Assembly: GCA_963681505.1 (NCBI GenBank)
Contig: OY811993.1
Span: forward strand, 462,562-526,561
Source: Eunapius fragilis
Lineage: Eukaryota; Porifera; Demospongiae; Spongillida; Spongillidae
Length of the DNA stretch: 64,000 nucleotides
Direction: 5' to 3'
In this document: in pieces, positions 1-64,000 of the stretch
How positions within the stretch are numbered: position 1 is the stretch's first letter
Layout of the letters: each line of letters begins with the position of its first letter
Notes under the pieces: model-generated
What the model saw: the letters and a program-made list of their open reading frames with translations, nothing else
Database searches by the model: none
What the model was told of the DNA's origin: nothing
Made by a program: the position numbers and the translations under genes

Positions 1-46
1 CTTACCACCACCACACCCTACCCCCTACCCCACCACATCATCTCAC

Positions 47-4603
<4,557 letters not shown>

Positions 4604-4856
4604 ACACCTAAGTAGACCGTTCACGCTCTGTCACGCCCACAATGCCCGCAAAGGTCTCGCCTCGTGTCCAGGCTCTACTTTTGTATATTTATTTAACTGC
4701 CTCAATAACTGCTGCTGCAAAGGTTATGGTATATACCATATATGGGAAGCTCCCATCCCGGCTGGTTCACTTGTACAATAGAATAGAACACAAACACATT
4801 ACAATCACACAATGGAGGTGGTCAGACATGAAGGTGGTCCAATATGATGGAGGTGG

Positions 4857-7800
4857 CTAGAGCTCATATATAGATTTATGGCTCAACCGATGATCAGTTA
4901 AGCTAACTTCTATCTCAGATTTTTCCAAACGACACGGTATTTTCACACCCAGAGGTGGCCACGATGGGTCTATCTCCTTTAGGACATGCTTGTAACGGTT
5001 GCTAGGAGACCGCTTGCACCTCACAACACGCAGGATGGCATGAAACCACCGTGTGTGGAAGACATAGCTCTGTGGGGAGAGACAAATGGGATCACGAGCT
5101 CACGTCACATGACCACAAGCATATTCACACATGCAGGTCGCATGACATAATATAACCATGATGTGTGTCATATATGATCACTGCCTGCCAAGTGACCAGG
5201 TGATAAAATTATAGCATTATTTTATTTCCCCAAAAAGTTTGCCTCCATTAAAAAATACGCAACAAATCAGAAGAACAGATGGATGGTGTTGAAAATATGA
5301 AACGAAAATTTGCAAGTAAATGCAAAAAGTGAGTGCACCAATAAATAGAACACTACAATGTTCAAGGGATGAACATGTTTGGGTAAAATGGAAGTGTATC
5401 AAATCACTCACTTATGTCATATGGTGATAACATCTATCTTCGCATTACGTCACAAGAATTACCTCAATGATGGTACATGCATACCTCTATGGTCAGGGTG
5501 ATGACCACCAATGATGGTACATGCATACCTCTATGGTCAGAGTGATGACCACCAATGATGGTACATGCATACCTCTATGGTCAGAGTGATGACCACCAAT
5601 GATGGCACATGCATACATCTAGGGTCAGGGGTGATGAGCACCAATGATGGTACATGCATACCTCCAGGGTAAGGGTGATTATCATGAAGAGGATAGCCAG
5701 TTCCAACACGCCCACACGGAACAGGAGGTACGGATGCGGCACCATCTGTAGGAGTGACCACAGCCTGGGGACCCATGAGGCCGGACCCAAGATGAGGAAT
5801 ACGTTGCAAGGGGACAGGACCACCAGACAGAGAACAAAGAGGGCTAACCAAAGAATGAAGGCATCAGTCACAATAATCACACCATCTGAAGCCTCACCAT
5901 TGGTGTAGAGAGGCTTGCGATATGGAGGTCCTGTGGACAGACTGACAGCCAGAGATATGTACTGGAATATGGACGCTTGAAACACCACAGTGTTCTCACT
6001 GCATACAATGTTCTGACCCCCCACTGTGGGCAGCAGTGGTATATACCTGTGCATGGGAATGGGCACCAGAGGTATATACCTGTGCATGGGAATGGGCACC
6101 AGAGGTATATACCTGTGCATGGGAATGGGCACCAGAGGTATATACCTGTGCATGGGAATGGGCACCAGAGGTATATACCTGTGCATGGGAATGGGCACCA
6201 GAGGTATATACCTGTGCATGGGAATGGGCACCAGTGGTATCGGAAGTTTCACTAGAAACTTCCATATAGGATTTGACCCCGACTATGAAATCATTAAAAC
6301 AAGCGACCCGTTTATAACAAGACTCCTGAAGAGTGGATCATTTAGCTAGTTGTTTTAATCAAACGAGAAGACGAAAGTGAGTAATTTCGTCGTTTGTTTT
6401 ATGTCGCAAAATGGCATGGTTGTAGAGAACAAAGGATACTGCCCGTCCTCGTACCCAGTCCCGGAATTATCTCCTTCTTCTTGACTACGCATAACTTGGG
6501 ATAGGAACACATTTAAAGAATGGAAATTTCACCAAGAGCTTCAGAATTTGCTGGAAGAGTGCCTTCTGTGATCAAATACTTGATGGTATATTTTGGTAAT
6601 TGTATTGTTAGATTTGGGCCGTACTAAACGTTACTCGTATCACTATGGCAGAATCTTGACAAGTTTAGAATTGTCGATACCAAACCACAAAACTAAAGGA
6701 GCAGTAGCGAACGATTTAACAATCAACTAAGACGTATAATTAGATATCAAAATAAATGTAAAATAGTGACCAACTAAAGAAAACACTTTGTTGCTTCAAT
6801 CGTCGTTTGGTGTGATACCTATTTGTCAGTGAAGTTGTTTTTCTCGAAATGCCTTCATGTCAGAGAAAGAATATAGCGAAACAACGTGCAAAATACCTCG
6901 GCCTCAAGACGATGATTTAGAATCAGCATGGGCATGATTTCAGGAGAGGGACGTAAAAGTTAACTTCCCTCTCCGATACTTTGGTACCCAGATGCATGGA
7001 CGTCTAGATCTAGGGATGACATCACTCGCTATACAGGACAATACATAATATTCACAGTGATTTCAGTGATTTGGGTGTGAATAAAAATCAATGAAACAAG
7101 TAATCAAAAAATTCTCTATGAGAAAGTTGGTGGGGTATATAGGATTTGAAGGCAATAGTGGTGTAAAAAGCAAGGTCTTATCAGAAGGGAAAATGTAATA
7201 GACATATATTTAGCACATTTCTAGGGTATATGTTGTTTTTGTGCTAAATATAGGACTATACATTTTCTCTTCTGATAAGATCTTGCTTTTTACACTACTA
7301 TCACCTTCAAATCCTATATACCACCAACTTTCTCATAGAAAATGTTTTTAGTTACCTGTATATACCTGTGCTAGTAGCAATACATGAATGGTGTGGTGCA
7401 TGAACAGTTAACCCTATTCAACCTGCAGCAGCAAGGTTCCATGTGTAATTAACATACAGAAGGACAACTTACACCTTGTCCCCATAACAACAAAACTGAA
7501 CAGTTATAAGGTCATCATATTTTGTGGAGAATATGTTTGGCATTACAACAGCAGTACTGTCCATACTGTCCAGACAGCAGCACTGTCCAGACAGCAGTAC
7601 TGTCCAGACAGCAGTACTGTCCAGACAGCAGCACTGTCCAGACAGCAGTACTGTCCAGACAGCAGTACTGTCCAGACAGCAGCACTGTCCAGACAGCAGC
7701 ACTGTCCAGACAGCAGTACTGTCCAGACAGCAGTACTGTCCAGACAGCAGCACTGTCCAGACAGCAGCACTGTCCAGACAGCAGTACTGTCCAGACAGCA

Positions 7801-10338
7801 GTACTGTCCAGACAGCAGCACTGTCCAGACAGCAGCACTGTCCAGACAGCAGTACTGTCCAGACAGCAGTACTGTCCAGACAGCAGCACTGTCCAGACAG
7901 CAGTACTGTCCAGACAGCAGCACTGTCCAGACAGCAGCACTGTCCAGACAGCAGCACTGTCCAGACAGCAGTACTGTCCAGACAGCAGACTATTCTACAT
8001 CATGACTGCTTTGGTGAGCAAACAGTTAGCAGATTGAATTTATTAAACTAATAATCCAACATCAACATATCAGGGAAGCTACTATCACAAATAAAAGACC
8101 CACCCATAAGTGGACTCCACCCCTTTCCTTACCAGGCTCCACCCCTTTCCTTACCAGGCTCCACCCCTTTCCTTACCAGGCTCGACCCTGCAAGTACAGA
8201 AGAGACAGCACTTGGAAGGTCAGTATGAGAGTACCATGGACAAAGATGGAAAAGAAAACATCCAGACCAGCAAGTGTGCCGGGGGGGCGGAGCTTTGCCA
8301 GGTGGGGGTGTGGTCCTGTGAGACCCACTATTATGCGTGTGGTTGAGTGTGTGCGTGTGTGTGTGGGTTGTGTGTGTGTGTGGGTTGTGTGTGCGTGCGT
8401 GTACACACAATGCTATGAAAATGTTTCACAGAGGAATACAACAAGCCACGTACTGACGAATGCAAAAGACAGAATGATGAAGAAGTCGATGTAGAAGTAT
8501 TGGAGGTCACCCAGGTTGGACTCAAACTGCATCCAAAAGTGAAGTGATCTCATTACAAGAACACACATGAACACTCACAGCATAAAGTATGGCCGCCGAC
8601 ATGAACTGTGTGAGTGAATAGAGAGCCATGAACTTGAAGACACTGAAGGATGTGGTTAGGGCAGCTCTTCCCTCCATGATGACCTTGGGCACACAGGTGA
8701 TGTTGGGGACCTTGGAGGTGAAGGGAGAGGCCACACTAGCCTCTGCCTCTGACAGAGATATGCCTGCGTGGGCTGCCTTCAGGGCCTGGGGACCAGAGGC
8801 ATTACCTCATTGGTCACATGACCCATACACTTACCCCACAATCATTGGCTCCATCTCCACACATACCAACTCCATACCTGAAGGGGTGGGGTCATGTGAA
8901 GCCACACCCCCAACAGACCACACCTACCCTAGTCCCTGCAGATCTATTACCAGCTGAGCCTTCTGGTCAGGTGACATCCTGGCAAAGACTGTCCCTTTGA
9001 CCAACAACTAAAGCCCATGATGGATGAAGGAGTTTCAAAGAGGGTTAAAGGATAAAAGGTCAGAGGTCACCTTACCTTGGGCAAGAGGTCAGGGAAGTGT
9101 GCTCTGACGACATCATAAGACCTGCCATCAATGACGAGGGAGGAAGGTTTGTCCAACAGCTGGTCCTGATAGGGAGATACCACCTGACCTGTGAGGTATA
9201 GGAGGGGGAGGGAGGGGAAGGAGGGAGGGAGGGAGGGAGGGAGGGAAGGAGGGAGGGAGGGAGGGAGGGAGGGAGGGAGGGAAGGAGGGAGGGAAGGAGG
9301 GAGGGAGGGAAGGAGGGAGGGAGGGAGGGGGGAGGGAGGGAGGGGGGAGGGAGGGAGGGGGGAGGGAGGGGGAAGGAGGGGGAGGGAGGTTTGGAAAGGA
9401 GGGAGAGGGGGAGGGAAGTATGATGAAATGGAGGGAATGGGGAGGAGGTGAAGGGGAGGGGGAGGGCACTGTGCAGCACTCTAACTTTCAACAAGTTTCC
9501 CAGCTTGAGTGCTTTGAAGGAGAAAAGCAAGGTTTGACCCTTCCTTGAGGAGGTGAAAGGTCACAGAGGGTGTGGAGGAGGCGGAGTCAGCCTTCACCAT
9601 AATGGCCTGGTGGTCTGGGTCTATCATACCACACTCACGTGCCACTGATACTGCCGTGAGAAGGTTGTCTCCTGGGAGAGGGATGGGGAGGAGGAAGTGT
9701 AAGAGTCTACCGGGAGAGGGATGGGGAGGAGGAAGTATAATAGTCTACCAGGACGGATGGGGAGGAGGAAGTCTACCGGGAGGGGATGGGGAGGAGGAAG
9801 TGTAAGAGTCTACCGGGAGAGGGATGGGGAGGAGGTAGTGTAAGACTTTACCAGGAGAGGGATGGGGAGGAGGAAGTGTAAGACTTTACCAGGAGAGGGA
9901 TGGGGAGGAGGAAGTGTAAGAGTCTACCGGGAGAGGGATGGGGAGGAGGAAGTGTAAGACTTTACCAGGAGAGGGATGGGGAGGGGACAATAATGCACAT
10001 GTCGATGGATAATTATGCAGCTGTGAGTGGTGGATATATCCAGCAGCTAATGTTGGGTCTGGGCACTGCAGTGAGGGGTATGTCCATGACCGATATTGAG
10101 GGGAAGATGGTGCAGACTGGTCCTAAGCATCTGCCCCTCATAACTATCCCCACCCCTAACCATGCCCACTTCCTGGTCTCACACCACATCATCACCACAT
10201 CATCTCACCGGTAACCATGACAGTCCTGATGTTAGCATTCTTGAGAACAGAGATGACAGGAGTGGTCTCAGGTTTGAGAGAGTTCTTCATGATGATCAGT
10301 CCACCAAACTCAAGGTCACACTCCACCATGTCCCTGTG

Positions 10339-10369
<31 letters not shown>

Positions 10370-10568
10370 ACACACACAAAGGTCACATGCCTACATTCCC
10401 CAACATAACAACACACACAGAGCAAACCTCTCTATTCTGTCGGTCTTATGCCATGATACATGCATAGTACGATGACCAATAGCCAACACCCTCATCCCCT
10501 TCTGAGTGAAAGAGCTGAGAACATCAAAGAAATCCTCTGGAACTAAACACACACGTACACACAAAAAC

Positions 10569-10601
<33 letters not shown>

Positions 10602-10642
10602 AAAACACACACACAAACACACACACAAACACACAGACACAG

Positions 10643-10676
<34 letters not shown>

Positions 10677-11552
10677 ACAGTGAGGTAATGGTTGAAGACA
10701 CATTCAAACACATACTGGTCTCAGGTCTGCACAACTTCCTAATCTTCTCTGGGGCACCCTTCACATAGACATGGAACAACTTGGGGTCATGGGAGGGTAG
10801 GGTCTTTACTAGAACACTCATACGCTGATCAGAGGGAGGGGTACTTCACATCACACCATACATATGGTAGTCTGGTCTGCTAACCTGGAGCTCAGATGAG
10901 AAGGTGAACTGTTTCATGATCCCCAGTTCAACATCTTCATGTCCCCCAGCTTGGGGAGGCTTGACTATGGTTGGAATGATCATATCAAACCTCTTGGTGT
11001 CTTCTCCCGGCTCTTCCAGGGTCTGGGGAGGAGGAAGAGGGCAAATGATGAAGGATAATGAGAGGGGCTTACCCATCCGGTACTGTTGAACATCTTAATG
11101 TCCAGAGGGTCTCCAAGCAGCTGTCCATTGATGAGGGTGAGGGAGTGGCAGGTGGCCATACCATAGAGGAGTGGGCAGGGGAGGAGGGAGGAGGGGTCTG
11201 TAACCATGGGAGAAAACCTATTGATAGGATAAAGATAAGAACATTGCACTACCAGTACAAAGATGGCTGACTGTTGGTTTGTGGCAGTGGTGACTCCTTC
11301 CATGTCTAGACTGTCTTCAGTGAGGGTACCAGTTTTGTCAAAACACACCAACTTGATCTTTCCACAAACATTAACCCTGTTCAGGAGGTGATAAAACACA
11401 CAATGGGCCACCAATCATAACAAAACCTATCCATTAGCTGTGGACATTATTTTTAAAATAATGTTTGCAATCATATGTAGTGGTATTACAAACTATTAGA
11501 GCTATCATCAAACCACATCTGCAAACCACCAAACACGCACACACACACACAC

Positions 11553-11617
<65 letters not shown>

Positions 11618-13889
11618 CATTACTGGTTCATTAAGATTATGTCATAACCACACTCAGACCCATGTGACTCAGACCCATGTGACCCCGCCCACCTTACCTC
11701 TGAGGACTGATGCAGTAGATCTGTTGTTTCTTCAGCCTCTGGAGAGCATACACTGTGCCCACAGTGAGGGCAGCAGGGAGGGCCGGGGGGACCACTATAG
11801 TGATGACATCGAACGCCCTGATGACAGTCTCATGGACATCATAGCGACTTATTCCAAGGATAATAAGAGTGTAACAGAAGCCAATGAGTGCTTGTGGAAG
11901 GAAGATAGGACATGATGGTACCCACATCACAACGCACATGCACCCATACCTCACCACACATGTACCCACACCTCACCATACACATGCACCCACACCTCAC
12001 CACACACATGCACCCACACCTCACTACACCTCACCACACACATGTATACATACCCACCACTGAAAGTAGCAAGACAAATTTGATAGCATCCAAGTAAAAC
12101 TTAAAATTAAGAGGTTTTGGGAAGAGAATAGACCTCACCATACCACCCCTGGAAGTTGAGAACCCTAGAGGTGGAGATGGTGTAGAGGTGGAGATGGTGT
12201 AGGGGTGGAGATGGTGTAGGGGTGGAGATGGTGTAGGGGTGGAGATGGTGTAGAGGTGGAGATGGTGTAGGGGTGGAGATGGTGTAGAGGTGGAGATGGT
12301 GTAGAGGTGGAGATGGTGTAGGGGTGGAGATGGTGTAGAGGTGGAGATGGTGTAGAGGTGGTAGGGGTGGAGATGGTGTAGAGGTGGAGATGGTGTAGGG
12401 GTGGAGATGGTGTAGAGGTGGAGATGGTGTAGGGGTGGAGATGGTGTAGGGGTGGAGATGGTGTAGAGGTGGAGATGGTGTAGGGGTGGAGATGGTGTAG
12501 GGGTGGAGATGGTGTAGGGGTGGAGATGGTGTAGGGGTGGAGGAGATATGCATCACGTGTCATGGTTAGAGGGGGGTACACACACCTGTTCTCGCTACCA
12601 CAGCCAAAACAGAAGAGTTGCTGTAGAACCTTGTCTGGATGACCTGGGTCCCTCCATATATGGTATGATGTTTGTGCTTCTCATAATGATATGTTTCATC
12701 CTGAATATTTGGTAGCTGTGTCTTCATCACGGGTACACTCTCACCTGGAGGTGACCAGCCATTATAAATCCTTTATTCTTAACAGCTCCTGATGACCAAC
12801 ATCACCCACCTCTTGATGACCATCATCACCTCAAGGTGACCCACCTCTTGATGACCATCATCACTTCAAGGTGACCCACCTCTTGATGACAATGATCACC
12901 TCAAGGTGACCCACCTCTTGATGACCATCGTCACCTCATCTCTTATGACAACCTTACCAGCATGCATCTATAAGTACAACTAACCATGCATGCAGACTTA
13001 ATAACCACAATAATCGTAATAACCAACTGTACAGCCTTTAATAACCGCAATAATCCTAATAACGTACAGGACTTATGACATCACTTGGTACACTACACAC
13101 ACGTGCTGACTGCTGCAGACTACCATTCATTCCTGTTAACGTGCAGACCATAAATGGTATAGCTTTCCGACTGGGGGTGCACAGGGGGCAAACATTCATG
13201 CTGCATAAACCTGCATTAGGTAATCCTGGACATTTTAACCACACACCTTATACCCACCAGGGAGGGAGGCCTCATTGACTACACCTCCTGTACCCACCCA
13301 CCTGTGACCACACCCCCTGTACCCACCAGTGAGGGAGGCCTCATTGACTACACCTCCTGTACCCACCCACCTGTGACCACACCCCCTGTACCCACCCACC
13401 AGTGACCACACCCCCTGTACCCACCAGTGAGGGAGGCCTCATTGACAATGGCTGTACCAGTGAGAAGGACAGCATCACAAGGCATACTCATCCCTGTTGG
13501 AGGGATCACCATCACATCACCAGGGACCAGGGACTCTCCTGGTACATCATGGAGCTCTAGGAAATACAAACACAATGTGAGCATGTCTCTATAGTCATGT
13601 GACCATGTCTCTATGGTCATGTGACCATGTCTCCATAGTCATGTGACCATGTCTTTATGGTCATGTGACCATGCTCTACAGTCATGTGACCATGTCTCTA
13701 TAGTCATGTGACCATGTCTCTACAGTCATGTGACCATGTCTCTATAGTCATGTGATCCTTACCTCTGCCGTCTCTGATAACAGTGACGGTACAGTTCTGT
13801 TTGACCATGTCATGAAGCTGCTGCATGTTCCTTCGCGTTTGGATCAAACTGGCAATTATTGATGATGAAGACATCAAGACAATGACTCC

Positions 13890-13952
<63 letters not shown>

Positions 13953-15077
13953 GTGTGTATTAATATATGAGTAAGATCTCAATTAGTGCACACCTGCATA
14001 ATAGTAGTATTGTTCGTTCAGCCATACTGTTATACACAAGATCTGGAATATGAAGAAGGGGTGGAGGACTTCCTCCACAAACAGAAGGTGGTAAGGCTTC
14101 ACAGGAACATCGATTGAGTTAGGACCATACTGGAGAAGTCTGGGGAAGTGGGAAAGGAGAATATCATGGTTATGATGGGGAGCGCTTAATTGGAGCCATA
14201 TAGTTCTTGTGTTAATAATTTTAGAATTGTTGTACTGCTAAATATGATATAGCTATGACATCATGCTGCAGTGCCTGTCCTGGTATAGCTATGACATCAC
14301 ACTGCAGTACCTGTCCTGGTATAGCTATGTAACAGGACATCACGCTGCAGTACCTGTCCTGGTGGTCTTCGTGTTGAAGCCCACCGTCCATTGCACATAC
14401 AGCTCCACATTTAACACCTCTGTCCAGCCCTCTGTGGGTGGGCACGAATAAGGACCTCCCTCCTTAAATTGCGCGCCCCAACTCACCTTAGCAGCACAAA
14501 CTTGTGGATGTCGTCCGCATACAGATAACGGAGGTAGCGGTGGACGAAGTACCTGACTGTAGCGGCGGGCGCGGGCGCATTGACAGTGCGGTACGCGAGC
14601 CTACGCCCCCCGGGGCTGGCGACGAGGGGGTCTTCTTCGCTTCTCTCGAGGTTCTGCTCCCGCGCCATGGAGAACCCGCGCACGCGCTCCACGCATTGCT
14701 TGCCGTCCAGGTTCTACACACGGGTAGGCATTACGTAACCCCCCCCATAGCTACGTTGGCTACTTACCACCACGATGACGTAACGAGCTTCGTTCAGCGG
14801 ACACCGCCTACACACCAGCTTCAGCCATTGCGCTGGTAACCAGTACGCCAGCAGGAGCCCGCCACAGAGCGGGAGTATAGCCAGCGAGTAAAACAAAGCT
14901 GACCTAACGATGCTGACTGTATAACCAGTTTGAGGCTTGGGAGGGGAGCGATGCGTGAGTGTGTGGATAACTACTAACTGGTATTCTTACAGGACAGGGA
15001 TCTATCTCCTGATCTGGAGTGGTTTGCTCTGCGACGTTGGAGGCGTTTTCTTCAAGCTTAGATGCATCAGCGTCCAT
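4857..15077 (-). CDS. ATP13A2-like: P5B-type cation/polyamine-transporting ATPase, copy B (24-exon model)
   Basis: P-type ATPase of the P5B group, which exports polyamines across late endosome or lysosome membranes. Exons read on the minus strand: 15077-14991, 14935-14768, 14713-14487, 14139-13994, 13888-13763, 13556-13425, 12744-12586, 12164-12054, 11890-11698, 11376-11073, 11022-10885, 10824-10716, 10542-10428, 10333-10209, 9671-9486, 9188-9076, 9007-8928, 8877-8835, 8785-8579, 8526-8454, 8327-8177, 6046-5898, 5843-5662, 5069-4857. All phases agree and the sum is 3537 nt, or 1178 residues, the usual family length. Visible motifs: N-terminal hydrophobic hairpin in exon 2, LTGES split by the exon 6/7 junction, PPALPAAL (P5B M4 signature), DKTGTLTED with Asp near residue 463, KGAPE, VMVTGD across exons 14/15, CGDGANDCG near residues 846-854, and a C-terminal region closest to ATP13A2 (ENTVVF, KPLYTN, WPPL). 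Weak points are the exon 15 donor (GTTAGA) and the 54-nt intron between exons 22 and 23, which is also open in frame. The start ATG gives an N-terminus parallel to copy A. Confidence 0.9.
5460..5665 (-). repeat. 45-bp tandem repeat copying the exon 23 donor junction
   Basis: On the minus strand exon 23 ends ACCCTGGAG and the intron starts GTATGCATG. About 4.5 copies of a 45-bp unit follow, each containing an exon-like ATCACTCTGACCATAGAG followed by GTATGCATG. The repeat unit is therefore the last ~20 exon bases plus the first ~25 intron bases. One copy (near 5612) has a changed exon-side sequence (GAT before GT). Confidence 0.85.
6038..6235 (-). repeat. 33-bp tandem repeat that copies the exon 22 splice acceptor six times
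   Basis: Read on the minus strand, every 33-bp unit contains CCCATGCACAG followed by GTATATACC, which is the acceptor and first bases of exon 22 of copy B. Acceptors lie at 6046, 6079, 6112, 6145, 6178 and 6211. Because 33 is divisible by three and the units are open in frame, use of an upstream acceptor would add 11-residue units ([11 protein letters not shown]). Confidence 0.9.
6241..6560. mobile_element. Non-autonomous repeat with GGAAGTTTC end (copy 1)
   Basis: Begins with ggaagtttc/gaaacttcc and atataggatttgaccccgac, then contains a CCCGTCCTCGTACCCAGTC block. The same blocks in reverse order occur at 34050-34430, and a related stretch lies at 52165-52330. It sits directly beside the 33-bp acceptor repeat. 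Confidence 0.6.
7095..7358. mobile_element. Hairpin MITE, family M1 (copy 1)
   Basis: Two ~125-bp arms with inverted complementarity: the left arm has attctctatgagaaagttgg and the right arm ccaccaactttctcatagaa, meeting near ctagggtatatgttgttttt. Copies occur at 33542-33831 and 44205-44420. It lies in the large intron of ATPase copy B. Confidence 0.85.
7546..7988. repeat. 17-bp minisatellite, about 26 copies
   Basis: Units of cagcactgtccagacag and cagtactgtccagacag. Because 17 is not divisible by three, all frames stay open, producing spurious ORFs of 120-175 codons. Confidence 0.95.
8112..8182 (-). repeat. 22-bp repeat giving three tandem 5' splice sites at exon 21
   Basis: The string ccttaccaggctccacccct recurs every 22 bp, so on the minus strand the donor CTG/GTAAGG occurs at 8177 and again 22 and 44 bp further on. 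Use of the inner donors would shift the reading frame, because 22 is not divisible by three. Confidence 0.8.
8338..8403. repeat. TG-rich microsatellite
   Basis: Imperfect TG/CG repeats directly upstream (on the minus strand) of exon 21 of ATPase copy B. Confidence 0.85.
8835..8877 (-). other. 43-nt micro-exon carrying the P-type hinge motif (exon 18 of copy B)
   Basis: The acceptor ends CCCTTCAG and the donor is GTAAGTG. The exon reads [14 protein letters not shown] with phase 2 in and phase 0 out, fitting both neighbours. In P-type ATPases GDGxND binds the Mg-phosphate site of the P domain, so skipping this exon would kill the enzyme and shift the frame. It was found only by requiring the missing motif between exons 17 and 19. 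Confidence 0.85.
9195..9420. repeat. GGGA/GGAA purine tract
   Basis: Some 220 bp of (GGGA)n with GGAA and GGGG interruptions in the intron before exon 16 of copy B. It begins about 8 bp upstream of the acceptor of that exon, so on the transcribed strand it forms a very long polypyrimidine tract. Confidence 0.9.
9660..9990 (-). repeat. About 38-bp minisatellite built on the exon 15 acceptor region
   Basis: Units of gggagagggatggggaggaggaagtgtaagagtctacc type (20-base core gggatggggaggaggaagtg) run from the acceptor of exon 15 (9671) outward. On the minus strand this is a pyrimidine-rich CCATCCCTCTCCC tract ending in the splice AG, then repeated upstream about eight times with indels. Confidence 0.75.
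10555..10680. repeat. Interrupted (CA)n tract in copy B, homologous to 357-485
   Basis: CA repeats broken by AAAA and CAGA changes between exons 12 and 13 of copy B. Confidence 0.9.
11537..11615. repeat. (CA)n microsatellite in intron 9 of copy B
   Basis: About 38 CA units with one CG change; the same position in copy C holds a shorter tract (36101-36129). Confidence 0.9.
12172..12540. repeat. 16-bp minisatellite in intron 7 of copy B
   Basis: About 23 copies of gggtggagatggtgta (a/g variants) begin right at the exon 8 acceptor (12165). Copy A has an unrelated repeat at the same position (2063-2410), so the two arrays arose independently at homologous sites. Confidence 0.85.
12780..12945. 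repeat. About 35-bp repeat in intron 6 of copy B
   Basis: Four to five units of acctcaaggtgacccacctc plus ttgatgaccatcatc. Confidence 0.75.
13255..13440 (-). repeat. Duplicated 3' end of exon 6 (copy B) with its donor site
   Basis: The true end of exon 6 (VNEASLTG followed by GTGGGTAC) is at 13425. The same exon end and donor reappear twice downstream, near 13330 and 13262, as gagggaggcctcattgac blocks separated by ACACCCCCTGTACCCACC units. These are partial exon copies inside the intron. Confidence 0.75.
13570..13755. repeat. 22-bp minisatellite in intron 5 of copy B
   Basis: Same unit and same intron as in copy A (2915-3160), with fewer copies. It was shared by duplication or spread by conversion. 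Confidence 0.85.
13892..13950. repeat. (TG)n microsatellite next to the exon 5 acceptor of copy B
   Basis: TG repeats start at the acceptor; copy A has the same arrangement at 3294-3330. Confidence 0.9.
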
Positions 15078-15554
15078 CAGCTGTGAACAACAGTACTATA
15101 AAATATAATACTCTAGAAGGCGTACGCGTGACCTGCCATGAATTTTGCCACGATGGCTACTATTACGTCACTAACATAACAAAAACAAAAAAAAATAACA
15201 ATTCCCTTTCTTCGCACTTGGCGAAATTCACGACCATCTGAAGCATGATGAGGCTGGTTTGCTGCGTGGGAATAGAGGGATCCAACGTCAAATATGTACA
15301 AGCTGCAATCACAACAATGGACCAATAGAATGGAAGAAAAATTAAAAATGGAAGTTACAAATTAAAAATACCGGTAAATAAAATCAGATGAAGAGAACCA
15401 ATGAAAGAAATGAAAGAATTGCCTGGAAGGTAACAGCACATTCTTCAGGGATACCTACATTTATCTAGGATCGATTGATATTAACAACTGTGGTACCAGT
15501 AAGTGGTTAGACAATGCACATGGGGCCGGGTGTCAAAGCTGCTGTTCCTTCCAA

Positions 15555-15875
15555 TCTAGTCTGGGGACCAACTGGTGGACAAGTGAAGCTCTCTGTTGTG
15601 CCCTCTGAGGGCTAGGGGCTGAAGCTCTCTGTTGTGCCCTCTGAGGGCTAGGAGCTGAAGCTTTCTGTTGTACCCTCTGAGGGCTAGGGGCTGAAGCTCT
15701 CTGTTGTGCCCTCTGAGGGCTAGGGGCTGAAGCTCTCTGTTGTGCCCTCTGAGGGCTAGGAGCTGAAGCTTTCTGTTGTGCCCTCTGAGGGCTAGGGGCT
15801 GAAGCTCTCTGTTGTACCCTCTGAGGGCTAGGGGCTGAAGCTCTCTGTTGTACCCTCTGAGGGCTTGGCTTTACA
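15555..15875. repeat. 36-bp minisatellite, about nine copies
   Basis: The unit is gccctctgagggctaggggc plus tgaagctctctgttgt. Thirty-six is divisible by three, so the minus strand carries an in-frame 12-residue repeat (RVQQRASAPSPQ) within a 155-codon ORF (16000-15533). No homologous domain is recognised, so I treat it as repeat rather than gene. Confidence 0.9.
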
Positions 15876-15974
15876 TTGATCCTCCTGTTTTCCAGGTTGC
15901 CATCAAATGATCTGTCAATGGTGGCTTGGTCCTGTGATGGTTCCATACCCTGATAATGCTGCATTACATGCAAG

Positions 15975-16768
15975 TATGGTGGGGGTGTGGTCTCCCTCAT
16001 AATGAGGGACGTCCTTGTATGGTGGGGGTGTGGTCTCCCTCATAATGAGGGACGTCCTTGTATGGTGGGGGTATGGTCTCCCCTCATAATGAGGGACGTC
16101 CTTGTATGGTGGGGGTGTGGTCTCCCTCATAATGAGGGACGTCCTTGTATGGTGGGGGTGTGGTCTCCCCTCATAATGAGGGACGTCCTTGTATGGTGGG
16201 GGTGTGGTCTCCCTCATAATGAGGGACGTCTTTGTATTGTGGTGGTGTGGTCTCCTCCTCATAATGAGGGACATCCTTGTATGGTGGGGGTGTGGTCTCC
16301 CTCATAATGAGGGATGTCCTTGTATGGTGGGGGTGTGGTCTCCCTCATAATGAGGGACGTCTTTGTATTGTGGTGGTGTGGTCTCCTCCTCATAATGAGG
16401 GACGTCCTTGTATGGTGGGGGTGTGGTCTCCCCTCATAATGAGGGACGTCCTTGTATGGTGGGGGTGTGGTCTCCCCTCATAATGAGGGACGTCCTTGTA
16501 TGGTGGGGGTGTGGTCTCTCCTCATAATGAGGGACGTCCTTGTATGGTGGGGGTGTGGTCTCCTCCTCATAATGAGGGACGTCCTTGTATGGTGGGGGTG
16601 TGGTCTCCTCTCATAATGAGGGACGTCCTTGTATGGTGGGGGTGTGGTCTCCTCCTCATAATGAGGGACGTCCTTGTATGGTGGGGGTGTGGTCTCCTGT
16701 CATAATGAGGGACGTCCTTGTATGGTGGGGGTGTGGTCTCCCCTCATAATGAGGGACGTCCTTGTGGA
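15975..16768. repeat. 44-46 bp minisatellite, about 17 copies
   Basis: The unit is tccttgtatggtgggggtgt plus ggtctcccctcataatgagggacg. Variants differ by one or two bases. No coding motif is recognised. Confidence 0.95.
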
Positions 16769-16964
16769 GCACTCATGTAAATATTGTCTACTCATGTAAA
16801 TATTAATAACTAACAATAAAGACAAGCAAAATGCCTTTGTATTCTGACATGACTCTTCATCTGTAGCTATAGTGGCTACCAGCTTCTGCAGGACAAGAGA
16901 GCTCCCCTTGCTGCACACCTGTCTCAGAGGATATGGAGCCCATGGAGTGAAAAAGCCTTGGGTG

Positions 16965-18290
16965 CTGTCCATAGCACCACGAAGCCCATGGCATTAGGGG
17001 TGCTGTCCATAGCACCACGAAGCCCATGGCATTAGGGGTGCTGTCCATAGCACCACGAAGCCCATGGCATTAGGGGTGCTGTCCATAGCACCACGAAGCC
17101 CATGGCATTAGGGGTGCTGTCCATAGCACCACGAAGCCCATGGCATTAGGGGTGCTGTCCATAGCACCACGAAGCCCATGGCATTAGGGGTGCTGTCCAT
17201 AGCACCACGAAGCCCATGGCATTAGGGGTGCTGTCCATAGCACCACGAAGCCCATGGCATTAGGGGTGCTGTCCATAGCACCACGAAGCCCATGGCATTA
17301 GGGGTGCTGTCCATAGCACCACGAAGCCCATGGCATTAGGGGTGCTGTCCATAGCACCACGAAGCCCATGGCATTAGGGGTGCTGTCCATAGCACCACGA
17401 AGCCCATGGCATTAGGGGTGCTGTCCATAGCACCACGAAGCCCATGGCATTAGGGGTGCTGTCCATAGCACCACGAAGCCCATGGCATTAGGGGTGCTGT
17501 CCATAGCACCACGAAGCCCATGGCATTAGGGGTGCTGTCCATAGCACCACGAAGCCCATGGCATTAGGGGTGCTGTCCATAGCACCACGAAGCCCATGGC
17601 ATTAGGGGTGCTGTCCATAGCACCACGAAGCCCATGGCATTAGGGGTGCTGTCCATAGCACCACGAAGCCCATGGCATTAGGGGTGCTGTCCATAGCACC
17701 ACGAAGCCCATGGCATTAGGGGTGCTGTCCATAGCACCACGAAGCCCATGGCATTAGGGGTGCTGTCCATAGCACCACGAAGCCCATGGCATTAGGGGTG
17801 CTGTCCATAGCACCACGAAGCCCATGGCATTAGGGGTGCTGTCCATAGCACCACGAAGCCCATGGCATTAGGGGTGCTGTCCATAGCACCACGAAGCCCA
17901 TGGCATTAGGGGTGCTGTCCATAGCACCACGAAGCCCATGGCATTAGTGGTGCTGTCTATAGCACCACGAAGCCCATGGCATTAGGGGTGCTGTCCATAG
18001 TGCTACGAAGCCCATGGCATTAGGGGTGCTGCCCATAGCACCACGAAGCCCATGGCATTAGTGGTGCTGTCTATAGCACCACGAAGCCCATGGCATTAGG
18101 GGTGCTGCCCATAGCACCACAAAGCCCATGGCATTAGTGGTGCTGTCTATAGCACCACGAAGCCCATGGCATTAGGGGTGCTGTCCATAGTGCTATGAAG
18201 CCCATGGCATTAGGGGTGCTGCCCATAGCACCACGAAGCCCATGGCATTAGGGGTGCTGTCTATAGCACCACGAAGCCCATGGCAAGGAC
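16965..18290. repeat. 38-bp minisatellite, about 35 copies
   Basis: The unit is ggggtgctgtccatagcacc plus acgaagcccatggcatta. It is almost perfectly homogeneous up to about 17940, then more variable toward the right end, where it leads directly into retroelement coding sequence (DPQVAYLLL) at about 18286. Confidence 0.95.
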
Positions 18291-18744
18291 CCACAGGTTG
18301 CATATCTGTTGCTTTGCTTCTGTGGCAGCTTCTGTAAAATGGTACACCTGGCCAGACCAACTCCACACTCCTTGGTTGCTGAAGGGCTAGGCATCATCGA
18401 CTTGGACATCCAACGCTGTTTTACAGAGTGCACAATCATTGATGTCTCTGATGTTGCTTGGCAACAGGCTTAGTTGAGCCCTAGGAGGGGAAGGTGCCTT
18501 TGCAGCCTCCTTCATCACTCAAGTGATTGTTTCATCACTTCCATTGACCATTCTGGTATTGTCATTGGAGAAAACCACCACTTGGAGCAATCCATCGACA
18601 ACTTTAATGGCTTCATTGCTGACACCGAAGCTATCATTTGTTTACAGGACATCCTCCTCCCCCGCCAGAGGTACTTGTCGTCTCAGATTACAGACCATCA
18701 GGTCAAGATTCTCCTTGACCATTCTTCATCACCAGCTAACTGTG

Positions 18745-20085
18745 CCTCGGCTCCTCTCTGTGTCCTCTCCCCATGCCTCAGCTCCTCTCTGTGTCCTCTC
18801 CCCATGCCTCAGCTCCTCTCTGTGTCCTCTCCCCATACCTCGGCTCCTCTCTGTGTCCTCTCCCCATGCCTCAGCTCCTCTCTGTGTCCTCTCCCCATAC
18901 CTCGGCTCCTCTCTGTGTCCTCTCCCCATGCCTCAGCTCCTCTCTGTGTCCTCTCCCCATGCCTCGGCTCCTCTCTGTGTCCTCTCCCCATGCCTCAGCT
19001 CCTTTCTGTGTCCTCTCCCCATACCTCAGCTCCTCTCAGTGTCCTCTCCCCATACCTCGGCTCCTCTCAGTGTCCTCTCCCCATACCTCGGCTCCTCTCT
19101 GTGTCCTCTCCCCATGCCTCAGCTCCTCTCTGTGTCCTCTCCCCATGCCTCAGCTCCTCTCTGTGTCCTCTCCCCATACCTCGGCTCCTCTCTGTGTCCT
19201 CTCCCCATGCCTCAGCTCCTCTCTGTGTCCTCTCCCCATGCCTCAGCTCCTCTCTGTGTCCTCTCCCCATGCCTCGGCTCCTCTCTGTGTCCTCTCCCCA
19301 TGCCTCAGCTCCTCTCTGTGTCCTCTCCCCATACCTCGGCTCCTCTCTGTGTCCTCTCCCCATGCCTCAGCTCCTCTCTGTGTCCTCTCCCCATGCCTCG
19401 GCTCCTCTCTGTGTCCTCTCCCCATGCCTCAGCTCCTTTCTGTGTCCTCTCCCCATACCTCGGCTCCTCTCAGTGTCCTCTCCCCATACCTCGGCTCCTC
19501 TCTGTGTCCTCTCCCCATACCTCGGCTCCTCTCTGTGTCCTCTCCCCATGCCTCAGCTCCTCTCTGTGTCCTCTCCCCATGCCTCAGCTCCTCTCTGTGT
19601 CCTCTCCCCATACCTCGGCTCCTCTCTGTGTCCTCTCCCCATGCCTCAGCTCCTCTCTGTGTCCTCTCCCCATGCCTCAGCTCCTCTCTGTGTCCTCTCC
19701 CCATACCTCGGCTCCTCTCTGTGTCCTCTCCCCATACCTCAGCTCCTCTCTCTGTGTCCTCTCCCCATACCTCTGCTCCTCTCTGTGTCCTCTCCCCATA
19801 CCTCATCTCCTCTCTGTGTCCTCTCCCCATGCCTTGGCTCCTCTCAGTGTCCTCTCCCCATGCCTCATCTCCTCTCTGTGTCCTCTCCTCATACCTCTGC
19901 TCCTCTCTGTGTCCTCTCCCCATACCTCATCTCCTCTCTGTGTCCTCTCCTCATACCTTGGCTCCTCTCTGTGTCCTCTCCCCATACCTCAGCTCCTCTC
20001 TGTGTCCTCTCCCCATACCTCAGCTCCTCTCAATGTCCTCTCCCCATACCTCAGCTCCTCTCTGTGCCCTCTCTCCATACCTCGG
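18745..20085. repeat. 31-bp minisatellite, about 43 copies, derived from retroelement coding sequence
   Basis: The unit is tcctctctgtgtcctctccc plus catgcctcagc. In one frame it codes RLLSVSSPHASA, the segment expected at this place in the retroelement protein. A period of 31 keeps all three plus frames open and generates ORFs of 455-547 codons that are not genes. Confidence 0.95.
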
Positions 20086-20094
20086 CTCGGCTTT

Positions 20095-20228
20095 CAGTTA
20101 TACCAACACCCCTCTAGACCCCCGGGTCACCACGCCCTAGACCCCTAGGTCACCACGCTCTAGAACCCCGGGTCACCACGCCCTAGACCCCCAGGTCACC
20201 ACGCCCTAGACCCCCGGCTCACCATGCT
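20095..20228. repeat. 23-26 bp minisatellite derived from the GHHAL segment
   Basis: Five to six units of ctagacccccgggtcaccac plus gcc. One frame reads PPGHHALDP, matching the expected GHHAL motif of the retroelement that precedes RHNSLRD. Confidence 0.85.
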
Positions 20229-20624
20229 CGTACATGTAAAAGTTGAGGCGACTCAAATCACCAGACACAATTCTTTGCGGGACACCTTCTGAGAATTGTG
20301 TAAGTTGGGCCAAATGGAGGCAGGTAGTGAGAGGTACTCACCCTGCAGACATCTTGGTCCATAATTGGGAGTTTGGCAAATCAGCAGCACTGGATTTTAC
20401 CATCACATCACCCCTAAATCATTCTGCTTTGAATGAAGCGAGTGTGATGGTCAGGTCCACTGTGTCAGCTGTTGAACTCTGCAAACATGCCACCAATGAT
20501 GAAAAATGCAACTGTTTGGGCTGAGCTTGCATCCCCTTAGCAGTGGAGACTTATGTTGCTGGGGAGACAAAGTCTCGACAGACTAGCCACATGGATCGCC
20601 ACTCAAACTGCATGCCCCAAATCT

Positions 20625-21408
20625 TCAGCAGTGTCAGGGTTATATGGAAGGTTAAGCATTGCCCTGGTCAGGGCCAATGGCAGTGTCAGGACTATATGGA
20701 AGGTTAAGCATTGCCCTGGTCAGGGCCAATGGCAGTGTCAGGACTATATGGAAGGTTAAGCATTGCCCTGGTCAGGGCCAATGGCAGTGTCAGGACTATA
20801 TGGAAGGTTAAGCATTGCCCTGGTCAGGGCCAATGGCAGTGTCAGGACTATATGGAAGGTTAAGCATTGCCCTGGTCAGGACCAATGGCAGTGTCAGGAC
20901 TATATGGAAGGTTAAGCATTGCCCTGGTCAGGGCCAATGGCAGTGTCAGGACTATATGGAAGGTTAAGCATTGCCCTGGTCAGGGCCAATGGCAGTGTCA
21001 GGACTATATGGAAGGTTAAGCATTGCCCTGGTCAGGGCCAATGGCAGTGTCAGGGCTATATGGAAGGTTAAGCATTGCCCTGGTCAGGGCCAATGGCAGT
21101 GTCAGGACTATATGGAAGGTTAAGCATTGCCCTGGTCAGGACCAATGGCAGTGTCAGGACTATATGGAAGGTTAAGCATTGCCCTGGTCAGGGCCAATGG
21201 CAGTGTCAGGACTATATGGAAGGTTAAGCATTGCCCTGGTCAGGGCCAATGGCAGTGTCAGGACTATATGGAAGGTTAAGCATTGCCCTGGTCAGGGCCA
21301 ATGGCAGTGTCAGGACTATATGGAAGGTTAAGCATTGCCCTGGTCAGGGCCAATGGCAGTGTCAGGACTATATGGAAGGTTAAGCATTGCCCTGGTCAGG
21401 GCCAATGT
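20625..21408. repeat. 52-bp minisatellite, about 15 copies, derived from the ORF's C-terminal coding segment
   Basis: The unit begins gtcaggactatatggaaggt and ends gccctggtcagggccaatggca. The first copy codes SGLYGRLSIALVRANG, the conserved C-terminus of the retroelement protein. Later copies lose the frame because 52 is not divisible by three. Confidence 0.95.
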
Positions 21409-21449
21409 TAGTGCTTTATTGGCTTTATTGGCTAGGTCACCTTCAATGA

Positions 21450-21552
21450 CTTTTAGTGTCTAGGTATAGGTAGGTCTGCAGTATGATGTCTAGGTATAGG
21501 TAGGTCTGCAGTATGATGTCTAGGTATAGGTAGGTCTGCAGTATGATGTGTT
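21450..21552. repeat. 30-bp tandem repeat, three copies
   Basis: The unit is gtctaggtataggtaggtct plus gcagtatgat. An AATAAA-like signal (aaataaaagc) follows at about 21590. Confidence 0.85.
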
Positions 21553-21674
21553 CATGTATGTACATTTATGCATTTATTCATGAACTACAAATAAAAGCTA
21601 TTATTCTGTGTGTGCAAGGATGCTTTTTGCTGTCCTTCATGCTACAAATCTCTGTGCATTTGTGGCAGCAGAGT

Positions 21675-22025
21675 GAAATGGAGGGGGAGGAGTGAAATGG
21701 AGGGGGAGGAGGGGGTGGAGGGGGAGGAGGGAAATGGAGGGGAAGGATGGGGAGGAGGGGAGGGAGGAGGGGGAGGAGGGAAATGGAGGGGAAGGATGGG
21801 AAGGAGGGGGAGGAGGGAAATGGAGGGGAAGGATGGGGAGGAGGGGAGGGAGGAGGGGGAGGAGGGAAATGGAGGGGAAGGATGGGGAGGAGGGGGAGGA
21901 GGGAAATGGAGGGGGAGGAGGGGGAGGAGGGGGAGGAGGGAAATGGAGGGGAAGGAGGGGGAGGAGTGAAATGGAGGGGGAGGAGGGGGAGGAGGGGGAG
22001 GAGGGAAATGGAGGAGAAGGATGGA
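21675..22025. repeat. Purine-rich (GGA)n minisatellite
   Basis: Units such as ggaggagggaaatggagggg run for 350 bp. The purine/pyrimidine asymmetry suits triplex formation, and all frames are open. Confidence 0.9.
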
Positions 22026-22049
22026 GTTTGAATATTGAGCTGGGCTTCC

Positions 22050-22147
22050 ATACTTGCCAGAATAAATTCAGAGCCCCTAGCCCCTCCATACTTGCCAGAA
22101 TAAATTCAGAGCCCCTAGCCCCTCCATACTTGCCAGAATAAATTCAG
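22050..22147. repeat. 38-bp tandem repeat, about 2.5 copies
   Basis: The unit is ccatacttgccagaataaat plus tcagagcccctagcccct. Confidence 0.85.
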
Positions 22148-23237
22148 CACTGTTATTATTTCATCCTTATAGTTATGTGTTTTAGACTTTTTATATTTGT
22201 ATATGTATGTGCATTTATTCATGTGTTGATGTTGTATCTTATTCTAACATGTACATATTTTTAAATTATTATACAGTTAAGTCCTACAGATATCCCAATC
22301 AAGAATTGTTCCTGAGCGCGACAGCAGTGCCCTTACGTTGGCTCGCATCAAAGTAAGGCTAAGTCTGTCATACTATGGGCAGATGGCATGCGATTTGGAG
22401 TGGTTTCCTCTGGTGGTTAGGCGAGACAAGGTCTGCATTTAGCATCATTGGAATAGTGCTTGCGCACCTCGGCTGCCAGAGCTGCAGATCCAACCGTCAC
22501 CCTTTCCAGTAAGGTAGCGTGTAAAAAATATATATATTATGCACTTATCAATGCCACCCGGTACCCACCCCCGTACGGGCGATGCCGGGATTTATAGGAG
22601 GGGATTTGACAACTGATATTTGACCGGCGTGACGTGTTTAGGTAGGGGCGGTTTGACATGATAGCGGATTTGACATTAATATAGCCACGCCTAACTATTG
22701 TATACATGTACTTGTATTGAAATATGGCGCAAGGGAAAAGTGTTCTAGTGTGTTTGGGAGACAATAGGAGAATCGTCAAGTGCGGAGGAGGGACTGCCCA
22801 TTGTTCAGACAGCATTCTGCGACGTTCTTGGCGGCGAAGTTGAGCATATTAGTGTACTGATACATATAGAAGAGCAATGGGGTGAGCGGAAGGTCTTTGT
22901 TGATCTCCAGGCAGGGGCGGATACAGGATTTTCCAAAGGTGGGGGGGGGGGGGGGGGGGGTTTGAGACCCGCCATATGAAAAGCGGGGTGGGGGGGGGGG
23001 GGGGGGGGGGGTGTTTGAGACCCGCCATATGAAAAGCGGGGTGGGGTTGGGGGGTGCTGTTCGCTTGAGGCCGCGGTGGGTGAGTACATATTTATACATA
23101 TCACGGCGTTAAGCATGCATGCACATTTCCATGTACATGTGGCTGTATTGTGTGGATCACGAACTTTCCCAGCCCTAATAATATTCATGCAAATTCTACA
23201 TCGACATCTCGGTTAGTGATAGGTCTTTTAGTTTACC
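22148..23237. other. Intergenic stretch with two poly-G tracts
   Basis: No gene recognised. It holds two G runs (about 22940-22960 and 22987-23011), each followed by the same text tttgagacccgccatatgaa and aagcggggtgggg, so the G tract and its flank were duplicated. Long G runs are also assembly-sensitive. Confidence 0.6.
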
Positions 23238-23860
23238 CATAGATTGAAGACCTTATGGAACGGGATTGGAAACGCTGCATCTATTCCAATGAAAATTTTC
23301 ATCCTTGTTTCGCATGAATCTAATTATGTTCGCGCGGGCTTTCTTGGTGACATGAGAATTGGTGTGGACGTAGACAACTGAATAGAAGGTAAAATAGACA
23401 GTTAAGATTCCCTAAAGTCTATTGATGGTTTCTACCTCTTATGGTTACTTCAGACACAATGTATGTAAAGCTTTAGAGTGCGTGGATCACCAAAACAAGT
23501 CGATCAAACGTTGCCAAAGCAAAGTGATATTTTTGTATGAATCGCCGTGGCAACATGCAGCATGTTCAAGCGACGAAGCATGCCTTGCTAAAACGCTCGA
23601 TGTTTGAAGAATACCGTAGTGCTGGTTTGAAGAGAACTAGTCCTATGGCTTTAAAGTTACATAGCTTCGAACACAAAAAAGTAGCTAAAATACCTTACGT
23701 GCCATATGGATTGTTGTGCCACTATGGTAGATAGTTGTGGCTTCAAAATTAGTTTTACGAAAACAGCTAAGGCCAATAGGTGCCGTAGGGGGGGTTTGAA
23801 GCTTTCTGTACTTATAGAAGCGCACTTACAGCCCTGCATATCTGACAATTTAATTAGGAC

Positions 23861-26850
23861 ATGTATCGGCGAGGACGATTGTCAAAAACACAGAAGTACG
23901 AACAACAAAGGCGCCATGAATGCAGTGAACTTACTGTCTCAATTGGGATAGACATTTGGAAGGATGCCAGGAGGGCCCATCTGTGGCAGCAAGTGAATGA
24001 AGTAACGGTTGTGCCGACACTCCTACCTCCAGGTATAACAATGCTAGTTACACTGAGTTATGTATTTTGTAACTTGAATAGGGTGGTTCAGAGTAGGTGA
24101 TGGTGCTTTTGGAAAGGTGGACAAAGATAATGATGGTATATTGAGGTTGTCTCGATGTGTGGTCATCAGTGCAAGCATGAAGTGGCACGTTCAGGTACGA
24201 GCTAGCAGTTTAAGATTTCATTCAGGTTGCATGCTATTTATATAAAATTATTCTTGTATAGGTTGACGGTAAGAAAGTGAACTCAACTGTGCCTAGTTTG
24301 AGCAAGGTTCCTCAATGTTGTACATCTGTTGAGGATGTCAGGATGCTTCTGAATGTAGTGCATTCTTGTCATCTGTGCAGTGGAAATTGTGATGATAGGT
24401 TCATCACCTACATTTCAGCAAAGAATGGAAAGATAATGAATGCACCAGGTACATCATGTTGTTCTGTGCAGATGCAATTAATGATTCCACTGTAACCTAC
24501 AGGCACTGAGTGTGTGGCTTTCTTGGACACCTTTCACTCTACGATTCGCCATTCAGAGTGTGAGGTACTATTATCACCAGGAGAGGATGGTATTCATTGC
24601 TGCAGCAGGTGTAAGGCATACAGATGCAATCTAAGAGCCTTAGTGAGCCGCCATCAGAAGCATGCATCTGACACAAGCTCTACTGATCCAGGTAGTCATG
24701 CACCCTTCTCACACTTGAGTTCTCCTCAGAAGTGTACTCGTTACCAAACGAGCATGCTCTACGAGTATCTAGTCACCATTCTAAAGAAGAAACTTGATGA
24801 TGTGATTGAAGAAAGTGGACTTACGGTGTCAACGAGCTTACATGATGATCTAGTGCAAATCATGAAAGATAATGCTGAAGTGATTTGTACTAATCATCCA
24901 CCAGGGACATTTGGGCGTGTTTTCTGGGAGGCTCAAATGAAGGCAGCTTCAGTGAAGGATGCAAAGCAGATGAGATGGGACCCTGTTATGGTACGGTGGT
25001 GTCTCTATCTCCGCCATCTCTCCAGATCTGCCTATGAGATGCTACGAGAAACAGGAACGATAAGCCTGCCATCACAAAGAACACTGCAAGATTACACTTA
25101 CTACATCAAAGCTAGTGTAGGATTTTCTAATGAAGTGGACAAGCAACTAAGAATTGATGGAAAACTAGCATCTTGTGTGGAGAGGGACAAATGTGTCATT
25201 ATTGTTTGCGACGAGATGCACATACGGCAAGATCTAACCTATGACAAGCACACAGGTAGGCTCAGCTAATTCAAGCCAATAATGTACTGATTTTTAAATA
25301 GGTGAACTGACTGGGTTCGTTAACATTGGCAACATCAAAAACTATCTTGCTGAATATGAGAACCAGTTAACAACCAGCATTGGTGTCATCCGAAAACCTC
25401 TCGCATCTTCAATGCTGGTATTGATGGTCAGAGGTCTTTTTACTCATCTCAAGTTCCCCTATGCGCAATTTCCATGCACCGAATTGTCAGGCAAGTCTAT
25501 CTTGCAATGCTATTTCCCTGTTTTGATCATGTTATGTACAATATAATGTATAGGACAACAGCTCTTTCCTCTGTTATGGAATGCTGTGTCACGATTGGAG
25601 AATTTGGGGTTCACCGTCCTGGCTCTGTGTTGCGATGGCCTTTCTGCCAACAGGAAGTTTTTCCGATTACATGACGAACGTTCCACCACGGCAGTGTACA
25701 AAGTTGTGAATCCATACTCCCATAATGGGGAAAAACGTAACATATTTTTTCTGTCTGATCCACCTCACTTGATGAAAATGGTGAAAAACGCCTGGGCAAA
25801 CAACAAACGAAAGCTATGGGTATGTATAATGCTGGCAAGTATTGTACATAAAAATTTATCTATATTATCCTCGTCAGTGCAATGGAATGGATATCTCATG
25901 GGACCATCTACTGGAACTGTACACAAAGAACAGGGCACAGGCTGATGACACTGGGTTAGCAGTGATACCGAAGCTGAAGTATGAACATGTGCATCTTACT
26001 AGTTATTCCACAATGCGCGTTGACCTTGCAGCTCAAGTAAGGATGATTGGTGTTATCTGTTTTCTATTAACATGGTTTCAATCATCAATGTATTTCAATT
26101 TCCCTATATGTACATGCAGGTTCTCAGCAGTTCTGTTTCCAAAGGCCTTACAATTTTTGTCGGATCTAAAGCAACACAGACATCATATTTTGCAGAAATG
26201 TTTGATAAATTTTTTGACTGCCTTAACAGTTCAAGTCTGTCTGCAGGCAAGCGATCTAGAAATGCATTTCGATCACCATATAGGTCAGGGAATGACTGGA
26301 AACTAAAGGTACACTCCAATTTGACAGTTCATTTTAATAAATTCAGTAATGAATTACAGTGGCTAACAGACGTATTTTTGCCGTATCTGGATGACTGGGA
26401 GGAAAGTGTGCATAGAAGAGATGGATTCACACCCTCATAAAAGAGCAAGATGAATCTTAGCAGAGAAACAAGAGAAGGTCTGAAGCTAACAGGTGAATTA
26501 CAAAAGAAAATATCTACGCATCGATTAGAAATTGAACTGATGCTTTCTTTTCTTCAGTGATGGCATTTGTAGAACTCGTCCAGTAACTCTTCACAATCCC
26601 AGGTGTTGGTGTATTTCTAAGCAACAGGATTTGCCAGGATCCATTAGATAATTTCTTCGGACAACAGCGCCAACGAGGCAGGGCTAATGGAAACCCATCA
26701 TCCTCTGAGTTTGTCAGAAATACACAAGCATTACGAGTCATATCAAACACATGTGGAACCATACGTGGAAATTGCAGGGGTGGTGCTTCCATTGATTCTG
26801 ATATTTTAGACTCTGGTCCCCTTCCCAAGAGGCCCAGACACAGTCTGTAA
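23861..26850 (+). pseudogene. P-element-like transposase (10-exon model with two in-frame TAA stops)
   Basis: Exons: 23861-24032, 24082-24194, 24262-24448, 24503-25255, 25302-25490, 25554-25819, 25878-26036, 26120-26308, 26360-26492, 26558-26850. All phases fit; the sum is 2454 nt. The family is recognised from RWDPVMVRWCLYL, SLPSQRTLQDYT, CDEMHIRQDLTYDKHTG (first catalytic Asp, near residue 394), LSDPPHLMKMVKNAW (second Asp, near 540), and near the end IPGVGVFLSNRICQDPLDNFFGQQRQRG. P elements usually have Glu in the LENFF position; here it is Asp. No THAP zinc finger is seen at the N-terminus. TAA codons at 26438-26440 and 26584-26586 interrupt otherwise good homology, so this copy is probably inactive. 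Intron 5 uses a GC-AG donor (GCAAGT at 25491). Confidence 0.8.
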
Positions 26851-26926
26851 TTTATTGTAAATTTTATACAACACATGCATTTAAATTTTATACAAGTGAT
26901 ACAAAAAAATTCATGCATACAATAAT

Positions 26927-27885
26927 CACTGCTTGGGGCAAAGTTCACTTCGCATGGCTCTTGTCTTAGACATTGTTTTTTGCTGCGCCTGTTTGTATAA
27001 CTCCAAACAAGAGCTCGCAAACCCAAATCCTCGAACTGTCACATATAGCTGTATCATTTCCTTCAGTACCAATTTCGACACTTCCTCCTCTACCTCAGCA
27101 CCTATGATAGACCACTCAAACAGCAGGTCATTGTTGCAGAGTATGGTTTCATGTTAGATGAAAGAGTAAAATGTTTACGAACTATGCATGTCTTCTATCA
27201 TAACAAAAACATTGTAAGCCTGATCACTTATAGTGCATAGACCTCCTCGATTTATGCCATTAACCCATTTCTCACTTTCACTGTTGTTGAGTGCATCACC
27301 TGCAAACTCCATCAGTAAAAACATCATCTCCTCTTTTTGGGTGTGTGAACCTGTCTCCGTCCAGTTATAAACTGTATAGATCACATACCCAGCAACGTAG
27401 CGTAGAGCACACTGTTCTTCCTCAGTTAAAGGACGCATGCTTGACTCTGTATGATCTTCTCCTCTCTGTATGCTAAATTCCAGTTTAATAAGTTCAGTGA
27501 AAATATAATCAGTGACGAACTGGTAGAACGCTGGAAATGCCTTTAAATTAACAGATTGCAGTATGAAAACTTTCCAATCCTTAACAAAAGTATCAGATGT
27601 TCTGATAGTCTGGAAAGATCTCCACATTTTTTGCTTTTTTAAAGCTACATTCGTACTATGTTTGCAGCAGAAACATGTTTGCAGTCTAACAATCAGTATG
27701 TAGGCAAACCATGACAGGTGTTCTCGATCGCTCTGTTTTCGGATTCGAGCCACCACTCTTGGAGAGCTTGTGATGTCTTTACGGCTGCACGTGTGTATTC
27801 CGACTCCACTTGAAACGTTTCATCCGTAATCACAGCTTTAACTGCTGCCTTGAAAAACTCTGTCGATCCTTGGAAGTACGCGTGT
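26927..27885 (-). pseudogene. Second gene in the P-like transposon: transposon-linked protein of unknown function
   Basis: Three coding-like blocks lie on the minus strand: 27885-27730 (FQGSTEFFKAAVKAVI, TSQALQEWW), 27756-27175 (KMWRSFQTIRTSDTFVKDW, CALRYVAGYVIYTVY) and about 27145-26927 (DLLFEWSIIGAEVEEEVSKL, VTVRGFGFASSCLELYKQA, then TGA). They are in different frames and no clean splice sites join them, so the gene is frame-damaged or I miss short exons. Similar RY-AGYV and RGFxFASxxLExYK blocks occur, as I recall, in large uncharacterised proteins of sponges and cnidarians. It converges on the transposase gene. Function unknown. Confidence 0.55.
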
Positions 27886-28511
27886 ATTTTTTAAAAAGAA
27901 AAAAGAAAAGTCAGTGCTGTGGTCTTAGGGTTTACCATAATCAATAAATGTAGGTAAGTGGTCTTACTTTCTTTCAATGAATCCATACGTAGCGCACCAT
28001 GTAATGAATACTCATAAAATGTACATGACGTCATATTCACGTGAAACAGTGTCGATGCCATTGCAATGTATTGCGTTTCCAATCCCGTTCCGTAAGGTCT
28101 TCAATCTATGCTTTGACTGAAATAGTAACAGCCGATGGGCACGCAAGGCACTATGCTCTTTCAGAAAATTAAGCTATACTCACTGTAGCTCCAAACGCAC
28201 GCTAGAAAAAGGTAGAGTGTCAAATAGACACAGCAAAAAAAGACCGCGAATCAATGTTTTGATTTCACAAATGATTTTAAAATCACTTGTAAAATCATCG
28301 CATGATTGAATACAGGTGTGCTCAATCATCTGTAAAATCAAAAATTGATTTGACGCGTTTTTTCCCTGTGAGACTCAAATTTCGCTTTGTGCGCAGTCCA
28401 ACGTATACTGTAAAGGAAAGAACAATCCTGCGTACTTAAAACTTCGGATAGGCATACAAATATGACCTACCAACTGCGTGGTGGCAACAGAAAAGCGCTA
28501 CAACAATACAG

Positions 28512-28766
28512 GTGAACACCAGAGGTAGAGGCGGTGAGCGGTTTGCTATGAGATGTCGTTTTCTGCACATTCAACAAGTGCTTTATGATTCAAAACATAA
28601 TAGCAATTACACAATCACTTACAGGACGAAGATCGAAGTATTTGAGTGTTCTGAAAAGAACAGTGAGCGCACAAGTAGCAAAAAGTCGTCTGGTTCAGTC
28701 TATGGTTCAGTGACCTTTCTTTGTTTAGAGGTGTTAATAACCGAGTCGAGGAGTGCCGATACATAG
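28512..28766 (+). CDS. Short open frame upstream of the coiled-coil gene, possible first exon
   Basis: 84 codons including a lysine- and serine-rich tail (SERTSSKKSSGSVYG). It is in the same frame as the next exon, but a TAG at 28764 intervenes and no strong donor is visible. It could be a 5' exon, or sequence between transposon ends. Confidence 0.25.
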   Translation: MNTRGRGGERFAMRCRFLHIQQVLYDSKHNSNYTITYRTKIEVFECSEKNSERTSSKKSSGSVYGSVTFLCLEVLITESRSADT

Positions 28767-28825
28767 CAATGCGCTCACGTGACTCGTTTCCAATCCCCTT
28801 ACTCTAATATCTATGGTATTATTAG

Positions 28826-31800
28826 ACAACTTATACAAGAAAACGTGATCTTACGGGAGGAAAAGGACCAGCTGTTGAAGGAGAAGGACGAACTTCAAAT
28901 GAAACTGATGGCGTTTCAGGAAGTACTTGAAGATTTGAAACAGTGAGTCAGCGATTTTTTAGCATGGACTATGTTCCCCCTCGGAAGGGTATCAAGTGGA
29001 TTGTGCGTGTGTGGGCACTACACTGTAGTGTCTTATATTCGTGCGAGCGTAAGCGTGGCAATGAACGCACCCGTACCTCCTGAAGCCGCCAGACACAGTC
29101 ACACAATTGTATTTCCAAATAGCTCGATATAACTATCTCTCAAACCTATTATTCAAACCTATAACTTGGGGCCTGTATCACAGCCAATTCGGTTGTATCA
29201 CACAATGGTAGTTGGGAATCTATAGTCTCTGAGTTAAACCTTCTTCTTCTGATTGTTACGTTGGTCAGTGCAACCTATATAGTAGGTTGGTGGATTATTT
29301 ATTTCGCAGTTCTCTCTGCATATCTTGGCCGAACCTGTGTGAATATGCAATTGCTTCAAACAAAGCTTCTTTTGTTATGAGTGTGTTTGCACTGCAGCTT
29401 AAATTCTGTGTTGCTTTAATGTGATTATTTGTTTTGACAGACAATACGAATTCCTGAAGGGCAAATGTGAGACCATTTGCAGTAGTATGGCAGAGATTAA
29501 GAAGTACGTACAATAATTTGTTGATCTGCTATATAGTTCATTTTTAAACATTGCAGGGGATTTGAAGCCATAAGGCTGGTCAACAAGGATATTGAACTCA
29601 AAGAAGCGGATGTAGCAACAAGATTGGAAAATCAAGAAAAGGAACTTAAAAGGTACAGTTGAAACTGTGATGCTTGAGCATAAAATCTTTTTCTACTTTT
29701 CAATCTTTAACCTTGGTTTTTGGAATGAATCTGAAGGATTAAGCAAATCTGATTACATGTTGACAAGCTCAATGGCAACAAATAAGGGGTCATCACATGA
29801 CTTAATGATTGTTCTTCATTTTCCTAATAATTTTTAGTAGATTTCTCCTCTGAAATGCAATGCAATGCATTGAACGAAAAAGTGGTATATATTTACTATG
29901 CCAATAGGCCTAGAGTCGGAATTTTAATGCAGTAAGCAGTTACGGCTGTATCAACAAAAAAGGGCTGTTTGGAGATAGTAAAGTTTTTAGTTGGCCATTT
30001 TGAAAGTAGTTTATTGTAGAGCATCACATTAAACCAGTAAGTAAAAAGTTACGTATCTGCGTTGTAAAACAGGTAAATCTGTTTTGTTTTTATTTATTTA
30101 AAAGCATTCTTCAAACTTTGGTCTTCAACTGTCATCCATTTTGAATGAATAACACTAAAATTATTAACATTCTATAAATGGCTAGGCTTTTTCAGAGCCA
30201 AATGCAGTGTGATGGAGTTCCTAGAAGAGCTAGCATTGCTGGAAAGCCCAGAAGGCAGGGTGCTTCATGGAGAACCCCAATGCTGCAGCTTTGAAACAGT
30301 TGTACCTTGCGATTGTATTATATCTTCTCATTATGTAAAGGCTTTAAGATCATCATGCTGATTTTGCTTTGGGAATCAAATGGAGAAGTTTTGATGTACA
30401 CCATCACAAGGCTAGCTCTTCTACTTATAGTAGAGTCCGTTAACAGCAATTTTTAACAAGATCGTTACAGGGTGGATAAAAGCACCAAAACCGGTGTACA
30501 TGCTCTTTGGGACATATCTATCGATATCAGAAGGGGTGCCACAAAATTGGGATGGTGCACTCCGAGAAATAACGCCTTGAAATGTGCCACGCCCTCTTTG
30601 ACGGAACTGAAAACATCTAGCACACTATCTTTTTTTTAAAAAGTAATATTCAAAATCACACACTGTCTTAGCGCTTTCTTCCACATGTTTTATGAAGCAA
30701 ATCATTCCGACAGCCAACATTTTTCGATTCTAAATTACCTTCTCCACTGAGCTAAGGTATACGTATCTTCGTCAATTTTATATTGAGTGCACTCATCACT
30801 ATTCTAGCTTCGTATACTTTTACATTGTAATGTACTGAGTTAAGCAAAGCAGTGAATTAGTGGGCGCCGTGTTAAGATGTAAGGTTTTCAAGCTCCATGA
30901 AATCGTTTCTCTAATTATACATTGCATGGAAAATTTTAAAAAAAAAACAAACGAGCCTACGCGTGTTGATCGATGGATTGGGCGACTTGCGTGATCTGTT
31001 TAAAAGGTGGCGGTGATCTCAGATGTCCAGAAGACTCGCTTCAGAGCAACGGATATGAAGTGTACACAAGCTTCCTAAAAATGGTAGACGAATTTAAAGC
31101 TCTGAATGCATTACCAGTTGAGATAGATTTCAAAGGGAATGGTACGGCTGAAATATTTCACAGAAACCGAGCAAAATGGCACAAGTCTTGTCACCTTAAG
31201 TTTGCGCCCTCTAAACTACACAGAATACATGAAAGCTTAGCAGGCAAACGTACATGTAGTGATGGAGTCCCTCGGAAATCAAAGCGCCTAGCTACTTGTA
31301 GCGACATTAGCTCTTGTATATTCTGTTTCACAATGGATGGTAAGCTACATCAGTGTTCTACAATGAAGCTTGACACTGAACTCCGATATATGGCTACAGA
31401 ACTCAATGATACAACATTGCTGGCTAGAATTTCAGGGGGGGATATAGTTGCCATTGAAGCCAAATATCACATTGAGTGCCTGGTTAAGTACAAGAATTCT
31501 TTCAGAAGTGCACAGAGAGCAGCAGCTAGTCAGTGCAGTAAAAAGGATGAAAACAGATGCCTGCCGGCTTTGGTGTTTGCAGAGGTTGTAGCTTATATTG
31601 AAAATGAAGTGGAAAATGGAACTAACATCTTTAAGCTTTCTGAACTGCATATGATATATGAAAACCGTCTGCAGAGTGTTGGAATTACCATAACATAATT
31701 CTTGCCAGGAAACATCATGCAGATGGAAGGAATACTTTGCTAGTGTTTAATGATGGTTTTCAGAAACTCCTGTTGGATGCCATGGCAAACAGAGATATTG

Positions 31801-34800
31801 AATCTGAGGCAATTTCTATGACAAAATTAGTAAAGACAATCAGAAAGGATATGCTTGATTGGGCCGAATATGAGCTCCCTAGTTTTGAGCTATGGGTGGC
31901 CTTTGGCATGGGCAAAAGCTATCAGGAGATCAGAATAAACAGTGTGTATGATAAACTAGGCAAAGATAAGTCAATTGCACTGCCATGTTTTCATGCCTTT
32001 ACTGGATGTGACACCACTTCACAGTTTTTTGGTAAAGGAAAGTCATCTGCATGGGTAGCTTGGGAATCATTTCCTGAGGCAACAGAGGCATTCTGTTTAA
32101 TTACCCTTCATCCATTTGTATCACTTGATACCACTTCTGCTGCATTTCAACTCCTAAGAGATACACCTGTGTTCTGTATGACAAAACTACAAATATCAGT
32201 TTGGTCAATGAGCTGAGAATGAATCTTTTTTCCCAGAAGTCAGTTTCCATGGAAAACATGCCCCCTACACAGGTATATAGTATCTTATAATTACAAAATG
32301 TGTCAGCCATTATACTTTACTTTCTTTTTCTAGGCTGCACTCCTTGAGCATTGTAATCGAGCAGTGTACCAAACAAGTATCTGGGCGAAAAGCCTCACAT
32401 CACAGCAATCTGCACCATCACCAGAAGGATTTGGCTGGACAAGCTAGGAGCAGTAGTACATGGATACCTCATTGGACACTTCTACCTGAAGCTGCTCAAG
32501 CATGCAGAGAACTATTGAAGTGTGGCTGCAAAGCACTGCCTCTCTGCTCAAGAAAGTGTCGATGTCATAATGCCGGTCTTTTGTGCACTGCATTGTGTAG
32601 CTGTACTGGCTCATGTGATCCAGAGGAATAGAAATAAATGCACAATGATGCATGCATGTACGAATATACTTGTATACTCATGCAGCGTACTTGATTCACT
32701 TACACTGTCCCTCTCTCAATTTTTGGGAAGGAGGCTACTTGATTCACTGAAATACATTCATTTCAGCTATAATTTCACAAAGAGTTCACACTGATCCGTC
32801 ATTTCTTACTTGTATCTCGGTTGTTCGGTGCTGTGGAGCGATGCGGGTGCTATGGGGAGCGTCGCGAAGCTGCGGATATATATGGCTTCTCCCGCTCGTT
32901 ATCAATCCTGCTGTGTTTGTCGACTCGGATAAGAAATTGTCAATGGCACCCCTTCTAGAATGATTCTACACATTATAATAGATGTATTTCTAAATTTTCA
33001 TGCTTTTATCCACCGTGTAACGATTTTTTACTTAAGGGACTCCACTATTAATCCATCTGATGATGCACACTGCATTTGGCCATTTTTGCATTGATGGTCA
33101 CTCCACTATGGCTATTTATAGAATAATGTTAATTGTAGCATTATTCATTCAAAAACTGAAGACCAAATTTTTGGATGAATTTAAATAATTTAAAAAAAAC
33201 AGCAGAACAGATTTTCGGATGATTATAATGCAGACACATCTTCTGCTTACTGGCTTAATGTGATGTTGTACAATAAACCACTTAAACGGCCAATGAAAAC
33301 TTTACTATCTCCAAACAGCCTTTTTTTGGTTGACAGAACCACAACTGCTTACCATGTTAATATTTTGACTTGGGTGATTGATGGCCTATTGATAAAGTAA
33401 ATACCACTTTTAGTTTGATGTGTTGCATTTTGGAGAGATTCATTAAAAAGTTGATTATTTAGGGGGTGCACAAACAAATATGAAAAACAATCATTAAATT
33501 ATCGTATTTCCAATATTTGTTGCCATTGAGTGCGCCAATAGAAACAAGTAAATAAAAACATTCTCTACGAGAAAGTTGGTGGGATATAGGATTTGATTAT
33601 GACATTGGTGGTGTAAAAAGCAAGGAAACAAGGTCTTATCAGAAGGGAAAATGTCATAGTCCTATATTTAGCACATTTCTAGGACATGTGTTGTTTGTGT
33701 GCTAAATATAGGACTATGACATTTTCCCTTCTGATAAGACCTTGTTTCCTTGCTTTTTACACCACCAATGTCATAATCAAATCCTATATCCCACCAACTT
33801 TCTCGTAGAGAATGTTTTTATTTACTTGTTTTCTTTATTTTTTTTCATACCCATTTAATTATACAAGACATTAGTCTCGTACCCAGACCGTCTATGACGT
33901 AAGCGATTATCGCTGTAAACAGTATAATCACTACGTCCATACGTATGGACGTAGTGTTTACAGCGATAATCGCTTACGTCATAGACGGTCTGGGTACGAG
34001 ACTAACAAGACATAGGAGGCTGATAGTCGATTGTTTATCAAAGTATTATATTATATAAAAGCGAGTCCTCCAGCCGATTCTGAAGCTATTGGTGAAATTT
34101 TCATCGCTTAGAAATGTTCCTGTCCTGAGTTATGCGTGGGCAAGAAGAAGGAGAAGAAGAAGAAGACGACCCGCCCCTTGTTCCGAGACTGGGTACGAGG
34201 ACGGGCAGTACACTCTTGTTCTCAACAACCACGCGGTTCAGCGACATGAAACAAAAACGAAACTACTCATTTTTGACTTCTAGATCGATTGCTAAAACAA
34301 GCTACACGACCCGATCGTCGGGAGTGTTGTTACAGACGGGTCGCGTTTTTTTAATGACATTCATAGTCGGGGTCAAATCCTATATGGAAGTTTCTAACGA
34401 AACTTCCGATTTCTAACGAAACTTCCGATATGTAATCATATTTGCTTAGTTATTCTGATTCATTCCAAAAACTAGTGTTAAACAATGAAAAGTAGGAAAA
34501 AAAATTATGCTCAGTATCACAGTTTTAACTGTGATTGGGATTTTATGTCACATGTAGGTCAGTTACATGTACTTCTGCACCATTTCCCCCACTCCAAATT
34601 TGTCATAGTGATGATGGTTGATCATTTCTGAACAATCTTTTTTATGAATCTATTTAGAGCATTGTCTGCAAAAGGAAAACACGAACTTTTTTATCTGAAT
34701 ACCAAATTTACTCATGAAATATAGAACTGATGAAATCCCTTCATCTCAAGACTTAAAACAGGATTAGGTACAACTGATATATTACTGAGATTCTGTAATT

Positions 34801-35396
34801 AAACTATCACTTTCATTGTTACATAGCAGTTTAGTTGCTAGCTCCTACAAAAGGATTATTATCTGCTGTGTGTATTATCACGCGTATACATATGTGTTTT
34901 TATTGTTAGTGTACTTCCACTAGGGAAAACTTAATTCTCATGTACATTCTTTATTTCCAGCTTACAAGCACAACTCTCAGATATGGACTTAAAAGAAACA
35001 ATCACAGGGGTTTGCATGTGGATTGAAGAAGCTCGTCTCATAATTTTGCACAAACTGGGGTATCAAGATGCAGATCATTTTTCCTTAGCCAAAGCATGGC
35101 ATACATTGTCAAAAAGAAAACAGAATGATGAGCGGTTTCAGAAGGACTTTGACCATGCTGTAGAGCAATCGTTTGAGCTGAGTGCTGATGAATGGCGAAA
35201 AGTGTCTTATGAATTCTACCATAAACAACGTCATGCATGTACTCTTATTCAAGCACGCCCATCTGCAGATGAGGTTTTAAAGTCTTTATCCTTGCTTCCT
35301 TCACCTTACAACAGTGATGAGTATAAAGGCATATTTGGTAAACTGATCCCATATGTTGCAGAACAGGTACAAATTGCTGAACAAATTTGTGCATGA
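28826..35396 (+). CDS. Coiled-coil protein of unknown function (five visible exons, 5' end incomplete)
   Basis: Exons: 28826-28942, 29441-29503, 29557-29652 and 34961-35396, with an unseen start upstream. Every junction has phase 2 and consensus signals (GTGAGT, GTACGT and GTACAG donors; ACAG, GCAG and CCAG acceptors). The first three exons are charged and heptad-like (LIQENVILREEKDQLLKEKD, IELKEADVATRLENQEKELK). The last exon adds 145 codons ending ...VQIAEQICA with no domain I recognise; it holds a Trp-rich helical segment (TGVCMWIEEARLIILHKLGY). The intron of 5.3 kb between exons 3 and 4 of the visible set contains the GCDTTS element and MITEs. The consistent phases across a TE-filled intron argue for a real host gene. 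Visible product: about 236 residues in four of the exons. Confidence 0.65.
29769..33530. mobile_element. DNA element with long (about 0.6-0.8 kb) inverted terminal repeats
   Basis: The left arm (29769 to about 30560) and right arm (about 32935 to 33530) are diverged inverted copies. Matching pairs include ctcaatggcaacaaat at the outer ends, gggctgtttggagatagtaa with its reverse complement near 33310, ggtggataaaagca near 30472 with its complement near 33005, and agaaggggtgcca at the inner ends. The element encloses the pseudogene at 30973-32633 and sits inside the coiled-coil gene's intron. Confidence 0.7.
30973..32633 (+). pseudogene. GCDTTS-type transposon protein, internally deleted and frameshifted
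   Basis: The first part (30973-31698, 241 codons) starts with a Cys-pair segment (CVICLKGGGDLRC) and has W-HK-SCHLKF and CIFCF, suggesting metal binding. The second part (31737-32216) holds LPCFHAFTGCDTTSQFFGKG, typical of a large invertebrate transposon-linked protein family. A frameshift follows; the third part after a small intron (about 32271-32335) ends with a Cys-rich tail (CGCKALPLCSRKCRCHNAGL, CTALCSCTGSC). Several hundred residues normally between the first and second parts are absent. The biochemical role of the family is unknown to me. Confidence 0.65.
33542..33831. mobile_element. Hairpin MITE, family M1 (copy 2, nearly perfect)
   Basis: Arms of about 140 bp pair almost perfectly: the left has gaaacaagtaaataaaaaca, the right its complement ending at 33831. 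The centre is near tctaggacatgtgttgttt. It abuts the right end of the GCDTTS element. Confidence 0.9.
33872..34004. mobile_element. Perfect palindromic MITE with 9-bp target duplication
   Basis: Starts TAGTCTCGTACCCAGACC and ends with its exact complement; the centre is cgtccatacgtatggacg. Both sides carry ACAAGACAT (33863-33871 and 34005-34013). A 9-bp duplication is typical of Mutator-like elements. Confidence 0.9.
34050..34430. mobile_element. Non-autonomous repeat with GGAAGTTTC end (copy 2, inverted)
   Basis: Contains gactgggtacgaggacgggc and, at the right end, gtcggggtcaaatcctatat followed by two GAAACTTCCGAT units. It matches 6241-6560 in reverse orientation. Confidence 0.6.
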
Positions 35397-35760
35397 TTGA
35401 TTGGTCTGTAGTAACTGTAATTGTATGTTAACCTCTACTGTTGCTGTTATTAACATTTGCAACGCCCCTGGTTTGCCATTTACAGTGAATAATTTTCATG
35501 ATATAACAGACTTTGATCATGGACCAGAACATAGATTTCATTGTGTGGTCCTTCCGTTGATATTTACTTGCTCCAACATAGCCTGTGATGGGAAGAATTT
35601 GCTGAAATGAAGTATATATAACTTAATATTCACATGGAATATCAATCACTAGAACTCCTTATTCACATGGAAAATCTCTCTTCCGTTTCGGAGTATACCC
35701 TGTAAATATGGTATATTTGTTTATCACCAAGGAAACATTCAACAGTCTGAGAACTACTAT
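35397..35760. other. Region between coiled-coil gene and ATPase copy C
   Basis: No gene recognised. A 69-codon open frame (35401-35610) follows the stop closely but has no recognisable motif. Confidence 0.4.
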
Positions 35761-36096
35761 TATAATACCATGAATAGGGTGAGGTAGGGGTAGAAGTGAG
35801 TGGGCAGGTGTAGTGATAGAGGGAGTGGGCAGGTAGGTAGGGGTAGAGGGAGTGGGCAGGTAGGTAGACTGTCTTTAGTGTCTTCAGTGAGGGTACCAGT
35901 TTTGTCAAAACACACCAACTTGATCTTTCCACAAACATTAACCCTGTTCAGGAGGTGATAAAACACACAATGGGCCACCAATCATAACAAAACCTATCTA
36001 TTAGCTGTGGACATTATTTTTAAAATAATGTTTGCAATCATATGTAGTGGTATTACAAACTATTAGAGCTATCATCAAACCACATCTGCAAACCAC

Positions 36097-36130
<34 letters not shown>

Positions 36131-36402
36131 CATTACTGGTTCATTAAGATTATGTCATAACCACACTCAGACCCATGTGACCCCGCCCACCTTACCTCTG
36201 AGGACTGATGCAGTAGATCTGTTGTTTCTTCAGCCTCTGGAGAGCATACACTGTGCCCACAGTGAGGGCAGCAGGGAGGGCTGGGGGGACCACTATAGTG
36301 ATGACATCAAACGCCCTGATGACAGTCTCATGGACATCATAGCGACTTATTCCAAGGATAATAAGAGTGTAACAGAAGCCAATGAGTGCTTGTGGAAGGA
36401 AG
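35761..36402 (-). pseudogene. P5B ATPase fragment, copy C (exons 9 and 10 only, cut by assembly gap)
   Basis: Exon 9 (36388-36196, 193 nt) encodes the M4 region with PPALPAAL and is almost identical to copy B. The intron down to 35943 matches copy B's intron, including its CA tract. Exon 10 starts at 35943 with the phosphorylation motif DKTGTLTED, but directly after it the sequence changes into a short CCTACC-rich repeat and meets a stop near 35761. The upstream side runs into the N gap at 36403. Only two exons remain. It is a partial duplicate, or an unresolved assembly of another copy, and cannot encode a working pump as shown. Confidence 0.8.
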
Positions 36403-36602
36403 NNNNNNNNNNNNNNNNNNNNNNNNNNNNNNNNNNNNNNNNNNNNNNNNNNNNNNNNNNNNNNNNNNNNNNNNNNNNNNNNNNNNNNNNNNNNNNNNNN
36501 NNNNNNNNNNNNNNNNNNNNNNNNNNNNNNNNNNNNNNNNNNNNNNNNNNNNNNNNNNNNNNNNNNNNNNNNNNNNNNNNNNNNNNNNNNNNNNNNNNNN
36601 NN
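36403..36602. other. Assembly gap (200 N)
   Basis: Exactly 200 Ns, a conventional length for a scaffold gap of unknown size. Order and orientation across it rest on the assembler. Confidence 0.99.
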
Positions 36603-36934
36603 GGTAATCCCCCACCTTCAATTTCGAGCAAGAGTTCACACAGGAACCACGTTTAGAACTCTTTCTTGGAGCTCTGCCACATCAGCACTGCCATGTACTT
36701 AGCAGTGCCTATAGTAGGAGATTATGCATTTGATCCACTACATGGTAACGAATAAGATCTAAATAAGGCAGTGTTTGCATTTGTATCGTATATGGATGCT
36801 CTATTTTGCTGTAGCTATATGGTGACAGTACAGCCTGTACAGGGAAGCAGTTTGAAGCCTACGCTCAACTACTGCCGCGCGTTTCGTTAGAAGAGGTTGC
36901 AATGGATTTCTGAGCAACTCGTGGCAACGGCGGG

Positions 36935-38146
36935 TTGGAGGGCCACTACTGCTCCTATACCATGCACGCTTCCCTCCCAATGATACACTTCTCCATATTG
37001 GGTGCGTCATCTGTTGTGCACGCCACTGTCATCACAGCTTCCACTAGTACACCACCATACAACATTACACGTCTGTCTCTATTAGATAATCAAAACTACA
37101 TGTTCTTACTCCAACATCATCTAAGTGCTTCATCTGTTGCTGCATCACTTGTCATGGACTGGACCAGTAGACTGCAATACAACACCTCACAATCTGTTCT
37201 TAAAACTATTACACAAATCAAAACTACTGAGTCTGAGCGTAATAGTTTATGTTATGAACAGCTATATGGTAAAAGCAAATGTACACCCAATATGCACCTT
37301 CATTTGCATTTGAAACAATGCTTATTGGACTACGGACCAGTTCATTCTTTTTGGTGTTTTCCGTTTGAGCGTTTTAATGGTACATTTGAAAGTTTCAACA
37401 AGAACTGGATATGTCCTGAACTTCAGATAATGACTAAATTTTTAAACTACCAGGAGTCAGTGATCATGAGTAAATTGTCATCAGAACTCCCCCACTTTGA
37501 ATGGCTTGGTGACATCAATGATGAAACATCCCACAAAGGATCAATTCAGCAAACAAGTACTGATCATAACCTGTTAAATGCACAATCTAGATTTATACTC
37601 TGCCCAATTGAAGAAATTAATGCAACAAATAGTCTGATGTATGAAGCCGTGTCAAAAAAATGCGAAAAACTGTTATTGTTGCACAAAGTTGAGTGGCTTA
37701 GGAATGTATATATGGCATTATATCCAACATCAACAATTACACATGTCAACATGAGTCATGATGTTTTTAATGAGGCCAATATATTCAATGAAATATATTT
37801 ATCTGTAAAAGCAAAAGGTAATCACTCACATAGCATTATTGCTTATTGGCCTGAGTCAATCCAAGGTACAAGCGAATTGTCTAGACATTGTGAGTATCGT
37901 GCTGGTGAAATTCAGCACTTTTTTCACCACATGGTAGAAATAATACTGCCAGAGCAACCAGAGAAATCTGTATCTCATGTATTTGCATATGTTCACTGGT
38001 ATGAAAAACATCCTTGCTACGATGGACAACTATTTCCACTAAAAGTCTTCACAAATATCAAAAAGAAAACTGGAGCATCAGTGTTTGTCCCTCTAAGTCG
38101 AATCATTAATCAATGTGCTGAGTTCAGTTTTATGTCCAATAAATAG
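36935..38146 (+). CDS. CACTA/Transposase_21-like transposon protein (C-terminal part)
   Basis: Uninterrupted 403-codon frame. The core NMHLHLHLKQCLLDYGPVHS then FWCFPFERFNGTFESF matches the conserved block after the DDE region in animal Transposase_21/DUF4218-type (En/Spm, CACTA) elements. A later part reads GEIQHFFHHMVE and VFAYVHWYEKH. No catalytic DDE part is visible; it would lie upstream, in or beyond the gap. The start is uncertain because the frame is open from 36935. It may be a truncated but still open remnant. Confidence 0.65.
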   Translation: MEGHYCSYTMHASLPMIHFSILGASSVVHATVITASTSTPPYNITRLSLLDNQNYMFLLQHHLSASSVAASLVMDWTSRLQYNTSQSVLKTITQIKTTESERNSLCYEQLYGKSKCTPNMHLHLHLKQCLLDYGPVHSFWCFPFERFNGTFESFNKNWICPELQIMTKFLNYQESVIMSKLSSELPHFEWLGDINDETSHKGSIQQTSTDHNLLNAQSRFILCPIEEINATNSLMYEAVSKKCEKLLLLHKVEWLRNVYMALYPTSTITHVNMSHDVFNEANIFNEIYLSVKAKGNHSHSIIAYWPESIQGTSELSRHCEYRAGEIQHFFHHMVEIILPEQPEKSVSHVFAYVHWYEKHPCYDGQLFPLKVFTNIKKKTGASVFVPLSRIINQCAEFSFMSNK

Positions 38147-38149
38147 AAA

Positions 38150-39055
38150 AGTACGGTTTTGAATGGCTTTGGATGTGATCAATCATACATCTGTTTTTTC
38201 ATTAATGCAGGATGGTTATCTTTCCTCTGAGACTAAACAATTCAATTGGGACTTTTAATTACAATGCAATGGACAACTAATAAAATATATTCTCTGTGTG
38301 TTTGTAATGTGCAATATATAATTGATGTTCCACTAGTCATTACATCACTCATTTTGGTCATTCTCAAGGACTGTAGGTTTTTGTACCATAATTGCCGAGG
38401 TATTCACTCCACACATATCTTTCTATTAGGGTTGAAAGTATCATTGTAATGTCTATGAATCATGCGATGACAACAACCACTGATGTTTGCATCATTTACA
38501 GAATAGATAAATGCTAACTCTAGTGACGACGATGCAAATGCTACACATGTTCAGTGTCAATATGTAAAAATATACATGCATGTGCTCATGTACAAGGATG
38601 ATGGTCTAGTGTCAATGGTGGTGGTGATGTCATATGCTTCCTTGCCAAAGTAGCAGTGGCAACAAGAGGGCAGTCTAATGGCAGGTAGTCTGTAGTCAAG
38701 GTTCCCCGTTTCTGATGACAGTGTTGTTACAAATTGTGGTCTAAAAAACATTGAATGCAAGCTATTGACCTTTCTAAAAGAATTGGTGATTTCACACTTA
38801 CATCAGACCTAATTCATTAATGACAACTTTATAGCAATCATATCCAGAAGAACCACAAGTCTACATCATGTCCTTCAATGATATCCAGTAAGAGTGAAAG
38901 AGAAAGAGAGGGGTTGGAAAGAGAGAGAGGGGAGGGGGGGGGGGGGGGGGGGGGGAGAGGAAGATATGGTCACATCACAGGAAGTGACCGAAAATCTATG
39001 ATGCCACACAACTGATGTCATATTCTAATTACACACACACAAATTAAGTTTGTGT
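38150..39055. other. Non-coding stretch with GA-rich and poly-G tract
   Basis: No gene seen. At 38898-38960 there is an AG-rich stretch leading into about 22 Gs. Confidence 0.5.
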
Positions 39056-39059
39056 ACCT

Positions 39060-39615
39060 GAGACAGCATGAAAAGCTTTAGGGACATACTGTCCTCAAGG
39101 TCTGGTGGTGATTACGTGCAATATACATTAAATGGTACAACTCACCTTTCAAGTGCCACGCCCGCCAAAGTCACGTGACTCCAATGACCCCATCAAGGTT
39201 GAAAGGTCTCAAAGCATGAAAAGCTTTAGGGATATACTGTCCTCAAGGTCTGGTGGTGATTACATGCAAGTGTGCAATACATTAAATGGTACAACTCACC
39301 TTATCAAGTACCACGCCCACCAAAGTCACGTGACTCCAATGACCCCATCAAAGTTGAATGGTCTCAAAGCATGAAAAGCTTTAGGGACATACTGTCCTCA
39401 AGGTCTGGTGGTAATTACGTGCAAGTGTGCAATACATTAAATGGTACAACTCACCTTATAAAGTACCACGCCCACCAAAGTCACGTGACTCCAATGACCC
39501 CATCAAGGTTGAAAGGTCTCAAAGTATGAAAAGCTTTAAGGACATACTATCCTCAAGGTCTGGTGGTGATTACGTGCCAGTGTACAATAAATTACATTGT
39601 CCAACTCACCTATCA
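39060..39615. repeat. About 155-bp tandem repeat, 3.6 copies
   Basis: Units begin agcatgaaaagctttaggga at about 39065, 39212, 39368 and 39523 and include cacgcccaccaaagtcacgt. Copies differ by a few bases. Confidence 0.9.
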
Positions 39616-40855
39616 AGTGCCAAGACCACAAGGTGTCACTGCTATTTCACTGCTATTTCAGTGGTGATCATACTGTTGGCCTATTTGTCAGGAACCACTT
39701 AAGCTAACCTCTGCAACTCTAGGTCCTTCTCACTGGGGATCATGACCATACTCCTGCTCACTCACACACTTTAAAACAATGGCTGATATAAATGATGAGC
39801 TGCAAATATATGGTTACATGGGCGGCCAATTCACCACCCTGCTGGGCTACCAGTTTACAAAGATTGACCCCGGTCAAACATGGCCTCTCAAGCTTCCTAC
39901 CATCCGGCAGACACATTGACCCACTGGTATACAGCATACAATTACGCATTCGTTAACTTAGCTAGTGTTGCCAAAAGGACCCACTGGTCATCATCGCACT
40001 GCATAACACACGTGACGCATGCGATAACACATAACCCTGGCCTACACACCGCCATTCTTGTCCCCCTCACCTATCTTAACCACTTGTTAAGCCCATGCCA
40101 TGCATCATTAATATCTTAGATACGTACCGACGCTTATAGTTCAACTGGTAAACGTCCATAATGCTCTACGTTCGAATTCACATAGGAGGCATACAGCGGT
40201 TCAAATTATTCATATCAAAGTTATACATGTAAGTTATTTAAATTTAGATTTGGATGCGTTGCATATGCACGGGTGTTTCATTCCATTAAAAAAATGGACA
40301 TTAGGTCTCGTCCCCATATTTGGCGGTAGAACGATCAGAGATCATAGATCTCTGGAACGATGAAGTGGGACCTCATTATAGCATAGCTGTGAAATGTGGG
40401 TTATCCTGTGCAATCCGTTCGAGGAAAGGTAAGTACAGTTGAACACAGGGATTAGGCATCTTTGGAGGACTACAGACATACCAACGTTATGTTGTTTATG
40501 TTATCGTACGCCATAATATTGAGCCCGGCTCCATTTGGAGTCGTCATCTTCGAAAAAACTTTTTTCTTTTTTTTTGCCTGACAAGTGGTCTATAAAATGG
40601 TATGAGTGTATACAAGAGTGCTGTCTCTACGTATTCTGGCTATCTCTTGTACTAGACATATTTTCTGTGAGATGTACCAAGGCTCTGAATATGGCAGTTA
40701 TTTTAACATGGCGGATCGCGGTCTCGTTGATTCACGGATGAATATTCAGTGCATGAACTATCGTAAGCATCCGATGTCAGTGCATGTGTGTGTTGAGCCT
40801 ATGTGAGAAAATATAAAGTTGAATTAAGCCAAAAGTGCTGCTTTTTGTTTTTACT
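39616..40855. other. Intergenic stretch with a tRNA-like motif
   Basis: At about 40133-40186 tatagttcaactggtaaacg and cgttcgaattc resemble Pol III A and B boxes at tRNA-like spacing, but no acceptor stem closes. It may be a SINE head or a tRNA relic. No gene otherwise. Confidence 0.3.
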
Positions 40856-40858
40856 TAC

Positions 40859-41293
40859 CTGCAATACCTTGTGTACATGATTACCAATAAATGCTCCACC
40901 ATGGTACTGCTGGCGTTTGACATTGAGAGATTGGAGTACAGCTTCTACCCCCTTCACAAATGGTCCCTCATGCAGACACTGCAAACCCCTTTTCTAACTT
41001 CAGATTCATCACATCACTGATCTTTTTTGCCTACATCCATTGGCATGAGGATAACATGTGTTGCCTAATATCCAGTAACTAACCAACTCTGCTATTTTAC
41101 TGCTGTAGCTTATGTCTTCCTCTGCTAGGCTAGAGAGAAGAGGACTGATTTCTCCCACAATCATTGCAGAGTAGTTGAAGAGATCCTTCAGACTGATGCG
41201 TTCATGATGTAACACTTCCAGTTGCTCCTTGAGTGCAGTTAGCTCCCTCTGTGCAGTTGCATACCCTTCATAGGATGCCATTGTTAGCCCTGT
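40859..41293 (-). pseudogene. Two C-terminal exons of a RAG1-N-like transposon-linked protein
   Basis: Exon 41293-41084 encodes MASYEGYATAQRELTALKEQ and a further helical segment, donor GTTAGT. Exon about 41000-40859 encodes LQCLHEGPFVKGVEAVLQSL then YHGGAFIGNHVHKVLQ, donor GTAAGT. The HEGPFVK and GxFxGNHVH blocks are, from memory, a conserved part of large invertebrate proteins that begin with a RAG1-type zinc segment. The middle of the protein is missing in this window. Confidence 0.5.
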
Positions 41294-41299
41294 ATTTGT

Positions 41300-42700
41300 A
41301 GATAACTGCAAGCTGAGCCTTAAATCCTAGAGGTGGCATTCCTCCTCAAGTAAGGAGTACAGTTTGTAGAATATGCATGTAGTCCTGGAAGGTAGACCTT
41401 TAAAGGCATGGAAATGAATTGACCAATCAGAATATTTACCTGGGTCAATGGAATTGCGAATAAGGGTTCTCCCTTGCAGTTATTTAAAAATTTCACTTTC
41501 CTTATATCACCTCGAAATGCTATAAACAAAGCATTTGTAGTCATCAAACATTGACTGAAGGGTCCGTTCGGGAAATGGGGCTCTCAAACTGCGACTACTT
41601 TCTAGGTCATCAAGTGTCACCAAACATCATAAACATGGCTGCTTCCCTATGTTAAGGTATGTACATGTTGTGTGTTTCCCTTTTTTTAAAATTTAGCTCG
41701 CATACCACTTGCGCCTGAATGGAGATGTAATGCACATAAAAACTCATAATCCCCTGATAGAAAGGGTCTGATATTGTAACCTCTGTAACTGTTGCAATTG
41801 TAAATAAAGCAATATTGGAGTGAACGGATATTTTATACTTCACTTCCATTGAGACATGCCTAAATTTGTCACTCCGCCCTTGTATCTATCAAGGGCTATG
41901 TGAAAGTTTGCAATGGTGTCCTGTGCCTCAAAGCATGCAAACACACATGTACTGTGGATTGAGTTTGGTAACTTAAGAGTTTTAGTGCTACAGTTTTGCT
42001 CACTTTGAGATAAACGAGCCTTTGTCCCTCGCACTAAAGTCAGTGGCTGTATAAGATAAGAAATAGGCTTTAAATATTACTTTAAATATTACCAACTTTG
42101 TTGTTATAACTTAGTTCCTCCTGTCTTAATTTCTAAAGGTGTTGTCATTTGTACTTTCAGACATGATTCTTCTAATCACTTTACAAACCATTTGCTCTTC
42201 AAGAACTCCAGGCCTTTGGCACTCATGTGAGTCATAGTCACCTGCTCGTACATCCCTATTGCATGTTACATAAACGACATTGTATTATGTCTGAAGCTGG
42301 TTGCACAGAATGTGGTACCAAGTTAACAGCATCCTCACAGCATGGACACTGAGTACTGGCTGATGTTGTAATGGCATCAACAATGCACTTAACACACTAC
42401 AACATTGCACTGCAACTTCAGTGGCTGTGGCAACATTCCTTTGCACATAGTACATGTTAGTCTATGACTGAAATGACCTGTGTTGGTGCTAATGCAGAGT
42501 CCTTTTTACCACACATGATCTTTCAAGGTGCAATGGTGTTTATATGACGAAGCAGAGCACTTGGTGTGATGTCTGCATGGTTGTCACCCTGCTTTCTGTG
42601 GCTCTTTAAAGTGGATCTATGAGTGTACATGTATGGTTTCCTGAAATTATGTAATGTGTACATGTATTATTGTGTGCATGTGTATGTGCATATGATTAAA
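41300..42700. other. Non-coding stretch between the two RAG1-N-like fragments
   Basis: The middle of the protein would be expected here, but no coding match is recognised. Confidence 0.35.
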
Positions 42701-42704
42701 CTTA

Positions 42705-43010
42705 TGAGGTCATGTCAATATGTTTACCTTGCATGTACTGGGACAGTGTAGGGACCGATTGTATGACTTATACATACACGTGTATAGAATCTTCTTCTCA
42801 GAAGCTTCTTTAACCCTGGATAAAGCAAGTCTACAAGATTTGCAGAAGCTGGAGGGAAAGTCAGCTGTGCCGTTGCTGATGTCAATTTCAAAACATGTCC
42901 CCACAGCTATATGTTTGTCTCTTGATAGCCAGCCGAGGGTTTTTTCAACAATCTGTGTCCACAGACCTTGCACAAACGGTGTACTTGGAATCGTGGAATA
43001 TCCATTGCCG
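42705..43010 (-). pseudogene. Possible N-terminal zinc-binding exon of the same RAG1-N-like family
   Basis: Two blocks in different frames: CGHRLLKKPSAGY, then FEIDISNGTADFPSSFCKSC. Together they look like the C-x2-C ... FGIDxSxD ... P-x-FCxSC module at the start of these proteins, broken by a frameshift. It lies upstream of 40859-41293 on the same strand. Confidence 0.35.
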
Positions 43011-43224
43011 TACGGTACATGTAATCAAAGCACGTGACTCCGATTTATTCATGACTAAACAAACAAAAAGTAACCGTTTTGTTCTCTCACCAGAAAAAAT
43101 GTCTATATATAAACTAAACACGTATAGAATGTGCAATGATTCCTCTTTACGAAAAGGTAAGTTTCATGCCCAACTATCAGGCGTTTTTTCGAGAAAAATT
43201 GCTTGCCGTTTGAGCGTTTCATAA

Positions 43225-44195
43225 TATCCATAATATGACCATGACCTGCGCGGAGTTAGTATAGGTAGAAAAAATAACACGCCTTGACTGTGCGCATATA
43301 TCTTATCTAGTACAGAAATGAATGCAGAAATGCTTAAAAGATTTTCCTTCTTTTAGTGCAAGCTTTTTGTGATAAAAATAAGTTTAAGAACATAAACCAC
43401 ATATTTTAATGAGCTCCTTCATTCGTCAGGACACTAAGAATACCGTAAATGTAATACGGTTCTAATTAGAAAACCTAATGTCCATCTCGAAACAGCCGTG
43501 GCGCATAATTCATTGCGGTGTGCGTATTCGTGATACTTCGAGAATACGCACAATGAATTATTGTCACCTAGGGATTCTTGAAATATACCAGGTGGATATT
43601 CGAAATATACACTACCCTTGGTATATTGATGGTATACGCGAAATATAAGCAAAAATATACGCTAGCGTATACTAGGTTTTTTGCACAGTGGTAGTGAAAC
43701 AATCAGACATTCTGCCCACACTCATAACGCTGCAGTCCACAGATATTACTCACCTGAAAACATATCCTGATCAATCTACATGGAGCTATGTAGTTCTGGT
43801 GCCATGTTGTTCACTTCCTGAGTTCCCACACTATCCATCTTTACTGCATGTAGACTAGCTACTCCTCCATGTTTAGATTGGAGCATTTTCAAATTTGACC
43901 AATAAAATTTTAGCACATGCCGTTAATATGATGGAATTGGACCAATAGAATTATACCACAGTCTGCACACATGTTAAGGCTTGGCAGGTATAAAAGTCAG
44001 TCATGCACTCACTGAATTATAGTGCACTTTGCAAAAAGAGGTAAAAATTTCAATAATACTTGAAAAAAGAAAAAGGTAAAAAAAAATTTAATCATACTGT
44101 CAGTCACGTACATATATAGATGGCAGCTGAAGACCTGACCGGCCGCGGGTTTTTTTTTTATAATGACGGGTCGGAGGAGGAAGAGGAGGAAAGCA
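43225..44195. other. Non-coding stretch, AT-rich
   Basis: No gene seen. A short inverted motif (tgcgtattcgtgatacttcg / gagaatacgcacaatgaatta) occurs near 43515-43560. Confidence 0.4.
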
Positions 44196-44204
44196 TTTGT
44201 AGCA

Positions 44205-44420
44205 GATATTATAGGGAAGATGTAATAGCCTATATTTAGCACACTTCGACTAAGGCATATGCTGTTTCTGTGCTAAATATAGGACTATTACATTTTCCCT
44301 TCTGATTTTCCGTTCTGACATTTTCCCTTCTGTTTCCTTGCTTTTTACACCAGTATACTATTTGCCTGCAAAACCTATATCCCACCAACTTTCTCAGAGA
44401 GAATGTTTTTATTTACTTGT
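44205..44420. mobile_element. Hairpin MITE, family M1 (copy 3, left arm truncated)
   Basis: The right arm has ttccttgctttttacacc and cccaccaactttctcagaga as in copies 1 and 2. The left arm beyond the centre is replaced by ggaggaagaggagg-type sequence related to the 34.1 kb repeat. Confidence 0.75.
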
Positions 44421-46395
44421 TGTAGTAAAACCTCAGACTTGAATATTGCAGAGTGCCATAAGCCATTGGCAAGCAACTAATTGTTACCAACAATGTCATT
44501 GTGCAACCCAAATTTTAACTTGAGGAAAAATACCCAGCCTAACCACAACTTAATGTCTCTGTTAGCACCACTATCTTGACACAGATCGATCACTGCCTAG
44601 ATACCACGCCAAACTATTTGAGTACAAACATGCACCCACCACTCCAATATTGTTTGACTGCCATTAGCACTGTTTTAGTTCTCACGGGGTTCCGCACAGC
44701 ATTCTGCAGTGCAACATGTACGTAGCCCCTAGTTCTCTCGGGGTTCCGTACTGTATTCTGCAGTGCAACATGTAGCCCTGCCATAACCATTTTGATCTAT
44801 ATATATTTCCTTGTAGCGACACCTCATTCATAGAATGCTGTAGGGCTCCATATATTCTTTAATCCTTTTTTTCTCTGCACCTAGCCGTATACGGCCATGT
44901 CAACCAGCCTGATCACCATCTAATAATGTTTTTCTCAGCATAATATCGATATTACATATTCGATACACATATGATTTTTGGGCATGAAATCGCTGCACTA
45001 CGTCATTGGTCGTTGCGCTGCGCGTGACCGACTTTTGGCACTAATCACACCCCATAGTTTACATTGTACTTCGATGCCAGTACTAGACCGTAACAATGGG
45101 TGTTCCAATACTGTATCTACAGTACCTGGAATAAATAGGTATCTTTTAACCCTTCACTTGAATATACTATTAGTCTCAGTTTTGCAAGCTTTTAATTGTA
45201 GAACTCATTTAATACTAACTTACACACAATATAGATTCCTACAGTATAAAGTGTTTGTCCAGTCATGCTGAAATGTTAGTTTCTGCTGTATTGTCTCCTG
45301 TCTTTCCACTAGTTGGTACACATCAGTTTCCACAAAGTGACAGCCCCCTTCTTCCTCTTCACAATGATGCATCATGGATATTGCTGCACTGATGTTGCTG
45401 CTGTCAGTTGAGAAGATGGTCCTTGTCAGGTTACAGTAAGGGCAGTCGAATTCACTGAGCAATGGTAGCTACTGTTTGCATAATTCGGGGGATTGAGGCA
45501 GTACAAGTGGAACCAGGAGTCCATTTCCTAGTGACAGGGTTGCCAGAAGCTCGCCATAACTGAACTGATAGTTTGCCAGTCATTTGTGTGAAAGTGTATG
45601 CATACACATACCTGCTGAAACGGTTTGCATAACTGTACATCACTGCCTGTACACACCAAGTCTCTGCTCTGTGACACGACTGCATAGTGCTCATGGCACT
45701 CTGCAGTTACAGGTCATGGTAGATTACAGTGAATGGTGGATCCATCATGCTTAATTACTCCACAGTGGCTGACACTACCCCTACTGTTACAAATTGCAAC
45801 AATGCTAACCAGCATGGTGGGATGCCTGCACATAAATATAATAAAAATGAATGTGGACAAACAACAATAACAGGGTACCTTCCATGCAGCTCCTGGTTGG
45901 TATATGGCTTTGTCAGCAAGAAGTGTCTTGGGTGGGATTCCATTTTTAAAATGCTGCACATTAGGATGATTGTATAAAATCTGGAATCCAGCACCACAGT
46001 TAAGAAAAATTATTGCAGTAGCTGAAACTTGTAAATATGTGCTTACGTGTCATTGTTGTTAAATAGTCCTCCTTGGCAGATGTACCGGATGCTTTGAAGA
46101 TTGGCAAAGTAGTTTGCTATGTCCCTGCTCGGTGCTTGTTTGTTGCTGAAGATATTGCGCAACCTCACACCTGAATTGAAATAATCACACCTAAAGATAA
46201 TCAAGTAACAGCTTACCTTTCAGCATCAAAAGTGGAACAAAATCTCGCATAGAATCCACCAGATGAAGGATAAGGTGGACCTTTAGCAAGCTGGGCATGT
46301 TCTCCTTGACTGAGAGAACAAACTCTCACAAATGTGTTGCCAATCGTCTGCTATACTCGGCTTGAAAAAACAGCAGTAGGCTATGTAGAATACCT
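44421..46395. other. Region with scattered weak coding-like frames, no gene called
   Basis: Minus-strand open frames at 45220-45462 (FDCPYCNLTRTIF, Cys-pair), 45452-45694 and 45714-45997 might be exons of one unknown gene, since several end near GT donors, but no family is recognised. A 60-bp duplicated motif (ttctcacggggttccgcaca) occurs near 44680-44760. Confidence 0.3.
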
Positions 46396-46544
46396 ATGGC
46401 ATGTACATGTTTGTGTACTCAAAGGATTACCTTTGTCAAACATAGTAGCAAGTGTTTCATGCCTTCTGAAAGGTATGGAAATAAAAAGGGCAACTTGACT
46501 CCATCCTTTGTAGTTTCAACCCACAAGGAACTTGTAGTGCACAC

Positions 46545-47010
46545 AAACATTACCATGTCATATTCGACACCCACACCCTACAAGCTTCCAACACACACAC
46601 ACAATGCAGCGCTCGACACCTACAAACACTGCAGCACTCGACACCTACACACACTGCAACCCTCACACCCACACACCCTACAAGCCTTCAACCACCCACA
46701 CACACAAGGCTTTGACACCCACACACTAAAAGCCTTCAACACACACCCTACAAGCTTCAAATCACACACACACACACACAAACTTCAACCCTTCGACACC
46801 CACACACCCTACAAGCCTTCAACCACACACCCTACAATCCTCCAACACGACACCCTATAAGCCTCAATACTCACGTCCCCACACACACCCTCCTCCAAAA
46901 CGCCTCAATACTCATACACTACCTACCAGCCTCCAGCATCCCACACCACACATGAGCTTCCACTCCCCAATACTAGACTCAACACCATACATGTATCAAC
47001 CAAGTCAGCA
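46545..47010. repeat. Degenerate ACACCC-rich repeat
   Basis: Imperfect units of caaccacccacacaccctac and similar, giving a 154-codon spurious frame. Confidence 0.75.
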
Positions 47011-47099
47011 GCACTCGAACACAACCTACAACACTCCCTGACTGTACACACCATCCACAATTCATCAACGACGAGCTCGAGGGTGCGGATTCAAACAGG

Positions 47100-47996
<897 letters not shown>

Positions 47997-48875
47997 CGTA
48001 CACACATACACACACATGACAATCTCTCCTTTGCACACATGGCCATCTTCCTAGCTGTTTCTCTCTCTCTCTGCACTCATACCACTTTTGTATTTCACTG
48101 TATATGTATTTAATCCCATTGCTTCATTCTTCAACCTCCTCGTCCCTCCTCCCTCTTTCTCTCCCCCTTCCTTTTCACCCTTCTCCCTTCCTATTTTAGT
48201 TCTTCTGTTCAGTCTGGAGGTTGCTATTCCCTCTGTTCCTGTTTGGTGACTATTGGTTCTTTTGCTCCTGTTTGGCGACTACTGGTTCCACTATTAAGTC
48301 TGGAGGTTACTGCCAAGTCGTGATCACGTGCTCTTGATTTTTGAACTGGTGAGATAAGCATTGTGGTTGTGTAATGTAGTATATGGTATATAGTAATTAT
48401 GCTGAAGACAAAAGGTGTACCCTTAGACAAATAATGAAGTTTAAACATCATTCATAATAACATCATCAAGGAGATTTAATTAACTCTAAATTTATTTTTA
48501 AGGGTACACAATACAATGCATCAAGCACAGATTGCAATGATATCAATAACATCTGACCTCAAGGAGGTGTCCTTTTGAATTTAATAATGTCTTATGACCA
48601 AAATAAGTTGGAAGAAAAATTTGAGACAGATTTGCAGAAACTTGCATACACATGCTTCACATAGGATACCCCTTGTGCAGGTCACTTTTTGGTTGCTATA
48701 ATTTGGAACTTTATTGGTTCCTGTCAAAACAAAGTGAGCGTTTTACAAAATAGAAATAATGCTACTTTTGAATTGTATGTATGTACCATCTTAGTTTTAA
48801 GCAAGGCTGTATAAGTGTTTCACTTCACACCACAACATGGTGTGAGTGTTGATATTTGGACTTTTTCGTCACAGT

Positions 48876-48878
<3 letters not shown>

Positions 48879-48945
<67 letters not shown>
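48879..48945. repeat. (TG)n microsatellite
   Basis: About 33 TG units. Confidence 0.95.
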
Positions 48946-48947
<2 letters not shown>

Positions 48948-50353
48948 AGTTATGTCAGGGGTTGGCAAGGAGATAACCAGCAACTAGATTCATTCTGTGG
49001 TTGTAGATAGTCAATGTTACATAACCTGTGTGCACAGTTTACCTGTACAGTTGAAACCATGGTACTTGAGCATAAAATTTTCAGTACTTCAATGTTTGGA
49101 AAATGTTAAATGATGTCACAATGTTATGTTAATAGACTACATGACATCAAATATCGAAGGTGTGAAGTAGTCATGTGACTTCTTAATTATTCAGCATTTT
49201 CATATGTGCAACCTGTTCACTAAATAAGTCTTTGGTTATTTTCTGCACCGTTACTCGACGGATTGTGTTGAAAAGTGCTATATATATTTGGGACAGTTCA
49301 CACGAAAATGGTATATCACGTATATAATTATAAAGTTATAAAAATGATTCACTTTGAAATTGCTACATCTCCCTAACTGTAAGCGCTACTGACTTCCTAT
49401 TTTCAACACTTCATACTACACCATTTCTCTCTGGTAAAATCGATTTTGGGCTCTTGCATTAATTAGCTTCATGCCAGCATCAACAACGTCTGATACCTCT
49501 TGGGGTTCAAACCCGCCATATCCTTCTGCAGGAAAATTCAATTCACTTCGATTTTGGTATGTATGTAGAGGGATCCTGTACCTATTGATTTGTACAGTTC
49601 GTTAAATTTTACTTGACCCGTTGCGGAGATACAGCTGTGCAAAGTAATTGCACATTTCTCGTTCATTTCATGCCATTAACCAACTACAACCTGGTTCCCG
49701 CTACTCCGAGCACATGAATATACAATAACCTCCCGTGCCCATGCCACTATATTAACATGTACAACTGAAGTACCACCGTGTTTACGCTTCTTACGGACGT
49801 CAGTGGTTCTCTTCTATAACGAACAAGATTCGTTAAGCGATCGAAATGCGTGGATTTAGCTACCATCACCATACACAACACGGTGCGTACTACCAGTACC
49901 AATACGCACGCACAACGTTATGTTTAAATCGTGTCCCTGTCGATTCGGCCAATCTCTTTAGGTGCCATTCATTGCTGGCCATATTTAGGCTCACAACCTA
50001 TAACAGTATGTCAGAACCATGATATATAGTGCACAGTGTATCAGCTAGACTAGGGGAGAGGCGTGGTCGAGTTAAAGTCGCATGCAGTGCAGCTACATGT
50101 AGGGAACACATGTAACCCTGAGATTTGCATTCTGCAGGCACATACATTTTACCCATCTCGTCATCTGCATGGCTGGTAGACACACCTATGAACCAACACA
50201 CACGCGCATATACACACATCTCATGTCACACCTATACACACTCTTTCCACTATTCTTCTGTACACCCTGTAAATTGTTATGTTGAGTGCTACATAGATTC
50301 ACACATAAGCTTTGTCTTTTTTTTGGTTACAGTGCTTCACTGACCTATAATTA
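48946..50353. other. Non-coding stretch
   Basis: No gene seen; all open frames are short and without motifs. Confidence 0.4.
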
Positions 50354-50884
50354 CAGGGTTCGAAGTAAGGCGGGTCATTAATGACATTCATTTACGTGGT
50401 ATGACTATCATAGCATGTTTATGCAGCTAACATGACATGTTATTATACCAACGCGTCATCAACCACAGCCCACACAAACCCACAAGGATAAAAAACATAA
50501 CTTTACATGTACTGAGGATGGGTCATTGAATAGGCGAGGAGGTTTACACGTGCTTGTACTAACAGGCTCATCCGGATCCATTGCAGAGCGCAAAACAACA
50601 GGAATGTGTTTGCATACGTATCGGTATGTAATAATCACCCTAAGCGCTGTGCGTACGACTGTATAATAAGCCCATTGTTTACTTGAACAATGGAGACCTC
50701 TTTCATTCAATGTTAACGCGTGGTGAGACTGGTAACCGTGGTCATGGATACCTTAGTTAGATCATCCTATTTCACTATGTCCGCCCCTTTTACGGCGACG
50801 TAAATATTTACGTAATTTACTATTTACCTAAAATTGTCATCAAAATATGAATGTCATTAATGACCGCCCTTACGTCGAACCCTG
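50354..50884. mobile_element. 531-bp non-autonomous DNA transposon with about 38-bp inverted ends
   Basis: The left end cagggttcgaagtaaggcgg then gtcattaatgacattcat matches the complement of the right end (about 50846-50884) with three or four mismatches. A CAGGG start hints at hAT, but no clean 8-bp target duplication is seen. It has no coding capacity. Confidence 0.75.
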
Positions 50885-51610
50885 GCCTATTAACAACCTC
50901 ATGTTTGGTCCTAGATGTGCAAATTATTCATTACCTTTAGTGGTCATAATTGTATCAGCACAAAAACGGTAGTATGTCTTTACTCATGCTCTCCACTGTA
51001 TGCTCATATCCCATGGTCTCCTCTACATGGTCATGTCCAAAGCCCTCCATGTCACTGATGTGTTTTTCGTGTAACTAGACTGTATGTTGTATACATAGTG
51101 GTGTAGGAACATGGGGGCCATGGGGGCAAATGCCCCCACGCTTTTGTCAGAGGAAGGGCATTGCCCCCACACCCCATTGGTTGTGTATGTACATGTACTA
51201 AACTGATGTGTTGTATGTACTGAACTATTTGTTCCTGTCTCACAGCACCTACATGTACCACATCATGATGTACATGTACCATGCCTCATTCCATTACAGT
51301 ACATGCTTCCATTTACACACTCACACACTCATATGCACACACTTACAACTATCCCATGCCAATCACTATATACGCTGAAATTCTGAGTGTGTATCATTGA
51401 GAGGTTTAAAATGACTTAGAACTTACTTTTCAGTCTGATATTTATATAAAATTTCTGGGGCCCAGATCTTATCTTTTGGGATACAGCAGGAATAATAGTA
51501 TTCCTGACTGGCTTATATTCCAGTAAAAAATAGGTCTACTACCGTCCCTCTTACAGAGAGGATCTACAAAAGATATATAGTGCAGCTTCCTAGAAGGGAC
51601 CCATGTATAA
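50885..51610. other. Non-coding stretch
   Basis: No gene. A small inverted repeat, tgggggcaaatgcccccacg, lies near 51122. Confidence 0.4.
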
Positions 51611-51611
51611 T

Positions 51612-51760
<149 letters not shown>

Positions 51761-52091
51761 GCTACTTAGAATTAGTGGTCTGGTGAGTATGGCTGTCAAT
51801 TTGCTATGACCAGATGCAAAGTCACCCATGGAATGTTGATTTACGTGAGATGGTGGCAAGAAGATAGGCTAATGCCTTTGTGTTTAGGTCTCGACATATG
51901 GTTGCATACCTACCTGAGGATCAGAGCATCCTCAGAGTACTTGGTGTCATTTTATGTATGTTTTTGGATCTGGGCAGTGCCGCTTCCGAACATGTTACGG
52001 GTGACTTCCGTAGGCTTTGCATTTGGTCATATGTGTAGCAAACTTGACGGTCATCCTCACCAGAACCACTAATCCTAAGTAGCATTGGATT

Positions 52092-52097
<6 letters not shown>

Positions 52098-52142
<45 letters not shown>

Positions 52143-52149
52143 TGTGTGA
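52098..52149. repeat. (TG)n microsatellite
   Basis: About 25 TG units with one TA change. Confidence 0.9.
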
Positions 52150-52713
52150 TTGTTTATATGATACCTGAAGATGTCCTTCCAGGAGATTCTAAAGCGATTG
52201 GTATAATTTGCGCTTTTTAAAACCATTCCTATCCCGAGTTATACTCACCCGAGAAGAATTAGAAGACGACGACTATGATGGAGGAGAAGAATTGGCCTGG
52301 GAATGAGAACAAACACGAGCTTTTTTGTTCTCTTAAAGCAAACAGTCTGATGACTGGAACAAAACATTAAAATGACTGTTTTTCCCTTCTGGTTTGATAG
52401 CAACAAAGATCTAAACTACCTGTTTCTTGGTATGTGAGTTATACTTGGGTTGTGTTAAAAATGATATTCACAACCCAGGTCAATTTCTATACAGGAACTA
52501 CTAAAGTAGTTCCTGATATTACCTTAGTTATATTCGTATGCAATGAAATAAAAATTGAGACTTAAACAATTTGGAATTGTGTGGGATAGGATATCAAGAT
52601 ATCTGCAGTAAGGGCAATCAACAGCTTTTTGAATCATTTCATACTTTATGAGGTCTTCCTCACCTGATTAGTGAGAAGCATAGTCTTCATACAATTCAGA
52701 TTCCAAGAATCTT

Positions 52714-53022
52714 TCAGGTGATCTCAGTACGCAAAATCTTTACCTCATGCGGTTCATCCTGGGGTATGTCACTTCTTGGAACTATGCACATAAAAACTCT
52801 CAAAGACTCTTTCTCTTGCTTGTCGTTTTCTTTCCCCTCATATGCCTTTCTTTTAGGTCGAGGTGTAGTGTAAAGGTTATTAACCACATCAATATGATCA
52901 CTTAGATCTGTACAGAGAATTCTATCTGCATTCCTTGTACACTGACGCTTTGTAGAACTGATACTGTTACAACTTCTCATATGAATGTAAAATATGCCCA
53001 TTTTCGACTTAATAACTTTCAT
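52714..53022 (-). CDS. Small hypothetical ORF (102 codons)
   Basis: Lysine/arginine-rich frame with KRKAYEGKENDKQEKESLRV, a possible nuclear localisation signal. No family recognised and no splice context is decisive; it could be chance. Confidence 0.2.
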   Translation of the reverse strand: MKVIKSKMGIFYIHMRSCNSISSTKRQCTRNADRILCTDLSDHIDVVNNLYTTPRPKRKAYEGKENDKQEKESLRVFMCIVPRSDIPQDEPHEVKILRTEIT

Positions 53023-53540
53023 GGTTTACAAAATACATCCACCTGAATAATTGATTTTTACCACTTGGTTGGCCCATATCTTTGCCATAACAATACAGAT
53101 ACTGGTGTAATTGGCATCAAATCGAAGCTCATCCTTAGTAGAACTATACCGTGTGATTCATTTGTCTGGGTGGTGAAAGGGTTAAAATTGTTACTTGCTT
53201 AAAGCACAGTTTTCGTAACAGGTATTGCTCTCCATAATAATCAAGTTTTTTTTTTGTAGATTTTGAGTGGTCTTAATGTTTTTCTGTAATAGAATGTTCA
53301 ATTATCAACAAACCCTGTAGGCACCACATACAGCTAGACCTGTGGATGCCTTTTTAAATTACTCAGCTGTTTTAGCCCTAATCAAAACTAAGTGACATGT
53401 GCATACTCGGAGACAGCGTTGCATTACTTTTACACCACACGTAATCGGTGCTGACTCAACACACAGGAAATAGACATGTAATTACTATGCATCGAAGCAT
53501 TACTTCGGACAAGAGGCGGCATATTCAGGTACGTTAATTT

Positions 53541-53906
53541 TTCAGCTGGTCTTTTTAAAGTTCTCAGCAAACTACTACGAACCCCATTCTACTTTTGCCA
53601 GCTGATTTAGTCACACTGCTCCTGCATTGCCAGCTGCTGTTACCTCCGCTATGTCAGCTCTGGCACAGTGGAAAGCACAGTGGATGCAACAGCTGCCATA
53701 CTGGAGGAATCAGCTGGCACATCAAAGCCAATGAAATAAAGAGAGGCCGGAGGAGTGAGTTGAACAACTGCAATAGTGGCTATTTCATTGGGGCCAGCAG
53801 CTAGAAAAGTGAGGCCAGCAGCTGGCAATGCAGAGGCAGTATTGGCTAAATCAGCAGGCAAAAGTGGAATGGGGTTTGTGGAGAGCTTTAAAAAATCCAG
53901 CTGAAT
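53541..53906. mobile_element. About 366-bp MITE with long imperfect inverted repeats
   Basis: The left ttcagctggtctttttaaag and ccccattctacttttgccag blocks are mirrored at the right end (ctttaaaaaatccagctgaa, aaaagtggaatggggtttgt). GCCAGCTG motifs recur inside. Confidence 0.75.
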
Positions 53907-53983
53907 ACAAGTCTTATAATTACAGTGAAGTACGTTTTTACTCCAAAAATTATCAGCCACTGTAAGTTGGCAATCCTTCGGGT

Positions 53984-55616
53984 CGGGTCATTCCATGGGC
54001 TGTCAGGAATGAATTGGACAGCACCCCTCAGATTTGTGTGCAATTTATCATATTTGCTTGACCTAATATGGATGTTACTTTAACGCATTAATTTTTAAAA
54101 TCTCACGAGTGGTTTACGAATTAACACCGTCATGAATAATTAATTGTTTTCCACTTTGAAGACTCATAACTCCCTACTCACAGAATGTGTATGGCTATTG
54201 TTGGCATCAAATTGAAGCTCTCTTAGTGTACAATCCAACTATAATATGTTTCTGTGGGAGAGGCGAAAGGGTTAACGAATAAATGTTTATACAGCACGGT
54301 TTTCAATATTTAGGTCACTTGCAGGGTGATACTCAAGAATTTTGTTTCTGTATATGAAAACTGTTCATTGTCCTTACATTTAAAAAAAATAAAAAGTCTG
54401 AGTATCAGCTAGTTCTGAGAACTGCAGAAGGTTAAAGGGCAAGACCCCATTTTTAATTTCTTCATGGTTGATTTTATCACTAATGAGAAGCAAGTGTTGT
54501 TTAGATACGTCTCAAGGGTATTACATAATACTGTCCTCAACTATGACAACAATAAGAAAGGGCGTTGGTAATTTAAAAAATGATTTTTAGTACATGGAAT
54601 TGCGCATTTATTGGAAACCGTTAAGCCTTCTAATGGGATCGTTGCGTAGGTAAGCGTGCTCGTTATTACTGTCATAAGCGGTTACAGCTCAACATTTCTT
54701 TTGATTGGAAGTAAAAGGGAACAACGAGGTTTAAATGAACCGGCGGTGAGACCTATTCAACCGGCTCAAGAAGTGGTGGTCCCTCGGTACGCTGTCATCT
54801 GGCGTATGAACAGGTTGAGGGACCACCACTTCTTGAGCCGGTTGAATAGGTCTCACCGCCGGTTCATTTAAACCTCGTTGTTCCCTTTTACTTCCAATCA
54901 AAAGAAATGTTGATCTGTAACCGCTTATGACAGTAATAACAAGCACGCTTACCTACGCAACGATCCCATTAGAAGGCTTAACGGTTTCCAATAAATGCGC
55001 AATTCCATGTACTAAAAATCATTTTTAAAATTACCAACGCCCTTTCTTATTGTTGTCATAGTTGAGGACAGTATTATGTAATACCCTTGAGACGTATCTA
55101 AACACTTGCTTCTCATTAGTGATAAAATCAACCATGAAGAAATTAAAAATGGCGTCTTGCCCTTTAACCTTCTGCAGTTCTCAGAACTAGCTGATACTCA
55201 GACTTTTTATTTTTTTTTAAATGTAAGGACAATGAACAGTTTTCATATACAGAAACAAAATTCTTGAGTATCACCCTGCAAGTGACCTAAATATTGAAAA
55301 CCGTGCTGTATAAACATTTATTCGTTAACCCTTTCCCCTCTCCCACAGAAACATATTATAGTCGGATTGTACACTAAGAGAGCTTCAATTTGATGCCAAC
55401 AATAGCCATACACGTTCTGTGAGTAGGGAGTTATGAGTCTTCAAAGTGGAAAACATTTAATTATTCATGACGGTGTTAATTCGTAAACCACTCGTGAGAT
55501 TTTAAAAATTAATGCGTTAAAGTAACATCCATATTAGGTTAAGCAAATATGATAAATTGCACACAAATCTGAGGGGTGCTGTCCAATTCATTCCTGACAG
55601 CCCATGGAATGACCCG
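53984..55616. mobile_element. 1.63 kb near-perfect hairpin (foldback-like element)
   Basis: Arms 53984-54785 (802 bp) and 54817-55616 (800 bp) are almost exact inverted copies separated by a 31-bp loop (54786-54816). Outer ends are CGGGTCATTCCATGGGC and its complement. It has no long ORF except symmetric 71-codon frames on both strands. Few differences between arms (for example ggcgaaaggg against the complement of ccctttcccc) point to a recent origin or continuing correction between the arms. Confidence 0.9.
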
Positions 55617-55619
55617 GTC

Positions 55620-56700
55620 ATAGAGCAGGAGGCAGTCCTTCCGGTGGAAGAACTGGTGGAAGTTCATCAGGTTGAAGAACAGGAGGTGGTCATATAACAT
55701 GCAGCATTAAGGCACCATAAATTTCCTTGGGTTTATTTGCAGAATCATGTCCAGCTCATATTCTATGAATGTAAACAAAAATATCTTAACAGGTGTTTGT
55801 GATGGCTCACTACTGCTTTCATTCATTTTAGCTGGTGCCAAAGCCAAACAACACACGCACCATACAAAATAGTAAAATCGAATGAATGGATCTCAATGTA
55901 ATTTCCAGACAAACCTGGGTTTGATTTAGTATATTTTTTGATTAACTGTGTTGTGCACCAGCTAAGTCACAGCAACGTCTGTACAAAGCTTGGATAAATT
56001 ATGAATCGCCTTCCAGCTTCGTGCAGGTCACTTAGACTTTGATCCGTTCCTGTTTCTCTTGAAACAAAGTGAGTATTTCATATTATTCAAATAATAGAAT
56101 CTTTTATACTGCACAGCATTTTAAGTGGTTCACTGCATACTACAGAGACATATGTATTTTGACAGTCTATGGATAAGAAAAAGAGCCATACATATATGTG
56201 GTAGATATTATTGCCTTGGTAGCTACAATTAGTGAGGTAGCCACACTCTCCTGTACATGGTACATAGGTGCATGCTAACCTGTGTGCATTTGCATAAGTA
56301 GAATGCGGGTCAAGGCTCTCTATCAGAGAGGTCCTCTCCCTGCTACACTAGTAGAGTGGGGTCTCTATGCCTCTCACTGCAGGTACAGGGGCTCTCTATG
56401 CCTCACTGGTACGTGTATCTCTTCTATAGGCCTCACTGGTGACAGAGAGGGGGTTCTCTGCTTCACTAGAAGGGTCTTTGAACATGAAAATGTTACATTT
56501 ATGTTTGAGATGAGGGTAGTACAGTTAAGCATGGAATGACCCCTACACTTTGAGTCAAAAGTTGTTCTCTGTTTTGCAATCAAGGACATTTGCAATCAAA
56601 CACAATAAAATGTAAAGTATTGGCACCATTTTAAATGTTCAGTTTAATGTTTGTTTTGCATTTTTCTGTTCCTGTTTGCTTCTCTTATTCTCTCATTCTT
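55620..56700. other. Non-coding stretch with a small repeat and the dispersed repeat
   Basis: 55640-55695 has a short aggaggtgg/gttgaagaacagga repeat; 55960-56075 is a copy of the dispersed repeat of 47.5 kb. No gene. Confidence 0.4.
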
Positions 56701-56949
56701 TATTTCCTTGTATACCAGTATCAGTGGTTATTATCTCAGAAATGGATCCCCAAATAGGTAACTCATGTTTGGTATATTGATCTTAAGTAATAGCCCATTG
56801 GTCTCAAGTTATAGCCCATTCATATGATTATAATTACATTCTAAAAGTGTAATATAATTTGCTCTATGGTACATGTATGTAATACAATGCCATATGTACA
56901 TGTACATAAAACCTGTATACTGTAACCTTTTTTGCTGGCTATAAATCAC

Positions 56950-57042
56950 GCGACTCTTCATCAGGTGACTTTTCTCATTGCAGTGGTGGCGGCGATGGCG
57001 GTGGTGGTGGGAACATTATTCATAATAAAATGGAGACAAGGT
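56950..57042 (+). CDS. Possible exon encoding a transmembrane helix
   Basis: Between a TCATCAG acceptor and a G/GTATGC donor lies VTFLIAVVAAMAVVVGTLFI then IKWRQ, a strong single membrane span followed by basic residues. A small candidate exon precedes it (about 56719-56754). No further exons were found; the gene is otherwise unidentified. Confidence 0.35.
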
Positions 57043-57654
57043 ATGCAATTGAACCCCTGGATTACAATTAGGACAGTAGTAGACTTTAAATATGAGAACT
57101 CTCATCAGGGTCATTTCATATCAGTACAGGGAGGCAATTGCACCTCACCTTTCAAATTTCGTTCAAACTTTACATACATGTTGGTCTTCATATATGTTGA
57201 CATTTATCCGTTATTTATGTTAATAACCTTAATGGTTTACACGATACGCAACGATGAATAATTGATTAGTTTGCTTATAATCTCAACTTTGCTATGCTAT
57301 GACTTGATCCACACTATGAGCACAGTGACATGTTTGGTATCAAATCAGAGGCCATGATACCTAGAATCCATCTACAATATGCATTTTTGTCGGAAAGGAA
57401 AGGGTTAAACAAAAAATGGGTTTATATACCAATCTGCATAGTTACTGTGTCAAGAAGGTTGATAATCATATTTTTTATTTAATCACATGAAGTGAAAACT
57501 TAAACTTCACCTTTTTACAAAATAAAAAAGTTGATTATCAATAACCCCTGAGAACCGCAAAATGTTTTGTACCTTGCAGCCATTTTGGGTTGATATAAAT
57601 GAGAGGTCTTGCTAAGTGGGTTATGTAATAGTTTAGCCACAGTTATCAAAACAT

Positions 57655-57897
57655 CCATTGTAATCAAAACAACACTTTGTGTTGTGCTACAAAAGAACAA
57701 ATGGTCTTCTCCATGGAGCGCGCGTCCTCTCCATGGAGCGCTAGACGCGCTGGAGAGGACCATTTGTTCTTTGTAGACCAACACAAAGTGTTGTTTTGAT
57801 TACAATTGGGCTACAAAGAACAAATGGTCCGCTCCAGCGCGTCCTCTCCATGGAGCGCTAGCGCTCCATGGAGAGGACCATTTGTTCTTTGTAGCCC
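57655..57897. mobile_element. Two adjoining palindromes (MITE remnants)
   Basis: 57655-57808 pairs ccattgtaatcaaaacaaca with its complement; 57808-57897 pairs gggctacaaagaacaaatgg with its complement around gagcgctagcgctc. Both share the ctccatggagcgc core, so the second looks like a partial copy of the first. They lie just upstream of the plus-strand transposon-like gene. Confidence 0.8.
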
Positions 57898-58006
57898 AAC
57901 ACAAAGAATCCTCTGTTCTTCAGTTGTACTATAAAAGTTTTATTTTAAATACCGCTACTCGCTGTAGTCTGAATCCGCTTCAATAGTGTTGCTTTAACGT
58001 TCGAAA

Positions 58007-60467
58007 ATGTCTATCAACTGGAAGGTGTACTGTTGCAATCCTCTTAGCCGTCACAAGCGACGTATTTATGCTCGATTGCGTTTAGTTCCCGACGATTTGA
58101 TCGTAGCCAATCCATCTCTTTCGATGCAAATTGGAGACAGAGCATGCTGTAATTGCTTGAATGCCATACGGAAGCTACCGCTGGAAACACCTACAAGTGA
58201 ACAAGAGCAAGAGCAAGCATGCTCTAGTGCCCAACCTGGTTCTTCTGTACCAGCCGATGAAGCCATTCAAAGTACTAGTAGTGAACCTACGCCTGCTGAT
58301 ACGGAGGATAGCGATGCCTATGGTGATGATATGCTGCCTGCTGATGCGACGCTTTGCGATGTAAACAAAGTGCTTGGTATAGTAGGGATCTCTCCTTTTA
58401 GACGAAAGCGACGAATGTGGAATCAGACGTATGTTGGAGAAAAGTTGCAGCGAGTTGGAGATGTGCTCAAGAAGAAAGTGCTGTTTGCAGTTGGCCATGA
58501 AGAAAGGGAAACACAAGACGATGGACTGGAGATGATAAAGCAACTGAAAGAGAAGTTTGCTGTGGCATCATCAAGGAGCGAAAAACTCACTATCTTAACC
58601 ATTCTGCCAAAGAGTTGGTCTGTAGCCAAAATGATGAGTGAGTTTGGAGTTACGAAGTACATGGCTAGCAGTGCAAAGAAGCTTGTAGAAAATAAAGGAG
58701 TGCTAAGCAGCCCAAACTCCAAAGCAGGAAAGACACTTAGTCAAGATACTTTGGAGCTAGTAAAGAGCTTCTATCACCACGATGATGTCAGCAGGGTCAT
58801 GCCAGGGAAGAAGGATTTTGTGTCCTCCAGGAATGATGACGGAGAGAAGGTGCACCTGCAGAAGCGGCTTGTATTGTGCAATCTTAAAGAAGCCTATCAC
58901 CACTTCAAAGAACTGCATCCTAATGTTAAGGTGGGGTTCTCGAAGTTCACTCAATTGCGACCAAAGGAGTGCGTGTTGGCTGGTACAACTGGTACTCATT
59001 CTGTATGCGTCTGTGTATCACATCAAAATGATTGCTGGAGCGAGACTGGAGGCACTCACCAAGGGTGAATTCAGGCACTACAGTGATTTTTTGGCTTTTA
59101 TTCAGTGCGATCCTCCGACTGCTGATTGTGCTAATGGTATTTGTGAAGAATGTCGGGGAACAGAGCCGTTGAAAGTGGAGCTGGAAGCCATTATGGAGGA
59201 GAATGGAGTTGAAAGTGTGCAATACAGCCAGTGGGTGAACACAGACCGTGCAAATCTTGAAACCCATGTTGTTCCAGTTGCAGACTTTCTAGACCTGTTT
59301 ATGGAGTACTTATTGAAGCTGCGATTGCATGACTTCATAGCCAGACAACAGGCAAAATTCATCAGTGAGAAAAAGGAAACTCTGGGGTCTGGAGAGTTTC
59401 TTGTGGTTGCTGATTTTAGCGAGAACTATAGTTTTGTCATCCAAGACGAGGTACAGAGCTTCCACTGGAACAACCTGCAAGCCACCGTACACCCATTCCT
59501 CTGCTACTACAGAGAGCTAAATGGCAACAAGCTCAACAGCATCCCTTTCACTGTCATCTCGGAAAACAAAGACCATGACTCCACAGCAGTTCATCTGTTC
59601 CAAAGAAAGTTGATAGCATTCCTAACAGACCATTTTGGAATGAAGCCGAAGAAGATTATTTATGTGTCAGACGGCTGTGCAGGACAGTACAAGAACTGCT
59701 ATAACTTTTCTAATATTTGTCATCATTTAAATGATTTTGGAGTTGCAGCAGAGTGGCATTTTTTTGCCACATCTCACGGGAAGTCAGCTGCAGATGGCAT
59801 AGGAGGAACAGTGAAGAGAACAGCAACCAAGGCCAGCCTTCAGCGACCTATAGATAATCAAATCCTGACACCTATGCAGTTGTACCAGTTCGTGTCATCA
59901 GATATCAAAGGAATACACTTCGCCTTTGCAACAACTAGCGAGCATGAAGAGGAGGCAAAGCTGTTAGCAGAGCGGTACTCACACTGTAGGACGGTTCCAG
60001 GAACACGATCAATGCACTGTGTCATACCTGTAACGACCAGTACAGTGGAAGTTAGACAGTTCTCCTATAGTCCAACCAAGAGAATTGAAAAAGTGTCTAC
60101 AGCACTTAGTGTTGAGAATCTTCCACTGTCAACAATCAAAGGGTATGTAACTGTGGCCTATGATGGGGATTGTTGGCTTGGATGTGTCACTAAGGTGAAA
60201 ATGGAGGAACAAAGTGTAGAGATTTCTTTTCTACACCCTAAGCTTCCTGCCAATTCATATGTGTACCCACGGCACCAGGACATACTGGAGATTGATCCGT
60301 CGGATGTTCTAACTCTTGTTAGTCCCACTACAGCTACTGGACGCTCTTGGGTCATTCCATACCTAATCCTCGAGGTTTTCGGCAGCATGCTTTCCAATTT
60401 GGATAGTTTTCATTTTATGAGTTCATCCCATATTGAAAATGATATTAACAAATTATCTGTTAATTAA
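58007..60467 (+). pseudogene. Transposon-like protein with candidate DDE core, plus-strand copy (one frameshift)
   Basis: Related over its whole length to the minus-strand ORF at 60933-63425. The first part (58007 to about 59030) has a Cys-containing head (VYCCNPLSRHKRR, GDRACCNCLNAIRK), an acidic stretch and SVCVCVSHQN. The second part continues in another frame to 60467: ADFSENYSFVIQDEVQSFHW, YVSDGCAGQYKNCYNFSN, EWHFFATSHGKSAADG and a C-terminal YDGDCWLGCV module. At about 59030 it lacks 14 bp present in the other copy, which explains the frame change. Otherwise it is open, so the loss is recent. Function: presumed transposase, by inference only. Confidence 0.65.
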
Positions 60468-60932
60468 GCTGTTGTTATTCAAAGTTATTGGCTTCTGAAC
60501 TATTGACCTTTTGGAACACTTTTCAGACTTTGCACATATGTATCTCTAGTACTGTTTGTCATAAAATTACAAAAGTTATATATATTATAGCTGTCATATA
60601 GGGCTATCTATACGTAATAATGAAATTTTTATGAAATGGAAAGTGAAGTAATTATTAGTAATTATAGCACTAAATGTTACACTTCTCAAAAAGTTCATTT
60701 TTAAAAAATCCTATTTTTTGCATGCAATTAGTCCTTATTATTAGTAGCCTCCCCCCAAAATTTCAGAGTAGGGCAACGCTGAGTTTTTAAAGAATCCCCT
60801 GTTGTATCAGGGAACTGCTTTAGCCACGTAAGGGTTCAATAATTGGGGCTAAGTGGGCGCGTTGACCATAATATATTCATTGCTCTAAAGTAAACCTACA
60901 ATCATAACAATTTGTACAATCAAACCAATGTA
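60468..60932. other. Spacer between the two convergent transposon-like genes
   Basis: AT-rich; no gene. It contains likely 3' ends of both transcripts. Confidence 0.5.
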
Positions 60933-63425
60933 TTACAATCTAAACAGTTTTTGTCGATTTGTTAAAATTCTAGCTACATCAGCCATCTCCCTCTTAGTCA
61001 GTGTGTATGTTCTCCCAGTTGCTGTGAGAGGGTTTACATAAGAAACTATGTCTGACTGGTCTACATCCAATACATCCTCCATTTCAGGAAATGTAAACGA
61101 TTTTGATGGTAAATGAGGATGTAGGAACTTAACTGTGACAGAGCCAGCCTCCGCATCCACTGCCATGGTGCATCCTAGCCAACCATACCCATCATACTCA
61201 ACAACTAGGTAACTTCCAATAATTGTGATCTGTGGAGGTACCACTGCTTGAGTACGAGTTAGCTTCTCACGACGGGAATGGGTACTATCTGAGAACCGCT
61301 TCACTTCCACTATATTGTTAGATACTGGTCGAAAAAAGTGAAGTTTTTGCGTTCCAGGAACAGTTCTAGCAGCATCAAATCTGTCACTTAGAAGCATTTC
61401 TTCACACCTGTGTTCCTCCATGGTGGCAAACCCAAAGTTCATTCCTTTAATAGTAGAGCAGGCATAATCGTAGAGCTGACGGGGTGTTATAATCTGCTCC
61501 ATGTATGGCCTCTGGAGACTGCTTTTGGTAGCAAGTCGCTTTAATGTTCCTGCTGCTCCATCACCAGCTGTTTTGCCATGTGAGGTGGCAAAAAAGTGCC
61601 ATTCTGCTGACACACCAAAGTCATCTTTGTGATGGCAAAGGTTGCTAAAGTTTTTACAGTTTTTGTACTGGGCAGCACATCCGTCTGATATGTACATCAT
61701 TTTGCTTGGTAATTTCCCTTTTTGTGCTGCAAGAAAGGTTATCAGCTTCCTCTGAAATAGGTGCACAGCAGCAGTGTTGTGCTCTGTACACTCCGAAATT
61801 ATGACGAAACAGATGTTGGCAACCGATCCATCATCATTCTTATAATAGCAAACGAATGGATGAATTGTTGTCTGAGTGCTATTCCAGTGATAGGACTGGA
61901 TCTCATCTTGAATAACAGCAGAATAATTTTCAGAAAAATCTGCTACCACCAAATACTCTCCAGGCTGAAGAGATTCCTTTGTCTTGGAAGCAAATCTGGA
62001 CTGCATCTTAGCAATGAAGTCATGCACCTGAAGCTTCTCAACACTTTCTATAAAACAGTCAACAAACTCATCAACAGATAGAACCTTTGTTTCCAGGTTT
62101 GCACGATCTGTAGTCGTCCATTGCTTAAACTCAATAGCATCTATTAGATTTGCATCCATAATGTTCATTATTGTCTCTCTCAGTTTCTCTGATCCTGGAC
62201 ACCCATTACATTCTCCGAGGAAGCACTCAGCCCTTGCTGGATTGCACCGCATGACTTCAAGACAGGTTTTATAGTCTGGAATCTCCCCATTACTGAGTGA
62301 CTTAAGGTTGCAACCAATAAACATGAGTTTCACATTCTGGTGAGTAACGCAGACGCAAACAGAGTGTGTACCACTACTTCCTGCCAATACACATTGTTTA
62401 GGCCTGAGATCTGCAAACTTCGAAAACCCTATGTTAGTGTTAGGATGAAGTGTTTTGAACTGTTGGTAGGCTTCTTTTAAGTTACTCAGCAGTAGCCTCT
62501 TTTGCACATGCTCCCTCCCTTGTGAAGTTGTCACAGACACAAAATCCTTTTTCCCTGGCATTTGTCGACTAACATCATCACTGCAATAGAACAGCACTAC
62601 ATCGTTCAAAGTTTCTTCAGAAAGGATGGTGGTACCTAGCCTAAGATTTGGACCAGAAAGGATTCCTTTCTCAGCTACAAGCCTTTTGGCTTGCCTTGCC
62701 ATGTAGTCTGATACGGAAAATTCCTTTTCAATCATTGAAAGTGACCAGCTATATGGCAAAACTGTAAGGATTTTAACCTTTTCACTGCGTGCACTTGTGG
62801 TTGCAAATTTTTCTTTCAGTTGCTGAATTACTTCACATTCTTTGTAATGTTGAAGATGGTCATCACCTTTTAGGAACACATTTTTGACTGCTCCTTTCAC
62901 TTGTGTAATTTTTTCTCCAAGATATTTCTTATTTCTTGCCTTTCGTTTTGAAATCGGAGACCCACCTGCACTAGTAAGCATATCATTCAGGGCAGTGAGT
63001 ATGTAGTCTTCATCTTCGTATGCATCTTCATTTTGTTCACTGGAAGTAGCATCATCGGAGAATTCGCTAGAGGTTCTTAGGTCTCCCACTGGCTGCATTG
63101 CCTCATCTGATTCAACTACACACCTACTGCCTTCTACAGACTGTATCACTGTACCAGATTCAGCTCCGCCTCCTACAGACTGCACCACCTCCTCTGATTC
63201 CGCTACGCAGCTACCTTCAGAACTTTGTGGTAACTCTGAATAGTGCTTGCGTAATTGCTGTCGACAATTAGTACAAACCTTTTGACCCACTCTTAGAGAA
63301 AGCGATGCATGATTTGCTGCCATTTCTTTGGTTATACGTTGTAGACCTCGGAACACTAACTTTCTGTGAAGTTTAAAAGGATCACAGCAGTATTTCCAAC
63401 TACTGACACTGCAAACACTCGACAT
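60933..63425 (-). CDS. Intact transposon-like protein, about 830 residues, candidate DDE transposase
   Basis: Single uninterrupted frame. I chose the Met at 63425, 14 codons after the first Met (63467), because it aligns with the start of the plus-strand copy. Layout: Cys-pair head (KYCCDPFKLHRK, VGQKVCTNCRQQL; a likely zinc site), Glu/Ser-rich linker (about 60-150), a central basic region, CVCVTHQN and Cys-rich CNPARAECFLGECNGC, then ADFSENYSAVIQDEIQS (Asp near 496), YISDGCAAQYKNCKNFSN (Asp near 581), AEWHFFATSHGKTAGDG (Glu near 608), and a C-terminal EYDGYGWLGCTM module resembling an SH3/Tudor-like fold. Similar ATSHGK proteins occur in many invertebrate genomes. No terminal repeats were found here. 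It may be a domesticated or still mobile gene. Confidence 0.7.
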   Translation of the reverse strand: MSSVCSVSSWKYCCDPFKLHRKLVFRGLQRITKEMAANHASLSLRVGQKVCTNCRQQLRKHYSELPQSSEGSCVAESEEVVQSVGGGAESGTVIQSVEGSRCVVESDEAMQPVGDLRTSSEFSDDATSSEQNEDAYEDEDYILTALNDMLTSAGGSPISKRKARNKKYLGEKITQVKGAVKNVFLKGDDHLQHYKECEVIQQLKEKFATTSARSEKVKILTVLPYSWSLSMIEKEFSVSDYMARQAKRLVAEKGILSGPNLRLGTTILSEETLNDVVLFYCSDDVSRQMPGKKDFVSVTTSQGREHVQKRLLLSNLKEAYQQFKTLHPNTNIGFSKFADLRPKQCVLAGSSGTHSVCVCVTHQNVKLMFIGCNLKSLSNGEIPDYKTCLEVMRCNPARAECFLGECNGCPGSEKLRETIMNIMDANLIDAIEFKQWTTTDRANLETKVLSVDEFVDCFIESVEKLQVHDFIAKMQSRFASKTKESLQPGEYLVVADFSENYSAVIQDEIQSYHWNSTQTTIHPFVCYYKNDDGSVANICFVIISECTEHNTAAVHLFQRKLITFLAAQKGKLPSKMMYISDGCAAQYKNCKNFSNLCHHKDDFGVSAEWHFFATSHGKTAGDGAAGTLKRLATKSSLQRPYMEQIITPRQLYDYACSTIKGMNFGFATMEEHRCEEMLLSDRFDAARTVPGTQKLHFFRPVSNNIVEVKRFSDSTHSRREKLTRTQAVVPPQITIIGSYLVVEYDGYGWLGCTMAVDAEAGSVTVKFLHPHLPSKSFTFPEMEDVLDVDQSDIVSYVNPLTATGRTYTLTKREMADVARILTNRQKLFRL

Positions 63426-63467
63426 GACAATTGATTTCGAAAGATTATCAATATAGCTCCAATGCAA

Positions 63468-64000
63468 TGTTGTAGTGCTTTATATATACTGCATGCACAT
63501 AAGTGATTCATGTGCCTGCTGTACCAATAGATTACAAAAGAATGGTCTAAGGTTCTTTGTTCATGCACTAGCTGTTTTGATCAGTCAAGCGTACAGCGCT
63601 ATAGTTCTTGGCCGTTGATTAAAAAAAAAGAAATGATTATTACTTCTAACGGATAGCGCTATAGGATTCTTTGTTCACTTATTTCGACCGATCAGTTATC
63701 GTGGTCAAACTAATTGGCCGGTCATAAAAGCTAGGTATTTGCGATCAATTGTCAAAACAACTAAGATAATAGAGCCTGCCAACCGGTCACAATGCAAACA
63801 AAGAGGCCTATAGCGCTAGCTGTTTGAGCTTGAGTGAACAAAATGGCTGGTCAAATTAAACAAAGAAACAATAAAGCCTGCCCACTGCAGGCTCATTAGC
63901 GTAGCGTGAGTATAAATTGCTCGATATCCTTCAAAAAGCAATATTGTCCCAATGTCGAGTGCGCAAACCGAATCAGAGTGGCGCTTTTCTTCATCCCGCG
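63468..64000. other. Upstream region of the minus-strand gene
   Basis: No gene. Motifs ggatagcgctatagg, tatagcgctagctg and acagcgctatag repeat the AGCGCTA core at least four times, perhaps subterminal repeats of the element. Confidence 0.35.

Follow-up and report, generated by a model that had tools for sequence, protein, structure and literature searches.

Four minisatellites in an ATP13A2-like P5B-ATPase gene of Eunapius fragilis repeat the gene's own exon-intron junctions, and copies of a gene's own splice junctions recur in introns of its paralogs and of other gene families. We regard it as likely that these arrays are products of ordinary tandem duplication of short segments in tiny introns, tolerated because splicing removes the extra copy, and that old introns were lengthened in this way, not made or moved. 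The window that we analysed is a stretch of 64,000 nucleotides (C23:462562-526561) of a 219-Mb genome assembly consisting of 24 contigs.

Splice junctions as repeat units

The gene (copy B) occupies 4857..15077 of the window on the minus strand. Its model was built by spliced alignment and then refined against paralogs: a 54-bp intron supported by four of six paralog alignments was introduced into the initial exon 23, the end of exon 14 and the start of exon 22 were corrected by eye, and the frame was then checked. The resulting 25 coding exons (3480 nt) span 15077..4860 and are followed by a TAG stop codon at 4857-4859. With exon-proximal splice sites the reading frame is intact, having 1160 codons and no internal stops. 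The first 485 amino acids match polyamine-transporting ATPase 13A2 in the PDB (E=8.8e-105), and an E1-E2 ATPase domain was detected by Pfam (PF00122, E=1.6e-32), as expected of a P5B-ATPase; two other fragments of copy B had no Pfam matches. Copy B is thus the same type of protein as the polyamine-transporting P5B-ATPases ATP13A2/3, which here form a clustered family with partial and broken copies.

A sequence-only reading of the window had proposed that at least four junctions of this gene are themselves repeat units. All four are in the place where it put them; exon 6 carries the same number in our model, and the other three exons (22, 23 and 24 here) had been numbered one lower. Printed base by base, the arrays repeat in register the donors of exons 6, 22 and 24 and the acceptor of exon 23, each unit holding an exon end together with its splice site, as in minisatellites of the IFI6 type. 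The exon 6 donor array (13238..13446, minus strand) has 69-bp units made of the last 22 bp of exon 6 and 47 bp of intron, the final 22 bp of the interval being exon 6 itself. It sits on an older unit of 27-29 bp (CACTG|GTGGGTACAGGGGGTGTGGT) that is also present in paralogs A, P2 and P4; in copy A, the array at this donor (2688..2769, minus strand; 27-bp unit, 3.1 copies) extends 6 bp into the exon. The remaining three arrays of copy B, all on the minus strand, are the exon 22 donor array (8115..8188) with a 22-bp unit of 12 exon and 10 intron bp in 3.4 copies, the exon 23 acceptor array (6027..6240) with a 33-bp unit of 13 intron and 20 exon bp in 6.5 copies, which is in frame and open, and the exon 24 donor array (5465..5679) with a 44-bp unit of 18 exon and 26 intron bp in 4.9 copies.

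Further arrays of copy B had been described as beginning within about 10 bp of a splice site at exons 8, 15, 16 and 5, and for three of these exons the description holds (minus strand throughout). A 17-bp pyrimidine-rich unit (12166..12542, 22.6 copies) ends 1 bp from the exon 8 acceptor, a polypyrimidine-tract array with a 38-bp unit (9667..9984, 8.7 copies) extends 5 bp into exon 16 from its acceptor, and an array with a 22-bp unit (13575..13755) begins 7 bp after the exon 5 donor. At the exon 15 acceptor the repeat is indeed 5 bp away but is a dinucleotide run. The exon 17 acceptor has a (GGGA)n run at 17 bp; this run (9206..9416, minus strand) makes up much of intron 16. A 17-bp array inside intron 22 (7565..7988, minus strand) lies away from both junctions.

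Paralogs A and P4 carry an exon 5 donor array that agrees with that of B in unit length and in offset, and the array is possibly a decayed donor duplication (p = 0.013 in B, 0.031 in A and 0.044 in P4, values that are not independent). As a general account of donor-side arrays, decay from junction copies was set aside as weak. Eight of 41 such arrays gave p<0.05 (combined P=0.003, KS P=0.045), but three of them go back to a single ancestral array at exon 5, another is the exon 6 array of copy B described above, and two, in C14, have a wholly intronic flank in the comparison. On the acceptor side, one of 27 arrays gave p<0.05 (combined P=0.39).

The wider sample comprised 226 introns in 18 genes: six ATP13A paralogs (118 introns), nine of about a dozen myosin loci (97) and three of about nine CCT loci (11). 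Introns were included if they received at least three of six votes (ATP13A), four of eight (myosin) or two of two (CCT). Copy B entered with its own 24 introns in the version that preceded the corrections to introns 14 and 21; none of the counted junction arrays is affected by these corrections. Left out of the counts were the MCM loci L038/L041, which are near-identical, and the short models L039/L040; ATP7-like loci L035-L037 and the P-type ATPase loci L042/L043 on contig C8 were inspected outside the 226 introns and the 131 arrays described below. The ATP13A fragment W3 (window 35.9-36.4 kb) was among the six voting queries but was not counted as a gene, nor were P2dup, a partial copy, and another partial copy near C23:398-399 kb.

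Copies of an intron's own donor junction (at least 12 of 14 bases) were found in 12 of the 226 introns, compared with a mean of 0.35 and a maximum of 2 in 20 rounds in which junctions were swapped between introns; own-acceptor copies occurred in two introns, compared with 0.05 after swapping. At a threshold of 11 of 14 bases, the observed and swapped counts were 17 and 3.30 for donors and 6 and 2.90 for acceptors; at 13 of 14, they were 7 and 0, and 1 and 0. Swapping thereby ruled out a chance likeness of units to junctions. Donor copies were distributed over the families as 10 of 118 ATP13A introns, 2 of 97 myosin introns (Fisher P=0.07 between these two) and none of 11 CCT introns. Counting homologous introns together, we arrived at about eight independent donor events: one at exon 6, one at exon 24, two at exon 22 (B and C14, separately), one each at exon 5 of P2 and exon 9 of P1, and two in myosins, one of the latter being a single weak copy. 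Paralog P1 also has a duplicated exon 24 donor; A and P4 do not.

Two acceptor events were recognized, at exon 23 in B and at exon 20 in C14. The latter is an array in intron 19 of C14 (L015/L034) with a 46-bp unit in about 24 units, where 15 places match the acceptor junction; three of four printed units carry CTAAC, a pyrimidine tract and CAG|GCCCTG and resemble full 3' splice sites. Outside the counted set, the P-type ATPase gene on C8, presumably Na/K-ATPase-like by its motifs, has three copies of an exon end with its donor in a unit of 67-71 bp. Three further genes, presumably ATP7-like by their motifs, share an array of donor-bearing units at one common donor, which was placed by eye; in L035 the unit measures about 41 bp. 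Repeated tandem duplication across AG/GT junctions, which the sequence-only reading had suggested for this gene, is borne out for copy B, its paralogs and other gene families. As for the C8 pair L042/L043, the two loci lie on opposite strands about 86 kb apart, with mostly 100% identical translated stretches over nearly 6 kb; they are either a recent inverted duplication or an assembly duplicate.

Intron size and the placement of arrays

In the 226-intron set, array-free introns had a median length of 61 bp (n=114), and the smallest introns modelled were 41 bp long, the aligner minimum being 38 bp. Tandem repeat accounted for 36930 of 79779 intronic bp versus 329 of 26926 exonic bp. It was present in 108 of the 134 introns longer than 100 bp versus 2 of the 76 introns of 70 bp or less. 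Since array-free introns measure about 61 bp, a tandem duplication of 20-60 bp in or beside one of them can scarcely miss a splice site.

The distance of minisatellites to splice sites against random expectation, a check proposed in the sequence-only reading, was examined in these introns with 131 arrays (unit at least 10 bp; an array was called spanning if it reached at least 5 bp into an exon). Three placement models were used: the array was placed as a whole in its intron, or a single unit was placed either in the intron after collapse or in an intron of array-free size. Under the first model, 32 of 123 non-spanning arrays lay within 10 bp of a splice site where 20.7 were expected (P=0.0012), and with collapsed introns the count was 34 of 123 versus 25.0 expected (P=0.011). 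In introns of array-free size, 65.2 would be expected. Arrays that span a junction were rarer than under unselected placement, with 8 of 131 compared with 16.7 expected in collapsed introns and 39.3 in introns of array-free size; by family, the observed and expected numbers (collapsed introns) were 7 and 7.8 for ATP13A, 1 and 8.7 for myosin and 0 and 0.2 for CCT. The proposed enrichment therefore held as a modest excess over uniform placement and failed against introns of array-free size. Compared with uniform placement in the present introns, the sampled arrays lie somewhat nearer to splice sites; they are not closer than expected for the small introns of their probable origin, and junction-crossing arrays are not in excess overall. 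We conclude that their closeness to splice sites is a modest excess and mostly a consequence of introns of about 60 bp.

Array starts were also counted 3-7 bp after donors, where we found 14; the expectation was 6.0 in collapsed introns with units kept in the intron, 4.0 with exon overlap allowed and 16.2 in introns of array-free size. Splice sites, and donors above all, could be hotspots where tandem duplications start, through R-loops, G-rich donor tracts or replication slippage, and could in this way attract arrays. The pile-up after donors relative to collapsed introns, the 12 introns with own-donor copies compared with 2 with own-acceptor copies and the excess of arrays within 10 bp of splice sites are consistent with such hotspots. 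However, spanning arrays fall below the number given by unselected placement, and introns of about 60 bp already predict the pile-up at +3 to +7. Moreover, the asymmetry between donors and acceptors shrinks to about eight against two when independent events are compared (about P=0.11 by hand; P=0.039 for eight against one, with the second acceptor event omitted). We therefore consider hotspots possible but unlikely.

Within copy B, spanning arrays are in mild excess (4 of 14 versus 1.54 expected, P=0.05; five with the exon 6 donor counted, P=0.009), and they are more frequent in ATP13A genes (7 of 62) than in myosins (1 of 66; Fisher P=0.029). Given these differences and the array starts 3-7 bp after donors, there may be some donor preference, or relaxed constraint in the ATP13A family.

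Ordinary tandem duplication in tiny introns would account for the arrays as follows. Duplication of short DNA segments would act on introns of about 50-60 bp, in which a segment of 20-60 bp would usually include or touch a splice site. When such a duplication spans a donor, the extra copies of exon end and donor would land downstream, inside the intron. Provided that the exon-proximal donor is used, these copies would be removed with the intron and leave the protein unchanged, so that the duplication could persist and expand. Old introns would in this manner grow from about 60 bp to hundreds or thousands of bp while their position and phase stay constant. We observed units derived from junctions, intron positions common to paralogs, a baseline length of about 60 bp, the share of repeats in intronic sequence and an unbroken frame; tandem duplication as the mutational process, splicing at the exon-proximal site and neutrality of the extra copies are inferred. 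Points against this explanation are the modest excess of arrays near splice sites, the spanning arrays of copy B and the ATP13A genes, and the acceptor array of C14, whose unit of 46 bp is not a multiple of three and whose printed units resemble full 3' splice sites.

Intron positions in the ATP13A family

The arrays had also been read as a sign of intron gain or movement, for which tandem duplication across AG/GT junctions is a proposed route. We compared intron positions on a protein alignment of six ATP13A paralogs, which are 50-75% identical in pairs. Intron 6 is common to B, A, P4 and P2 (four of six), intron 22 to B, A, P4, P2 and C14 (five of six) and intron 24 to all six, each in one phase; the position table lacks intron 6 in P1 and C14 and intron 22 in P1, where there is no reliable model. 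Some paralogs have introns 22 and 24 in array-free form at 57-61 bp, intron 22 measuring 61 bp in P2 and P4 and intron 24 measuring 57 bp in P2. Among introns 6, 22 and 24 in the six paralogs, no intron with a junction array was found to be absent from the paralogs at its position, and no displacement of these three introns was found. Their shared position and phase indicate that no intron was gained or moved there. A direct repeat at the two ends, the signature of a duplication-born intron in the Rogers model, was likewise not found in the 226 introns: donor and acceptor contexts agreed on average at 9.26 of 36 positions, compared with 9.05 after swapping, and the best single match (P about 0.004) is as expected among 226 introns. 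The claim of gain or movement at the junction arrays is thus not upheld.

One intron of copy B deserves separate mention. Intron 16 (9189-9485) is shared with P1 and P4, whereas P2 and C14 have an uninterrupted exon in its place; in B, most of it is a (CCCT)n run. It may have been gained in the B/P1/P4 group or lost elsewhere, and it is not located at any of the four junction arrays. Other unmatched columns of the intron table are 14, 21 and 23 and several in P1, C14 and P2. Only B was re-read; by eye, its introns 14 and 21 fall at the expected places. We put the unmatched columns down mostly to model error.

That duplication across AG/GT junctions creates or moves introns in copy B is quite improbable. 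In its favour, AG|GT junctions do lie within the units, the 44-bp unit at exon 24 presents a GT...AG stretch close in length to the smallest modelled intron, the array at the exon 23 acceptor keeps an open frame, and intron 16 differs between paralogs. Nevertheless, the introns at the donor arrays of exons 6, 22 and 24 are common to the paralogs in position and phase, the contexts of donors and acceptors are no more alike than swapped ones, most donor copies of B would lead to a premature stop (see below) and intron 16 lies away from the arrays. A related idea is that tandem duplication across junctions continually supplies this genome with latent splice sites. Some arrays, with the 44-bp unit at exon 24 of B and the 41-bp unit in L035, consist of successive AG|GT units whose GT...AG stretches are about as long as the smallest introns. 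Such strings could undergo recursive splicing, in which AG|GT units would be removed stepwise through zero-length exons, or could occasionally become new introns or in-frame exon repeats, and intron 16 could be a product; we hold this to be doubtful.

Extra splice sites and known systems

Copy B contains 17 extra splice-site copies (11 donor and 6 acceptor), and we followed their use in silico. The frame stayed open for two donor copies and for the five acceptor copies in the exon 23 array, each of which would add 11 residues. Nine of the 11 donor copies were predicted to lead to a premature stop. The sixth acceptor match is a chance likeness outside the array and would also give a stop. GT was retained in 40 of 46 donor copies, and all six losses occurred in one array, at the exon 5 donor of P2 (six of seven copies). 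There was no general sign of selection against decoy donors inside arrays among the 46 copies examined.

Selection could in principle have kept the arrays as alternative splice sites that diversify the protein. The retention of GT and the open exon 23 array would suit this idea, as would human IFI6, which is reported to use minisatellite units as donors (PMC4526556). We find it very unlikely, given the premature stops predicted for nine of 11 donor copies in B, the loss of GT at exon 5 of P2 and the absence of arrays from paralogs at several of these junctions. That the units are dispersed mobile or introner-like elements inserting at junctions is hardly credible: there are many arrays in many introns and a similar-looking one on contig C9, but the units match an exon of their own gene, and the C9 array is a 21-bp repeat with a chance likeness to that of copy B and with no ATP13A exon found in the surrounding 10 kb. 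One DNA search of the genome (query window 5000-6000), whose counts are lower bounds, gave no copy B unit in unrelated genes among the matches listed.

The nearest known system is the minisatellite of human IFI6 (6-16), which contains multiple splice donors whose units are reported to be used (Turri et al. 1995, cited in PMC4526556). IFI6 resembles copy B in that a minisatellite supplies repeated splice donors. It differs in that its units are reported as used donors, whereas the units of copy B are candidate sites, and in that the arrays here occur at more than one junction of a single gene, at both ends of one intron and at acceptors as well as donors, and in several gene families. In the potato RdRp case and with 24-bp AGGT repeats in fission yeast, tandem duplication made a new intron (PMC4974935). 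The mutation assumed there and in the Rogers model is the same, a segment that crosses an exon-intron border or an AGGT segment being duplicated in tandem. The outcome there is a new intron, whereas here existing old introns have grown longer and the arrays show no new intron. Minisatellites within introns are also known from intron 1 of an earthworm metallothionein, where they vary between paralogs (PMC12783039), and from C. elegans, where they have been linked to multiple splicing decisions (PMC4039745); in the parts of these two sources that we saw, units derived from the gene's own splice junctions are not described. The literature searched, which included few subscription papers and so offers no proof of absence, yielded no description of junction-made minisatellites as a recurrent genome feature.

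Of the 226 introns modelled here, 12 contain donor copies, and some of these introns are ancient and have stayed at about 60 bp in sister genes. To our knowledge, there is a single reported case of a minisatellite built on a splice site of its own gene. Where the introns of a genome are tiny, geometry alone leads one to expect arrays close to splice sites.

Several other features of the window were recorded. Intron 22 of copy B contains an inverted-repeat, MITE-like element (7106-7348) with 64-bp arms that are 92% complementary and 34-bp arms that are 88% complementary. In copy A (1-4650 and L009), exons 16-21 are not recognizable between exon 15 and the C-terminal exons, the gap being modelled as a 5050-bp intron, and this copy may be a pseudogene. 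The fragment W3 (35870-36388) consists of exons 9 and 10 and stands apart from the other copies; its protein is, by eye, that of copy B or nearly so. Upstream of copy B, large minisatellites occupy much of 15584-22147, with units of 36, 44, 38, 31, 23, 52 and 30 bp among others and up to 43 copies.
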